From Georgenia muralis (GTDB lineage Bacteria; Actinomycetota; Actinomycetes; Actinomycetales; Actinomycetaceae): 64,000 nucleotides of DNA. The notes beneath the pieces were generated by a model, which was given only the letters and a program-made list of their open reading frames with translations, did not search any database and was not told the origin of the DNA. The stretch spans positions 2,232,001-2,296,000 of the forward strand of contig NZ_RKRA01000001.1 in the NCBI RefSeq assembly GCF_003814705.1, in the 5' to 3' direction. The translations under genes were made by a program, and so were the position numbers. Shown here one piece after another: positions 1-64,000 of this stretch (position 1 is its first letter; each line of letters begins with the position of its first letter).

Positions 1-521
1 AGGTCGTCAAGGGCGGTCGTCGCTTCAGCTTCACGGCGCTGGTCGTCGTCGGCGACGGCGACGGCACCGTGGGTGTCGGCTACGGCAAGGCCAAGGAGGT
101 GCCCGCGGCGATCGCCAAGGGCGTGGAGGAGGCGAAGAAGAACTTCTTCCGCGTCCCCCGCATCGCCAAGACCATCCCGCACGTCGTGCAGGGTGAGGCC
201 GCGGCCGGCGTCGTCTTCCTCCGGCCGGCGTCGCCGGGTACCGGTGTCATCGCCGGCGGTCCCGTCCGCGCCGTCCTCGACTGCGCGGGCATCCACGACA
301 TCCTGAGCAAGTCGCTCGGCTCCTCCAACGCGATCAACATCGTCCACGCCACCGTGGCGGCGCTCAAGGGGCTCGAGCAGCCCGAGGCCGTCGCCGCGCG
401 TCGTGGTCTGCCGCTGGAGCACGTGGCCCCGGCCGCGATGCTGCGCCAGCGCGCCGCGGGCGAGGCCAAGGACCGCGCCGAGAAGTCCGGCGACCAGGCG
501 ACCGCCGGGGCGGGTGCGTGA
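1..521 (+). CDS. rpsE: 30S ribosomal protein S5, 5'-truncated by window edge
   Basis: This is a small-subunit ribosomal protein that helps keep decoding accurate. The reading frame is open from base 3 with no start codon, so the N-terminus lies outside the window. About 172 residues are visible. They include the glycine-rich segment [17 protein letters not shown] and the typical C-terminal run ending in a short alanine/lysine-rich tail. The stop TGA overlaps the ATG of rpmD by one base, the tight coupling expected in the spc operon. Identification is firm from the family pattern and from the S5-L30-L15-SecY order. Confidence 0.96.
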
Positions 522-703
522 TGGCCGAGCTCAAGGTGACCCAGACCAAGTCCGTCATCGGCGGCAAGCAGAACCAGAAGGACACCCTGCGCACCCTGGG
601 GCTCCGCCGCATCGGCCAGTCGGTCGTGCGGGAGGACAAGCCCGAGGTCCGCGGCATGATCCAGACGGTGGCGCACCTCGTCTCCGTCGAGGAGGTCGAC
701 TGA
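521..703 (+). CDS. rpmD: 50S ribosomal protein L30
   Basis: Large-subunit ribosomal protein of 60 residues, normal for bacterial L30. It begins [14 protein letters not shown] and contains the family segment [15 protein letters not shown]. The ATG at 521 shares its A with the rpsE stop codon. A GTG at 518 would add one methionine-equivalent residue, but the ATG is the usual L30 start. It lies 2 bases before rplO in the same operon. Confidence 0.97.
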
Positions 704-705
704 CC

Positions 706-1182
706 ATGGCTGAGAACGAGAAGAACGAGACCGTCGGCCCCGCGCTGCGCGTCCACCACCTCCGCCCCGCGCCCGGCGCCCGGACCGCCAAGGTCCGCGT
801 CGGCCGTGGTGAGGGTGGCAAGCGCGGCAAGACCGCCGGTCGCGGCACCAAGGGCACCAAGGCCCGCTACCAGGTGCCCGAGCGCTTCGAGGGCGGGCAG
901 ATGCCGCTGCACATGCGGCTGCCCAAGCTCCGGGGCTTCAAGAACCCGTTCCGCACCGAGTACCAGGTGGTCAACCTGGACAAGCTCGGCGCGCTCTACC
1001 CCGAGGGTGGCTCCGTCACCGTCGAGGACCTGGTCGCCAAGGGCGCGGTGCGCTCCGGCAAGCCGGTCAAGGTCCTCGGCACCGGTGAGCTCGGCGTGAG
1101 GCTCGAGATCGCCGTCGACGCGTGGTCGGCCTCGGCCAAGGACAAGATCGAGGCCGCCGGCGGGACCATCTCCGCCGCGTGA
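706..1182 (+). CDS. rplO: 50S ribosomal protein L15
   Basis: L15 is a large-subunit assembly protein. The 158-residue product has the typical basic glycine-rich N-terminal half ([22 protein letters not shown], residues about 29-50) followed by the compact C-terminal domain. The start is the ATG 2 bases after the rpmD stop. A longer open frame extends upstream through rpmD and rpsE but is out of family. A strong inverted repeat directly follows the stop, separating L15 from secY. Confidence 0.97.
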
Positions 1183-1188
1183 GCCACG

Positions 1189-1226
1189 ACGAGGGCGGCC
1201 CGGCACACGTGCCGGGCCGCCCTCGT
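1189..1226 (+). terminator. Perfect 18-bp inverted repeat after rplO
   Basis: Bases 1189-1206 are an exact reverse complement of 1209-1226, with two bases between them, starting 7 nt after the rplO stop. There is no T-run after it, as is common for terminator-like hairpins of GC-rich actinobacteria. It probably ends or attenuates spc-operon transcription before secY. Confidence 0.7.
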
Positions 1227-1268
1227 GCGTCCGGGGCCCCCGCGGCCCGCGCCGGCGCGCATCCGCGA

Positions 1269-1274
1269 TAGTCT
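1269..1274 (+). promoter_or_regulatory. Possible -10 element for secY-adk-map
   Basis: TAGTCT fits the actinobacterial TAnnnT pattern and lies between the rplO hairpin and secY. The same hexamer occurs in the rplM promoter of this window. I see no convincing -35 at the right distance, so this is tentative. Confidence 0.35.
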
Positions 1275-1352
1275 GACGCGCGGCCCGCGCCGTGACCCGG
1301 CCGCACCCCGCAGCGGGCCGACGTGGCCCGCCACCACCATGCAGGAGGAAGT

Positions 1353-2642
1353 TTGCTCAGCGCATTCGCCCAGGCGTTCCGCACGCCTGACCTACGGCGC
1401 AAGCTGCTGTTCACGCTGGGGATCATGGCGATCTTCCGGCTGGGCACGTTCATCCCGGCACCGGGGGTCTCCTACGTCAACGTCCAGCAGTGCCTGTCGC
1501 TGCAGGGCACGAGCGACCTCCTCGGCATGGTCAACCTCTTCAGCGGCGGTGCCCTCCTCCAGCTGAGCGTGTTCGCGCTGGGGATCATGCCGTACATCAC
1601 GGCGAGCATCATCGTCCAGCTCATGCGGGTGGTCATCCCGCGGTTCGAGGAGCTGCACAAGGAGGGCCAGGCGGGGCAGTCCAAGCTCACGCAGTACACC
1701 CGCTACCTCACGATCTTCCTCGCGATCCTGCAGTCCTCCGTGATCGTCACGGTGGCCAACAGCGCCCTGTTCCCGGGCTGTCCCACCCCGCCGATCCCGG
1801 ACGACTCCCCGCTGTCGCTCCTGCTGACCATCACCGCGATGACCGCCGGCACCGGGCTGATCATGTGGCTGGGCGAGCTCATCACCGAGCGCGGCGTCGG
1901 CAACGGCATGTCGCTGCTGATCTTCACCTCCATCGCCGCCTCGTTCCCCTCGGCGCTGTGGTCGATCGCGGGCGGCGCCGACGGCGCCGGCCGCCTCGCG
2001 ATCGTCGTGGGGCTCATCCTGCTCATCACCCTGCTCGTCGTGTTCGTCGAGCAGTCCCAGCGCCGGATCCCGGTCCAGTACGCCAAGCGGATGGTCGGGC
2101 GGCGCATGTACGGCGGCTCCTCGACCTACATCCCGATCAAGATCAACATGCCCGGCGTCATCCCGGTCATCTTCGCCTCCTCGCTCCTGGCCCTGCCGAC
2201 CCTCGTGGCGCAGTTCGGCGACCAGACCGAGCCGTGGGTGCAGTGGGTCATCGCCAACGTCGCGAACCCGGCCTCGCCCCTGTACATCGCGCTGTACGCG
2301 GTGCTCATCCTGTTCTTCGCGTTCTTCTACACCTCGATCACGTTCGACCCCGACGAGGTCGCGGACAACATGAAGCGGTACGGCGGGTTCATCCCCGGCA
2401 TCCGTGCGGGCCGGCCCACCGCCGAGTACCTGCAGTACGTCATCATCCGCATCACGACGGCCGGCGCGATCTACCTGACCCTGGTCGCCCTCATCCCGAC
2501 GATCGTGTTCGCGCAGATGAACATCACGCAGATCGCCTTCGGCGGCACCTCGATCCTCATCGTCGTCGGCGTGGGTCTGCAGACGGTCAAGGAGATCGAC
2601 TCCCAGCTCCAGCAGCGTCACTACGAAGGGTTCCTCCGATGA
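1353..2642 (+). CDS. secY: Preprotein translocase subunit SecY
   Basis: Central pore of the Sec translocon, an integral membrane protein with ten expected helices that works with SecE, SecG and SecA. The 429-residue sequence begins [20 protein letters not shown] and contains the family run [14 protein letters not shown]. The start is a TTG at 1353, preceded by AGGAGG at 1343-1348. Upstream in-frame GTG codons would add residues absent from the family. The stop overlaps the adk ATG (ATGA), so translation is probably coupled. Confidence 0.96.
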
Positions 2643-3217
2643 GCGCACGTCTCGTCCTCCTCGGCCCTCCCGGTGCCGGCAAGGGGACCCAGGCCGCTCG
2701 GATCTCCGAGCGGCTGGGCGTCCCGGCGGTGTCCACCGGGGACATCTTCCGGGCCAACGTCGCCGGCCAGACCGAGCTCGGGCGGCGAGCCCAGCGCTAC
2801 ATGGACGCCGGGGAGTACGTGCCCGACGAGGTCACCAACGCCATGGTGCGCGACCGGCTCGCGCAGTCCGACGCCGCCGGCGGCTTCCTCCTGGACGGCT
2901 ACCCGCGCACCGACGACCAGGTCGCCGAGCTCGACGCCATGCTCGCCGACGCCGGGCAGGGGCTCGACGCCGTCGTCGAGCTCACGGCGGACACCGACGA
3001 GGTGGTCACCCGCCTGCTCGGGCGGGCCCAGGAGCAGGGGCGGGCGGACGACACCGAGGTGGTCATCCGTCGCCGGCTCGAGGTCTACGCCGAGCAGACC
3101 CAGCCGCTGGCCGACGTCTACGCCGGCCGGGGCCTGCTCGTGCAGGTCGACGGCATCGGCGCGATCGACGAGGTCACCGAGCGCATCATGGCCGCCCTCG
3201 CGCCGCGCCTCGGCTGA
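2639..3217 (+). CDS. adk: Adenylate kinase
   Basis: Interconverts ATP+AMP and 2 ADP in the cytoplasm. The 192-residue product has the P-loop GPPGAGKGT at residues 9-17, the AMP-binding segment STGDIFR and the motif [10 protein letters not shown]. It is the short actinobacterial form without the zinc-finger LID insertion of longer bacterial enzymes. The ATG overlaps the secY stop by 4 bases. secY-adk-map order is conserved in many Gram-positive bacteria. Confidence 0.96.
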
Positions 3218-3225
3218 GGCGGACC

Positions 3226-4059
3226 GTGTTCGGGCGCGAGCGGATCGAGTACAAGACCCCGGAGCAGATCGCGGTCATGCGGCGGGCCGGCCTGGTGGTC
3301 GCCGACATCCACGCGGCGCTGCGCGCCGCCGTCGCACCGCGGACGACCACGAGCGAGCTCGACGCCGTCGCCGCCGACGTCCTGGCACGGGCGGGAGCCA
3401 CGTCGAACTTCCTGGGCTACCACGGCTACCCCGCGACGGTGTGCATCTCGGTCAACGAGGTGATCGTCCACGGCATCCCCGGCGACCGGGTGATCGAGGA
3501 GGGCGACGTCGTCTCCTTCGACTGCGGCGCCGTGGTCGAGGGGTGGCACGGTGACGCCGCCTTCACGACGATCGTCGGCGACCCGGCCGACGAGGAGGAC
3601 CGCCTCCTCGTCGACATCACCGAGGAGGCGATGTGGGCCGGGATCGCGGCTCTGGCCACCGGCACCCACCTCGGCGCGGTCGGGGACGCCGTCGAGGGCG
3701 TGGTCGAGCGACGCGCCGTCGAGACCGGGGTCCGCCTGGGGATCGTGGAGGAGTACGTCGGGCACGGCATCGGCTCGGCGATGCACCAGCCGCCCGAGGT
3801 GCTGAACTACCGCACCAAGGACAAGGGCCCGCGCCTGCGCCCGGGGATGGCGCTGGCGGTCGAGCCGATGCTCACTGCCGGGTCGCCCGCGAGCGAGGTC
3901 CTCGCCGACGACTGGACCGTGGTCACCCTCGACGGCGCCCGCGCGGCGCACTGGGAGCACACGGTGGCGCTGGGTGAGCACGGCATCTGGGTCCTCACCG
4001 CGCCCGACGGCGGGGCCGCGCGGCTCGCCGAGCTCGGCGTCGAGGTCGCACCCGGCTGA
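3226..4059 (+). CDS. map: Methionine aminopeptidase type I
   Basis: Removes the N-terminal methionine of nascent proteins using a dinuclear metal centre. In the 277-residue sequence the expected ligands are visible: Asp99 (SFDCG), Asp110 (WHGDAAF), a histidine in GHGIG, and glutamates in AVEPM and in the EHT motif. His82 in VHGIP is the substrate-side histidine. It starts with GTG 8 bases after adk and has no N-terminal zinc-binding extension. It closes the secY-adk-map unit. Confidence 0.95.
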   Translation: MFGRERIEYKTPEQIAVMRRAGLVVADIHAALRAAVAPRTTTSELDAVAADVLARAGATSNFLGYHGYPATVCISVNEVIVHGIPGDRVIEEGDVVSFDCGAVVEGWHGDAAFTTIVGDPADEEDRLLVDITEEAMWAGIAALATGTHLGAVGDAVEGVVERRAVETGVRLGIVEEYVGHGIGSAMHQPPEVLNYRTKDKGPRLRPGMALAVEPMLTAGSPASEVLADDWTVVTLDGARAAHWEHTVALGEHGIWVLTAPDGGAARLAELGVEVAPG

Positions 4060-4217
4060 CCCGCCCCGCTGCCCCGATCTCTCCGGGCACGAAACCCCAT
4101 GTTCGGGGGATATTGCCACCGAACCGTTCCACAACGGCGTCCCGAGCCCCACAATGGCAAGGGCACCGTACGGCGGCGCCCGCGTCCGGGACCGGACGTG
4201 CGGGGGAAGGGGGTGGC

Positions 4218-6722
4218 GTGGTCGCGTCGCTCCCCGCCGTCCTCGAGCTCCGGCCGCGCACGGCCCGCGAGGTCGAGGTCGACCCGGCGCTGATCGCCAT
4301 GCTCGACGCCCGCGCCCCGCTCACGGTCGTGCGCGGACCACGCGGCTACGGCAAGTCCACCCTGCTCGGTGCCTGGCTGAGCGGCGGCGGACCGGGGCAC
4401 CCGGTCGTCTCCCTCGCGCTGACCCGCGAGGCCAACGACGCCGCGGAGTTCTGGGCCGGGGTGGCCGGCGCGCTCGAGGCGGCGGGCGTGCTCCAGCGGG
4501 AGCGGGCCGACGCCGCGCCCGCACCGGCCGGGGACACGGACCGGCTGCGCGTCCTCGGCGCGCTCGGCGGCCGGCGCACCCCGCTGACGCTCGTCCTGGA
4601 CAGCTATCACCACGCCGGACGGCGGGAGGCGGCGGCGGAGATCGACGACGACCTCGTCGAGCTGGTGCGCCAGAACGACCAGCTCTACCTCGTCGTCGCC
4701 ACCCGCACCATGCGCCTGCTGGAGACCTCCGGGTCCCTGTCCGTCGACGCCACGATCATCTCGCCGCAGAACCTGCGGCTCGACGCCGTCGCCGTCGCGG
4801 CCCTTGCCCGCCGGCTCGGCGTGCCGGTCTCCGGGCGCGACGCCGGCCGGCTCGCCGAGGGGTTCGGCGGCTGGCCCGCCGCCGTGCGCGACGTCCTGGT
4901 GCGCTCGCGCAGCGAGGGCGGGCAGGTCAACCTCGCCCTCGCCGACGAGTACATCGCCTCGATGGTCCGGGACCTCCGCCACGAGGCGGTGCGGAGCTTC
5001 CTCCTGCGGGCCGCCGTCCCGGAGGAGTTCGACGCGGAGGTCGCCCAGCTCCTCGCACCGCAGGACACGACGCCCCAGATCCTGCGCAACGTCCGCGCCG
5101 CCGGGCTGCTCCGCGAGGAGATCCGCGACGGCCGGCGGACCTACTCCTTCGCCCCGATCGTGCGGCAGGCCCTCGTGCGGATGCTGGCCGAGTCCCGCCC
5201 CGACGAGCTGCGCGAGGTCCACCGCATCCTCATGGACCACCACGCCCGGGCGGACGACCACCTGCGGGTGCTCGTCCACGCCATCCACGCCGGCGCCTGG
5301 GAGACGGCCGAACGCGTCCTGGAGCAGCAGTGGCACCACATCGTCACGGAGGAGCCGGTGGTGCTCGTGGCCGCCGCCCAGCTCATCCCGCCGGAGGTGG
5401 TCGCGGCGCACCCGCGGTTCCGGGTGGCCCGCGAGGACGTGACGGGGTCCCTCCCGCCGGGCGGTGACCGACCGCCGGCGCCGCCGTGGCGCACGGGCGA
5501 CATCCGCGGGATCACCGCCGAGTTCGCGCCCCAGCGCACCCACGGACGGGTCGATCCCACCTCGGTCGCCCTGCTGCAGTGGGGGGTCGCGGCCGTCCTC
5601 GCCGGTGACGAGTCCGCCGCCCTCTACGCGTTCGGGCGGGCCCGGTCCCGGGCGCAGGAGCCCGGTGGCAACCCCACCTCGGCCCGGCTGGCCACCGTGG
5701 GCCTGGCCCTGACCCACGCCATCTACGCCGACGCCGACATCGCCGCCCGCTGGCTCGCCGACCCCGTCCTGGCGGGGGCGGACCGCCCGGACCACGAGGA
5801 CCACGCGCTGGTGGGCCCCTGGCTCGCCCAGGCCGCCGCCCTCGTCGCGCTGGACCGGCTCGACGAGGACCTCGCGGAGCGCGTCGCCGCGCTGCCGCAG
5901 CGGCACCGGCGCGACGAGGTGTGGGCGTTGTCGGTCCTGGTCTCGGCCCTGCACGCCTCCCTCGACGGCGGCCCGGCCGACGTCGCGCGGTGGGCGGCGA
6001 ACCTGCGCGCGGCCCGGCACTACCTGCCGCGCGGGGGCCTCACGGAGGTGCTCGTGCGCACCTCCGAGGTCGAGGTCCTCCTGGCCGGCGGTCTGGACGC
6101 CGCGGCGCGCAAGGCCGCCGAGGACCTGCCGGTGTCGGTGGTCAGCGTCGCCACCCACGCGCGCCTCACCCTCGCGGCCGGCGACCACCGCCGGGCCATG
6201 GCCCGCGCCCGGGCCGCGCTCGAGATGCCCGGTCTCACGCAGCGCTCGGTCATGGAGTGCTGGCTCGTCGTCGCGGCGGCCCACCACGCCCTGGGCGAGC
6301 GGGTGCCCGCCCGGGCGGCCTTCGCCCACGCCGTCCGTGCGGGCGAGTCCTCCGGGCTGCGCCGGCCGTTCCTCGTCATCCCGCGCGGGGTCTTCACCGC
6401 CCTCGCGGGCGCCGACCCGCAGGTCCTGGCGATGTGGCCCGCAGGGCTCGCGCCCGCGCACGACGCGGTGGCCGTCGGCGGGGAGGAGCTCACCGAGATC
6501 CTCACCCCGCGCGAGCTCGAGGTCCTCCAGGCCCTGCACGTCCACGCCGGCGCCGTGGCGGTCGCCCGGGAGCTCGGCCTGTCGGTCAACACCGCCAAGT
6601 CCCACCTCCGCAGCATCTACCACAAGATGCGGGTCACGAACCGTGCCGAGGCTCTGCGCCGGGCCGAGGAGCTCGACCGCTCCGCGCAGCCGGCGACGGT
6701 CGCCGGCGGAAGCGACGAGTGA
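4218..6722 (+). CDS. Large MalT/LAL-like LuxR-family regulator (first of tandem pair)
   Basis: A probable ATP-dependent transcriptional activator of 834 residues. It has an N-terminal P-loop (GPRGYGKST, residues 40-48), a long alanine-rich region probably made of helical repeats, and a C-terminal LuxR-type helix-turn-helix beginning LTPRELEVLQAL, with SVNTAKSHLRSIYHKM as the recognition part. This architecture matches the MalT/LAL group, whose members usually sense a small molecule; the ligand is unknown. The GTG at 4218 follows a purine-rich GGGGGAAGGGGG stretch. An earlier in-frame ATG at 4113 adds 35 residues of uncharacteristic sequence. Its stop overlaps the next paralogue by one base. 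Confidence 0.8.
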   Translation: MVASLPAVLELRPRTAREVEVDPALIAMLDARAPLTVVRGPRGYGKSTLLGAWLSGGGPGHPVVSLALTREANDAAEFWAGVAGALEAAGVLQRERADAAPAPAGDTDRLRVLGALGGRRTPLTLVLDSYHHAGRREAAAEIDDDLVELVRQNDQLYLVVATRTMRLLETSGSLSVDATIISPQNLRLDAVAVAALARRLGVPVSGRDAGRLAEGFGGWPAAVRDVLVRSRSEGGQVNLALADEYIASMVRDLRHEAVRSFLLRAAVPEEFDAEVAQLLAPQDTTPQILRNVRAAGLLREEIRDGRRTYSFAPIVRQALVRMLAESRPDELREVHRILMDHHARADDHLRVLVHAIHAGAWETAERVLEQQWHHIVTEEPVVLVAAAQLIPPEVVAAHPRFRVAREDVTGSLPPGGDRPPAPPWRTGDIRGITAEFAPQRTHGRVDPTSVALLQWGVAAVLAGDESAALYAFGRARSRAQEPGGNPTSARLATVGLALTHAIYADADIAARWLADPVLAGADRPDHEDHALVGPWLAQAAALVALDRLDEDLAERVAALPQRHRRDEVWALSVLVSALHASLDGGPADVARWAANLRAARHYLPRGGLTEVLVRTSEVEVLLAGGLDAAARKAAEDLPVSVVSVATHARLTLAAGDHRRAMARARAALEMPGLTQRSVMECWLVVAAAHHALGERVPARAAFAHAVRAGESSGLRRPFLVIPRGVFTALAGADPQVLAMWPAGLAPAHDAVAVGGEELTEILTPRELEVLQALHVHAGAVAVARELGLSVNTAKSHLRSIYHKMRVTNRAEALRRAEELDRSAQPATVAGGSDE

Positions 6723-9136
6723 TGCCACCGTCGCGCCGCGACGGTGACGGACGGGGCCTGCCACGCGTTCCCGAGGCGTTCTTCCCCGCCGACGCCGCCT
6801 GGTCCCGCCTGAGCGGGCTGCCCGCGCTCGTCGTGGTGCAGGCGCCGCGCGGCTACGGCAAGACGGCGACCGTCTCGGCGTGGCTGCGCCGGCGCGACCT
6901 GCCCCAGCACGACCTCGTGTGGGCGTCGGTGCCGCCCTCGGTGACGAGCCGTGCCGAGTTCTGGGCAGCCCTCCACGACGCGGTCGTCCTCGCGGGCCAC
7001 GAGAACCCCGGCGAGGGCGAGGACGGCTGGGAACGGCTCGCCCGCACCGCCGGCGCCCGCCGGCGTGACCTCGTCATCGTCGTCGACGCCTACGACCGCC
7101 AGCCCGACGAGTCGGTCGACGCCGAGCTCGTCGAGCTCGCGCACGAGCACGAGCAGCTCCACCTCGTCCTGATCATGCGTGCGCCCCGGCCGGCGGTGGC
7201 GCTCGCCGGGGCGAGCGGTGACGCGGTCGTCCTGCGCGCCGAGGACCTCACGCTGGACCCCCGGCGGGCCGCGCTGCTGGGGAGGTCGCTGGGTGTGACC
7301 GTCAGCCCGGACGCCGCCGCCGAGCTCTGCGCCGGGGCCGGCGGGTGGCCAGGACTGCTGCGCGTGGCCCTGCTCACCTCCACCCCCGACGAGGAGGGCG
7401 ACCCGCTCCCCGACGTCTCCGGCATCGCCGCCTACCTCCGGGTGGTCCTGGCGGACCTCGACGGGGACGGGGCCGCCGGGGCGCTGACCGCCCTGGCGGT
7501 GCCCGGCGCCGTCACCAGGGACGCCACGGCCGCCCTCCTGGGCCCCACCGAGGCGCCTCACGTCGAGACGGTGCTCGCGCGGATGGCCCGGGCCGGGCTC
7601 CTCCTTCCCGGCGCTGCCGGCGAGCTGCGCTACCCGCCGCTGCTGCGCGCGGGCGGGCGACAGATCCTCGTCGAGGACGACCCCGCCCGGTTCCGTGCCC
7701 TCAGCGCCACGAGCGCCCGCCTCGCGACGACGGCCGGGGACGCGCCCGCGGCCCTGGGGCACGCCGTCGACGCCCAGGACACCGATCTCCTGCGTGACAC
7801 CGTCGAGACGACGTGGGCGGAGGTGCTCGACGGGCATCGGGACCTCCTGCGCGAGGCCCTGACCCGCCTCCCCGACGACGGTCCCCGGGTCCGGGCGCTG
7901 CGCGAGCTCGTGCTCCCCGCGAGCGTCCCGCGGTGGTTCGCCGAGGCGCTCCAGAGCGGTCTGCCCCTCGTCGAGCCCGGTGGGGAGGGCCTGCCGCTCG
8001 CCGCCACGTCCGACCCGCCCGGGCTCCCCGCCGCGATCACCGACCTGGCCTCGGCCGAGCTGCGCGGGGCCGACCTGCTCCGCGCGGCCCACGCCTTCTA
8101 CGAGGCCGCCCGCCGCGCGTCGCCCGGGGCGACCCGGCGCGAGGCCGCCTCGGGCCTCGCGCTGACCCTGGCTCTCATGGGGCACCCGCGCACCGCCGTG
8201 CGCTGGCTCGCGTGGGGCCGGCGAGACCCTGTCGGGACGGACGGGCCGCTGGAGCGGGTGGCCGCGACCGCCGTCCCAGCGATCCACGATCTCGACGCCC
8301 TGCACCCCGCGTCGCCGCCGGGCAGCCCACCGGTGCTGGGCGAGGGTGAGCGGTGGCTCGAGGCGGTGCTGCTCTACGCCTGGGCCGGCCGGTCCCTCCA
8401 CGGGCCGGGCGCCGAGGAGCACCTGGCCGACCTCGAGCGCTACCGCGAGCAGCGGGGTGTCCGGGTGGAGCGCCTCACCGAGACCCTCCTGCTCACCGCC
8501 CTGGTGGACCTGTGCCTGGCGACGGACAACCTCACCCGCGCCCGGACCCTCCTGACCGACGTCCGGGGGGCCGACCCGCTCTGGGCCGACGTCGCACGGG
8601 CCAAGGTCGCCCTGTACACCGGGGACGACCGCGGCGCGCTCGACCTCAGCCGCACCCCGGGCGGTGTGGTGCCGCTGCTCTGCCGGCCGGCGCTGGAGGG
8701 TCTGCTGGTGCACGCGGTGGCCGCCTACCGTCTGGGGGAGCGAGGCACCGCCACCGGAGCGCTGGACCTGGCCACCCGGATCGCCGAGCGCACCGGGCTG
8801 CTGCGCCCGTTCCTCCTCGTCCCGCGGGGCGACCTCGAGTCGGTCGCCGCCACCCTGCCCGGTGGCGGCGAGCTCCTCGACAGCTCGGTGCTCGCCGCGG
8901 GGAGCGGCCCGTTCCCCGAGCCGGTCCGTTCCGAGCCGTTGAGCGGGCGGGAGCTCAAGGTCCTGCGCGAGCTCGCGGCCGGCCGGCCGGTGGCCGTCAT
9001 CGCCCGGCGCCTGTACGTCTCCGAGAGCACGGTCAAGACCCAGGTGCGCAGCATCTACCGCAAGCTCGGGGTCCACACCCGCACCGACGCCGTCGCGCGG
9101 GGTCAGCTCCTGGGGGTTCTGCCGCCCGAGGACTGA
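6722..9136 (+). CDS. Large MalT/LAL-like LuxR-family regulator (second of tandem pair)
   Basis: An 804-residue paralogue of the preceding gene with the same layout: P-loop APRGYGKT at residues 41-48, a long helical middle, and a C-terminal LuxR helix-turn-helix (LSGRELKVLRELAAG, then YVSESTVKTQVRSIYRKLGV). The ATG shares its A with the upstream stop, so the two are almost certainly co-translated. The pair interrupts the usual map-infA junction. Whether the two proteins act together, and on which promoters, cannot be read from sequence. Confidence 0.8.
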   Translation: MPPSRRDGDGRGLPRVPEAFFPADAAWSRLSGLPALVVVQAPRGYGKTATVSAWLRRRDLPQHDLVWASVPPSVTSRAEFWAALHDAVVLAGHENPGEGEDGWERLARTAGARRRDLVIVVDAYDRQPDESVDAELVELAHEHEQLHLVLIMRAPRPAVALAGASGDAVVLRAEDLTLDPRRAALLGRSLGVTVSPDAAAELCAGAGGWPGLLRVALLTSTPDEEGDPLPDVSGIAAYLRVVLADLDGDGAAGALTALAVPGAVTRDATAALLGPTEAPHVETVLARMARAGLLLPGAAGELRYPPLLRAGGRQILVEDDPARFRALSATSARLATTAGDAPAALGHAVDAQDTDLLRDTVETTWAEVLDGHRDLLREALTRLPDDGPRVRALRELVLPASVPRWFAEALQSGLPLVEPGGEGLPLAATSDPPGLPAAITDLASAELRGADLLRAAHAFYEAARRASPGATRREAASGLALTLALMGHPRTAVRWLAWGRRDPVGTDGPLERVAATAVPAIHDLDALHPASPPGSPPVLGEGERWLEAVLLYAWAGRSLHGPGAEEHLADLERYREQRGVRVERLTETLLLTALVDLCLATDNLTRARTLLTDVRGADPLWADVARAKVALYTGDDRGALDLSRTPGGVVPLLCRPALEGLLVHAVAAYRLGERGTATGALDLATRIAERTGLLRPFLLVPRGDLESVAATLPGGGELLDSSVLAAGSGPFPEPVRSEPLSGRELKVLRELAAGRPVAVIARRLYVSESTVKTQVRSIYRKLGVHTRTDAVARGQLLGVLPPED

Positions 9137-9195
9137 CCGCCGCGGGTGGTCCGGCAGCACGCGAGCCGGGGTGGTCCGCCTCACCCGGGCCGCGG

Positions 9196-9224
9196 TTCCA
9201 CCGGCGCCGGCGATGCCGTAGGAT
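9196..9224 (+). promoter_or_regulatory. Candidate promoter of infA and the alpha operon
   Basis: TTCCAC (9196-9201), a 17-nt spacer and TAGGAT (9219-9224) lie 86 bases before infA. The -10 fits well; the -35 matches the consensus at only some positions. A separate infA promoter is plausible because the two regulator genes lie immediately upstream. Confidence 0.45.
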
Positions 9225-9310
9225 GGTCCGCTGGGCGTGGGCTCGCCCTGCACGCGTGCGTGCGGGTCGCCACGGCCACCTTTCGAGCACACCAACGTTA
9301 GCGGGAGTTC

Positions 9311-9532
<222 letters not shown>

Positions 9533-9603
9533 CCACCACGAGCACATCGCCGCCGTGACGGCCCCTGCGGGGCCCCGGCATGCGCGGCGGCGGAGGAAGA
9601 ATC

Positions 9604-9717
9604 ATGAAGGTCAAGCCCAGCGTCAAGCCGATCTGCGACAAGTGCAAGGTCATCCGTCGCCACGGCCGCGTCATGGTCATCTGCGAGAACCTGCGTCACA
9701 AGCAGCGCCAGGGCTGA
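9604..9717 (+). CDS. rpmJ: 50S ribosomal protein L36
   Basis: A 37-residue large-subunit protein. It has the zinc-ribbon pattern with Cys11, Cys14 and Cys27 and a histidine at position 32 ([22 protein letters not shown]), so this is the zinc-binding form. The ATG follows a GGAGGAAGA ribosome-binding stretch. It lies 71 bases after infA, as in other actinobacteria. Confidence 0.97.
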
Positions 9718-9851
9718 GTCCCTGACCGCCGGGGTCCTCCCGGCAACCGCACCACCAGCACCCACGGGTGCCACCCCCGGCTCGGAGGCCGGGGCCCGCA
9801 ACGGCGGCGAGGGTGGTGAGGCAGACCTCCGACCCACAACAGGAGTCAAAG

Positions 9852-10232
9852 TTGGCACGTCTCTCCGGCGTCGACCTCCCCCGCGAGAAGCGGCTCGAGA
9901 TCGCGCTCACCTACATCTACGGCGTGGGCAGGACCCGCGCCAAGGAGACCCTCGAGGCCACCGGGATCAGCCCTGACCTGCGCGTCAAGGACCTGACCGA
10001 CACCGACCTCGTCGCTCTCCGTGACCACATCGAGGGCAACTTCAAGGTCGAGGGTGACCTCCGCCGCGAGGTCGCCGCGGACATCCGCCGCAAGGTGGAG
10101 ATCGGCTGCTACCAGGGCCTGCGCCACCGTCGTGGCCTGCCCGTGCACGGGCAGCGCACCAAGACCAACGCGCGCACCCGCAAGGGCCCCAAGCGCACCG
10201 TCGCCGGCAAGAAGAAGGCCGGCAAGAAGTAG
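9852..10232 (+). CDS. rpsM: 30S ribosomal protein S13
   Basis: Head protein of the small subunit that contacts initiator tRNA and the subunit bridge. The 126-residue sequence begins [21 protein letters not shown] and has the helix-hairpin [11 protein letters not shown] and the basic tail [13 protein letters not shown]. The start is a TTG at 9852, with AGGAG 6 bases upstream. An earlier in-frame start at 9768 would add 28 residues absent from the family. Confidence 0.96.
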
Positions 10233-10307
10233 CAGCCGTCCGCGTCCGGCGCCCACCGGCGCCCGCGGACCGGTCCGACGACCTCACCCCAGGAGAGAAA
10301 GCACCTC

Positions 10308-10715
10308 ATGCCCCCCAAGACCCGTACGGCGACCGCGGCCCGCAAGCCGCGCCGCAAGGAGCGCAAGAACGTCTCCCACGGCCACGCCTACATCAAGAGC
10401 ACGTTCAACAACACGATCGTCTCCATCACCGACCCGACCGGCGCCGTCATCGCCTGGGCGTCGTCGGGCCAGGTCGGCTTCAAGGGCTCGCGCAAGTCGA
10501 CGCCCTTCGCCGCCCAGCTCGCCGCCGAGGCCGCGGCCCGCCGCGCGCAGGAGCACGGGATGAAGAAGGTCGACGTCTTCGTCAAGGGACCCGGCTCCGG
10601 CCGCGAGACCGCGATCCGCTCCCTCCAGGCCACCGGCCTCGAGGTCGGCTCGATCCAGGACGTCACCCCGCAGGCGCACAACGGCTGCCGCCCGCCCAAG
10701 CGCCGCCGCGTCTGA
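10308..10715 (+). CDS. rpsK: 30S ribosomal protein S11
   Basis: Platform protein of the small subunit. The 135-residue product has the basic N-terminus ([20 protein letters not shown]) and conserved core segments such as HIKS-like [15 protein letters not shown] and the end [25 protein letters not shown] precedes the ATG. rpsD, which follows rpsK in many bacteria, is absent here; rpoA follows directly. Confidence 0.97.
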
Positions 10716-10724
10716 CGCGACCCC

Positions 10725-10760
10725 GCGGGGTGCGCACGCCGCTCGGCGCGCGCACCCCGC
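10725..10760 (+). terminator. Inverted repeat between rpsK and rpoA
   Basis: Eleven bases at 10725-10735 are the exact reverse complement of 10750-10760, with a 14-base GC-rich loop. It lies inside an operon, so it may be an attenuator or RNA-processing site rather than a full terminator. Confidence 0.45.
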
Positions 10761-10847
10761 CTCTGCACGCAACGGCACGACCGCCGGCCGGACCTGGCCG
10801 GTAATCAGGCGTCATATAGCGGACGCCGATCGAAAGGAAACCCACCA

Positions 10848-11876
10848 GTGCTCATCGCACAGCGCCCCGCCCTGACCGAAGAGGTCGTCTCCGACTACCG
10901 CTCGCGCTTCGTCATCGAGCCGCTCGAGCCGGGCTTCGGCTACACCCTCGGCAACTCCCTGCGCCGCACCCTGCTCTCCTCCATCCCTGGTGCCGCCGTG
11001 ACGTCGATCCGGATCGACGGCGTCCTGCACGAGTTCTCCACCGTGCCGGGGGTCAAGGAGGACGTCACCGAGATCATCCTCAACATCAAGAACATCGTCG
11101 TCTCCTCGGAGAACGACGAGCCCGTCGTGATGTACCTGCGCAAGCAGGGGCCGGGCGTCGTCACCGCCGGTGACATCACCCCGCCGGCCGGCGTCGAGGT
11201 CCACAACCCCGACCTGCACGTCGCGACGATCAACGGCAAGGGCAAGCTCGAGATCGAGCTGACCGTCGAGCGCGGGCGCGGCTACGTCTCCGCCGTGCAG
11301 AACAAGAGCGCCGACTCCGAGATCGGGCGCATCCCGGTGGACTCGATCTACTCCCCGGTGCTGAAGGTGACCTACAAGGTCGAGGCCACCCGCGTCGAGC
11401 AGCGCACCGACTTCGACAAGCTCGTCGTCGACGTCGAGACCAAGAACGCGATCGCCCCGCGCGACGCGCTCGCCTCGGCGGGCAAGACCCTCGTCGAGCT
11501 CTTCGGGCTGGCCCGCGAGCTCAACGTCGAGGCCGAGGGCATCGAGATCGGCCCGTCGCCGACGGACGCCGCGCTCGCCCAGGACCTCGCCCTGCCGATC
11601 GAGGACCTCGGACTGCTGTCCCGGTCCTACAACTGCCTCAAGCGTGAGGGCATCCACACCGTGGGTGAGCTCGTGGCCCGCAGCGAGGCCGACCTCCTCG
11701 ACATCCGCAACTTCGGCGCGAAGTCGATCGGCGAGATCAAGGAGAAGCTCACCGGACTGGGCCTGACCCTCAAGGACAGCCCCGCCGACTTCGACCTGGC
11801 CGCCCACGCGGGCGACGAGGACGAGGACGACGACGTCTACGGCGACATCCAGTTCAGCGACGAGCAGCCCAGCTGA
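10848..11876 (+). CDS. rpoA: RNA polymerase alpha subunit
   Basis: Scaffold subunit of RNA polymerase. The 342-residue protein has the dimerisation domain (residues about 1-230, with [17 protein letters not shown]) and the C-terminal DNA- and activator-binding domain (about 255-315, ending in the helix-hairpin [14 protein letters not shown]). The tail is strongly acidic ([11 protein letters not shown]). It starts with GTG at 10848 with AAAGGAAA upstream. Confidence 0.97.
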
Positions 11877-11910
11877 CCTGCTCACCCGACACCATCACTA
11901 GGAGTTAGAC

Positions 11911-12546
11911 ATGCCTACCCCCTCCAAGGGTCCCCGTCTGGGTGGCAGCGCGGCGCACGAGCGGCTCATGCTGGCCAACCTGGCCACCGCGCTGTTCGAG
12001 CACAAGAAGATCACGACCACGGCGCACCGGGCCAAGCGTCTGCAGCCCGTGGCGGAGAAGCTCATCACGCTGGCCAAGCGCGGTGACCTCCACGCCCGCC
12101 GCAAGGTCATGACCACCGTGCGCCGCAAGGACATCGTGGCCGAGCTCTTCGAGACTACCGCCCCGAAGTTCGCCGAGCGCAACGGCGGCTACACCCGCAT
12201 CACGCAGGTGGCGCCCCGCAAGGGCGACAACGCCCCCATGGCCGTGATCGAGCTCGTCCTCGAGCCCGTGAGCCCCAAGCAGGCCACGGTCCGCGAGGCC
12301 GAGAAGGCCACCGCCCGCGCGGCCGCCGCCCCGGCTCCCGAGACCGCCGAGGTCGAGGAGACCACCGCGGCCGCCGTCGAGGCCGAGGCACCCGGCGAGC
12401 AGGGCTCCGCCACCGAGGGCGTCGAGGGCTCGACCACCGTCGAGGCCGAGCAGGCCGGCGCCGAGACCGCGGCCGCCCAGGCCACGGACGAGGCCACCGA
12501 CGCCCAGGCCGGCGCGGCCGAGGGCTCGGCCGACCCGCGCGCCTGA
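11911..12546 (+). CDS. rplQ: 50S ribosomal protein L17 with acidic C-terminal extension
   Basis: Large-subunit protein near the exit tunnel. Residues 1 to about 118 are the conserved L17 core ([20 protein letters not shown] through the VIELV strand). A further 90 or so residues are alanine-, glutamate- and threonine-rich and probably disordered, as in other actinobacterial L17 proteins. At 211 residues it is longer than the classical form. It is the last alpha-operon gene and is followed by a hairpin. Confidence 0.96.
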
Positions 12547-12564
12547 CGCACGACGCACCATCGA

Positions 12565-12598
12565 CGAAGGTCCGGTCCCCTCGGGGGCCGGGCCTTCG
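12565..12598 (+). terminator. Terminator of the alpha operon
   Basis: A 16-bp stem pairs 12565-12580 with 12583-12598, with only two G-U pairs, beginning 18 bases after the rplQ stop. No T-run follows. It also marks the left border of the selenium island. Confidence 0.7.
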
Positions 12599-12617
12599 TG
12601 CGTGGCAGGCTGGGACG

Positions 12618-13343
12618 ATGACGACCGTCCTCCTCGTCCACGGCATCCGCACGTCCGCGACGATGTGGCGGCGTCAGGTGGGCGCCCTCGAGGCGGCCGG
12701 GGTGCAGGCGCTGGCCCCCGACCTGCCCGGACACGGCACGCGCCGGGAGGAGGAGTTCACCGTCGCCGGCGCGATGGCGACCCTCACCGCCGCGGCGCAG
12801 GTCCCCGGCCCGCTCGTGGTGGCGGGCCTGTCCCTCGGGGGCTACCTCGCGATCCACTGGGCGGCGACGGCGGAGCGACCCCCGGACGGGGTCGTCGCGG
12901 CATCGTGCAGCACCGTGCCGCGCGGGCCGGGCCTCACGGGGTACCGGGCCCTGGCCCGTCTCGTGGCCCGGCTGCCGGACCGCGGGGCGGGCCTCGGCGA
13001 CGCGATGGCCCGACGGTTCCTGCCGCCGGAGGCCGTGACGGACGTCGGCGCGGGCGGGATCGCCCTGGAGGTCATGGACGCCGCCCTGGCCGGGGTCGCC
13101 GGGCTGGACCCGCTCGCCGAGCTCGCCGCGATCACCGCACCGGTGTGGATCGTCAACGGACGCCTCGACCACTTCCGGCTCCACGAGCGGCGCTACCTGC
13201 GCGCGTGCCGCGACGGCCGGCTCGTGCACGTCCCCGGTGCCACCCACCTGGTCGCCCTCACCGACCCCGTGCCGTTCACCCGGGTGCTCCTCGAGGCCGC
13301 GGCCGTCGCCGACGCCCGGGCGGGCAGCGAGGCGACCCGCTAG
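12618..13343 (+). CDS. Alpha/beta-fold hydrolase
   Basis: A predicted soluble esterase- or lactonase-like enzyme of 241 residues with unknown substrate. It shows the oxyanion-side LLVHG (residues 5-9), the nucleophile elbow GLSLGG with Ser72, an aspartate in NGRLDHF and a histidine in GATHL, so the catalytic triad is complete. The ATG at 12618 lies 20 bases after the terminator. Its TAG stop overlaps the stop of the convergent ROK gene on the other strand (shared CTAG). Nothing ties it functionally to the selenium genes except position. Confidence 0.75.
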   Translation: MTTVLLVHGIRTSATMWRRQVGALEAAGVQALAPDLPGHGTRREEEFTVAGAMATLTAAAQVPGPLVVAGLSLGGYLAIHWAATAERPPDGVVAASCSTVPRGPGLTGYRALARLVARLPDRGAGLGDAMARRFLPPEAVTDVGAGGIALEVMDAALAGVAGLDPLAELAAITAPVWIVNGRLDHFRLHERRYLRACRDGRLVHVPGATHLVALTDPVPFTRVLLEAAAVADARAGSEATR

Positions 13344-14131
13344 CCCTCGAGGGGGCGGGGGGCGCCGGCACGGGGGAGCTGGAGCTCCCACGCGCGCACC
13401 CCGCCGACGATCCCGGCGCTGTTGGGCACGACGACGACGTCGTCGCCGAGCCGGCCCAGCACGGCGGCGGAGATGCGCCGGGAGTTGCCCCCGCCGACGT
13501 AGAGCCGGTCCCACAGGTACATCGGGCGGAGCGCCTCGATGACGTTGCGGACCCGCCGCGACCACATCGCGTCGCCGAGCCGCAGGCGCTCGTGCTCGCC
13601 GATGTAGTCGTCGTAGGTCAGGCCCCACTTCACCGGGCCCTGGCTGAGCTCGACGTGGGGGGCCAGCGCGCCCCCGTCGAAGACGGCGTTCCCGAGCCCG
13701 GTGCCCAGCGTGAGGATCATCTCCAGACCGGCGCCGGCCACGACCCCCGCCCCGTGGACCTCGGCGTCGTTGAGGACGAGCGTCGGCAGCCCGAGTGCCT
13801 CCTCCACGGCCGAGCGCATGTCGAACCCGGACCAGTGGAGGACGAGCTCGGGCAGCACCCGTGTGCGCGGCCCCGCCTTGGTGACGTAGTGCGGCGTCGC
13901 CACCACGACGCCGTGGCGCAGCATCCCGGGCATCCCCACGGTCACCCTGTCGGCGGCCGGCAGCTGCTCGGCGAGGGAGGAGATGACCGAGACCAGACGG
14001 GAGGGCGGCAACGGGTACGGCGTGCTCGCCCGGACGGGCTGGGCGTGCATGGTCCCCGCGGCGTCCAGGACGGAGGCCTTGATGCCGCCGCCGCCGCAGT
14101 CCACCGCCAGGGTGGTCAGAGAGGGCTCCAC
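13340..14131 (-). CDS. ROK-family protein, polyphosphate-glucokinase-like
   Basis: A 263-residue sugar-kinase-fold protein resembling polyphosphate glucokinases. It has the N-terminal phosphate loop VDCGGGGIKASVLD, the probable catalytic aspartate in VLNDAEVHG, and the adenosine-side glycine motif TLGTGLGNAVFDGG. Where polyphosphate glucokinases have an E-L-G-H segment, this one reads VELSQG, so the substrate may differ. The GTG start lies inside the selB end (overlap 16 bases), so it is probably translated by coupling to selB. It is the last gene of the leftward selC-selA-selB unit; a selenium-related role is only an inference from linkage. Confidence 0.7.
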   Translation of the reverse strand: MEPSLTTLAVDCGGGGIKASVLDAAGTMHAQPVRASTPYPLPPSRLVSVISSLAEQLPAADRVTVGMPGMLRHGVVVATPHYVTKAGPRTRVLPELVLHWSGFDMRSAVEEALGLPTLVLNDAEVHGAGVVAGAGLEMILTLGTGLGNAVFDGGALAPHVELSQGPVKWGLTYDDYIGEHERLRLGDAMWSRRVRNVIEALRPMYLWDRLYVGGGNSRRISAAVLGRLGDDVVVVPNSAGIVGGVRAWELQLPRAGAPRPLEG

Positions 14132-15885
14132 GAGGTGACCGTACCGGAGCGGACCTCGCGCCGGTCGTCGGGGAGCCGCCGGGTGATGCCGAGCCGGTCC
14201 AGGTGCTCGAGCAGGGGGAGTGCGACGCGGCGGGTCGTGCCCAGCGCCTCCCGCGCCTGCGCCGCGGTGAACGGCTGGGGCAGGCTTGCCAGCCGCCCCG
14301 CGGCGGTGGCCGCCGCGTCGGGGAGCAGGACGAGGCCCGGCGCGGGCCGCAGGAGGAGGCCGGCGCGGGCAGCCGCGGCGAGGGCCCGGTCGTCCAGGCC
14401 GAGCTCCCTCAGCCGGTCGGCGGTGGGCGCCGCGAACGGCTCGACCCGCAGGTCCTCCCGGACCCGGCCGACCGCCTCCGCGACCGCGGCGGGCAGCCCC
14501 GCGCCGAGGGTGACCCGGCCGGCGGCGAGGACGAGCGGCGGCCCGACCACGGCGCGGGCCACCTCGGGCGAGGGCAGCCCGAGCCGCTCCGCGAGGGCGG
14601 GCAGCGCCATCCCGGGGTCGAGCGGGTGGGCCCGGTCGTGCTCGGCGACCACGGACCTGGCCGCCGAGCCCGCCGCGGCCGCCCGCTCGGCGGACATCAG
14701 CCACCCGTCCGCCGGGACGCCCGCCTCGCCGGGAACCCCGATGCGGCGGAGGAGCTCACGCTCCACCAGCCCGCGGCGTCGGACCTCGGCCGTGGCGTCG
14801 GGGCGCCCGGTCGCCGCGGCGAGGGTCTCGGCCCGCCGGCCGGCGTCGCCGCGCCGCGCGAGGGCGGGCGGGGCCGGGTCGAGGACCACGACGCCCCACA
14901 GCTCGCGGCTGCCGGGGTCGCGCAGGACGGCCCGGTCGCCGACCCGCAGCGGCAGGGCGCGGTCGAGGGTGAGCCGGGCGAGGCCCGCGCCGAGGGGGCG
15001 GTGGTGGACGGCGAGGTCCGCCGCCCCCACGTGCAGGACGGGACGCTCGGGCGGGCGCTCGCGAGTGCCGGCGGCGGCCGTGAGACGGACGTCGACGACC
15101 GTGGTGTGGTGGAACGCGCCGGGCGTGAGGAGCACCCCGCCGCGGCCCGGGACCGGACCCCCGGCGAGGTTGAGCGCCACGCGGGCGGTGCCGGGGACGG
15201 CCTCGACGGCGCGGCCCAGCGACTGCAGCGCACGTACGCGCAGGCTCACGTCCGCACCGGTGGTGAGGGTCTGCCCGACCCGGACCGTCCCGGCCGGCAG
15301 GGTCCCGGTGACGACGGTGCCCGCGCCCGCGACCGTGAAGCGACGGTCGACCCACAGCCGGACGTCGGCGTCGGCGTCGGGCACGGGCAGGTCTGCGAGC
15401 ACCGCGGCGAGCGCGGCCCGCAGCACATCCAGACCGGCACCGGTGCGCGAGCTCACCGCCACGGCGGGCGCGCCGGCGAGGCCGGTGCGCGCGAGGGCCG
15501 TCAGGGCGCGTTGCCGCGCCGGGGCCGGGTCGGCCAGGTCCGCGCGGGTGACCGCCACGACGCCGTGGCGCACGCCCAGGGCGTCGAGGGCGGCGAGGTG
15601 CTCGGCCGCCTGGGGCATCCACGGGTCGTCTGCGGCCACCACGAGGAGCACCGCCGGGACGGGGCCGACCCCGGCGAGCGTCGTCGTGAGGAACCGCTCG
15701 TGGCCGGGCACGTCGACGAACGCGACCTCCCCGGCCCCCGGGAGGGTGGTCCACGCGTGCCCGAGCTCGATGGTCAGGCCGCGGCGCCGCTCCTCCGCGA
15801 GCCGGTCCGGGTCGGTCCCGGTCAGCGCCCGGACGAGCGCGGACTTGCCATGGTCGACGTGCCCGGCGGTGGCGACGACGTGCAT
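14116..15885 (-). CDS. selB: Selenocysteine-specific elongation factor SelB
   Basis: GTPase that carries Sec-tRNA to the ribosome and binds the SECIS hairpin. The 589-residue protein starts MHVVATAGHVDHGKS with the G1 motif at residues 8-15, then DVPGHE (G3) and VTRADL at the G4 position. EF-Tu-like beta domains follow, and the C-terminal 250 or so residues should form the winged helices that bind mRNA. The ATG shares its A with the selA stop (TGATG). The partner SECIS lies in fdhA of the same island. Confidence 0.93.
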   Translation of the reverse strand: MHVVATAGHVDHGKSALVRALTGTDPDRLAEERRRGLTIELGHAWTTLPGAGEVAFVDVPGHERFLTTTLAGVGPVPAVLLVVAADDPWMPQAAEHLAALDALGVRHGVVAVTRADLADPAPARQRALTALARTGLAGAPAVAVSSRTGAGLDVLRAALAAVLADLPVPDADADVRLWVDRRFTVAGAGTVVTGTLPAGTVRVGQTLTTGADVSLRVRALQSLGRAVEAVPGTARVALNLAGGPVPGRGGVLLTPGAFHHTTVVDVRLTAAAGTRERPPERPVLHVGAADLAVHHRPLGAGLARLTLDRALPLRVGDRAVLRDPGSRELWGVVVLDPAPPALARRGDAGRRAETLAAATGRPDATAEVRRRGLVERELLRRIGVPGEAGVPADGWLMSAERAAAAGSAARSVVAEHDRAHPLDPGMALPALAERLGLPSPEVARAVVGPPLVLAAGRVTLGAGLPAAVAEAVGRVREDLRVEPFAAPTADRLRELGLDDRALAAAARAGLLLRPAPGLVLLPDAAATAAGRLASLPQPFTAAQAREALGTTRRVALPLLEHLDRLGITRRLPDDRREVRSGTVTSWSPL

Positions 15886-17180
15886 CAGCGGCCCCCCGCC
15901 GCCGCCCGCACCGCCTCGACGAGGGCGGGGTCGTCCTCCGGCGGGACGGCGAGGAGGTCCAGGAGCAGGGCGCCGCGCTCGACGTGCCCGACGACGGGGC
16001 GCACCCCCGCGCGCAGCGGCCCGGCGAGCGCCACGGGCAGCGTGACGGCCGCGCTGGCCAGCTCCACCCCGGGCGCGCCCCCGCCGCCGACCGCCGCGAC
16101 CGAGCGGGCCGCCGTGGCCGCGACGACGCCGGCGAGGGCCGCGGCCACCGACCGGGCCCGGGCGAGCAGCGCGTCCGCGTCGGCGGCCAGGGCGAGCGCC
16201 ACCGGGGGCGGCGGGCCGGTCAGGGTCGCCTCCAGCGCGGCGAGGGTGAGCTTGTCGGCCCGCACCGCGCGGGCGAAGGGGTGCCGGCGCAGGCGGTGGA
16301 CGAGGTCGGCGCGGCCCAGGAGCAGGCCGCACTGCGGGCCGCCGAGCAGCTTGTCCCCCGACGCCGTGACCACGGCGGCGCCCGCGCGCAGGGCCGTGGC
16401 GGCGTCCGGCTCGGCCGGCAGCCGGGGGTGGGGGGACAGGAGCCCCGAACCGATGTCGGCGACCACCGGGACGGGCAGGCCCGCGAGGTCGGCCACGGCG
16501 ACCGAGGAGGTGAAGCCCGACACGACGAAGTTGGACGGGTGGACCTTCAGGACGAAGGCGGTCCGGTCGTCGACGGCGTCGGCGTAGTCCTGCGTGCGCA
16601 CCCGGTTGGTGGTGCCCACCTCGCGCAGCTGCGCCCCGACGGACTCGAGCAGCTCGGGGATGCGGAAGCCGTCGCCGATCTCGACCATCTCCCCCCGGGC
16701 CACGACCACGGTGCGCCCGGCCGCCAGGGCGAGCGCGACCAGGGCCAGGGCCGCCGCGCCGTTGTTGACGACGTGCACCCCGCCGGCGTCGGGCACCGCG
16801 GCGGCGAGCGCGGTCAGGGCGCCGCGGCCGCGCGGTCCGCGCCGGCCCGTGGCCAGGTCCAGCTCGACGTCGGTGGGCCCGGCCGCGACGGCCAGCGCCC
16901 GGACCGCGGCGGCGGACAGCGGTGCACGGCCGAGGTTGGTGTGGACCAGGACCCCGGTCGCGTTGATGACCGGCCGCAGCGACGTGGCCGCCACGGGCAG
17001 GGCGTCGACGACGGCGTCGACGACGTCACCGGGGGCCAGCTCGCCGCGCCGGCACCGCTCCAGGGTGTCGGTCACCACCTCCTTGACCGTGGTGCGGCCG
17101 AGCTCCGCCCCGGCGCGGGCCAGGCGCGGGTCGGCGAGCACGGCGTCGGTGCGCGGCACGGCGCGCCGTGGGTCACTCAC
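15885..17180 (-). CDS. selA: L-seryl-tRNA(Sec) selenium transferase SelA
   Basis: PLP enzyme that converts Ser-tRNA(Sec) to Sec-tRNA(Sec) using selenophosphate. The product is 431 residues. The N-terminal segment RPVINATGVLVHTNLGRAPLS and the PLP lysine in TASGDKLLGGPQCG are clear. I chose the GTG at 17180 because GGAGG lies 5 bases before it. An ATG at 17192 is also in frame but would start 6-8 bases from the 3' end of selC and remove that spacing. The gene directly follows selC and overlaps selB by one base. Confidence 0.92.
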   Translation of the reverse strand: MSDPRRAVPRTDAVLADPRLARAGAELGRTTVKEVVTDTLERCRRGELAPGDVVDAVVDALPVAATSLRPVINATGVLVHTNLGRAPLSAAAVRALAVAAGPTDVELDLATGRRGPRGRGALTALAAAVPDAGGVHVVNNGAAALALVALALAAGRTVVVARGEMVEIGDGFRIPELLESVGAQLREVGTTNRVRTQDYADAVDDRTAFVLKVHPSNFVVSGFTSSVAVADLAGLPVPVVADIGSGLLSPHPRLPAEPDAATALRAGAAVVTASGDKLLGGPQCGLLLGRADLVHRLRRHPFARAVRADKLTLAALEATLTGPPPPVALALAADADALLARARSVAAALAGVVAATAARSVAAVGGGGAPGVELASAAVTLPVALAGPLRAGVRPVVGHVERGALLLDLLAVPPEDDPALVEAVRAAAGGR

Positions 17181-17199
17181 GCGCACCTCCATCGTCCGG

Positions 17200-17291
17200 C
17201 GGAGGCGGACGGGAATCGAACCCGCCTGACCGGGATCCCCGGTCACTACGGTTTTGAGGACCGCGCCCGTCACCAGACGAGGTACGCCTCC
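17200..17291 (-). tRNA. selC: tRNA-Sec (anticodon TCA)
   Basis: Decodes UGA as selenocysteine. Reading leftward from 17291 there is an acceptor strand GGAGGCGT, a 6-bp D stem with TGGT loop, an anticodon loop CCTCAAA with anticodon TCA, a long variable arm with a 7-8-bp stem (TGACCGG against CCGGTCA) and a T arm with loop TTCGATT. The long acceptor and variable arms are diagnostic for tRNA-Sec. Seven acceptor pairs are clean; the eighth would be T opposite C. The base before the anticodon is C, not the usual T. The 3' end reads G-CC-G, so CCA is not encoded. Confidence 0.95.
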
Positions 17292-17298
17292 GCGGCAC

Positions 17299-17304
17299 AC
17301 CCTA
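17299..17304 (-). promoter_or_regulatory. Candidate -10 of the selC-selA-selB unit
   Basis: On the minus strand TAGGGT ends 7 nt before base 17291, the first nucleotide of mature tRNA-Sec. If used, transcription would begin at or next to the tRNA 5' end. No good -35 is visible. Confidence 0.4.
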
Positions 17305-17350
17305 GTCCGAGAGTGCTGTGCCATCGCCAGCCGTGGCGGCGGCGGTGCCG

Positions 17351-17379
17351 TGGACACCGGGCCCGGGTGTGCCTAGAGT
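17351..17379 (+). promoter_or_regulatory. Promoter of selD
   Basis: TGGACA (17351-17356), a 17-nt spacer and TAGAGT (17374-17379) make a good sigma-70-type promoter. Only 7 nt separate the -10 from the selD GTG and there is no ribosome binding site, so the transcript is probably leaderless. Confidence 0.65.
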
Positions 17380-17386
17380 CCGACGG

Positions 17387-18409
17387 GTGAGCGCCGGAGC
17401 CCCGCTGCGTCTGACGCAGCACGCCGCCGGGGGCGGGTGCGCGTGCAAGGTGCCCCCGGGCGAGCTCGAGGCACTCCTCGGCGGACTCGTCAACGGTCAG
17501 GGCCGCCGCGGCGCCGCCGGCCCGGACGGCGCACTGCCCGAGCTCATGGTGGGACCGGAGCACGGTGACGACGCCGCCGTGGTCCGCATCGAGGGCGGAC
17601 GGGCGATCATCGCCACGGCCGACTTCTTCACCCCCGTCGTCGACGACCCGTACGACTGGGGCCGCATCGCCGCGACGAACGCGCTGTCCGACGTCTACGC
17701 CATGGGCGGGACACCCCTGGTGGCGGTGAACCTGCTCTCCTGGCCACGCGGCAGGATCCCCCTCGAGGTCGCCGCCGAGGTCCTGCGGGGCGGCTCCGAC
17801 GTGTGCGCCGCCGCCGGCACCTACCTCGGCGGGGGGCACAGCATCGACGACCCCGAGCCGAAGTACGGCCAGGCCGTCACCGGTCTGGCCGACGCCGACA
17901 AGCTCCTGCGCAACGACGCCGGGCTCGCCGGCACGCCGCTGACCCTCACCAAGCCCCTCGGCCTGGGAGTGCTCAACAACCGCCACAAGGCCACCGGGGA
18001 GCGGTTCGACGAGGCGGTGTCGGTCATGACCACCCTCAACCGTGACGCCGCCCACGCCGCGCTGGCCGGGGGCGCCCGGTGCGCGACCGACGTCACCGGG
18101 TTCGGCCTGCTCGGCCACCTCCTCAAGCTCGTGCGCGCCAGCGGGGTCTCCGCCGTCGTCGACGCCTCGGCCGTGCCCTACCTCGACGGCGCGCGGCGGT
18201 CCCTGGCCGAGGGGTTCGTCCCGGGCGGCTCGCGCCGCAACCTCACCTGGGTGCGTCCGTACCTGACGTCGGACGTCGACGACGACGAGCTGCTCCTCCT
18301 CGCCGACGCGCAGACCTCCGGGGGGCTCCTCGTGGCCGGGGAGGTCCCGGGCCACCCGGTCGTCGGTGAGCTCGTGGCGGCGGGCGAGCACGCCATCACG
18401 GTGCGCTGA
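17387..18409 (+). CDS. selD: Selenide, water dikinase (selenophosphate synthetase)
   Basis: Makes selenophosphate, the selenium donor for SelA, from selenide and ATP. The 340-residue protein has the active-site segment GGGCACKVPP near the N-terminus; the catalytic position is cysteine rather than selenocysteine. Also visible are ATADFFTPVVDDPYDWG and the glycine-rich GTYLGGGHSIDDPEPKYG. The GTG at 17387 was chosen because it gives the standard N-terminus and sits right after a promoter. It is divergent from selC-selA-selB and is followed 55 bases later by fdhA. Confidence 0.93.
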   Translation: MSAGAPLRLTQHAAGGGCACKVPPGELEALLGGLVNGQGRRGAAGPDGALPELMVGPEHGDDAAVVRIEGGRAIIATADFFTPVVDDPYDWGRIAATNALSDVYAMGGTPLVAVNLLSWPRGRIPLEVAAEVLRGGSDVCAAAGTYLGGGHSIDDPEPKYGQAVTGLADADKLLRNDAGLAGTPLTLTKPLGLGVLNNRHKATGERFDEAVSVMTTLNRDAAHAALAGGARCATDVTGFGLLGHLLKLVRASGVSAVVDASAVPYLDGARRSLAEGFVPGGSRRNLTWVRPYLTSDVDDDELLLLADAQTSGGLLVAGEVPGHPVVGELVAAGEHAITVR

Positions 18410-18464
18410 CGGGGCGCGCGACGCCGAGGGTTTCGCTACGGTGAGGACGGGAGGAGGCGGGCCG

Positions 18465-21400
18465 ATGGAGACCAGCAAGGTGTTCCTGTCCTGGCCCGTG
18501 CTGCGCCAGCTGACCGGCACCGACCCGCTCGGCCGCGGCCCGGCCGTCCGGTCCGCCCGGACCGAGCGCCTCACCGCCCGCACCGAGACCGCCGACCGCG
18601 TGGCCCGCAGCGTGTGCCCCTACTGCGCGGTGGGGTGCGGGCAGCGGGTCTACGTCAAGGACGACAAGGTCGTGCAGATCGAGGGCGACCCCGACAGCCC
18701 CATCTCCCGCGGCCGGCTGTGCCCCAAGGGCTCGGCCAGCAAGAACCTCGTCACCTCGCCGCTGCGGCTGACCAAGGTCCGCTACCGCCGGCCCTACGGC
18801 ACCCAGTGGGAGGACCTCGACCTCGACGTCGCGATGGGCATGATCGCCGACCGGGTGGTCGACGCGCGACGCCGGACGTGGCAGGACCGCGACGAGGAGG
18901 GCCGGTACGTCCACCGGACCCTGGGGATCGCGAGCCTGGGCGGGGCCACCCTGGACAACGAGGAGAACTACCTCATCAAGAAGCTGTTCACGGCGCTCGG
19001 CGCCCTGCAGATCGAGAACCAGGCCCGTATTTGACACTCCGCGACGGTCCCCGGTCTGGGGACCAGCTTCGGTCGCGGCGGCGCCACCGGCTTCCAGCAG
19101 GACCTGGTCAACGCGGACTGCATCATCATCCAGGGCTCGAACATGGCCGAGGCCCACCCGGTGGGCTTCCAGTGGGTGGTCGAGGCGAAGGCCCGCGGCG
19201 CTCGCGTCATCCACGTCGACCCCCGGTTCACGCGCACGAGCGCGCTCGCCGACACGTACGTGCCCATCCGGGTGGGCTCGGACATCGTCTTCCTCGGCGC
19301 GATCGTCAACCACGTGCTGAGCAACGGGCTGGACTTCCGCGAGTACGTCCTGGCCTACACCAACGCCGCGACGATCGTCTCCGAGGACTACCTCGACACC
19401 GAGGACCTCGACGGGCTGTTCTCCGGGTTCGACCCGGACACCCGCACGTACGACTCCGCGAGCTGGCAGTACGCCGGGAGCGAGGGGGCCGGCGACGGGG
19501 AGGGCGAGGAGGCCCGTGACCGGGCCACCGCCCGGGGCATGGAGCACGAGACCCACGGGATGCAGGTCCCCGCCGAGGTCCAGCGCGACGAGACCCTCCA
19601 GCACCCGCGGACCGTCTACCAGATCCTCCGGCGGCACTTCGCCCGGTACACCCCCGAGGTCGTCGAGGAGGTCTGCGGCATCTCCCGCGAGCAGTTCCTC
19701 GACGTCGCGAACGCGTGGGCGGCGAGCTCGGGCCGCGAGCGCACCACCGCGCTGGTCTACAGCGTCGGGTGGACCCAGCACAGCGTGGGCGCGCAGTACA
19801 TCCGCACCGGGGCCATCCTCCAGCTGCTCCTGGGGAACATGGGCCGGCCCGGCGGCGGCATCCTCGCGCTGCGCGGGCACGCCTCCATCCAGGGCTCGAC
19901 CGACATCCCGACCTTGTTCAACCTCCTCCCGGGCTACCTGCCGATGCCGCGCGCGCAGGACCACCCCGACCTCCAGTCCTGGGTGGGCGAGATGCGGCCC
20001 GCCACCGCCAAGGGCTTCTGGAGCATGTCCCGCGCCTACGCGATCAGTCTCCTCAAGGCGTACTGGGGTCCGGCCGCGACCGCGGAGAACGACTTCGCCT
20101 ACGACTACCTGCCACGCCTGACGGGCGACCACGGGACCTACCGCACGGTCCTGGACATGATCGACGGCAAGGTCAAGGGCTACTTCCTGCTCGGGCAGAA
20201 CCCCGCCGTCGGCTCCGCGCACGGCAAGGCCCAGCGCCTGGGCATGGCCAACCTCGACTGGCTCGTGGTGCGCGACCTCTACGAGATCGAGAGCGCGACG
20301 TTCTGGCGCGACTCCCCGGAGATCGAGACCGGGGAGATCGTCCCCGAGCAGTGCCGCACCGAGGTCTTCCTCATGCCCGCCGCCTCGCACGTGGAGAAGG
20401 AGGGCACCTTCACCCAGACCCAGCGCCTGCTGCAGTGGCGGGAGAAGGCGGTCGACCCGGAGGGGGACCGGCGCTCCGAGCTGTGGTTCTTCTACCACCT
20501 CGGCCGGCTCGTCCGCGAGCGGCTGGCAGGCTCCACCGAGGACCGCGACCGACCCGTGCTCGACCTCGCCTGGGACTACCCCACCCACGGCGACGAGCCC
20601 TCCGCCGAGGCGGTGCTCCGGGAGATCAACGGGTACGAGGTCGCCACCGGACGGCCCCTGTCGACGTTCACCGAGCTGCGCGACGACGGCACGACCGTGG
20701 GCGGGTGCTGGATCTACACCGGCGTCCTCGCCGACGGCGTCAACCAGGCCGCCCGCCGCCGGCCCGGCTCGGAGCAGTCCTGGGTCGCGCCGGAGTGGGG
20801 CTGGGCCTGGCCGGCGAACCGCCGGATCCTGTACAACCGCGCCTCCGCCGACCCGCAGGGCCGGCCGTGGAGCGAGCGCAAGGCGTACGTGTGGTGGGAC
20901 GAGGACGCCGGGCGGTGGACCGGGCACGACGTGCCCGACTTCGAGGCGGCCAAGCCGCCGGGCTACCGCCCGCCGCCGGGCGCCACCGGCGTCGAGGCCA
21001 TCGCCGGCGACGACGCGTTCATCATGCAGGGCGACGGCAAGGGCGCGCTCTTCGTCCCGTCCGGTCTCGTCGACGGCCCGCTGCCCACGCACTACGAGCC
21101 GGTGGAGTCCGTCGTCCGCAACGCGCTGTACGGCCAGCAGTCCAACCCCACACGGGTGCAGTACCGGCGCCCGGACAACCCCATGCACCCGCTGGACGAC
21201 GCCGTCTTCCCGTACGTGTTCACCACGAGCCGGCTCACCGAGCACCACACCGCCGGCGGGATGAGCCGGTTCCTGGAGTACCTCTCCGAGCTCCAGCCGG
21301 AGATGTTCGTCGAGGTCTCGCCGCAGCTGGCCGCCGAGCGCGGCCTCGCGCACCTGGGGTGGTGCCACGTGGTCACCGCCCGCGCCGCCGTGGAGGGCAG

Positions 21401-21767
21401 GGTGCTCGTCACCGAGCGGCTGCGCCCGCTGCGCATCGAGGGCAGGACCGTGCACCAGGTCTGGCTGCCCTACCACTGGGGCAGCGGGGGGCTGGTGACG
21501 GGGGACGCGGCGAACGACCTCTTCGGCATCACCCTGGACCCCAACGTGCTCATCCAGGAGACCAAGGCCGGCACGTGCGACGTCCGGGCGGGCCGGCGTC
21601 CCCGCGGGCGCGCCCTCCTCCAGCTCGTGGACGACTACCGGCGACGCGCCGGTACCGACGTCGACCGGCCGATCGTCACCGCGTCCCCGTCCGCGGTGAC
21701 GCGGTCGCACGGGGTGGGCGGGACCGGCGAGCCGGACGACACCGACGGAGGCGACGATGGCCGGTAG
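18465..21767 (+). CDS. fdhA: Formate dehydrogenase alpha subunit, selenoprotein (Sec190 encoded by TGA at 19032-19034)
   Basis: Molybdopterin enzyme that oxidises formate to CO2. Both halves, before and after the TGA, are in one frame and give 1100 residues with selenocysteine at 190. The surroundings, NQARI-U-HSATVPGLGTSFGRGGAT, match the Sec site of FdnG-type enzymes. The N-terminal [4Fe-4S] ligands are CPYCAVGC and, later, GRLCPKG. Segments NMAEAHPVGFQW and GNMGRPGGGI are typical of the FDH-N/O family. I see no twin-arginine signal in the first 50 residues, unlike exported FDH-N. AGGAGG precedes the ATG. It overlaps fdhB by 11 bases. Confidence 0.94.
19032..19064 (+). promoter_or_regulatory. 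Bacterial SECIS element with Sec UGA codon in fdhA
   Basis: The TGA (19032-19034) is followed by exactly 11 nt and then a perfect 7-bp stem, 19046-19052 with 19058-19064, capped by loop GGTCT. The E. coli fdhF/fdnG SECIS has the same 11-nt spacing and an apical loop containing GGUCU, the SelB contact. This supports readthrough as selenocysteine. Confidence 0.93.
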
Positions 21768-22731
21768 GCACTCCTTGTTCGGGCCGATCGACCCGGCGGC
21801 CGACGCCGGCTGGGTGGACCCGCCGCCGCGCAAGGGCTTCTTCACCGACACGAGCGTGTGCATCGGCTGCAAGGCCTGCGAGGTCGCCTGCAAGGAGTGG
21901 AACCTCCTGCCCGACGACGGCTTCGAGCTGCTCGGCTCCTCCTACGACAACACCGGCGCGCTCGGGTCCACCACCTGGCGGCACGTCGCGTTCGTCGAGC
22001 AGGGCGGACGGGCGAGCGTGGACCTGGGGATGCCCGGCCTGGGGCCGCCCGCTCCCGCACCCGCCGCTCCCGCACCGGGTGCGGGAGCGGTGGCGGGCGC
22101 ACCACCGGGGAGCGAGCCGCCGGTGAGCGCTGCGCCGGCGGAGCGGCCGGACTTCCGCTGGCTCATGTCCTCCGACGTGTGCAAGCACTGCACCCACGCG
22201 GCGTGCCTGGACGTGTGCCCGACCGGCTCGCTCTTCCGCACCGAGTTCGGCACCGTCGTCGTCCAGCCCGACGTGTGCAACGGCTGCGGCTACTGCGTGC
22301 CGGCCTGCCCGTACGGCGTCATCGAACGGCGTCCCGGACCGGCAGGGGACCCCCTGGCGGGCATCGCCCAGAAGTGCACGCTCTGCTACGACCGGCTGCG
22401 CTCGGGCGCCGAGCCGGCGTGCGCCAAGGCCTGCCCGACCGACTCCATCCAGTTCGGCGACGTGGAGGAGCTGCGCGAGCGCGCCGCGGCCCGCCTCGAC
22501 GTGCTGCGGGCCGCCGGGCAGGACGAGGCCCGGCTCTACGGCGCAGAGCCCGACGACGGCGTCGGCGGGACGGGAGCCTTCTTCCTCCTCCTGGACGAGC
22601 CCGAGGTGTACGGCCTGCCCCCGGACCCGGTGGTGACCACCAAGGACCTGCCACACATGTTCAACCGCGCCTCCGCCGCGGCCGTCGCCCTCCTCGCCGG
22701 GGCGGCGCTGTCCTTCCTGGGGCGCCGGTGA
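21757..22731 (+). CDS. fdhB: Formate dehydrogenase iron-sulfur subunit (FdhB/FdnH-like)
   Basis: Electron-transfer subunit carrying four [4Fe-4S] clusters from the molybdopterin subunit to the membrane subunit. In 324 residues the four cysteine groups are CIGCKACEVAC, CKHCTHAACLDVC, CNGCGYCVPAC and CTLCYDRL...CAKAC. Between the first and second lies an Ala/Pro/Gly-rich linker (about residues 98-125) whose DNA holds a 27-base hairpin. The last 20 or so residues are hydrophobic (AAAVALLAGAALSFLG), probably a membrane anchor as in FdnH. It overlaps fdhA by 11 bases and the next gene by 4. Confidence 0.92.
   Translation: MAGRHSLFGPIDPAADAGWVDPPPRKGFFTDTSVCIGCKACEVACKEWNLLPDDGFELLGSSYDNTGALGSTTWRHVAFVEQGGRASVDLGMPGLGPPAPAPAAPAPGAGAVAGAPPGSEPPVSAAPAERPDFRWLMSSDVCKHCTHAACLDVCPTGSLFRTEFGTVVVQPDVCNGCGYCVPACPYGVIERRPGPAGDPLAGIAQKCTLCYDRLRSGAEPACAKACPTDSIQFGDVEELRERAAARLDVLRAAGQDEARLYGAEPDDGVGGTGAFFLLLDEPEVYGLPPDPVVTTKDLPHMFNRASAAAVALLAGAALSFLGRR
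22064..22090 (+). repeat. 27-base inverted repeat inside the fdhB linker
   Basis: Thirteen bases at 22064-22076 are the exact reverse complement of 22078-22090, with one base between. It encodes part of the Ala/Pro/Gly linker between the first and second iron-sulfur groups. Confidence 0.7.
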
Positions 22732-23696
22732 GCCCGCGCGGCGGCGGTGAGCCCGCCGTGGTCCCCGACGCCGAGTTCACGTCCTACTACGGCCGGCCGG
22801 TGGTCAAGCCGGCGCCGTGGGCGGCGGACATCCCCGCCTACATGTTCGCCGGTGGTCTCGCGGCCGGGTCCTCCCTCCTCGCCGCCGGGGCCGACCTCAC
22901 AAGCCGGCCCGCGCTGCGCCGCAGCGGCCGGGTCACCGCCCTGGCCGCCCTCGGCTTCAGCGCGGCGGCCCTCGTGCACGACCTCGGCCGCCCGTCCCGG
23001 TTCCTCAACATGATGCGCACCGTCAAGCTCACGTCGCCGATGTCTGTGGGCACGTGGATCCTCGCCCTGTACGGCCCGCCCGCCGGCCTGGCCGCCGTCG
23101 CCGAGCTCGCCGGCGTGCCCGGCGTGCCCCGCCGGCTCGGCCGTGTCCTGGGAGCGCTCGGCCGCCCGGCCGGGCTCGCCGCCGGGCTGCTGGCCCCGCC
23201 GGTCGCCGCGTACACGGCGGTTCTGCTCTCGGACACCGCCACGCCGTCCTGGCACGAGGCCTACCGTGAGCTCCCGTTCGTCTTCGTCTCCTCCGCCGCC
23301 GCCGCCGCGGGCGGGGCCGCGCTGCTCGCCGTCCCGGCGGCCCAGGCCGGGCCCGCGCGGCGGCTGGCGGTCGGCGGAGCCCTCGCCGAGCTGCTCGCGG
23401 AGGCACGGATGGAGCGTTCCATGGGGATGACCGCCGAGCCGCTGCACCAGGGCGGGGCAGGTCGCCTCATGCGGGCCGCCAAGCTGCTCACGGCGGCCGG
23501 CGCCGCCCTGACCCTCCTCGCCGGCCGCCGCCGGCCGGTCGCCGCGCTCGCGGGTGCGGCTCTCCTGGCCGGGTCGGCGTGCACCCGTTTCGGCGTCGTC
23601 GAGGCGGGCCTGGCCTCGGCCCGCGACCCGCGCTACACCGTCGTCCCGCAGCGGCGGCGCCTGGCTCAGGCCGCGACCCGGTCGCCGCGGGCGTAG
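22728..23696 (+). CDS. NrfD/PsrC-type membrane subunit of formate dehydrogenase
   Basis: Polytopic membrane protein of 322 residues, expected to anchor FdhAB and pass electrons to the menaquinone pool. I count about seven to eight hydrophobic segments, starting with [20 protein letters not shown], and a conserved-looking [13 protein letters not shown]. It belongs to the NrfD family rather than the haem-b FdnI family. The GTG overlaps the fdhB stop (GTGA). Its 3' end overlaps the convergent fdhD by 31 bases. Confidence 0.85.
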
Positions 23697-24502
23697 ACGT
23701 TGGCGCTGTCCCCGCGGCTGAAGGCGACGAGGGTCAGCCCGGCCTCCACCGCGAGCTCGACGGCCAGCGTGGACGGCGCGCTCACCGCGGCCAGGAGCGG
23801 CACCCCCGCCATGCACGCCTTCTGCACCAGCTCGAACGAGGCGCGGCCGGAGACCTGCAGCAGGTGCCCGGTGAGCGGCAGCCGACCCTCCCGCAGGGCC
23901 CAGCCGAGGACCTTGTCCACGGCGTTGTGGCGGCCCACGTCCTCGCGCAGGCAGACCAGCCGGGCGACGCCGTCGGACCCGAGGACGAAGAGGCCCGCCG
24001 CGTGGACGCCACCGGTACGGGCGAAGACCCGCTGCCCCTCGCGCAGCCGGTCGGGCAGGGCGAGCAGCTCGGCGAGGCCGACCCGCAGGCCGTCGGCGGC
24101 GACGTCGAACCGCGACGTGCGCGAGACCGCCTCGATCGACGACGTGCCGCAGATCCCGCACGAGCTCGAGGTGTACACGTGCCGCTCGAGGGAGGGGTCG
24201 GGCGCCGTGACCCCGGCGGCCAGGGTCACGTCGACGACGTTGTAGCTCGCCCGGCCGTCGGCGTCCACGCCGGGACCGTAGGCGATCGAGGCGAGGTCCT
24301 CCCGGCGCCCGACCACCCCCTCGGAGACGAGGAAGCCCGCGACCAGGTCGAAGTCCGCACCGGGCGTGCGCATCGTCACCGCGTACGGCGAGCCGCCCAC
24401 CCGGATCTCCAGCGGCTCCTCGCCGGCCACCGTGTCCGCGCGGCGCCGGCGCGAGCCGTCCGCGCCCAGCCGCTCGACGGGGTGCAGCCTCGTCACCCGC
24501 AC
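23666..24502 (-). CDS. fdhD: Formate dehydrogenase sulfurtransferase FdhD
   Basis: Transfers sulfur to the molybdenum cofactor of formate dehydrogenase, which is essential for activity. The 278-residue protein has the twin-cysteine loop [10 protein letters not shown] and the segment [18 protein letters not shown], both diagnostic. It starts with GTG at 24502, preceded by GGAGGGAGC. It runs opposite to fdhA-fdhB-nrfD and overlaps the last of these by 31 bases. Confidence 0.93.
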
Positions 24503-24555
24503 GCTGCTCCCTCCGACGGTCCTGCGTGGAGGCTAGCGGGCCGGGCGCGGGTCGG

Positions 24556-24561
24556 TAACCT
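24556..24561 (+). promoter_or_regulatory. -10 element of leaderless truA
   Basis: TAACCT ends 6 nt before the truA GTG, with no ribosome binding site between. No clear -35 is visible. Confidence 0.5.
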
Positions 24562-24567
24562 CGGGCC

Positions 24568-25566
24568 GTGGATGGAGAGCCGGGCCCGGAGCCCGCCAGG
24601 GCCGACGTCGGGGAGCGGGGCGACGGCGAGCGAGCCGCCCGGGAGGGGGGCACCGTCCGGGTGCGTCTCGACCTCGCCTACGACGGCACGGCCTTCGCGG
24701 GCTGGGCCACCCAGCCGGGCCTGCGGACCGTCCAGGGCGTGCTCGAGGAGGCCCTCACCACCGTCCTGCGTCTGGACCGCCCGGCGCGGCTCACCGTTGC
24801 CGGCCGCACCGACGCCGGGGTGCACGCCCGGGGGCAGGTGGCCCACGTCGACGTCCCGCCGGCGGCCTGGCAGGCACTGCCCGGCCGGGGTGACCGCCCG
24901 CCGGGCGAGGCCCTCGTGGCGCGCCTCGCGGGCGTCCTCGGGCGCGGCGGGACGCCGCGCGGCGCCGCCGACGTCGTCGTGCGCCGCGCGAGCCTCGCCC
25001 CCGCCGGGTTCGACGCCCGCTTCGGTGCGCTCTGGCGCCGCTACGCCTACCGCATCGCGGACGGCGTGGCGGGCCGGGACCCCCTGCGGCGGGCCGAGGT
25101 GCTCTGGCACCCCCGCCCGCTCGACGCAGCGGCGATGGACGAGGCCGCCGGCCGGCTGGTCGGCGAGCACGACTTCGCGGCGTACTGCCGGCCCCGGGAG
25201 GGGGCGACGACCATCCGCACCCTGCAGGCGTTCGGGTTCCACCGGGTCGGCGCCGGGGGCGCCGAGGGCCGGGTGCGCGAGGGGGGCGGGCCGGACGAGG
25301 ACCTCGTCGTCGCCACCGTGCGCGCCGACGCGTTCTGCCACTCGATGGTGCGCGCCCTCGTGGGGGCGTGCCTGGCGGTGGGGGAGGGACGGCGCGACCC
25401 GGGCTGGCCGGCCGAGGTCCTCGCGGCCGGTCGCCGCGACCCCGGCGTCACCGTCGCCGCCGCGCACGGCCTCACGCTGGAGGAGGTCGCCTACCCGCCC
25501 GACGCCGGGCTGGCGGCCCGGGTGGCGGAGGCGCGGAACGTGCGCCGCCTGATGCTGCCCCGCTGA
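24568..25566 (+). CDS. truA: tRNA pseudouridine synthase A
   Basis: Makes pseudouridine at positions 38-40 of tRNA anticodon stems. The 332-residue protein has the catalytic aspartate Asp82 in [13 protein letters not shown], and [18 protein letters not shown] and [11 protein letters not shown] further on. The first 28 or so residues are charged and variable, and an internal GTG near residue 30 is an alternative start. I chose 24568 because it lies 6 nt from a -10 element. In many actinobacteria truA follows rplQ directly; here the selenium island lies between. Confidence 0.93.
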
Positions 25567-25620
25567 CGCGCACGGGGCGGCTCGGCGGCGGTCAGGGCCG
25601 TTCACGGCTCCCGCGGCGGC

Positions 25621-26130
25621 TCACGGCCGGTCGGGGTCGATCGTCCCGCCCTCGTCGACGGCGCCCTCGTCCTCCAGGTGCATGGCGGCCTCCTCGGGCA
25701 TGAAGCGGGCGCCGTCGACACCGACGTCCTCGGCCAGGACGTCCTGGGTCTCCCCGGGCAGGTCCTCGGGGCCGTCGTCGTCCGGCTCGGCGACGAGGCG
25801 TCCCACGGTGGTGTCGGTGGCTCCGTCGGGAGCCGTCTCACCGCTCAGCCCGGGTCCCGCCAGGGGGGAGGCGTCGGCCCCGGGCTGGTCCTCCCAGACC
25901 TCGGGCTCCTCGCGCGCGAGGCGGTCGTCGAGGTCCTCACCCTCGCGCTGGCCGGACTCGGTGAGGTCCAGGCCCGCGAGGGGGTCGTCGTCGGGTGCGG
26001 TGAGGCCCTCGTCGAGGACGTCGCCCGAGGGGCTGTCGAGGAGCATGTCCTCCTCGCCGGGCTGCCAGGACTCGTCGGAGAGGAACTGGTCGTCACCGGG
26101 GCTGCCGGTGGGAAGGCTGGGTGTGCTCAT
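25621..26130 (-). CDS. DUF5709 family acidic protein (copy A)
   Basis: Very acidic, probably disordered cytoplasmic protein of 169 residues with no known function. It carries the family features DVLDEGLTAPD, DDRLAREEP, VGRLV, DVLAEDVG and EEAAMHL. It has no signal peptide or membrane segment. It is a tandem paralogue of the next gene. About 15 bases before each ATG are nearly identical, pointing to a duplication that included the 5' flank. Start ATG at 26130. Confidence 0.75.
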   Translation of the reverse strand: MSTPSLPTGSPGDDQFLSDESWQPGEEDMLLDSPSGDVLDEGLTAPDDDPLAGLDLTESGQREGEDLDDRLAREEPEVWEDQPGADASPLAGPGLSGETAPDGATDTTVGRLVAEPDDDGPEDLPGETQDVLAEDVGVDGARFMPEEAAMHLEDEGAVDEGGTIDPDRP

Positions 26131-26174
26131 GCCGCCAGCGTGCCACCGGCCCCGCGGGGTGCGCACGCCGGGAC

Positions 26175-26678
26175 TCAGCGGCGCTCGTCCCAGACGGGGC
26201 CCCACGGGTCCGGCGCGTCGGTCAGGCCGCCGTCGCCGTCGCGGACGAGGTGCATGGCCGCCTCCTCGGCGGTGAGGTCGCCGACGCCGACGTCCTCGGC
26301 GAGGACGTCCTGCCACTCGCCCGGCTCGTCGGTGTCGTCGTCGTCGTCGGGCAGGGCGACCAGGCGCCCCACCGGGGGGTCGGCCTCGTCGTCGGCGAGG
26401 TCGGGGTCGTCCTCCTCCTCGACGGCCGGGTCCTCGTCGCCGTCGTCGTCCCACCGGTCGGGCTCCTCGCGGGCGAGCCGGTCGCGCAGGGCCTCGCCCT
26501 CGACCTGCCCGCGGGGACTGAGGTCCAGCCCGGCGAGCGGGTCGTCGTCGGGGGCGGTGAGGCCCTCGTCGAGGACGTCCTCGCTGTCGGTCTGCAGCAG
26601 GCCGTCCTCCTTGTCGGGCTGCCAGGACTCGTCGTCGAGGAACTGGTCCCGCCCGGGGGTGCCCAGTGGGATGCTCAT
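26175..26678 (-). CDS. DUF5709 family acidic protein (copy B)
   Basis: A 167-residue paralogue of copy A with the same block order: DDESWQP, EDVLDEGLTAPDDDPLAGLDL, RDRLAREEP, VGRLVALPDD, DVLAEDVGVGDL, EEAAMHL. It is even richer in aspartate. The ATG at 26678 is preceded by GGGGGC. It lies upstream of copy A on the same strand (44-base gap), so they may be co-transcribed. Function unknown. Confidence 0.75.
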   Translation of the reverse strand: MSIPLGTPGRDQFLDDESWQPDKEDGLLQTDSEDVLDEGLTAPDDDPLAGLDLSPRGQVEGEALRDRLAREEPDRWDDDGDEDPAVEEEDDPDLADDEADPPVGRLVALPDDDDDTDEPGEWQDVLAEDVGVGDLTAEEAAMHLVRDGDGGLTDAPDPWGPVWDERR

Positions 26679-26796
26679 GCCCCCAGCGTGCCACCGCCCG
26701 CGGCGGAGCACAGCGACCTTTGGTCACTTGCCCGGTGGCGCCGGCACGGATCCGCGGGCGGCGCAGGTCCAGCGCGCCGCCGGCACCGGATATGAC

Positions 26797-26817
26797 GTGG
26801 ACCGCGGCGCGGTCCAC
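26797..26817 (+). repeat. Hairpin immediately upstream of the ABC-F-like gene
   Basis: Nine bases at 26797-26805 are the exact reverse complement of 26809-26817, with a GGC loop. Only GGGGG separates the repeat from the ATG at 26823. It could be a protein-binding operator or an RNA hairpin that limits ribosome access. Confidence 0.5.
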
Positions 26818-26822
26818 GGGGG

Positions 26823-28514
26823 ATGCTTGAGACCGTGGCCCACCTCGACCTCGCCGGCATCGGCTACGACCTGCCCGACGGGCGCGGGCTCCTCGCCGAC
26901 GTCTCCCTGCGGGTCGGCGCGGGTGAGCGGGTGGCGCTCGTCGGCCCCAACGGTGCGGGCAAGACGACCCTCGTGCGCATCGCGACCGGCGCCACCGACC
27001 CGCACCGCGGCACCGTCTCGCGGTCCGGCTCGCTGGCCGTCATGGGCCAGCTCATCGGGATCGACGACGACGGCAGGACCGTCCGCGACCTCCTCGCCGA
27101 GCACGCGCCGCCGCGGCTGCGCGACGCCGCCCGGGCCCTGGCGGACGCCGAGCTGGCCATGATGACGGTCGACGACGAGCCCGCCCAGCTCGCCTACGCC
27201 CAGGCGCTCGTGGACTGGGCCGACGCGGGCGGCTACGCCGCGGAGGCCGAGTGGGACGAGATCACCGCCGAGGTCCTCGCGCAGCCGTTCGACCGGGCCC
27301 AGTGGCGCTCCGTCGGCACGCTCTCCGGCGGGGAGGCCAAGCGGCTCGTGCTCACCGCGCTGCTGCGCGGGCCCGCCGACCTGCTCGTCCTGGACGAGCC
27401 CGACAACTCCCTCGACGTCCCCACCAAGCGGTGGCTGGAGGAGCAGCTGCGCGCCAGCGCCAAGGGGGTGCTCTTCGTCAGCCACGACCGGGAGCTCCTC
27501 GCCCGCACGGCCACCCACGTCGCGGCGCTCGAGCCGGGGCCCGCGGGCGCGGGGCTCTGGGTCCACGGCGGCTCCTTCGCCACCTTCCCCGCCGCCCGGG
27601 CCGAGCGGATGAGCCGGCTCGAGGAGCTGCGCCGGCGCTGGGACGAGGAGCACGCCAAGCTCCGCGAGCTCGTGGTCATGTACAAGCAGAAGGCCGCCTA
27701 CAACGCGGACATGGCCTCCCGGCTCCAGGCCGCCCGCACCCGGCTCGCCCGCTTCGAGGAGGCCGGCCCGCCCGAGGTGGTCGCGGGCGAGCAGCGGGTG
27801 ACCATGCGGCTGCGGGGCGGCCGCACGGGCAAGCGGGCGGTGGTGTGCGAGGGCCTGGCCCTGGCCGGGCTCACCGAGCGGTTCGACCTCGAGGTCTGGT
27901 ACGGCGAACGCCTCGCGGTCCTCGGCGCCAACGGCACGGGCAAGTCCCACCTGCTGCGCCTGCTCGCCGCGGGCGGCACGGACCCCGGCCCCGAGCACAG
28001 CCCCGCCGACGGCCGGGCGGTCGAGCCGGTCGCGCACACCGGGGTCGCCCGGCTGGGCGCGCGCGTGCGGCCCGGCTGGTTCGCGCAGGGCCACGTGCGG
28101 GCAGACCTGCGCGGCCGGACCCTCCTCGAGGTCCTCGGCCGCGGCGAGGGCGACCGCGGGGGCATGGCACGCGAGCACGCCGCTCGCGTCCTGGACCGGT
28201 ACGAGCTCGCCCGCGCCGCCGAGCAGCGCGTCGAGACCCTCTCGGGCGGCCAGGCCGCCCGGTTCCAGATCCTCCTCCTCGAGCTGTCCGGAGCCACCCT
28301 CCTGCTGCTGGACGAACCGACCGACAACCTCGACCTGCACTCGGCCGAGGCGCTCGAGGCGGGTCTCGCCGCGTTCGAGGGGACCGTGGTCGCGGTGACC
28401 CACGACCGGTGGTTCACCCGCGGCTTCGACCGCTTCCTCCACGTCGGCGCCGACGGCAGCGTCGAGGAGACCCCGGTGCCGGTGTGGGACGACGACGGCG
28501 TTCGGGTGCGCTGA
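26823..28514 (+). CDS. ABC-F-like dual-ATPase protein
   Basis: Soluble protein of 563 residues with two ABC ATPase domains and no membrane segments. Walker A motifs are GPNGAGKTT and GANGTGKS; signature motifs are LSGGEAKR and LSGGQAAR. The Walker B regions read [12 protein letters not shown] and [12 protein letters not shown], deviating from the usual ABC-F DEPTNHLD. Between the domains is a charged helical linker (about residues 260-315). ABC-F proteins act on ribosomes, some giving antibiotic protection; which role applies here is not shown. A GTG at 26835 is an alternative start. Confidence 0.82.
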
Positions 28515-28573
28515 GCCGAGCGGGCCGGTGCGTCACGTGTCGCGTCTCACCGTGGTCACCGGAGCCGGTGGTT

Positions 28574-28603
28574 TTGACCCTCCCGGGCGCGGGGCGGTAG
28601 TCT
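28574..28603 (+). promoter_or_regulatory. Promoter of rplM-rpsI
   Basis: TTGACC (28574-28579), an 18-nt spacer and TAGTCT (28598-28603) form a strong sigma-70-type promoter about 150 bases before rplM. The resulting leader is about 145 nt long. Confidence 0.7.
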
Positions 28604-28755
28604 GGGATGTCGTTGTGCATCCCCATGCGCTCTCCGGTGTCTCCCACTCGCCGGCAGCGGCGCGGATGCGCGCAGCGAGCACCATGTCCATGGGTCGCGG
28701 CCACGCCATAGCCGCACCCGATCGAGAGAACGCTGAAGAAACGAAGGCTACGCCC

Positions 28756-29199
28756 GTGCGCACGTACACACCGAAGCCCGGCGACGTCACGAAGAACTGG
28801 TACGTCATCGACGCTACCGACGTCGTCCTCGGCCGTCTGGCGACCCAGGTCGCCGCTCTGCTCCGTGGGAAGCACAAGCCGACCTTCGCCCCGCACGTGG
28901 ACAACGGCGACTTCGTCATCGTCATCAACGCTGACAAGGTCGCCCTGACCGGGAGCAAGCGCGAGAAGAAGCTTGCCTACCGCCACTCCGGCTACCCGGG
29001 CGGGCTGAAGGCCACCACCTACGCCGAGCTGCTCGAGAAGCGGCCCGACCGCGCCGTGGAGAAGGCCGTCCGCGGCATGCTCCCGAAGAACAGCCTGGGC
29101 CGGGCCCAGATCGGCAAGCTGAAGGTCTACGCCGGTGCGGAGCACCCGCACGCCGCGCAGCAGCCGCAGACCTTCCAGATCACCCAGGTCGCCCAGTAA
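28756..29199 (+). CDS. rplM: 50S ribosomal protein L13
   Basis: Early-assembly large-subunit protein of 147 residues. It begins [20 protein letters not shown] and contains [22 protein letters not shown] and [10 protein letters not shown], all characteristic. It starts with GTG at 28756; longer in-frame upstream sequence is not part of the family. It is co-transcribed with rpsI 47 bases downstream. Confidence 0.97.
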
Positions 29200-29246
29200 G
29201 CGCGTGAGCGCTCGCGGCACCGCAGAGACAAGGACCGAGGAGAACT

Positions 29247-29738
29247 GTGGCTGAGACCACCGCCGAGTACGAGCTGGAGGACGAGAACGTCCCCGCCAGC
29301 TACACCACCGAGAGCGAGGCCGGTCAGGCCGGGCAGGGCCAGTCCCTGACCGCGCCGGGCCAGGCGCTCGGGCGCCGCAAGGAGGCCGTCGCCCGCGTGC
29401 GCCTCATCCCGGGCACCGGGGAGTGGAAGATCAACGGGCGCTCGCTCGAGGACTACTTCCCCAACAAGCTGCACCAGCAGCTCGTCCGCTCGCCGTTCAC
29501 GCTGCTGGACATCGAGGGCCGGTTCGACGTCGTGGCCCGCATCCACGGCGGCGGGATCTCCGGCCAGGCCGGCGCCCTGCGCATGGGCATCGCCCGCGCG
29601 CTGAACGAGATCGACCGCGACTCCAACCGCGCATCGCTGAAGAAGGCCGGCTTCCTCACGCGCGACGACCGCACGGTCGAGCGCAAGAAGGCCGGTCTGA
29701 AGAAGGCCCGCAAGGCCCCGCAGTACTCCAAGCGCTGA
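29247..29738 (+). CDS. rpsI: 30S ribosomal protein S9
   Basis: Small-subunit protein whose C-terminal tail reaches the P-site tRNA. The 163-residue product has about 35 acidic extra residues at the N-terminus, typical of actinobacteria, then the core [32 protein letters not shown] and the invariant end KAPQYSKR. It starts with GTG at 29247 after a GAGGAG site. Confidence 0.97.
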
Positions 29739-29752
29739 TCCCAGCGCCTGGC

Positions 29753-29788
29753 CCGCGGCCCCGCACCGTCGACGGTGCGGGGCCGCGG
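29753..29788 (+). terminator. Terminator of rplM-rpsI
   Basis: A perfect 36-base palindrome (18-bp arms meeting at GTCGAC) 14 bases after the rpsI stop. It is very GC-rich and has no T-run. Confidence 0.7.
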
Positions 29789-29834
29789 CGCGTCCGGGCG
29801 GCCCCCGCCCGTGGCACCATGGTCCGCGGTACCG

Positions 29835-29873
29835 GCGCACGCCCGGCCCGCGGCGCGGCGCCCGGGCGTGCGC
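29835..29873 (+). repeat. Inverted repeat in the glmM leader
   Basis: Twelve bases at 29835-29846 pair exactly with 29862-29873 around a 15-base GC-rich loop, ending 27 bases before glmM. Role unknown; it may be incidental in such GC-rich DNA. Confidence 0.35.
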
Positions 29874-29900
29874 GCCAGCGAACGCTCACGGAGGTAGCAC

Positions 29901-31247
29901 ATGGCACGGCTCTTCGGCACCGACGGCGTACGGGGGCTCGCCAACCGCGACGTCACCGCTGAGCTCGCGCTGGGCCTCGGGGCCGCCGCCGCCCAGGTCC
30001 TGACCGCCTCGGGCGACTTCGCCGAGCGCCGTCCCCGGGCGGTCATCGGCCGGGACACCCGCATCTCCGGGGAGTTCCTCTCCTCCGCGCTCGGTGCCGG
30101 GCTGGCCAGCGCCGGGGTGGACGTCACCGACGTCGGCGTGCTGCCCACCCCCGGGGTGGCGCACCTCACCGCCAGCACCGACGTCGACCTCGGCGTCGTC
30201 GTCTCGGCGTCCCACAACGCGATGCCCGACAACGGCATCAAGTTCTTCGCCCGCGGCGGGTACAAGCTCGACGACGTCGTCGAGGACGCCATCGAGGCCA
30301 GGCTCGGCCAGGCCTGGGCCCGGCCCACCGGCGACGGCGTCGGCTCGATCTCCACCGAGACCGCGCTGGCGGACCGCAGCTACATCGACCACCTCGTCGC
30401 CGCCGCCGCGCCGTTGAAGGGTCTGCGGATCGCCGTGGACTGCGCCAACGGCGCGGCCAGCGACGTCGCGCCGCTGGCGCTGCGGGAGGCCGGCGCCGAC
30501 GTCGTCGTCGTCAACGCCTCCCCGGACGGGCGCAACATCAACCGCAACTGCGGCTCGACCCACCCCGAGCAGCTCCAGGCCGTGACCGTCGCGGCCCAGG
30601 CGGCGTTCGGCGTGGCCTACGACGGCGACGCCGACCGGTGCCTGGCGGTGGACCACACCGGGGCGCTCATCGACGGCGACCAGATCATGGGCCTCCTCGC
30701 GACCGCGATGAAGGAGGACGGCACCCTCGCCCGGGACACCCTGGTGGTCACCGTCATGAGCAACCTCGGCCTCATCCTCGCCATGCGCGAGGCCGGGATC
30801 GAGACCGTCCAGACCGGGGTGGGGGACCGGTACGTCCTGGAGGCCATGCGCGCCGGCGGCTTCACCCTGGGCGGGGAGCAGTCCGGGCACATCATCAACT
30901 CCCACCACGCCACCACCGGCGACGGCATCCTCACCTCCCTCCTCCTCGCCTCCCGGGTGGTCTCCTCCGGCCGGAGCCTGGCCGACCTCGCGGCCGTCGT
31001 CACCCGGCTCCCGCAGCGGCTGGTCAACGTCAAGGACGTCGACAAGGCCCGCGCGGCGACCGACGAGGGCGTCGCGGAGGCGGTCCGGGCCGCCGAGGCC
31101 AGCCTCGGCGAGACCGGCCGGGTGCTCCTGCGCCCCTCGGGGACCGAGCCGCTCGTGCGGGTGATGGTCGAGGCGGCCACCGAGGACCAGGCCGAGGTGG
31201 TCGCCTACGGCCTCGCCGACGTCGTCGCCGAGCGTCTGGCCCTGTAG
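29901..31247 (+). CDS. glmM: Phosphoglucosamine mutase
   Basis: Converts glucosamine-6-phosphate to glucosamine-1-phosphate for peptidoglycan precursor synthesis. The 448-residue protein starts [15 protein letters not shown]. It has the phosphoserine Ser104 in [16 protein letters not shown], the metal loop DGDADRC and the phosphate-binding [17 protein letters not shown] lies 6 bases before the ATG. glmS, which makes its substrate, lies 1.7 kb downstream. Confidence 0.96.
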
Positions 31248-31253
31248 GCCGGC

Positions 31254-31919
31254 GTGCTCGAGACGGCGAGGGCGGTCGAGGACCTCGTCCTGTCGCTCGC
31301 CGGCTCGCCGTGGCTCCTCCTCGTCGTCGTCGTCCTGGTCACCGTCGACGGGTTCTTCCCGCCGGTGCCGAGCGAGTCCGTGGTCATCGCCGTCGCCGCC
31401 CTGACGGCCGCCGAGGGGGGCCCGCCGCTGGCGCCGCTCGTGCTCGCGGCAGCGGTCGGCGCGTTCTGCGGCGACCTCGTGGCCTACACCATCGGCCGGC
31501 TGGTGCCGGTCGAACGGCTGCGCGTGATGCAGGGCCGGCGGGCCCGGCGCACCTTCGACCGGGCCCGGTACATCCTCGCCACCCGGGGGACCGTGCTCAT
31601 CCTCTCGGCCCGGTTCGTCCCCATCGGGCGGGTCGCGGTGAACATGAGCGCCGGTGCGGTGGACTTCCCCCGCCGCCGGTTCGTCCTCATCGCCGCGATC
31701 GCCGCGATCGTGTGGGCCGGGTACACCACCGCCCTGGGGGTCGGGGCGGGGGTGTTCCTGCAGGACCACCCGCTCGCGGCGGTCGCCGTCGGCGTCGTCG
31801 GCGGGGTGGTCCTGGGCGTGGTGGTGGACCGGCTCCTCACCTGGGTCCACGCCCGGCTCCTGCCCGGCCTGCCGACGACGGGGGAGATGCTCGAGGGTGA
31901 GGGCCCCGCCCCGGACTGA
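31254..31919 (+). CDS. DedA/SNARE-associated family membrane protein
   Basis: Integral membrane protein of 221 residues. Members of this family include lipid scramblase-like proteins involved in envelope homeostasis. Visible features are the re-entrant-like segment FFPPVPSESVVI, GAFCGDLVAYTIGR, and ARFVPIGRVAVNMSAG, followed by two more hydrophobic stretches. It starts with GTG 7 bases after glmM, so it is probably in the same transcript. Confidence 0.82.
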   Translation: MLETARAVEDLVLSLAGSPWLLLVVVVLVTVDGFFPPVPSESVVIAVAALTAAEGGPPLAPLVLAAAVGAFCGDLVAYTIGRLVPVERLRVMQGRRARRTFDRARYILATRGTVLILSARFVPIGRVAVNMSAGAVDFPRRRFVLIAAIAAIVWAGYTTALGVGAGVFLQDHPLAAVAVGVVGGVVLGVVVDRLLTWVHARLLPGLPTTGEMLEGEGPAPD

Positions 31920-31924
31920 GGGGC

Positions 31925-32887
31925 TCAGAGCTTGCGCAGGCGCATGCGGTGCATCCGGTGGTCCGCGGTCTTGGTGAGCACCAGGGTCGCCCGGCCGCGG
32001 GTAGGGAGGATGTTCTCGGCGAGGTTCGGGGCGTTGATCGTCTCCCAGATCTCCTCGGCGCGGGCGGTGGCCGCGGCGTCGTCGAGGTCGGCGTAGACCC
32101 GGAAGTAGGAGTCCGGCTGGGAGAACGCCGTCCGCCGGAGCTTGAGGAAGCGCTCGACGTACCACCGCCGCACGTCGGCGGAGCGGGCGTCGACGTAGAT
32201 GGAGAAGTCGAAGAAGTCGCTCACCGCCAGGGACGACGTGCCGTTCGCCGTCGCCCGGGCGGGCTGGAGCACGTTGAGGCCCTCGACGACGAGCACGTCG
32301 GGGGAGTGCACCACCTGCCTGCGCCCGGGGACGATGTCGTAGGTGACGTGGTCGTACAGGGGCGCGGAGACCTCCGGCGCCCCACCCTTGACGTCGGCGA
32401 CGAAGCGCAGCAGCGCGCGCCGGTCGTAGGACTCGGGGAAACCCTTGCGCTCGAGCAGGCCCCGCCGGCGCAGCTCGGCGTTGGGGTAGAGGAACCCGTC
32501 GGTGGTGACGAGCTCGACCCGGGGCGTCTGGGGCCAGCGGCGCAGCAGCTCGCGCAGCAGACGGGCCGTGGAGGACTTGCCGACCGCCACGGAGCCGGCC
32601 ACCCCGATGACGTAGGGGGTGCGGGTGGACCGCTCACCGAGGAACGTCGAGGTCGCCTGGTGCAGGGCCCGGGTGGCGGCGGCGTAGAGCTGCAGCAGCC
32701 CCGACAGCGGCCGGTAGACGGCGTCGACCTCGGCCAGGTCGAGGGGGTCGCCCAGGCCGCGGAGGTTGACCACGTCCTGCGCGGTCAGGGGCAGCGGGGT
32801 CGAGGCCGCCAGGCGGCTCCACGCGGCCCGGTCGAACTCCACGAACGGGGAGGCGGGCTCCTTGGACGCCGGTCGCGAGAGGGACAC
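31925..32887 (-). CDS. coaA: Pantothenate kinase type I
   Basis: Phosphorylates pantothenate, the first step of CoA synthesis. The 320-residue protein has the P-loop [29 protein letters not shown] and VVEGLNVLQ, which mark the bacterial CoaA family. It starts with GTG at 32887. It converges with the DedA gene (5-base gap) and diverges from glmS. Confidence 0.95.
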
Positions 32888-32969
32888 GGGCCCCAGTGTG
32901 TCCTACCGGCGGGCGGTGCGGGCCGCGCCGGGCGCGGCCCGCCGGTCGGGCCGGGCCGGCGACGCCGGA

Positions 32970-32975
32970 TATCCT
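32970..32975 (+). promoter_or_regulatory. -10 element of leaderless glmS
   Basis: TATCCT ends 7 nt before the glmS ATG and there is no ribosome binding site in between. No clear -35. Confidence 0.5.
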
Positions 32976-32982
32976 GGCCCGC

Positions 32983-34839
32983 ATGTGTGGAATCGTCGGC
33001 TACGTGGGCCCCGCCCAGCCCAGCTCCCGTCCCCTCGAGGTCGCCCTCGGCGGCCTGGCACGGCTGGAGTACCGGGGGTACGACTCCGCCGGCGTGGCCC
33101 TCGTCACGCCGGACGGCCTCGCCGCGGCGAAGAAGGCCGGCCGGCTCGCCAACCTGCGCGAGGCCCTGGCCGCGAACCCGCTGCCCGACGCCACCGCCGC
33201 GATCGGGCACACCCGGTGGGCCACCCACGGCGCCCCCACGGACGCCAACGCCCACCCGCACCTGAGCGAGGACGGCCGGCTCGCCGTCATCCACAACGGC
33301 ATCATCGAGAACTTCGCGCCCCTGCGCACCGAGCTGCGCCAGGCGGGGGTGACCTTCGCCTCCGAGACCGACACCGAGGTCGTCGCCCACCTGCTCGCCC
33401 GCGCCTACGACGAGGCCCGCGACCTCACCGCCGCCATGCTCGCCGTCACCCGGCGTCTCGAGGGCGCGTTCACCCTCCTCGCCGTGCACGCCGACGAGCC
33501 CGGCACCGTCGTCGGCGCCCGCCTGAACTCCCCCCTCGTCGTCGGCCTGGGCGAGGGGGAGAACTTCCTCGGCTCGGACGTCTCGGCGTTCATCGCCCAC
33601 ACCAAGGAGGCCCTCGAGCTGGGCCAGGACCAGGTCGTGACCATCACCGCCGACTCCGTCACGGTCGTCGACGGCGACGGCAACCCGGCCGAGGGCCGCC
33701 GGTACACCGTGGACTGGGACGCCGACGCCGCCGTCAAGGGCGGCTTCGCCACGTTCATGGACAAGGAGATCCACGACCAGCCCAAGGCGGTGGCTGACAC
33801 GCTCCTGGGACGCACGGACGAGGTGGGCAACCTCATCCTGGACGAGCTGCGCATCGACGAGGCCGTCCTGCGCAGCGTCGACAAGATCATCGTCATCGCC
33901 TGCGGGACCGCCGCCTACGCCGGGCACGTGGCCAAGTACGCCATCGAGCACTGGGTGCGCATCCCCGTCGAGGTCGAGCTCGCCCACGAGTTCCGCTACC
34001 GCGACCCGGTCGTCAACGAGAAGACCCTCGTCGTCGCGGTCTCCCAGTCCGGGGAGACCATGGACACCCTCATGGCGCTGCGCCACGCCCGTGAGCAGGG
34101 CTCGAAGGTCCTCGCCGTGGTCAACACCCACGGCTCGACCATCGCCCGCGAGGCCGACGCCGTGCTGTACACCCACGCCGGCCCGGAGGTCGCGGTGGCC
34201 TCCACCAAGGCCTTCCTCGCCCAGATCACCGCCACCTACCTCCTGGGCCTCTACCTCGCCCAGCTGCGCGGCACGAAGTACGCCGACGAGGTGGCCGGCT
34301 ACCTCGCCGAGCTCGCCCTGCTGCCGGCGAAGATCCAGGAGGTCCTCGACCACGCGGAGGAGGTGCGCGAGGTGGCCCGCGCCATGAAGGACACCACCTC
34401 GGTGCTCTTCCTCGGGCGCCACGTCGGCTTCCCCGTGGCCCTGGAGGGCGCGCTCAAGCTCAAGGAGCTCGCCTACATCCACGCCGAGGGCTTCGCCGCC
34501 GGGGAGCTCAAGCACGGCCCCATCGCCCTCATCGAGGAGGGGCAGCCCGTCTTCGTCGTCGTCCCGACCCCGCGCCGGCCCACCCTGCACAGCAAGGTCG
34601 TGTCCAACATCCAGGAGATCCGTGCCCGTGGCGCCCGGACCCTGGTCATCGCGGAGGAGGGGGACGAGGCGGTCACGCCCTACGCCGACGTCGTCTTCCG
34701 GGTCCCGCGCACCCCGACCCTCATGATGCCGCTGGTCACGGTGGTCCCGCTGCAGATCTTCGCCGCCGAGCTCGCCACCGCCAAGGGCCTGGACGTCGAC
34801 CAGCCCCGCAACCTCGCCAAGTCCGTGACCGTGGAGTGA
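32983..34839 (+). CDS. glmS: Glutamine-fructose-6-phosphate aminotransferase
   Basis: Makes glucosamine-6-phosphate from fructose-6-phosphate and glutamine. In the 618-residue protein the N-terminus MCGIVGYVG exposes the catalytic Cys after methionine removal; [16 protein letters not shown] is the glutaminase domain. Two sugar-isomerase domains follow ([20 protein letters not shown]), ending in NLAKSVTVE. This fixes the ATG at 32983. I see no glmS-ribozyme-like structure in its short leader. Confidence 0.96.
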
Positions 34840-34864
34840 GCCGGCCGGCCGGCGGGGGGAGACC

Positions 34865-35215
34865 GTGATCGTCTCGGTGGGCATCGACGTCGTCGACGTC
34901 GCCCGCTTCGTGGCCGAGGTCGAGCGCGTCCCGCGCCTGCGGGAGAAGATCTTCACCCCCGACGAGCGGGACCTGCCCGACGCCTCCCTCGCCGCCCGCT
35001 TCGCGGCCAAGGAGGCGATCGCCAAGGCCCTGGGCGCGCCGGCGGGCATGCGCTGGCACGACTGCACGGTGCACCGCGTCGTCGGCGGCCCGCCCGTGGT
35101 GGAGATCCGCGGCACGGTGGCCGCCCGGGCCGCCGAGCTCGGCATCACCCGTTGGCACCTGTCGATCTCCCACGACGCGGGCATCGCCTCGGCGATGGTC
35201 GTCGCCGAGTCCTGA
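34865..35215 (+). CDS. acpS: Holo-[acyl-carrier-protein] synthase
   Basis: Attaches phosphopantetheine to acyl carrier protein. The 116-residue protein has the two family motifs: [10 protein letters not shown] with the magnesium aspartate near the start, and [13 protein letters not shown]. It starts with GTG 25 bases after glmS. A link to CoA supply from coaA nearby is functional, not operonic. Confidence 0.93.
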
Positions 35216-35267
35216 GCGCCCGGCCCGTCGGCCGGTGCGGCGGCGCCCGGCGGGGCACGATGGGGGC

Positions 35268-36845
35268 ATGATCAGCGCCCACAGCGCCGCCGCGGTCCGC
35301 GCGGCGGAAGAGCCCCTCCTGGCCGCCCGCCGCCCCCTCATGGCCACCGCCGCCTTCGCCCTGGCCACCCGCGTCGCCGCCGCGCTGCGGCGCGAGGGCT
35401 ACCGGGTGAGCGGTTCGATCGTGCTGCTCCTGGTCGGCGGCGGCAACAACGGCGGCGACGCCCTGTTCGCCGGGGCGCACCTGGCGCGCCGCGGCTGCCT
35501 CGTCCACGCCGCGCTGCTCGGCCGGGCCCACGCGGGCGGCCTGGCCGCGGCCACGGCCGCCGGGGTCCAGGTGCACGACCTCACCGAGGACGACGACCCC
35601 GCCGGCGCCGTCCTGGAGCTCGCGGGCTGGTCCGGGGTGTGGGTCGACGCCCTCGTCGGCATCGGCGCGCGCGGGGCCCTGCGCGAGCCGCTGGCGAGGG
35701 TGGTCGAGGCGCTCGCCGAGGAGCGGGCCGAGAACCCCGGCGGCGCGATCGTCGTCGCCGTCGACGTCCCCTCCGGCATCGGGGTCGACGACGGCACCCT
35801 GCCCGGGCCCGTGCTCCCGGCCGACGTCACCGTCACCATGGGGGCGCCCAAGCCCGGCCTGCTCCTGCCGCCCGCCGCCGACCTCGCCGGCCGGGTGGAG
35901 GTCGCCGACGTCGGGCTCGACGCGCTCGACGACGCCGTCCCGGCCGTGTGCCGTCTCACCGGCGACGACGTCACCGCGCTGTGGCCCGTGCCCGGCCCCG
36001 GCGACCACAAGTACACCCGCGGGGTCCTGGGGCTCGTGGCCGGCTCCCAGACCTATCCCGGCGCAGCCGTCCTGGCCGCCGCCGGGGCCCTGCGCACGGG
36101 CCTGGGCATGGTTCGCTACCTCGGCCCGGAGGTCCCCACCGCGCTGGTCCACCAGCGCTTCCCCGAGGTGGTCGCCGTCCCCGGCCGGGTGCAGGCCTGG
36201 GTGCTCGGCCCCGGGGTGGGGCCGGAGCCCTCGGTGCGGTCGGAGGAGGTCGGCGAGGCCCTCGCCGCCGCCCTGGCGGCGCACCGGCCGGTGGTGCTCG
36301 ACGCCGGGGCGCTCGCCCTGCTGGGCGAGACCTTCACCGACCTGCCCGCCACCGTCGTGCTGACCCCGCACGCCGGCGAGCTCGCCGCGCTGCTCACCGC
36401 GCGCGGGGAGGAGACCAGCCGCGAGGACGTCGAGGACGCGCCCGCCCGTCACGCCCGCCTCGCGGCCGAGATCACCGGCGCGACCGTCCTGCTCAAGGGC
36501 GCCACCACGGTGGTGGCCGCCCCGGACGGCCCGCTCTACGCCCAGGCCGAGGCCACCGGCTGGCTCGCCACCGCCGGTGCCGGGGACGTCCTGGCGGGGA
36601 TGGTCGGGGCGCTGCTGGCGGGCTACGGCGACCTCCTCTCCGGTGAGCTGCACGGCGCCCTGCCCTCCGACGGTGCGGGCCTGCCCGCGCGGCTGGCCGC
36701 GGCCGCCGCCCTGGTGCACGGCCGCGCCGCCCGGACCGCCGCGGGCCTGACCGGCGAGGCCACCGCCGGCGGTGCCGGGGCGCCCGTCACCGCCATGGAC
36801 GTCGCCGCCGCGGTCCCGGCCGCGCTGCGTGCGCTGCTGGGCTGA
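35268..36845 (+). CDS. nnr: Bifunctional NAD(P)HX epimerase/dehydratase
   Basis: Repairs hydrated NAD(P)H. The 525-residue protein fuses two domains. The N-terminal epimerase (about 1-220) has VGGGNNGGDALFAG at residues 56-69. The C-terminal ADP/ATP-dependent dehydratase (about 235-525) has HKYTRG-like DHKYTRGVLGLV, TPHAGE and the nucleotide loop ATAGAGDVLAGM. It starts with ATG at 35268, 52 bases after acpS. acpS-nnr-alr order is shared with mycobacteria. Confidence 0.92.
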   Translation: MISAHSAAAVRAAEEPLLAARRPLMATAAFALATRVAAALRREGYRVSGSIVLLLVGGGNNGGDALFAGAHLARRGCLVHAALLGRAHAGGLAAATAAGVQVHDLTEDDDPAGAVLELAGWSGVWVDALVGIGARGALREPLARVVEALAEERAENPGGAIVVAVDVPSGIGVDDGTLPGPVLPADVTVTMGAPKPGLLLPPAADLAGRVEVADVGLDALDDAVPAVCRLTGDDVTALWPVPGPGDHKYTRGVLGLVAGSQTYPGAAVLAAAGALRTGLGMVRYLGPEVPTALVHQRFPEVVAVPGRVQAWVLGPGVGPEPSVRSEEVGEALAAALAAHRPVVLDAGALALLGETFTDLPATVVLTPHAGELAALLTARGEETSREDVEDAPARHARLAAEITGATVLLKGATTVVAAPDGPLYAQAEATGWLATAGAGDVLAGMVGALLAGYGDLLSGELHGALPSDGAGLPARLAAAAALVHGRAARTAAGLTGEATAGGAGAPVTAMDVAAAVPAALRALLG

Positions 36846-36872
36846 GCCGCGATGGGTGGGAGACTGGGCGCC

Positions 36873-38042
36873 GTGAGCACCCCGGACGGCGAGCACGACG
36901 GCGCCCCCGCCCACCCCGCCCGGGCCGTCGTCGACCTCGGTGCCGTCGCGGGCAACGTGGCCGCGCTCCGCGGTGCGGCCCCGACCGCGGAGGTCATGGC
37001 GGTGGTCAAGGCCGACGCGTACGGCCACGGGCTCCTCCCGGTCGCCCGCACGGCGGTCGCGGCCGGCGCGACCTGGCTCGGCGTCGCGCAGCTCGACGAG
37101 GCGCTGGTCCTGCGGGCGGGCCTGCCCGGCCCGCGCATCCTCACGTGGCTCTACGCCCCCGGCGCGCCGCTGCACCTGGCGCTCACGGCCGACCTCGACC
37201 TCTCCGCGTCGGCGCCCTGGGCGGTGGGCGAGGTGGCGGCCGCCGCCCGCGCCACCGGGCGGACGGCCCGGGTGCACCTCAAGGTCGACACCGGCATGGG
37301 TCGCGGCGGCGCCCGGCCCGAGGCGTTCGGTGACCTCGTCGACGCGGCGCGCCGCGCCGAGGCCGAGGGCACCGTCGAGGTGGTCGGCATCTGGTCGCAC
37401 CTGGCGTGCGCCGACGAGGTGGACAGCCCCGTCACCGCCGCGCAGACCGAGGTCTTCGCCGCCGCCGTGGCCACCGCGGAGGCCGCCGGGCTGCGGCCGC
37501 AGGTCCGCCACCTCGCCGCGTCGTCCGGGACGCTGTTCCATCCCGCCACGCACTTCGACCTGGTGCGCCCGGGGATCGCGGTCTACGGCCTGAGCCCGGC
37601 CCCGGAGGTCGCCGGCGCCGAGGCCCTCGGGCTGCGCCCGGCGATGCGGCTCGAGGCGCGCCTGACCCTGGTCAAGCCGGCCCCGGCGGGCACCCCGGTG
37701 TCCTACGGCCACACCGAGAGCACCAGCGCCGACACCCACCTCGGCGTCGTCCCGCTCGGTTACGGCGACGGGATCCCCCGGGCGGCCTCGTCCGTCGGCC
37801 CGGTCCAGGTGGCCGGCCGCCGCCTGCGCGTGACCGGCCGGGTGTGCATGGACCAGGTGGTCCTCGACCTCGGCCCGGACGGCGGGGCCGAGGGGGACGT
37901 GGCCGTGCTGTTCGGCGACGGCCGGGCGGGGGAGCCCACCGCGGACGACTGGGCGCGGGTCTGCGGCACCATCAGCTACGAGATCGTCACCAGGCTCGGG
38001 GCCCGCGTGCCCCGGCACTACCTCCCCGGGGAGCACGCATGA
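36873..38042 (+). CDS. alr: Alanine racemase
   Basis: PLP enzyme that makes D-alanine for the cell wall. In 389 residues the PLP lysine is Lys46 in VMAVVKADAYGHG; the catalytic tyrosine is expected in PVSYGHTE, and CMDQ lies near the C-terminus. I chose the GTG at 36873 because it follows GGTGGGAG. An ATG at 36852 is in frame but has no ribosome binding site. Its stop overlaps tsaE (ATGA). Confidence 0.94.
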   Translation: MSTPDGEHDGAPAHPARAVVDLGAVAGNVAALRGAAPTAEVMAVVKADAYGHGLLPVARTAVAAGATWLGVAQLDEALVLRAGLPGPRILTWLYAPGAPLHLALTADLDLSASAPWAVGEVAAAARATGRTARVHLKVDTGMGRGGARPEAFGDLVDAARRAEAEGTVEVVGIWSHLACADEVDSPVTAAQTEVFAAAVATAEAAGLRPQVRHLAASSGTLFHPATHFDLVRPGIAVYGLSPAPEVAGAEALGLRPAMRLEARLTLVKPAPAGTPVSYGHTESTSADTHLGVVPLGYGDGIPRAASSVGPVQVAGRRLRVTGRVCMDQVVLDLGPDGGAEGDVAVLFGDGRAGEPTADDWARVCGTISYEIVTRLGARVPRHYLPGEHA

Positions 38043-38548
38043 CCACCACCGTCCACGTCGCCGACGCCGAGGCCACCCGCGAGCTCGGGCGGCGCCTCGC
38101 CGGGCTGCTCCGGGCAGGGGACCTCGTCCTCCTCTCCGGCGGCCTCGGGGCCGGGAAGACGACCCTGACCCAGGGGATCGGCACCGGTCTGGACGTGCGC
38201 GGCCAGGTGGCCTCGCCGACCTTCATCATCGCCCGCGTCCACCCCGCCCTCTCCGGCGGGCCCGACCTCGTCCACGTCGACGCCTACCGGCTCAGCTCCC
38301 TCGACGAGGTCGACGCCCTCGACCTCGACACCTCCCTCGAGGACTCGGTCACGGTCGTGGAGTGGGGCGAGGGCAAGGTCGAGGCGCTCGCGGCGGACCG
38401 GCTCGAGGTGGAGGTCCGCCGCCCCCGCGGGGGTGCCGCCACGTCCATGGACGACCTCGCCGCCCCGGCGCCGCGCGAGGTGGTCCTGCGCGGGGTCGGC
38501 GAGCGGTGGGCCGGGGTGGACCTCGCCGCGCTCGCGGAGGCCGGGTGA
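38039..38548 (+). CDS. tsaE: tRNA t6A biosynthesis ATPase TsaE
   Basis: ATPase that drives the TsaB-TsaD complex in t6A37 modification of tRNA. The 169-residue protein has the P-loop SGGLGAGKTTLTQGI, the segment VASPTF and HVDAYRL, and VVEWGEG, all typical. It overlaps alr and the next gene by 4 bases each. Partners tsaB (0.9 kb downstream) and tsaD (12 kb downstream) are in the window. Confidence 0.94.
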   Translation: MTTTVHVADAEATRELGRRLAGLLRAGDLVLLSGGLGAGKTTLTQGIGTGLDVRGQVASPTFIIARVHPALSGGPDLVHVDAYRLSSLDEVDALDLDTSLEDSVTVVEWGEGKVEALAADRLEVEVRRPRGGAATSMDDLAAPAPREVVLRGVGERWAGVDLAALAEAG

Positions 38549-39435
38549 GCCGCGGCCCGGTCGGCCGCACCACCCCCGGCCGCACCCCCGCCGGCCCGCG
38601 CTCCGCGCACGTCACCGCGGCGGTCGCGCTGGCCCTCACGCTCGTCGTGCTCATCCTCGCCGCGGCGCTCGCCCCCCTCGCGGGCGCGACCCGCGCACCG
38701 GAGGGCACGGCCTCGCCGTCGCCCACGCCGGTGGCCGTGGACGACGGCGTGCCGGCCGACGTCGTGGAGTGGTTCACCACGCAGACCGGCCCGGTCCTGG
38801 CCACGGAGGGTGCCGGCGAGCTCGACGAGCTCACCGCCGAGGAGCGCGGCCGGGTGGTCCCCGGCACCGTCCGGCCGGTGATGGGCTGGGCCCCTGGCGT
38901 GCTCGACGGCACCGACCTCGAGCCGCCCGCGCTCGCGACCCGGCAGTGGGTCGCGCCGCTCCTGCTGGGCGAGGAGCCGGTGGGTAGCCTCTTCGTCGCG
39001 GCCGACCCCGACGGCGCCGGCCCGGTCCTGGACCACATCGACGCCGCGGCCGACCTCGCCGCGGCCCTCGCGGAGCTCGACCCGGCGGCCTCGCTGGTGT
39101 ACGACGCGCCCCTCGACGCCTGGTTCGCGGTCAGCGACGCCGTCGTCCGGCCCGTGGGCGAGGCCGCCGGCGAGGTGCTCGCCGGGGCGGTCGCCCTGGA
39201 GACCTACCAGCCGTTCCTGGCCGAGCGGTACGCGGCGGGGGACGACCCCGCCCAGGACCACGCGCCGCCGGTGGAGGGCGGCGGGTGGGGACCGGTGGCC
39301 GTCGTCGCCGCGGTCCTCGTCCTCGTCCTGGCGTGGGCGGCCCTCGTCGTCTGGCTGCGCCGCCCCGACCCCGCCGCCGGCGAGCCCGCCCCGGACCCGG
39401 CCCGGCACCCCCGCGACCCGCGGGTGCGCCGGTGA
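38545..39435 (+). CDS. Unrecognised protein with N- and C-terminal membrane segments
   Basis: I do not recognise this 296-residue protein. It has a basic N-terminus, a hydrophobic segment at about 23-46 (uncleaved signal or membrane helix), a roughly 200-residue acidic middle (about 50-248) that should lie outside the membrane, a second hydrophobic segment at about 249-271, and a short basic, proline-rich cytoplasmic tail. The middle contains repeated charged/alanine stretches but no catalytic motif I can name. The GTG overlaps the tsaE stop (GTGA), so it is translated with the t6A genes. Confidence 0.7.
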   Translation: MSRGPVGRTTPGRTPAGPRSAHVTAAVALALTLVVLILAAALAPLAGATRAPEGTASPSPTPVAVDDGVPADVVEWFTTQTGPVLATEGAGELDELTAEERGRVVPGTVRPVMGWAPGVLDGTDLEPPALATRQWVAPLLLGEEPVGSLFVAADPDGAGPVLDHIDAAADLAAALAELDPAASLVYDAPLDAWFAVSDAVVRPVGEAAGEVLAGAVALETYQPFLAERYAAGDDPAQDHAPPVEGGGWGPVAVVAAVLVLVLAWAALVVWLRRPDPAAGEPAPDPARHPRDPRVRR

Positions 39436-39448
39436 CCGGCTCGCGCAC

Positions 39449-39454
39449 TACCCT
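39449..39454 (+). promoter_or_regulatory. -10 element of leaderless tsaB
   Basis: TACCCT ends 7 nt before the tsaB GTG with no ribosome binding site. It would give a second, internal transcript. The same hexamer precedes tsaD. Confidence 0.45.
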
Positions 39455-39461
39455 GGGGCCC

Positions 39462-40151
39462 GTGCGGATCCTGTGCATCGACACCTCCGGCGGGAGCGCC
39501 GTGGCGCTCGTGGACGTCCCCGAGGAGGGCGGCACGACCGTGCTGTCGGCAGCGTCGGGCGAGGACCCCCGACGCCACGCGGAGAGCCTGAGCCCGCTCG
39601 TGGCCGAGGTCCTCGGCGGCGGGACGTTCGACGCTGTCGCCGTGGGCACCGGGCCCGCCCCCTTCACCGGTCTGCGGGTCGGCCTCGTCACCGCCCAGGT
39701 TCTCGCCCGCGGCCGGGGGGTGCCCGTCCACGGCGTCTCCACCCTCGACGTCCTGGCGCGCCAGGGCCTGGACGGTCTGCCGGCCGGCGAGGAGGTCCTC
39801 GTCGTCACCGACGCGCGGCGCAAGGAGGTCTACTGGGGCCGGTACGTCGCGGACGGCCCCGACGACGTCCGGCGGCTCGCGGGGCCGGCGGTCGCCGCCC
39901 CTGCCACCCTCGACCCCGCCGGGGCCACCGTCCTGGGCCCGGGCGCCGCCCGCTACCCCGAGCTGCTCGTCGCCGCGCCCGGCACCCCCGCGAGCGTCGA
40001 CCCGGCGGTGCTCGCCCGCGTCGTGCGGGCCCGCCTCGCCCGGCGGGTCGCCGGCGCGGAGGTCGAGCTCGGGACGGAGCCGCTGTACCTCCGGCGCCCC
40101 GACGTCCACCCGGCCGGCACTCCCAAGCGGGCGACCGCCCCCGCGCCGTGA
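39462..40151 (+). CDS. tsaB: tRNA t6A biosynthesis scaffold TsaB
   Basis: Pseudo-ATPase partner of TsaD. The 229-residue protein begins MRILCIDTSGGSAVALV and has the ASKHA-fold segment VAVGTGPAPFTGLRVGL. The GTG at 39462 gives the standard start. Another in-frame GTG at 39432 overlaps the previous stop and would add 10 residues by coupling. Its end overlaps rimI (GTGA). Confidence 0.92.
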   Translation: MRILCIDTSGGSAVALVDVPEEGGTTVLSAASGEDPRRHAESLSPLVAEVLGGGTFDAVAVGTGPAPFTGLRVGLVTAQVLARGRGVPVHGVSTLDVLARQGLDGLPAGEEVLVVTDARRKEVYWGRYVADGPDDVRRLAGPAVAAPATLDPAGATVLGPGAARYPELLVAAPGTPASVDPAVLARVVRARLARRVAGAEVELGTEPLYLRRPDVHPAGTPKRATAPAP

Positions 40152-40627
40152 CCTCCCCGGCCCGCCTCCGCCCGCTCGTGAACGCCGACCTCGGCCGCGT
40201 CGTCGAGCTCGAGGAGGAGCTCTTCGGCCCCGGCGCCTGGAGCCGCGGGGTCTACCTCGACGAGCTCGCGACCCCCGGGCGGACCTACCTCGCAGCCGTG
40301 GTCGACGGGACCGTCGTCGGCTACGCCGGCCTCGCGGCCGGGGAGGAGGCGCAGGTGATGACCGTGGGCGTCGCCGCGCCCTACCGCCGTCGTGGCATCG
40401 CCCGCCAGCTCCTCGAGGCGCTCCTGTCCGCCGCCCGCGCGGCCGGCTCGCGCACCGTCGTGCTGGAGGTGCGCGCCTCGGACGCCGGCGCGCAGCGGCT
40501 GTACGAGGGAGCGGGCTTCACCCGCATCGGGCTGCGACGCGGCTACTACGCGGCCGAGGGCGAGGACGCCGTGGTCATGCGTGCCCGGCTCACGGCCTCG
40601 CCCGGCCCGGTGGGGAGCGAGCCGTGA
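40148..40627 (+). CDS. rimI: Ribosomal-protein-alanine N-acetyltransferase RimI-like
   Basis: GNAT-fold acetyltransferase of 159 residues. The acetyl-CoA loop reads VAAPYRRRGIARQLLEALL and the C-terminal part has LEVRASDAGAQRLYEGAGF with RRGYYA, a typical RimI pattern. The expected substrate is ribosomal protein S18; in this genus the target is not known. It overlaps tsaB and the sulfurtransferase by 4 bases each. Confidence 0.9.
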   Translation: MTSPARLRPLVNADLGRVVELEEELFGPGAWSRGVYLDELATPGRTYLAAVVDGTVVGYAGLAAGEEAQVMTVGVAAPYRRRGIARQLLEALLSAARAAGSRTVVLEVRASDAGAQRLYEGAGFTRIGLRRGYYAAEGEDAVVMRARLTASPGPVGSEP

Positions 40628-41493
40628 GCGGCCCGCGCGAGCAGGTCCTCGTCACCGCCGGGGAGCTGGCCGCCGAGCTCGCCGGCCCTCGGCCACCGGT
40701 CCTGCTCGACGTGCGGTGGTCCCTCGCCGAGCCGGACGGGCGGCCCGCGCACCGGGCCGGGCACCTGCCAGGGGCGGTCTTCGTCGACCTCGAGCGCGAG
40801 CTCGCCGCCCCGCCGAGCCCGACCGCCGGCCGCCACCCCCTGCCCTCGCCGGCCGACCTGCAGGCCGCCGCCCGCCGCTGGGGCCTGCGCCGCGACCGCG
40901 GCGTGGTCGCCTACGACGCCGTCGGGGCGACCTCCGCCGCCCGCGTCTGGTGGCTGCTGCGCTGGGCCGGGCTGGGCGACGTGCGCCTCCTCGACGGCGG
41001 CCTCGGCGCATGGCTCGCCGCCGGCGGGTCGCTGGAGACCGGGGAGGTCGTGCCCGACCCGGGCGACGTCGCCCTGCCGCTCGCCGCCGGCGGCCCGGCC
41101 GCGATGCCGACCACCGACGCCGACGGCGTCGCCGTCTCGGACGGGACGCTGCTCGACGCCCGTGCGGGGGAGCGCTACCGCGGCGAGCACGAGCCCGTGG
41201 ACCCCCGGGCCGGCCACATCCCCGGCGCCGTCAGCGCCCCGACGACGGCGAACCTCACCGCCGCCGGCACCTTCCTGCCCGCGACGGACCTGCGGGCCCG
41301 CTTCGAGGCCCTCGGGGCCCTCGGGGCCGGCGGCGCCACCGGCGCCGCGGTGGCCGTGTACTGCGGCTCGGGAGTGACCGCGGCCCACGAGATCGCCGCC
41401 CTGACGAGCCTCGGTGTGCCCGCGACGCTCTACCCGGGCTCGTTCTCCCAGTGGTCGTCGGACCCGGCGCGCGACGTCGTCACCGGCGCCTGA
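40624..41493 (+). CDS. Two-domain rhodanese sulfurtransferase
   Basis: Predicted thiosulfate- or mercaptopyruvate:cyanide sulfurtransferase of 289 residues. Both rhodanese domains are present (LLDVRW at about 27 and LLDARAGERYRG at about 177), with the active cysteine Cys247 in AVYCGSGVTA. The first domain has aspartate (VAYDAVGA) where a cysteine would sit, as usual for the inactive N-terminal repeat. The GTG overlaps the rimI stop. No link to the t6A genes is known. Confidence 0.85.
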   Translation: MSGPREQVLVTAGELAAELAGPRPPVLLDVRWSLAEPDGRPAHRAGHLPGAVFVDLERELAAPPSPTAGRHPLPSPADLQAAARRWGLRRDRGVVAYDAVGATSAARVWWLLRWAGLGDVRLLDGGLGAWLAAGGSLETGEVVPDPGDVALPLAAGGPAAMPTTDADGVAVSDGTLLDARAGERYRGEHEPVDPRAGHIPGAVSAPTTANLTAAGTFLPATDLRARFEALGALGAGGATGAAVAVYCGSGVTAAHEIAALTSLGVPATLYPGSFSQWSSDPARDVVTGA

Positions 41494-41648
41494 ACCCCGG
41501 CACCGGGAGTGACCAGCAGGCACACCGCCGTGCGCTGGCAACCGCCTCCTCTGTCGCTGCGCGACGATTACCCGCAAGATTGGTCCGCCAGGCGCACAGT
41601 CGTGCGCTCACGGGATGGGCGTGGTCCCGGATGTGACAGAGAACTCGC

Positions 41649-41654
41649 TACCAT
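41649..41654 (+). promoter_or_regulatory. -10 element of sdhC
   Basis: TACCAT ends 8 nt before the sdhC ATG. The only purine-rich stretch, AGGA, is 2 nt from the ATG, too close for a normal ribosome binding site, so a leaderless transcript is likely. Confidence 0.45.
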
Positions 41655-41662
41655 GCAGGACC

Positions 41663-42358
41663 ATGGTCACTGCCACTGCGCCGACGAAGCCGCGACGCGC
41701 CAACGGCACCACCGTCGCCCTGAAGTGGGCGATGGCGGTCTCGGGAATCGTCTTCGTCCTGTTCGTCCTGCTCCATATGTACGGCAACCTCAAGATGTTC
41801 TCGGGCCAGGAGGCGTTCGACTCCTACGCCGAGTCGCTGCGGGACCTGCTCTACCCGTACCTGCCGCGCATGGGCTTCCTGTGGATCCAGCGCATCGGCC
41901 TGCTCGTGGCGCTCGCGGTGCACGTCGTCGCCGCCGTGACGCTCTGGCGCCGGGCGCGCGAGGCGCGCCGGGACCGCTACGTGATGCACAAGCGCCTCGC
42001 CCAGACGTACTCGGCGCGCACGGTGCGGTGGGGCGGGCTGATCCTGCTCGCGTTCATCGTCTTCCACATCCTGCAGTTCACGACGCTGACCATCAACGTC
42101 GGCGGCACCTTCGACAGCCCGTACGAGCGGTTCGTCGCCGCCTTCGAACACTGGTGGCTCTACCTCGTCTACCTCGTCGCGATCGTCATGCTGACCATGC
42201 ACGTGCGGCACGGGGTGTGGAGCGCGCTGCAGACCCTCGGTGCGTCCAACCGCCGTCGCCAGGGCGCGATCAACGCCACCGCCTACCTCGTCGCCGCGGC
42301 GCTGCTGGTCGGGTTCATGGCCCCCCCGACCGCCGTCCTGCTCGACTTCGTCAACTGA
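41663..42358 (+). CDS. sdhC: Succinate dehydrogenase cytochrome b subunit
   Basis: Membrane anchor that passes electrons to menaquinone. The 231-residue protein has five predicted helices and histidines placed as haem ligands (for example [30 protein letters not shown]). This is the single-subunit dihaem type, so no sdhD is needed. The ATG at 41663 gives the usual [22 protein letters not shown]-like N-terminus. Confidence 0.9.
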
Positions 42359-42369
42359 GGAACGAGAAG

Positions 42370-44336
<1,967 letters not shown>

Positions 44337-44340
<4 letters not shown>

Positions 44341-45080
44341 AGATCACCCTCAACGTCATGCGCCAGGCCTCCGCGGCCGCCGAGCCCCGCCTGGTCGCCT
44401 ACGAGCTCGTGGGGATCTCCGAGGACATGTCTTTCCTCGAGATGCTCGACGTCCTCAACGAGGAGCTCACCCAGCGCGGCGAGGACCCCGTGGCGTTCGA
44501 CTCCGACTGCCGCGAGGGCATCTGCGGCATGTGCGGCATCGTCATCAACGGCGTCGCCCACGGGCCCGAGCGGACCACCACGTGCCAGCTCCACATGCGC
44601 TCGTTCAAGGACGGCGACTCCATCACCCTGGAGCCGTGGCGCGCCAGCGCGTTCCCGGTGATCAAGGACCTCGTCGTGGACCGCACCGCCTTCGACCGGA
44701 TCGTCCAGGCCGGCGGCTACATCTCGGTCAACACCGGCGCGGCGCCGGACGCCCACGCGGTCCCGGTGCCCAAGGCCGCCGCCGACCGGGCCTTCGAGGC
44801 GGCCGCCTGCATCGGGTGCGGCGCCTGCGTGGCGGCCTGCCCCAACGCCTCGGCGATGCTCTTCACCGCGGCCAAGGTCACGCACCTCGGCCTGCTGCCC
44901 CAGGGCCAGCCCGAGCGGGAGGCGCGGGTGGTCAGCATGCTCCACCAGCACGACGCCGAGGGCTTCGGTGGGTGCACGAACATCGGTGAGTGCGCCGCCG
45001 TGTGCCCCAAGGAGATCCCGCTCGACGTCATCGGCACCCTCAACGCCGACCTCGGCATGGCGATGCGCGCCGGCCGCTGA
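44337..45080 (+). CDS. sdhB: Succinate dehydrogenase iron-sulfur subunit
   Basis: Carries electrons from SdhA to SdhC. The 247-residue protein has the [2Fe-2S] group [10 protein letters not shown] with a later TTTCQL, and the two cubane groups [12 protein letters not shown] and [12 protein letters not shown]. The GTG overlaps the sdhA stop (GTGA). It is the last gene of the sdh unit. Confidence 0.95.
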
Positions 45081-45242
45081 GACGCGTGCGACGACGCCCG
45101 GGGCCGTCCCGTACCGGCACCGGAGGCCTCGCCGTCTCGGTCCCTGGTCCTTCGGCGTTCCGCGGGGCACCGCCCGGCCGCCGGAGCTAGGTTGAGGGAG
45201 GGCGGGGGGTCCGCCTCGGTCCAGAGATGAGAGTTCCCGTTC

Positions 45243-46751
45243 ATGACAAGATTCCACACCGTCCGAGCCGCTGTCGGTCTGATCCTCTCCGTCGCCGTGG
45301 TCGCCGGGTGCGGGTCGTCCGGCGACGACGAACGAGCCGCCGGCAACGAGGAGGCCGCGGTCATCCACGTCGGCTCCCTCTACGAGCCGCAGAACCTCAG
45401 CAACGTCGACGGCGGCGGCCAGGGCGTGACGGAGGCGCTGAACGGTAACGTCTACGAGAGCCTGTTCAAGCTGACGGACGACGGCGAGCTCGAGAACCTC
45501 CTCGCCGAGGACTACTCGGTCAGCCCCGACGGCCTGACGTACACCGTCACGCTGCGCGAGGGTGTCGCGTTCCACTCCGGCAAGCCGGTGACGTCCGAGG
45601 ACGTGAGGAGCAGCGTCGAGCGGGTCACGGCGGAGTCCTCGCAGTCGGCGCGGAAGTCCTCGTTCGAGCCGCTGGCCTCCATCGAGACGCCGGACGAGCG
45701 GACGGTGGTCTTCACGCTCGCGACTCCGTCGATCTCCTTCCCCTACAACCTCTCCTACGTGTGGATCGTCAACACCGACGCCGGGGACCTCAAGACGGAG
45801 GAGGACGGGACCGGGCCCTACACCGTGGGCGACTGGACCCGCGGGTCCAGCCTGTCGCTGGCCCGGTGGGACGAGTACTGGGGCGAGCCGGCGGCCAACG
45901 CCGAGGTGGTCTTCCAGTACTTCACGGACGCCAGCGCCATGGGCAACGCCCTGCTGACCAACGAGGTGGACATCCTCACCTCGGTCCAGAGCCCCGACGC
46001 CCTGGCGCAGTTCGAGGGCAACCCCGACTACACGATCGCGGAGGGCACCTCGACCACCAAGGAGCTCCTCGCGTTCAACGACCAGATGGCGCCCTTCGAC
46101 GACGTCCAGGTCCGCAAGGCGGTCTACTCGGCCATCGACCGGGAGAAGCTGCTGAGCTCGATCTGGGGCGACTACGGGACGCTCATCGGCTCGATGGTCC
46201 CGCCGACCGACCCCTGGTACGAGGACCTCACGGACGTCAACCCCTACGACCCCGCGCTCGCGGAGGAGCTCCTCGCCGAGGCCGGGCTCCCGGACGGGTT
46301 CTCGTTCACGCTGGACACGCCGACCTACGACCCGCACCCGACCGTGGCCGAGTTCGTGCAGAGCGAGCTGGCCAAGGTGGGCGTGACGGTGGAGATCAAC
46401 CCGATCTCCGCCGACGAGTGGTACACCAAGGTTTTCCAGGAGCGAGACTTCGAGGCCACGCTCCAGGAGCACGTCAACGACCGCGACGTCGTCTGGTACG
46501 GCGACCCCGACTTCTACTGGGGCTACGACAACCCCCAGGTCACCGCCTGGGTCCAGGAGGCGGAGCAGGCCGCCACCCCGGAGGAGCAGACGGAGAAGCT
46601 GCGCCTGGTGAACCGACAGATCGCGGAGGACGCGGCCAGCGCCTGGCTGTACCTCCACCCGCAGATCGTGGTCTCCTCGAGCGACGTCTCCGGCTACCCG
46701 GTCAACGGCCTGAACTCGCAGTTCTTCGTCTACGACATCACCAAGGGCTGA
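45243..46751 (+). CDS. Peptide/nickel-type ABC transporter substrate-binding lipoprotein
   Basis: Extracellular solute-binding lipoprotein of 502 residues, family 5 (DppA/OppA/NikA). The signal peptide ends at lipobox VVAGC with Cys23. The family segment YESLFKLTDDGELENLLAEDYSVSPDGLTYTVTLREGVAFHSG, spread over residues 71 to 113, and KPVTSEDVRSSVER are clear. Peptide is the commonest ligand, but metals, sugars or opines are possible. It leads the five-gene importer. Confidence 0.9.
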   Translation: MTRFHTVRAAVGLILSVAVVAGCGSSGDDERAAGNEEAAVIHVGSLYEPQNLSNVDGGGQGVTEALNGNVYESLFKLTDDGELENLLAEDYSVSPDGLTYTVTLREGVAFHSGKPVTSEDVRSSVERVTAESSQSARKSSFEPLASIETPDERTVVFTLATPSISFPYNLSYVWIVNTDAGDLKTEEDGTGPYTVGDWTRGSSLSLARWDEYWGEPAANAEVVFQYFTDASAMGNALLTNEVDILTSVQSPDALAQFEGNPDYTIAEGTSTTKELLAFNDQMAPFDDVQVRKAVYSAIDREKLLSSIWGDYGTLIGSMVPPTDPWYEDLTDVNPYDPALAEELLAEAGLPDGFSFTLDTPTYDPHPTVAEFVQSELAKVGVTVEINPISADEWYTKVFQERDFEATLQEHVNDRDVVWYGDPDFYWGYDNPQVTAWVQEAEQAATPEEQTEKLRLVNRQIAEDAASAWLYLHPQIVVSSSDVSGYPVNGLNSQFFVYDITKG

Positions 46752-46770
46752 CGCGGACCGCAGCCGGGCA

Positions 46771-46802
46771 CCGGATCCCCGCCCGGCCGGGCGGGGATCC
46801 GG
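46771..46802 (+). terminator. Perfect 32-base palindrome between binding-protein and permease genes
   Basis: Sixteen-base arms (46771-46786 and 46787-46802) pair exactly, starting 20 bases after the binding-protein stop. It probably terminates part of the transcripts so the binding protein is made in excess over the permease. Confidence 0.65.
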
Positions 46803-46876
46803 CCCGGGTGAGCACCCCGCACCCCCGAGACCCGGCCGGAGGGCGCCGTCGCGCGCACGAGAGGAGGATGAACGCC

Positions 46877-47842
46877 GTGGCACGCTACGTCGCGCGACGG
46901 ACGCTGTTCCTTCTCCTGTCGCTCGCCGTCGCGATGGTGGTGATCTTCGCGCTGCTCAGGTTGCTCCCCGGGGACCCGGCGAACGCCCTGCTCTCGGTCA
47001 ACGCGACGCCCGAGCAGATCGCGGCGGCACGGGAACAGGTGGGCGCCGACGAGCCCGTTCTCGCCCAGCTCACCACCTGGGTCGGGCAGGTGCTCGCCGG
47101 TGACCTGGGCACGTCGTTCGTCAGCGGTCGCGAGGTGCTGCCGGACGTCGTCGACCGCCTCGGGGTGACCATCCCACTGACGCTGTTCGCGTTCGTCCTC
47201 GCCGCGTCGCTGGCGAGCGTGGTCGGGTTCGTCGCCGCGTACCGCGCGAACCGCTGGTACGGCGTCGTCCTGTCCGGGCTGGCGCAGCTCGGCATCGCGG
47301 TGCCGGTCTTCTGGGTGGGCATGGTGCTGGTGTGGATCCTCGCGCTCGACCTGGGCCTGTTCCCGTCCGGAGGTTACCCCCGCGCGGGGTGGGCCGAGCC
47401 CGCGGAGGCGCTGCGCTACCTGACGCTTCCGGTGGCGACCGTCGTGACCGTCATGACCGCCTCGCTCGCGCGCTACGTGCGCTCCGCCACCCAGGACGTG
47501 CTGGGCAGCGACTACCTGCGCACCGCCCGCTCCCTCGGGTCCAGCCTGCCGCACGCGTTCTGGCGGCACGGCCTGCGCAACGCATCCGTGCCGGTGATCG
47601 CGATCCTGGGCGTGGAGCTGGCCACGACCCTGCTGGGCGCCGTCGTCGTCGAGAGCGTGTTCTCCCTGCCGGGGCTGGGCAGCATGCTCGTGCGGGCCAT
47701 CGCCCAGCACGACTACCCGAGCATCCAAGGGGTCCTGCTCGTCACCACCTTCCTCGTGCTGGTGATCGGCTTCGCTGCCGACCTGCTCCAGCGCGTCGTC
47801 GACCCGCGGCTGCGCCGCAGGACCACGGGGACGGCCGCATGA
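46877..47842 (+). CDS. ABC transporter permease (DppB-like)
   Basis: First permease of the importer, 321 residues with six predicted helices. The N-terminus MARYVARRTLFLLLSLAV and LRLLPGDPANALL are typical of DppB proteins, as is the EAA-like loop DYLRTARSLGSSLPHAFWRHGLRNA that contacts the ATPase. I chose the GTG at 46877 because AGGAGG lies 9 bases before it; the ATG at 46868 directly abuts that site. Confidence 0.9.
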   Translation: MARYVARRTLFLLLSLAVAMVVIFALLRLLPGDPANALLSVNATPEQIAAAREQVGADEPVLAQLTTWVGQVLAGDLGTSFVSGREVLPDVVDRLGVTIPLTLFAFVLAASLASVVGFVAAYRANRWYGVVLSGLAQLGIAVPVFWVGMVLVWILALDLGLFPSGGYPRAGWAEPAEALRYLTLPVATVVTVMTASLARYVRSATQDVLGSDYLRTARSLGSSLPHAFWRHGLRNASVPVIAILGVELATTLLGAVVVESVFSLPGLGSMLVRAIAQHDYPSIQGVLLVTTFLVLVIGFAADLLQRVVDPRLRRRTTGTAA

Positions 47843-48711
47843 CGACGACGCCCGGTCTCGAGCCCGTCGACGTCCCGGTCGCGCCGCGCGCCCGGCGTCG
47901 CCGGCCCTCGCCGACCCTGGTGGTGGGCGTCGTGCTGCTCGCTGTCGTTGCGGCGGTGGCGGCGTTGTCCCTGGTGTGGCTGCCCTACGAGCTCTCCGAC
48001 ACCTCCGGCGGCCGGCTCGAGCCTCCCGGCCCCGACCACTGGCTGGGCACCGACACGCTCGGGCGCGACCTCCTCAGCCAGACCATGGTCGGCACCCGCA
48101 TCGCGCTGACGGTGGGGCTGGGCGCGACGGCGGTGGCCGTCGTCGCCGGGGTGGTCGTCGGCATCCTCGCCGCCCTGACCCCGCCCTGGCTCGACGACAC
48201 CGTCGCCTCGGCCCTGGACATCCTCATCGCCTTCCCGACGCTGCTGCTCGCCATGCTCATCGTGGCGGCGCAGGGCTCGAGCCTGTGGACCGTCCTGCTG
48301 GCTATCGGCGTCGGCGCCTCGGCCGTCGTGGCACGCTTCACCCGCATCCTGAGCCGGCGCGTGCTCTCGCAGCAGTACGTCACCGCCGCCCGCACGTCCG
48401 GCACCGGGGTGCCGGGGATCGTCGTCCGGCACGTGCTGCCGAACATCTGGCCGAGCCTGGTGGTCAACGTCGCGGTGCTGTTCGGGGTGGCGGTGCTGGC
48501 AGAGGCGAGCCTGTCGTACCTCGGCCTGGGCGTGCCCCCGCCCAACGCCTCGCTCGGCCGGCTGCTGCAGGAGGCGCAGGGCACCGTGGTGACCGCCCCG
48601 TGGGCCGCCGTGGCGCCCGGACTCGTCATCGTGGCCATGGTGCTCGGCGCCAACTTCCTCGCCGACGGGCTCCGCGACCGTTTCGACCCGACCCGTGGGA
48701 GGAGCCGATGA
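47839..48711 (+). CDS. ABC transporter permease (DppC-like)
   Basis: Second permease, 290 residues. It has the family segment DHWLGTDTLGRDLLSQTMVGTRIAL, spread over residues 67-91, five or six helices, and the coupling loop QYVTAARTSGTGVPGIVVRHVLPN. The end reads ANFLADGLRDRFDPT as in DppC proteins. The ATG overlaps the dppB-like stop (ATGA). Confidence 0.9.
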   Translation: MTTTPGLEPVDVPVAPRARRRRPSPTLVVGVVLLAVVAAVAALSLVWLPYELSDTSGGRLEPPGPDHWLGTDTLGRDLLSQTMVGTRIALTVGLGATAVAVVAGVVVGILAALTPPWLDDTVASALDILIAFPTLLLAMLIVAAQGSSLWTVLLAIGVGASAVVARFTRILSRRVLSQQYVTAARTSGTGVPGIVVRHVLPNIWPSLVVNVAVLFGVAVLAEASLSYLGLGVPPPNASLGRLLQEAQGTVVTAPWAAVAPGLVIVAMVLGANFLADGLRDRFDPTRGRSR

Positions 48712-49562
48712 GCGCTCCGGCCGATCCGGGGGTGCCGGAGCTCGCCGTGGACCGGCTCACGGTCCTGGCCGACGGCGGACGCCGGCTCGTCGACGGCGTG
48801 TCCTTCACCGTGCGGAGCGGGCAGCGGCTGGGCGTGATCGGTGAGTCGGGTTCCGGCAAGTCCCTCACCGCGCTCGCCGTCGCCGGCCTCCTGGGTCCGG
48901 GGCTCAGCGCGGCGGGGTCGGTGCGCCTGGCGGGCACGGAGGTGATCGGCGCGAACGAGGCGACCCTGAACCGGGTTCGTGGCTCGGTGGTGTCCCTGGT
49001 GTTCCAGGAACCCTTGACGGCGCTCGACCCCCTGATGCGGGTGGGCCGGCAGGTTGCCGGGCCGCTGCGCCGGCACCGTGGCCTGCGCGGGGCCGAGCTG
49101 CACGAGGGGGTGCTCCGTCTCATGCGCGAGGTCGCCCTGCCCGACCCGGAGCGGCTGGTGCGGTCCTTCCCGCACGAGATGTCCGGCGGGCAGCGTCAGC
49201 GGGTCGCGATCGCGATGGCCTTGGCGTGCGAGCCGGCCGTGCTGATCGCGGACGAACCCACGACCGCCCTGGACGTGACCGTGCAGGCGGAGATCCTCGA
49301 GCTGCTCCTGCGGGTGGTGCGCGAGCACGGCACCGCGCTGGTGTTCGTCTCGCACGACATGGCCGTCATCTCGGAGGTGACCGAGCGCGTGGTCGTGATG
49401 CGCGATGGTGCCGTCGTGGAGGAGGGCGACGTCGCCGACGTCATCGCCACACCCAGGCACCCCTACACGAGACGTCTGGTCGACAGCGCCCGGGCCCTCG
49501 ACGCGGCGCTGGCCGGCCGCGCGCCCGCCGCCGGGGGGACGACGGCGGGGGCGACGCCATGA
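48708..49562 (+). CDS. ABC transporter ATP-binding protein (DppD-like)
   Basis: First ATPase, 284 residues. Walker [10 protein letters not shown]-loop in VFQEPLTALDP, signature MSGGQRQR, Walker B VLIADEPTTALD and switch histidine in VSHDM are all intact. The C-terminus has HPYTRRLV typical of this group. The ATG overlaps the DppC-like stop. Confidence 0.9.
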   Translation: MSAPADPGVPELAVDRLTVLADGGRRLVDGVSFTVRSGQRLGVIGESGSGKSLTALAVAGLLGPGLSAAGSVRLAGTEVIGANEATLNRVRGSVVSLVFQEPLTALDPLMRVGRQVAGPLRRHRGLRGAELHEGVLRLMREVALPDPERLVRSFPHEMSGGQRQRVAIAMALACEPAVLIADEPTTALDVTVQAEILELLLRVVREHGTALVFVSHDMAVISEVTERVVVMRDGAVVEEGDVADVIATPRHPYTRRLVDSARALDAALAGRAPAAGGTTAGATP

Positions 49563-50338
49563 CGCCGCTCCTCGGGCTCGAGGGCGTCTCCTACCGGTAC
49601 CGCGGTGCCACGGCGGACGCCCTCGATGGTGTGACCCTGACGGTCGAGCGCGGCGTCAGCCTGGGGATCGTGGGGGAGTCGGGCTCGGGAAAGTCCACCG
49701 CGCTGTCGCTGCTGCTCGGGCTGGTGCGCCCGACGGCGGGTCGCGTCGTCGTCGACGGCGAGGCCCTGAACCTCGCGGACCGTCGACGGCGCCGCGAGTT
49801 CCGCCGCCGGGTGCAGGTGGTCTACCAGGACCCGTACTCCTCGCTGGACCCGCGCCAGCGCGTGGACCGGATCGTGTCGGAGCCGCTGGTCTCGCTCGGG
49901 CTGAGCCGCGGACGCGTGGCGCTGCGGTCAGCGGTTGCGAAGGCCCTCGCCGACGTCGACCTCGACGGTGACGCCGCCCGCCGCTACCCGCACGAGTTCT
50001 CCGGTGGTCAACGACAGCGGATCGCCATCGCGCGGGCCCTCGTCACCGGGCCGTCGGTGCTGCTGGCCGACGAACCGGTCAGCGCGCTGGACCTGAGCAC
50101 GCGCCTGGGCGTCATCGCCCTCCTCGAACGCCTCAAGCAGGAGAAGGGCCTGACCGTGGTGATGGTCTCGCACGACGTCAGCGCCGTCGCGGCCCTGTGC
50201 GAGCGCATCGTCGTGCTCAAGGACGGCCGTCTCGTCGAGCGCGGGGCCACACGTGAGGTTCTCGACCGGCCACGCCAGCCGTACACGCAGCGGCTCCTCG
50301 CCGCCGTTCCGCGGCTGTCACCGGGACCGCTCCCGTGA
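49559..50338 (+). CDS. ABC transporter ATP-binding protein (DppF-like)
   Basis: Second ATPase, 259 residues. Walker [11 protein letters not shown]-loop [11 protein letters not shown], signature FSGGQRQR, Walker [12 protein letters not shown] and switch histidine VSHDV are intact. The ATG overlaps the previous stop. It closes the importer; the leaderless tsaD follows 85 bases later. Confidence 0.9.
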
Positions 50339-50411
50339 CCGGCCCGGCCCCAGCCTGACCGGTCACGCAGCCGACCGTCGATATGCGCCGACGGGGCCCC
50401 GCCCGGGCGAC

Positions 50412-50417
50412 TACCCT
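50412..50417 (+). promoter_or_regulatory. -10 element of leaderless tsaD
   Basis: TACCCT ends 6 nt before the tsaD GTG with no ribosome binding site. It would free tsaD from the upstream importer operon. Confidence 0.5.
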
Positions 50418-50423
50418 GGTCCG

Positions 50424-51467
50424 GTGAGCGATCCCATCGTCCTCGGCATCGAGACCTCCTGCGACGAGACCGGCGTGGCACTGGTGCGCGGGCGCGAGCT
50501 GTTGGCCGACGTCACCGCCTCCTCCATGGACGAGCACGCCCGGTTCGGCGGCATCGTCCCCGAGGTCGCCTCCCGCGCCCACCTCGAGGCGTTCCTCCCC
50601 ACGGTCGACGCCGCACTCGCCGCGGCCTCGCTGGACCTGGCCGACGTCGACGTGGTCGCGGTGACCGCCGGGCCCGGCCTCGTCGGCTCGCTCACGGTCG
50701 GGTCGGCCGGGGCCAAGGCGCTGGCGCTGGCCACCGGCAAGCCCCTGTACGGGGTCAACCACGTCATCGGTCACGCCGCGGTCGACGAGCTCGTCCACGG
50801 CCCCTTCCCCGAGCGCTTCATCGCGCTCGTGGTCTCCGGCGGCCACACCTCGCTCCTGCGCGTCGGTGACATCGCCACCGACGTCGTCGAGCTCGGGCAG
50901 ACCCTCGACGACGCGGCCGGGGAGGCCTTCGACAAGGTTGGCCGCCTCCTGGGGCTGCCCTACCCGGGCGGCCCGCACGTCGACCGGCTCGCCCGCACCG
51001 GCGACCCGGAGGCGATCCGCTTCCCCCGCGGACTCTCGGCCGGCAAGGACAAGGTGCGCCACGCCTACGACTTCTCCTTCTCCGGCCTCAAGACGGCCGT
51101 GGCCCGGTACGTCGAGGGCTGTCAGGACCGCGGCGAGGAGGTCCCCGCGGCCGACGTCGCCGCGGGCTTCTCGGAGGCGGTGGCCGACGTCCTCACCCGC
51201 AAGGCGCTCGACGCGTGCGCCGTGGACGGGATCGACACCCTGGTCATCGGCGGCGGCTTCTCGGCCAACTCGCGCCTGCGCGAGCTCGCGGCCGAGCGGG
51301 CGGCCGAGCGCGGCATCACCCTGCGGATCCCGCCCATCCGGTACTGCACCGACAACGGGGCGATGATCGCGGCGCTCGGCGCGGCGCTCGTCCGGGCCGG
51401 GGCCGCACCCTCGTCGCTGGAGCTACCCACCGACTCGGGCATGCCGCTGGAGACCATCCGGGTCTGA
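50424..51467 (+). CDS. tsaD: tRNA N6-adenosine threonylcarbamoyltransferase TsaD
   Basis: Transfers the threonylcarbamoyl group to A37 of tRNA. The 347-residue protein starts [21 protein letters not shown], with [13 protein letters not shown], the metal histidines in [16 protein letters not shown], and [12 protein letters not shown]. The GTG at 50424 gives the standard N-terminus. Its partners tsaB and rimI lie about 10 kb upstream with sdh and importer genes between. Confidence 0.95.
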
Positions 51468-51577
51468 GGCTCCCGGTGGTGCCCGCGGGTTCCACCGGCG
51501 CCCGCCCGCGCTCCCGTCAGCCGCCGTCGCGTCGGGCGTCGACCGGTCCCGGCGGCGTCCCGTCAGGCATCGAGCGG

Positions 51578-52030
51578 TCAGGCCCCCACCGGTTCCCGGC
51601 GCCGTCCGGGCAGGACCCGCCACAGCCGCGACGTCGTCACGAAGAGCGCGGCCGCCCCGACGAGGCCCCACGGGACCGTGCTCGTCACCTCGAGGGAGGC
51701 CGCGTCCGCGGAGCGGACGACCGTGACCTCCGTCCACAGCAGCCGGGCGCTCGCGCCGCCGGGCAGGTCGGGCGCGACCTGTGCCAGCGCGGAGGCGAAG
51801 ACGGCCAGTGCGACGAGGCACAGGAGGAGCCAGCCGGTCGCCCAGCTCAGGCCGAGGGCCCACCGGACCCGGCCCGGGGGCAGTGCGGCGATGTACTCCT
51901 GGGCGAGGGCCCGGGCACTGCCGAGCGAGGCCACGGCCTCACGCATCGAGGAGTGGGCGGCGGCCTCGTCGAGGTGGGTGCGCAGCTGGGCCCGCACCGC
52001 CCGTCGCTCGTGACCGGGGTGCTCGTCCAT
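51578..52030 (-). CDS. PadR-linked membrane protein, apparently disrupted at its start
   Basis: Small membrane protein of the kind often paired with PadR regulators. It has an N-terminal helical prefix (RRAVRAQLRTHLDEAA) and two hydrophobic segments (residues about 57-81 and 117-130). From the only in-frame ATG (52030) it is 150 residues. However, plausible family sequence (ARREAYLAGLALW) continues in frame upstream of that ATG without a usual start codon. An ATG at 52080 with GAGGAG 6 bases before it overlaps the padR stop but is one base out of frame. A one-base deletion, real or a sequencing error, would explain this. Confidence 0.6.
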   Translation of the reverse strand: MDEHPGHERRAVRAQLRTHLDEAAAHSSMREAVASLGSARALAQEYIAALPPGRVRWALGLSWATGWLLLCLVALAVFASALAQVAPDLPGGASARLLWTEVTVVRSADAASLEVTSTVPWGLVGAAALFVTTSRLWRVLPGRRREPVGA

Positions 52031-52076
52031 CCACAGGGCCAGGCCGGCGAGGTAGGCCTCGCGGCGGGCGGTGTGG

Positions 52077-52433
52077 TCATGGGGACTCCTCGGTTCGTGG
52101 CGGCGGGGTCAGGGCCATGCGGACGACGTTGCCCAGCTGCTGCCAGGCACGGCGCTGCTCGGCCAGGTGGGTCAGGCCGGCCGCGGTGGGCGCGTAGTAC
52201 TTGCGGGCGGGCCCGGACGCGGACGGCACGAGGTAGGAGCGCAGGTGGCCCTCGCGCTCGAGACGTGCCAGCACCGGGTAGACCGACCCGGCGGAGATGT
52301 CGGTCAGCCCCGTCTCCTGCAGGCGCACGACGAGGTCGTAGCCGTAGGAGTCGCGCTGGCGCAGGACCGCCAGGACGAGCATCGGCAGGACGCCCTTGAG
52401 CAGCTGGGGGTCGCGCGGGGGAGCAGGGGCCAC
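52077..52433 (-). CDS. PadR-family transcriptional regulator
   Basis: Winged-helix repressor of about 118 residues. It has LLKGVLPMLVLAVLRQRDSYGYDLVVRL and the DNA-binding ISAGSVYPVLARLEREGHL, followed by YYAPTAAGLTHL, the usual wing and dimer helix. The GTG at 52433 was chosen because a promoter ends 6 bases before it; an upstream TTG at 52469 lies inside that promoter. Its stop overlaps the ATG at 52080. Confidence 0.85.
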   Translation of the reverse strand: MAPAPPRDPQLLKGVLPMLVLAVLRQRDSYGYDLVVRLQETGLTDISAGSVYPVLARLEREGHLRSYLVPSASGPARKYYAPTAAGLTHLAEQRRAWQQLGNVVRMALTPPPRTEESP

Positions 52434-52439
52434 GCTGCG

Positions 52440-52469
52440 ACGGTATCGCCGACTACTGGGTGATGACAA
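52440..52469 (-). promoter_or_regulatory. Promoter of leaderless padR
   Basis: On the minus strand TTGTCA (52469-52464), an 18-nt spacer and TACCGT (52445-52440), then 6 nt to the GTG at 52433. No ribosome binding site, so the mRNA should start at the GTG. Confidence 0.6.
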
Positions 52470-52511
52470 GTACCTGTCGATGCGGAGGAGCGGCCACGAG
52501 CGCGCCGGGAC

Positions 52512-53642
52512 TCAGAGCGGGTGGCCCGCGCGCATCTCCCGGACCAGGGACTCCACGACCCCGTCGAGACCAGACCCTCCCGCGACGGCGAGCTGGCGCT
52601 GGTACGAGGCTCCGCCGTCGACGATCGCGGCGACGTCCGCGAGCTCCTCGACGCAGCCGAGGCGCTCGGCGACGGGCGCGAGCTCGGTGAGCATGCGGCT
52701 GACCGTCTCGCCGACCAGCTCCTCCTCGCCCGCGTCGTCGAGGATGAGGATGGCCTCCATCCCGTACCGGGCGGCGCGCCACTTGTTCTCCACCGCGAAC
52801 CACCGTGGGACGGTGGGCAGCTCCAGCCCGCGGTCGAGCATCGTCGAGTAGTGCTCGACCAGGCAGTGGGTCAGCGCGGAGAGCGCCACCGTCTCGCGCA
52901 GGGTGGGTGAGGCGTCGCAGACCCGCACCTCGATCGTGCCCAGCCGCGGCGACGGACGGATGTCCCAGCGCAGCTCGTCGAAGGAGTCGATCACGCCCGT
53001 GCGGGTCATGTCCCCGACGAAGTGCTCGAGATCCGCCCAGCGCCCGAACTGGTACGGGATGCCGGCCGTCGGCAGCTGCTGGAACATCATCGCCCGGTTC
53101 GAGGCGTAGCCGGTGTCCTCACCGGCCCAGAAGGGCGAGGACGAGGCGAGCGCCTGCAGGTGGGCGAACCGGGTGAGCAGCGCGCCGATGATCGGCAGCA
53201 CCTTGGCGCGGTCCTCGATGCCGACGTGGACGTGCACGCCGTAGAGCAGCATCTGCCGGCCCCACCAGCGGGTCCGGTCCATGAGGGTGGCGTAGCGGTC
53301 CTGGTTGGTGACCTTCTGGAAGGCCGGCCGCGCGAACGGGTGCGTGCCGGCGCCGACCAGCTCGATGCGCAGCGGGTCGGTCACCGCGCGCAGGTCCGTC
53401 ACCGCGCGCGCGAGGTCGGCGCCCGCCTGGCCGACGCTCTCGCTGACGCCGGAGACGACCTCGACGGTGTTGAGCAGCAGCTCGGGGTGGACGTTGGGGT
53501 GACCGCGGCCGCCGGGGAGGGCGACGCCGTCGAGGACGGCGGTGGCGGCCTGGCGCAGGTCGCCAGAGTCGGCGTCGACGAGCTGGAGCTCCCACTCCAG
53601 ACCGACCGTCGAGCGCCGCGAGGGGGCGAAGGGCAGGTCCAC
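52512..53642 (-). CDS. YbdK-type carboxylate-amine ligase (glutamate-cysteine ligase family 2)
   Basis: ATP-dependent ligase of 376 residues in the GCS2 group. The visible segments are STVGLEWELQLVD, GAGTHPFA, LLYGVHVHVGIED, TVEVVSGV and TIEVRVCDASPT. Members often have weak glutamate-cysteine ligase activity with unclear physiology. Start GTG at 53642. It diverges from the alcohol dehydrogenase. Confidence 0.88.
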   Translation of the reverse strand: MDLPFAPSRRSTVGLEWELQLVDADSGDLRQAATAVLDGVALPGGRGHPNVHPELLLNTVEVVSGVSESVGQAGADLARAVTDLRAVTDPLRIELVGAGTHPFARPAFQKVTNQDRYATLMDRTRWWGRQMLLYGVHVHVGIEDRAKVLPIIGALLTRFAHLQALASSSPFWAGEDTGYASNRAMMFQQLPTAGIPYQFGRWADLEHFVGDMTRTGVIDSFDELRWDIRPSPRLGTIEVRVCDASPTLRETVALSALTHCLVEHYSTMLDRGLELPTVPRWFAVENKWRAARYGMEAILILDDAGEEELVGETVSRMLTELAPVAERLGCVEELADVAAIVDGGASYQRQLAVAGGSGLDGVVESLVREMRAGHPL

Positions 53643-53834
53643 GGGGCCAGTGTGCCGTGCGTGGCGCCCGGCCGCGAAGCACGCCCGGGCCGGGGTGGCC
53701 CACGAGCGCGGGCGGCCGGACCGTGCTCGGGACCAAGGGCCCGTTCCCGGACATAGCGGGACGAGGACGCTGGGACGAGCGTGTCCTGTGTCACAGCACC
53801 GACCGATGCTGCAGGGCACCGGCTCGGAGGAACC

Positions 53835-54890
53835 ATGAAGGCACTCGTCTACCACGGACCCGGCAACAAGGCCTGGGAGGACGTCCCGGACCCCACGATC
53901 ATCGACCCCACCGACGTCGTCGTGAAGGTGGAGACCACCACCATCTGCGGGACCGACCTGCACATCCTCAAGGGCGACGTCCCCGCCGTCACCGACGGAC
54001 GCATCCTCGGCCACGAGGGTGTCGGCACGATCACCGAGGTCGGCGCCGCGGTGACCACCCTCAAGGTCGGTGACCGGGTCATCATCTCGTGCATCAGCGC
54101 GTGCGGCTCCTGCTCGTACTGCCACCAGGGCCTGTACGCGCACTGCCTCGCGGACGAGGGTGCGAGCGGGATCGGCTGGATCTTCGGCCACCTCATCGAC
54201 GGCACCCAGGCGGAGTACGTCCGCGTGCCCTTCGCCGACAACTCCCTGTACAAGGTGCCCGAGGGCGTCTCCGACGACGCCGCCGTCATGCTCTCCGACA
54301 TCCTGCCCACCGGGTTCGAGATCGGCGTGCGGTACGGCAAGGTGGAGCCGGGCGACGTCGTCGCCGTCGTGGGTGCCGGGCCGGTCGGTCTGGCCGCCAT
54401 CATGACCGCGGGCCTCTACGGCGCGGCGCGCGTCATCGCCATCGACCTCGACGACAACCGGCTCGAGATGGCCAAGGCCTTCGGCGCCACCGACGGCGTC
54501 AACAGCGGGTCGCCGGACTTCGTCGAGACGGTCAAGGCCATGACGGACGGTCTCGGTGTCGACGTCGCGATCGAGGCCGTCGGCATCCCGGCGACCTTCG
54601 ACACGTGCCTCAAGCTCGTCCGGCCCGGTGGCTCGGTCGCCAACGTCGGCGTCCACGGCAAGGCCGTCGAGCTCCCGCTGCAGGACCTGTGGATCCAGGA
54701 CATCGCGATCACCATGGGCCTGGTGAGCACGTCGACGACGTCGATGCTCCTCAAGCTCGTCGCCCAGAAGAAGCTGCCGGCCGAGAAGTTCGCGACCCAC
54801 CGCTTCACCTTCGACCAGATGCTCGAGGCCTACGACACCTTCGGCCGCGCCGCCGAGACGAAGGCGCTCAAGGTGGTCATCTCTGGCTGA
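53835..54890 (+). CDS. Zinc-dependent alcohol dehydrogenase
   Basis: NAD(P)-dependent medium-chain dehydrogenase of 351 residues. Catalytic zinc ligands are Cys38 and His60 with Glu61 (CGTDLH, GHEG). Structural zinc ligands are Cys90, Cys93, Cys96 and Cys104. The nucleotide loop GAGPVGLAA and the aspartate in IAIDLDDNR favour NAD. GGAGG lies 4 bases before the ATG. The alcohol it uses cannot be told from sequence. Confidence 0.9.
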   Translation: MKALVYHGPGNKAWEDVPDPTIIDPTDVVVKVETTTICGTDLHILKGDVPAVTDGRILGHEGVGTITEVGAAVTTLKVGDRVIISCISACGSCSYCHQGLYAHCLADEGASGIGWIFGHLIDGTQAEYVRVPFADNSLYKVPEGVSDDAAVMLSDILPTGFEIGVRYGKVEPGDVVAVVGAGPVGLAAIMTAGLYGAARVIAIDLDDNRLEMAKAFGATDGVNSGSPDFVETVKAMTDGLGVDVAIEAVGIPATFDTCLKLVRPGGSVANVGVHGKAVELPLQDLWIQDIAITMGLVSTSTTSMLLKLVAQKKLPAEKFATHRFTFDQMLEAYDTFGRAAETKALKVVISG

Positions 54891-54898
54891 TCCGCCCA

Positions 54899-54928
54899 GG
54901 CGCGCCGCGGAGTGCTCCGCGGCGCGCC
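54899..54928 (+). terminator. Terminator between the alcohol dehydrogenase and the convergent methyltransferase
   Basis: A 13-bp stem pairs 54899-54911 with 54916-54928 around a GTGC loop, 8 bases after the dehydrogenase stop. It may work in both directions. Confidence 0.7.
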
Positions 54929-54972
54929 CTCGCGCGTGCGGCGCGCCGTGGCCTTGGCCGGCCCGGGCGCTG

Positions 54973-56169
54973 TCACACCGGCTCGACGACGATCACGACC
55001 TGGCGTCCGGCGAGGCGGGTCAGGACCACCGTCGCGCTCGCCCGCCCGGCGAGTCCCAGCCGCCGACGGAGCTGCTCCGGCTCGACGGCGGTGCCCCGCT
55101 TCTTGATGGTCAGGGCGCCCACGTCCCGGGTCCGGAGGTACTCGCGCAGCCGCTTGAGACCGAAGTCGAACAGGTCGAGCACCCGGTAGGAGGTGGCGAA
55201 CGGGCTCGCGGCCGGGGCGTCACCGGTGAGGTAGGCGATGTCCTCGTTCACCAGTCCGGCGCCGATGTCCTCGGCCAGCCGGGCCACGAGACCCGCGCGG
55301 ATGACCGCACCGTCGGGCTCGTGGAGGAACGCCGCCAGCGGGCGTACCTGCCCGGCGCGCACCGGTGCGTCCGCCGGGACGGGGGCGGGCTCGGCGAGCA
55401 CGGCCGTGCCGCGCGGCCCGAGGACGAGGGCCGAGCGGCCCGGGCCCTCGGGGGCGAGGCCGGCGAACCACAGGCCCGCCTCGACGACGTCACCGTCGAC
55501 GCTGACCCACTGCGCGTGCGCGTCGGCGGGCAGGGCGGCGTGGGGGATGCCGGGCGCGACCTTGAGGCCGAGGTCCGGCACCCGGGTCCGCAGGTCCAGC
55601 AGGGCCCCCAGCGGCGGGGAGTACGCCGCCGGGTCGAAGACGCGCCGGCCACCGCCGGTGCGGCGGGCCGGGTCGGCGAAGACGGCGTCGACCCCGTCGA
55701 GGGAGACCGCCAGGGCGTCGCCGTGGCGGACCTCCACCCCGGGGAAGCGAGCGAGGTTGGCGGCGGCCAGGGCCGCCGTCGCCGCGTCGGCCTCGACGGC
55801 CAGGACGCGGACGCCGGCGTTGGCGAGGGCCATGGCGTCCCCGCCCAGGCCGCAGCCGAGGTCCGCGACCAGGCCGGCGCCCGCGGCGGCGTAGCGCCGG
55901 GCGTGGTGCGCCGCCACCTCCCGGCGGGTGGCCTGCTCCAGGCCGGCCGGGGTGAGGTACATCGTCGCCGCGGCGTCGCCGAACTTCGCCCGGGCGCGCT
56001 GGCGCAGCCGGGCCTGGGTCAGGGCCGCTGCCACGATGGCAGGGTCCGTCCCCCGCGCGCGCAGGGCCGTGCCCAGACGCAGCGCGTCCACCTCGGCGTA
56101 AGGGGGCAGACCCTCCAGGAGGGCCCGGCCCTCGGGGCTGAGCAGTGCGGCGACGGCGGAGGGGTCCAC
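54973..56169 (-). CDS. Class I SAM-dependent methyltransferase
   Basis: A 398-residue protein with a central Rossmann methyltransferase fold: the SAM loop VADLGCGLGGDAMALA, the acidic end of strand 2 (LAVEADAATAALA) and VFADPARR, a DPPY-like motif. The C-terminal 90 or so residues contain LKRLREYLRTRDVGALTIKKRG, resembling THUMP-like RNA-binding tails, so an RNA target is likely but unproven. GTG at 56169 gives the common N-terminus; an ATG at 56217 would run into the CIRCE element. Confidence 0.8.
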   Translation of the reverse strand: MDPSAVAALLSPEGRALLEGLPPYAEVDALRLGTALRARGTDPAIVAAALTQARLRQRARAKFGDAAATMYLTPAGLEQATRREVAAHHARRYAAAGAGLVADLGCGLGGDAMALANAGVRVLAVEADAATAALAAANLARFPGVEVRHGDALAVSLDGVDAVFADPARRTGGGRRVFDPAAYSPPLGALLDLRTRVPDLGLKVAPGIPHAALPADAHAQWVSVDGDVVEAGLWFAGLAPEGPGRSALVLGPRGTAVLAEPAPVPADAPVRAGQVRPLAAFLHEPDGAVIRAGLVARLAEDIGAGLVNEDIAYLTGDAPAASPFATSYRVLDLFDFGLKRLREYLRTRDVGALTIKKRGTAVEPEQLRRRLGLAGRASATVVLTRLAGRQVVIVVEPV

Positions 56170-56206
56170 CCGTCGATCGTGCCACCGACCGGCCGGCGGG
56201 GACACG

Positions 56207-56233
56207 TTGGCACTCACCTTGACCGAGTGCTAA
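56207..56233 (+). promoter_or_regulatory. CIRCE operator (HrcA site) of groES
   Basis: TTGGCACTC (56207-56215), 9 nt, then GAGTGCTAA (56225-56233). The right arm is canonical; the left has one change (G for A). This is the binding site of the heat-shock repressor HrcA. Confidence 0.9.
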
Positions 56234-56247
56234 CTCACGCCTAGATT
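56219..56247 (+). promoter_or_regulatory. Promoter of groES
   Basis: TTGACC (56219-56224), a 17-nt spacer and TAGATT (56242-56247). The -35 lies inside the CIRCE spacer, so HrcA binding would block polymerase directly. Confidence 0.8.
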
Positions 56248-56381
56248 GGCACCAGACGCGGCCGCTGGCCGCGGCAGCGCCTCCGGAACCTGACGCGCCC
56301 GACCCCCGCGACGGCGGGCGTCCACGGTGATGGTGGCGTCATCCCTGATCCGTCCAATCACATGCGAAGGGGAGGTCCGCA

Positions 56382-56678
56382 GTGTCGGTCTCCATCAAGC
56401 CGCTCGAGGACCGTATCGTCGTCCAGACCCTCGAGGCCGAGCAGACCACGGCGTCCGGTCTGGTCATCCCGGACACCGCCAAGGAGAAGCCCCAGGAAGG
56501 CACCGTCCTGGCTGTCGGTCCGGGCCGTGTCGACGACAACGGCAACCGCGTCCCGCTCGACGTCGCCGTCGGCGACGTCGTCATCTACAGCAAGTACGGC
56601 GGCACCGAGGTGAAGTACGCCGGCGAGGACTACCTCATCCTCTCCGCGCGCGACATCCTCGCGATCGTCGAGAAGTGA
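56382..56678 (+). CDS. groES: Co-chaperonin GroES
   Basis: Ten-kDa lid of the GroEL chamber. The 98-residue protein has [10 protein letters not shown], the mobile loop region TASGLVIPD, and [31 protein letters not shown] lies 8 bases before the GTG. groEL does not follow, unlike in many actinobacteria; a hairpin ends the transcript. Confidence 0.96.
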
Positions 56679-56695
56679 CCCGCGCCTGACAGCGC

Positions 56696-56735
56696 GACGA
56701 AGCCCCGGCCTCCTGGTGGAGACCGGGGCTTCGTC
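56696..56735 (+). terminator. Terminator of groES (hairpin copy 1)
   Basis: An 18-base arm (56696-56713) pairs with 56718-56735 with one mismatch. The same hairpin, diverged at a few bases, recurs at 56878-56917. Confidence 0.75.
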
Positions 56736-56877
56736 AACTGGGGCAGACCGGGGCCTCGTCTCTTGGAGCAGACCGGGGCTTCGTCATCTCGAGTGGTCAC
56801 CAGGCCCGGGGCGAGCGCGGTCACGGTGGACGAGACGTGAACCGCGCCTGACGGCGCGACGAAGCGGCTGACAGCGC

Positions 56878-56917
56878 GACGAGGCCCCGGCCTCCCGAAG
56901 GAGACCGGGGCCTCGTC
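56878..56917 (-). terminator. Hairpin copy 2, likely whiB terminator
   Basis: Arms 56878-56895 and 56900-56917 pair with one mismatch. It lies about 90 bases beyond the whiB stop on the minus strand, so it may end whiB transcripts while copy 1 ends groES. Confidence 0.6.
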
Positions 56918-57006
56918 GTGCTGGTCGAGTGGTCACGCGCCGGGCGTGCGGAGTGTCGGCGCCGAGCCGCCGGGGCTCCCCTGCAGGCCCAGGCCGCCCG
57001 CAGCGG

Positions 57007-57300
57007 TCAGGAGGCGCGGCGCTCGGTGGTGCCGGAGAGGATGGACAGGCGGTCGTCCTCGCTGAGGCCGCCCCAGACGCCGTACGGCTCACGGACCTTG
57101 AGCGCGTGCTCCCGGCACTCGTTGATCACCGGGCAGGTGGCGCAGACGGCCTTCGCTGCCTCGTCGCGCCGGCGGCGGGTACCCCCACGCTCACCCTCCG
57201 GGTGGAAGAACAGGTCCGGGTCGGCATCGCGGCACGCGCCCTCGTACTGCCACTCCCAGAGGTCCATCACCGGGCCGGGAAGCCTTGACAGCTCAGCCAT
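57007..57300 (-). CDS. whiB: WhiB-family iron-sulfur transcription factor (WhiB3/WhiD-like)
   Basis: Redox-sensing [4Fe-4S] regulator that works with the primary sigma factor. The 97-residue protein has the four cysteines at 23, 53, 56 and 62 and the GVWGG turn at 74-78, then a basic C-terminal tail. Its place between groES and guaB matches whiB3 in mycobacteria (family knowledge), so I infer the WhiB3/WhiD type. GGAAGGACG lies just before the ATG. Confidence 0.92.
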   Translation of the reverse strand: MAELSRLPGPVMDLWEWQYEGACRDADPDLFFHPEGERGGTRRRRDEAAKAVCATCPVINECREHALKVREPYGVWGGLSEDDRLSILSGTTERRAS

Positions 57301-57354
57301 GTCGTTCGTCCTTCCGTCACGCCGACCACTCGGCGAATCGATGTTGCCGCGCTC

Positions 57355-57384
57355 AACCTACCAACCGATGCGCAACTTGTTCAA
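57355..57384 (-). promoter_or_regulatory. Candidate promoter of whiB
   Basis: On the minus strand TTGAAC (57384-57379), an 18-nt spacer and TAGGTT (57360-57355), 54 bases before the whiB ATG. Confidence 0.55.
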
Positions 57385-57404
57385 GCCCCTTTCGGAACTG
57401 ATTC

Positions 57405-57418
57405 ACGAAACGTTTCGT
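57405..57418. promoter_or_regulatory. Perfect 14-base palindrome in the whiB-merR divergent region
   Basis: ACGAAACGTTTCGT is its own reverse complement and is AT-richer than its surroundings. The form resembles LacI-family operators. It lies about 20 bases upstream of the whiB -35. Confidence 0.5.
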
Positions 57419-57506
57419 CGGCGGTGCGACCGGGTCGAGTGGCACGCGGGCATGGATCGCGTCAAGATCGCTTCATGACCATGTCGCAGAGGGTGGAGCC
57501 GAGGCG

Positions 57507-60060
<2,554 letters not shown>

Positions 60061-60066
60061 GCGAGG

Positions 60067-60876
60067 TCACCGGCGCCGGAGCCGCCCGGGGAGCCGGAAC
60101 CACCCGGCGCGCCGGAGCCACCCGCGGAGCCGGGACCACCCGGCGACCACGGGCCGGCCCGGGGCCGCCGGCCCGACAGGCATCGGCCATCCGGTGTCGG
60201 GTCCGGGACCGCTCGCACCACGCTCCGCCCTCGCCGTGCGCACGCCCTCGGCCCAGCTGCGGTGGCGCACCACCTGCCAGTCGTGCAGCTCGGCGAGGGT
60301 GCGGCCCGCGAGGTCGGGGTACCGGGCGGCGATGCGCCCGAGGACGTCGAGAGTGGCGACGACGTCGACCTCGGCGGTGTGCAGGTCGGCCCCGTCGGCC
60401 ACCGCGTAGTGCAGGCAGAGGTCGCCCAGTGTGCGCCGCCCCTGCCGCTCGGGGTCGAGCGCGCGGTCCAGGACCAGCGGGTCGATGACCGGCATGCAGT
60501 CGCGGCCCAGCCGCTCGGCGAGCGGGACCAGGCCGTGGCGGCGCAGCTCCCGCTCGAGGAGCGCGAGGTCGAACGCGGCGTTGTAGGCGACGAGCGGCAC
60601 GCCCTCGCGCTGGGCCCGCGTGATCTCCTCGGCGATCTCCTCCAGGGCGCGGGCGGGTGGGGCGCCCTCGGCCCGGGCCCGCCCCGTGCTCACGCCGTGG
60701 ATGGCGGCAGCGGGCGCCGGGATCTCCACGCCGGGGTCGATCATCCACGTGCGCACCGACGTCCCCGTGGCGTCGCGGCGCACCAGGGCGGCCGTCACGA
60801 TCCGGTCGCGGTCGACGTCGACGCCGGTGGTCTCGGTGTCGAACCCGAGGAACGGCCCGTCCGGCCAGCTGGTCAT
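60067..60876 (-). CDS. DnaQ-type 3'-5' exonuclease
   Basis: DEDD-family exonuclease of 269 residues. The acidic residues are visible: FLGFDTETTG (motif I), AYNAAFDLALLEREL (motif II) and HTAEVDVVATLDVL (motif III). The segment IHGVST is also typical. After about residue 240 the protein ends in four 6-residue repeats of the type GWxRLR encoded by an 18-base tandem DNA repeat. ATG at 60876 follows AAGGAGA. Confidence 0.88.
   Translation of the reverse strand: MTSWPDGPFLGFDTETTGVDVDRDRIVTAALVRRDATGTSVRTWMIDPGVEIPAPAAAIHGVSTGRARAEGAPPARALEEIAEEITRAQREGVPLVAYNAAFDLALLERELRRHGLVPLAERLGRDCMPVIDPLVLDRALDPERQGRRTLGDLCLHYAVADGADLHTAEVDVVATLDVLGRIAARYPDLAGRTLAELHDWQVVRHRSWAEGVRTARAERGASGPGPDTGWPMPVGPAAPGRPVVAGWSRLRGWLRRAGWFRLPGRLRRR
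60076..60142 (-). repeat. Four-copy 18-base tandem repeat in the exonuclease 3' end
   Basis: The core CCGG(A/G)(G/A)CC(A/G)CCCG starts at 60076, 60094, 60112 and 60130, an exact 18-base period. It encodes the C-terminal Trp/Arg-rich hexapeptides. Confidence 0.8.
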
Positions 60877-60951
60877 GGTGGTCTCCTTCACTGCCCCCAC
60901 CCTGGCACCGACCACCCACGCAGGGGTAACCCCGCGGGGACCCACCGGACC

Positions 60952-60957
60952 TACGCT
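60952..60957 (+). promoter_or_regulatory. -10 element of the leaderless NUDIX gene
   Basis: TACGCT ends 6 nt before the GTG at 60964, with no ribosome binding site. Confidence 0.5.
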
Positions 60958-60963
60958 GGGCCG

Positions 60964-61689
60964 GTGGACAGCCACCCCGCAGCCGGCGCCACGCCCGGGC
61001 GCGCGCGGGCGGACCTGGCGGCGCTGGCCGAGCGCGGGCGGACCGGGACCATGACGCCCCTGGGCGGCCTGCACACCTACGACGCCGCCACCGCCGTCGA
61101 CTACCGCGCCGCTGCCGTCCTCGCGCTGTTCACCCCGACCGTGGCCGGCACCGAGGTCTTCCTCGTCCGCCGTGCCGACCACCTGCGCCACCACCCCGGC
61201 CAGATCGCTCTGCCCGGCGGGCGGGTGGAGCCGGACGACGCGGGGGAGGTGGGGGCGGCCCTGCGCGAGACGCAGGAGGAGACCGGCCTGGACCCGGGGC
61301 GGGTCGAGGTTCTCGGTCCGCTCCCCCCGGTCCTGGTCCCGGTGAGCCGGTACGCCGTCACCCCGGTGCTGGGCTGGACGGAGCACACCGACGTCGTCAC
61401 CGTCGTCGAGCCGGGGGAGGTGCTCCACACCCTGCGGGTCCCGGTGGGCGACCTCCTCGACCCGGCAGCCCGGGCGACGGTGCGGATCGCCGCCCCCTCG
61501 GGCGCCGTCTTCCGCAGCGCCGGCTTCCGCACGAGGAGCGGCTGGGTGTGGGGCTTCACCGGCAACCTCCTCGACCACCTCTTCGCCGAGCTCGGCTGGA
61601 CGCTCCCCTGGGACACCTCCCGTGAGGTGGTCTTCGGCTACGACGCCGCCCGCGGCCTCGCCGTCCCGCCCGCGGACGCCACGTGGTGA
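60964..61689 (+). CDS. NUDIX hydrolase, CoA pyrophosphatase-like
   Basis: Predicted hydrolase of nucleoside-diphosphate-linked compounds, 241 residues. The NUDIX box reads GGRVEPDDAGEVGAALRETQ then EETGL. The preceding RRADHLRHHPGQIALPGG is the CoA-pyrophosphatase (UPF0035) pattern, so CoA or acyl-CoA is the likely substrate. It is divergent from the exonuclease gene. Confidence 0.88.
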   Translation: MDSHPAAGATPGRARADLAALAERGRTGTMTPLGGLHTYDAATAVDYRAAAVLALFTPTVAGTEVFLVRRADHLRHHPGQIALPGGRVEPDDAGEVGAALRETQEETGLDPGRVEVLGPLPPVLVPVSRYAVTPVLGWTEHTDVVTVVEPGEVLHTLRVPVGDLLDPAARATVRIAAPSGAVFRSAGFRTRSGWVWGFTGNLLDHLFAELGWTLPWDTSREVVFGYDAARGLAVPPADATW

Positions 61690-61705
61690 GCGCGCGCCGC
61701 AGCGG

Positions 61706-61711
61706 TAGCCT
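61706..61711 (+). promoter_or_regulatory. -10 element of leaderless guaB3
   Basis: TAGCCT ends 6 nt before the GTG at 61718, with no ribosome binding site. Confidence 0.5.
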
Positions 61712-61717
61712 CGGGGC

Positions 61718-62839
61718 GTGAGCAACGAGATCGAGATCGGCCGGGCCAAGCGCGCACGACGCGCGTACAGCTTCGACGACGTCGCCGTCGTCCCCTCCCG
61801 GCGCACCCGCGACCCCGAGGACGTCTCGGTGAGCTGGCAGATCGACGCGTACCACGTGGACCTGCCGGTCCTCGCCGCGCCGATGGACTCCGTCATGAGC
61901 CCGGCCACCGCGATCGAGCTCGGCCGGCTCGGCGGCATCGGCGTCCTGGACCTCGAGGGTCTGTGGACCCGGTACGAGGACCCCGAGCCCATCCTCGCCG
62001 AGATCGCCGAGCTCTCCGAGGAGCGCTCGGTGGTGCGGATGCAGGAGCTCTACGCCGAGCCGGTCAAGCCCGAGCTCATCACGGCCCGCCTCAAGCAGGT
62101 CCGCGCCGGCGGCGTCACGGTGGCAGGGTCCTTGTCGCCGCAGCGCACCCAGGAGCACTGGCGCACGGTCGTCGAGGCTGGCGTCGACCTGTTCGTCATC
62201 CGCGGCACGACCGTCTCGGCCGAGCACGTCTCCTCCCGCGCCGAACCGCTGAACCTCAAGCGGTTCATCTACGAGCTGGACGTGCCCGTCGTCGTCGGCG
62301 GTGCGGCCACCTACACCGCGGCCCTGCACCTCATGCGCACCGGCGCCGCGGGGGTCCTCGTCGGCTTCGGCGGCGGGGCGGCGCACACCACGCGGCGCTC
62401 ACTGGGCATCCACGTCCCCATGGCGACGGCGGTGGCGGACGTGGCCGCCGCCCGGCGGGACTACCTCGACGAGTCGGGGGGCCGCTACGTCCACGTCATC
62501 GCCGACGGCAGCGTGGGCCGTTCCGGGGACCTCGTCAAGGCCATCGCCTGCGGTGCGGACGCCGTCATGCTGGGTGCTGCCCTGGCGCGAGCGAGCGAGG
62601 CGCCCGGGCGCGGGTGGCACTGGGGGTCCGAGGCGCACCACCCCGTCCTGCCCCGCGGCGAGCGTGTGCACGTGGGCACGGTGGGCTCCCTCGCGGAGAT
62701 CCTCCACGGTCCCTCGACGCAGGCGGACGGGACGGTCAACCTCATCGGCGCGCTGCGCCGGACCATGGCGACCACCGGGTACTCCGACATCAAGGAGTTC
62801 CAGCGGGTCGAGGTTGTCGTGTCCCCGTACAGCGGCTGA
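61718..62839 (+). CDS. guaB3: GuaB3 family IMP dehydrogenase-related protein
   Basis: A 373-residue TIM-barrel protein of the IMP dehydrogenase/GMP reductase superfamily without CBS domains. It starts [27 protein letters not shown] and has APMDSVM, VGGAATY and [15 protein letters not shown]. In that last loop the catalytic cysteine of GuaB (GPGSICTTR) is replaced by Ala-His, as in other GuaB3 proteins. guaB-guaB3 proximity is conserved in actinobacteria. The exact reaction is not settled from sequence. Confidence 0.9.
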
Positions 62840-63002
62840 CCTCGCGGCACCGCGTCGGTGCGAGCTGCGCGGACGCCGACCCGGGGCCCGCCCCGGGGTG
62901 GACGAGCCCGCGCACGAGGTGGAACCGGGCGCGACCGATGGGCCAGGATGGCAGCGACAACGGCGCGCGGGCGCGCCGTCGCGAACCAGGGATGGAGCAG
63001 CA

Positions 63003-64000
63003 GTGACGCACAGCGACCACGACTTCCGCATCGAGCACGACACGATGGGGGAGGTGAAGGTCCCGCGGGACGCGCTCTACTCCGCCCAGACCCAGCGCGC
63101 GGTCGAGAACTTCCCGATCTCCGGGCGGGGCCTGTCCGCGCACCACATCGCGGCGCTCGGGCAGGTCAAGCGCGCCGCGGCGCTGGCCAACGCCGAGCTG
63201 GGGGTCCTGCCCGAGGACGTCGCCCAGGCCGTCGCCACGGCCGCCGACGAGGTCATCGCCGGCATGCACGACCGCCACTTCCCGATCGACGTCTTCCAGA
63301 CCGGCTCCGGGACGTCATCGAACATGAACGCCAACGAGGTGGTCGCCAACCTCGCCGGCACGATCCTGGGCCGACCCGTCCACCCCAACGACCACGTCAA
63401 CGCCTCCCAGTCCTCCAACGACGTCTTCCCCTCCTCGATCCACATCGCGGCGATGCAGGCGGTCACGGAGGAGCTGCTGCCGGGGCTGGAGGTCCTCGCG
63501 GCGTCCCTCGAGCGCAAGGCGGAGGAGTTCGCCGACGTCGTGAAGTCCGGGCGCACGCACCTCATGGACGCCACACCGATCACGCTCGGCCAGGAGTTCT
63601 CCGGCTACGCCACCCAGATCCGGTACGGCATCGCCCGGGTCGAGGCGACCCTGCCGCGTCTCGCCGAGCTCCCGCTCGGCGGCACCGCCGTCGGCACCGG
63701 CATCAACACCCCGCCCGGCTTCTCCGCGCGCGTCATCGAGCTCATCGCCGAGAACACGGGTCTGCCGCTCGTGGAGGCCCGGAACCACTTCGAGGCCCAG
63801 GCCGCCCAGGACTCCCTCGTGGAGACCTCGGGGGCGCTGCGGACCATCGCGGTGTCACTGACCAAGATCGCGAACGACCTGCGGTGGATGGGCTCCGGGC
63901 CCCGGACGGGCCTGGGCGAGCTCGCCCTGCCCGACCTGCAGCCGGGCTCGTCGATCATGCCCGGCAAGGTCAACCCGGTCGTCCCCGAGGCGACCGTCAT
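63003..64000 (+). CDS. fumC: Class II fumarate hydratase, 3'-truncated by window edge
   Basis: TCA-cycle enzyme that hydrates fumarate to malate. About 332 residues are present. They begin [26 protein letters not shown] and include [29 protein letters not shown] and the superfamily signature [23 protein letters not shown] and [11 protein letters not shown] favour fumarase over aspartase. The GTG at 63003 has GGAG upstream. The end lies outside the window. Confidence 0.94.

Follow-up and report, generated by a model that had tools for sequence, protein, structure and literature searches.

How the ribosome treats a TGA lying in frame within fdhA is the question raised by this stretch of Georgenia muralis DNA (64,000 nucleotides, here called the window, to which all coordinates refer). 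Under translation table 11 the gene is broken in two, a short ORF that starts at 18366 or 18465 and ends at 19034, and a longer one (19143–21767, 874 aa), the split that the initial annotation had predicted for a conventional reading. The in-frame TGA that it reported is likewise present: fdhA (18465–21767, plus strand), with GGAGGAGG at 18450–18457 ahead of its ATG at 18465, runs intact downstream of the TGA to the stop ending at 21767, and the TGA (19032–19034, plus strand) is codon 190 of 1100. This codon almost certainly stands for selenocysteine (Sec) in the catalytic subunit of a formate dehydrogenase that contains molybdenum or tungsten and is presumably attached to the membrane, with insertion through SelA, SelD, SelB and the hairpin at 19046–19064; we read it so because homology, machinery, covariation and natural Cys variants all agree. 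For annotation, two fragments become one selenoprotein with the complete machinery adjoining.

The product, the formate dehydrogenase alpha subunit, is a full-length member of family NF041513 (1951.7 bits, cut-off 1400, residues 6–1061), formate_DH_Act, in whose name we read "Act" as actinobacterial and its members as Sec proteins. It also matches TIGR01553 (927.1 bits, cut-off 814.2), and its Pfam domains, Molybdopterin, Molybdop_Fe4S4 and Molydop_binding, are those of molybdopterin oxidoreductases. Among proteins of solved structure, its best match is E. coli formate dehydrogenase N (PDB 1kqf). The FdnG-type sequence that had been noticed around the TGA is borne out by alignment with E. coli FdnG (38% identity over most of the protein), in which residue 190 stands opposite Sec196, itself encoded by a TGA (codon 196); FdhA thus carries the TGA at the catalytic position that characterizes a selenocysteine formate dehydrogenase. 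The ALRGH stretch of FdnG, which we take to contain the catalytic arginine of the E. coli enzyme, is retained in the alignment. Set against E. coli formate dehydrogenase N, FdhA has no twin-arginine motif visible by eye in residues 1–45, from which we infer an enzyme that would face the cytoplasm. Its nearest match among the named contigs, within the matches listed, is from Georgenia (86% for the best).

Downstream of the TGA, an 11-nt spacer (19035–19045, plus strand), the same in codon register as in E. coli fdnG, fdoG and fdhF, leads to a SECIS hairpin (19046–19064, plus strand), whose arms GGTCCCC (19046–19052) and GGGGACC (19058–19064) form seven base pairs around the 5-nt loop GGTCT (19053–19057). 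The spacing, stem and loop described in the initial annotation are therefore all found within 19035–19064. Its further description of the element as textbook E. coli SelB geometry holds in part. The 11-nt distance and the GGUCU-type loop are those of E. coli (AGTCT in fdnG, GGTCT in fdhF and here), but the E. coli SECIS stem has a bulged U, and here U 19048 faces A 19062. In E. coli fdnG the U at the place of 19048 faces C in the codon register, which fits the bulge. In 112 related sequences the base facing this position is A in 76, G in 32 and U in 4, so the helix can be continuous; the invariance of the U itself says nothing about the RNA, since the same nucleotide serves as the middle base of a Val codon. 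The bacterial SECIS consensus given in passages of PMC13188914 (apical loop of 3–9 nt, G at loop position 1 or 2, 16–37 nt from UGA to loop) is matched by the 5-nt loop GGTCT and the 18 nt between TGA and loop.

Fold energy alone is weak evidence for a SECIS, because longer stretches are unremarkable against shuffles. The 19-mer hairpin by itself gives −13.6 kcal/mol (z = −2.61, 3 of 200 shuffles equally good), the 44 nt from the TGA give z = −0.99 (34 of 200), and a 71-nt stretch gives z = −1.59 (14 of 200). When folded freely in a 90-nt context, 77 family rows showed a mean stem probability of 0.46, with values below 0.5 in 43 of them and near 1 in the window. A strict geometry (TGA, 11 nt, at least six of seven pairs, loop RGTYT) occurs once on the two strands of the window, compared with 0.02 times per shuffled window (200 shuffles, none with all seven pairs). 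In the 1,636,464 bases of loci L036–L115, which had been collected for their FdhA, 67 of 68 matches lie at the FdhA site. A search of the genome, in which 150 of 8498 candidates were scored with a model of one SECIS type close to that of fdhA, found no second SECIS of this kind: the fdhA site scored 59.4 bits and the next candidate 15.5 bits over part of the model.

Relatives of FdhA were taken from 99 relatives' genomes, 80 loci of 278 relatives on named contigs, 396 phylum genomes and 296 class genomes, as matches listed and stretches chosen by hand. The Sec site could be placed in 250 loci, or 231 after identical stretches were dropped; this count leaves out one locus with a gap, sites too near an end and matches weaker than 1e-20. 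Removing three E. coli genes and three distant Cys-type oxidoreductases gave 225 distinct rows, the window's own included. Among these loci, the site codon is TGA in 194, TAG in 13, TGC in 16 and TGT in 2, that is, Cys in 18. Three weak FdhA-like matches listed with TGA (G016, G079 and G298) were rejected, as they have Cys aligned at the Sec site and no stop (L299 was assigned by elimination). Two fdhA copies have in-frame stops elsewhere, a TAG 59 codons past the Sec/Cys site in L176 and a TGA 685 codons past it in L276; these copies are broken or misassembled.

Covariation in the hairpin was examined in 112 distinct 39-mers, that is, 130 distinct Sec rows minus 18 that score 1050 bits or less (distant or truncated). 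Stem cells are paired in 95.0% of cases, against a shuffled mean of 85.4 (0 of 500 shuffles as high), and only 33 to 60% are paired when the stem is slid by 1 to 3 columns. The pair of columns 18 and 30, which joins the third base of a Val codon to the third base of a Gly codon, both synonymous, is standard in 112 of 112 rows and unpaired in none, although its type varies (CG 59, GC 21, UA 19, GU 8, UG 5); the closing CG pair is replaced by GC in seven rows. Of five measures of covariation, three exceeded all 500 shuffles (cells paired, cells with both sides changed, and the score); the other two, pairs with both sides changed and further pair types, did not (155 and 219 of 500 shuffles as high). 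In a codon scan of 98 Sec-type genes, all 98 had GGT or AGT as the loop codon and all 98 had CCC as the Pro codon; these columns ranked second and fifth of 1033.

Six or seven of the seven stem pairs are present in 118 of the 130 distinct Sec rows. Ten have fewer than five, all of them among the 18 distant or truncated rows, so their hairpin may differ in shape or place. At the usual hairpin place, four or fewer of seven pairs were seen in the distant Sec-type FdhA of L216, L217, L219 to L221, L223, L225, L227, L228, L233 and L234; the SECIS of such genes (e.g., L216) may have another shape or distance. The Cys rows (n = 18) keep one to six of the seven pairs and the GGTCT loop in 3 of 18, and judged by these counts, they have lost the SECIS in part.

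The window contains all four genes, selA, selB, selC and selD, by which the Sec-decoding trait of bacteria is recognized. On the minus strand lie tRNA-Sec (17201–17291, anticodon tca; RF01852 77.3 bits, gathering 47; ARAGORN 17198–17291), then selA, encoding L-seryl-tRNA(Sec) selenium transferase (15885–17195, start provisional; TIGR00474 389.8 bits, cut-off 267.9), and selB, encoding the selenocysteine-specific elongation factor (14116–15903; TIGR00475 254.8 bits, cut-off 242.25), which gives the one match in the genome to PF09107 (SelB-wing_3, 61.0 bits, cut-off 23.2). Divergent from these and directly upstream of fdhA is selD, for a Cys-form selenide, water dikinase (17318–18409, plus strand, start provisional; TIGR00476 370.4 bits, cut-off 125). 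Downstream of fdhA follow fdhB, the iron–sulfur beta subunit (21757–22731, plus strand; Fer4_11 over its cut-off, best model TIGR01582 FDH-beta with 155.9 bits, below the cut-off of 334.7), fdhC, an NrfD-type membrane subunit (22740–23696, plus strand, start provisional; PF03916 NrfD 53.0 bits, cut-off 25.8), and fdhD, the formate dehydrogenase accessory sulfurtransferase (23666–24502, minus strand; NF001943 340.1 bits, cut-off 269).

A comparable system is that of Actinomycetospora chiangmaiensis, for which passages of PMC7176365 report selenium-dependent formate removal, formate dehydrogenases predicted to hold Sec, and low protein levels of FDH, SelA, SelB and SelD. As here, its FDH1 cluster comprises alpha, beta and gamma subunits together with SelA and SelB. 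In the window, tRNA-Sec, selA and selB are transcribed divergently from selD-fdhABC, and the cluster includes selD and fdhD, whereas the table in PMC7176365 does not assign SelD and FdhD to FDH1.

The whole cluster (12546–24568) is flanked by rplQ (ribosomal protein L17; TIGR00059 over cut-off) and truA, whose best model, TIGR00071, scores 128.7 bits, under the cut-off of 142.85. These two genes are separated by 12.3 kb in the window, as in G006, and by 13 to 14 kb in four further genomes of the genus (G001, G003, G004 and G007); fdhA lies between them in all six genomes. In G008 the distance is 13.9 kb and fdhA is on a different contig. G048 has its fdhA at a distance of about 112 kb, G002 has split contigs, and in G005 the gap is 5.0 kb with no full-length match to fdhA. 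Its other places, or its absence, in some relatives suggest a Sec and formate dehydrogenase cluster that is moved or lost as one block.

Across the 99 genomes searched, the window's own included, FdhA with TGA occurs in 23 (G083, where it matched in two pieces, is counted among them) and with TGC in one (G045). At the Rfam cut-off, tRNA-Sec passes in 34 of 99 genomes, with weak matches in all, controls included. At a line of at least 62.7 bits, drawn after the gap to the next match (52.0 bits) had been seen, it is present in 23 of 23 TGA-type genomes and in 2 of the 76 others (G063 and G069). The SelB wing PF09107 matched 21 of these 23 genomes as well as G063 and G069; it had no match in the TGA-type genomes G073 and G090, nor in G045, with its Cys-type FdhA, where the tRNA matches were weak only. 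Genomes G063 and G069 have a strong tRNA-Sec (G063:C5:753682-753773 and G069:C204:44322-44413) and the SelB wing without a full-length match to FdhA; Sec may be used in other proteins there or be in the course of being lost, or the gene may be absent from the assembly.

Codon, hairpin, covariation, the full set of Sec genes and their co-occurrence are features read in the DNA; how they would work together is modeled on E. coli. On that model, SelA and SelD would make Sec-tRNA-Sec, and SelB would carry it, bind the hairpin (19046–19064) where the mRNA enters the ribosome, and place Sec at the UGA (19032–19034) in competition with RF2. Enzyme activity and placement at the membrane are expected on the same analogy.

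The rows with TAG at the site bear on whether SelB would be needed at all. They come exclusively from Modestobacter, Klenkia and Geodermatophilus (L079, L082, L084, L093, L095 to L098, L100, L101, L104 to L106), with ATA before the TAG in 13 of 13. UAG-type selenocysteine of the Geodermatophilaceae was reportedly the subject of Mukai et al. 2016, which PMC5330540 cites. The fdhA of these rows is orthologous to that of the window, as is its hairpin, with TAG (13 rows) in place of TGA, and passages of PMC5330540 describe UAG-coded Sec in this family, which has a CUA tRNA-Sec. SelB-independent readthrough of the TGA by a near-cognate Trp or Cys tRNA is an alternative; UGA reading by such tRNAs is named in a passage of PMC5373646, but we regard it as very improbable at this site, given a tRNA-Sec in 23 of 23 TGA-type genomes, a SECIS that covaries, and one clade with TAG whose family is known from PMC5330540 for its CUA tRNA-Sec.

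If fdhA were decaying or miscalled, with the TGA a nonsense mutation or a sequencing error, its break under table 11 would be accounted for, yet this is scarcely credible when a stop stands at the site in 207 of 225 distinct family rows, the frame is intact to 21767 and compensatory change keeps the hairpin. Practically no weight can be given to termination at the TGA with separate translation of the downstream frame into a second subunit, for which start codons exist (e.g., ATG 19143), as the FeS domain would be parted from the remaining enzyme, the Cys-type homologues are single polypeptides, and neither the hairpin nor the Sec machinery would have a use.

With the TGA read as selenocysteine, Sec insertion at fdhA is of a known kind; the value beyond annotation lies in the codon directly before it. 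This Ile codon, ATT in the window (19029–19031, plus strand), occupies a position at which Sec-type FdhA of Actinomycetota is strongly biased in codon choice; its column ranked first in the scan of 98 Sec-type genes over 1033 columns: the codon is ATT in 62, ATA in 35 and ATC in 1, yet ATC makes up 95.7% of the 3898 Ile codons in these genes. Over all rows, A or U directly precedes the Sec codon in 197 of 207 Sec rows (ATA 99, ATT 89, GTT 9; exceptions ATC 8, GTC 1, ATG 1) versus 0 of 18 Cys rows (GTG 8, GTC 8, ATC 2). The codon usage of the individual genes would predict about 16 of 206, where 197 were observed. Residue and Sec are partly confounded, since the Sec rows mostly have Ile and the Cys rows Val; within Ile, A/U is found in 188 of 196 Sec and 0 of 2 Cys rows, and within Val, in 9 of 10 and 0 of 16. 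On a FastTree tree of these related rows, Sec and Cys interchange three times, with the base class shifting the same way in all three (sign p = 0.25, too few for a test). A/U and C/G interchange 11 times, and ATA and ATT at least 24 times among the Sec rows; the base therefore swaps between A and U often and seldom settles on C.

A 5' rule holding for Sec throughout Actinomycetota was rejected: in 60 SelD genes hand-picked among the matches listed, A/U precedes the site in 11 of the 40 with Sec and in 4 of the 20 with Cys. The 40 had been chosen for a TGA at the active site (L302 to L341); the SelD of the window has Cys. The rule is also absent from the 10 proteobacterial Sec rows examined, the three of E. 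coli included, which all have GTC where the window has ATT. Of 60 relatives listed from a plasmid collection (1106 records), 12 were fetched: eight have TGA (seven Proteobacteria, all with GTC before it, and Thermomicrobium with ATA) and four have Cys (GTC 3, CTG 1). Because it fails in SelD and in the proteobacterial rows, the rule is particular to actinomycete-type fdhA, or to Ile or Val before Sec.

We lean, by a small degree, toward a Sec signal in actinomycete fdhA that has a 5' part beyond the SECIS, in which the base before Sec must be A or U, affecting decoding with Ile or Val in the P site (by slowing decoding, weakening release or leaving the Sec codon unpaired), and which is missing in each of the three lineages with a Sec/Cys change on the tree. 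In the titles and passages of the literature searched, we recognized no description of such a rule. Being tied to Sec and not to Cys, it poses a testable question about what the ribosome needs 5' of a recoded stop.

Several causes were considered. Our guess is that a P-site codon with A/U as its last base slows decoding or weakens release. According to passages of PMC9841425, readthrough of the OPRL1 stop signal depends on which codon occupies the P site, Ile codons among them, and of these AUU gives the lowest level; for this reason a simple release argument is not favored. Pairing of the Sec codon was rejected as the cause: with C before it, its mean pairing in 77 rows rises from 0.28 to 0.42 (up in 45, down in 11), an effect too weak for a rule kept in 95%, and the stem is barely altered (mean change +0.03, with 18 rows up and 10 down). 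For codon rarity as the sole cause the result was mixed. In Ile rows with GC3 below 0.75, seven of eight use ATA, the gene's least used Ile codon (L223 does not), and in the Val row L229, the GTT before Sec accounts for 34% of the gene's Val codons.
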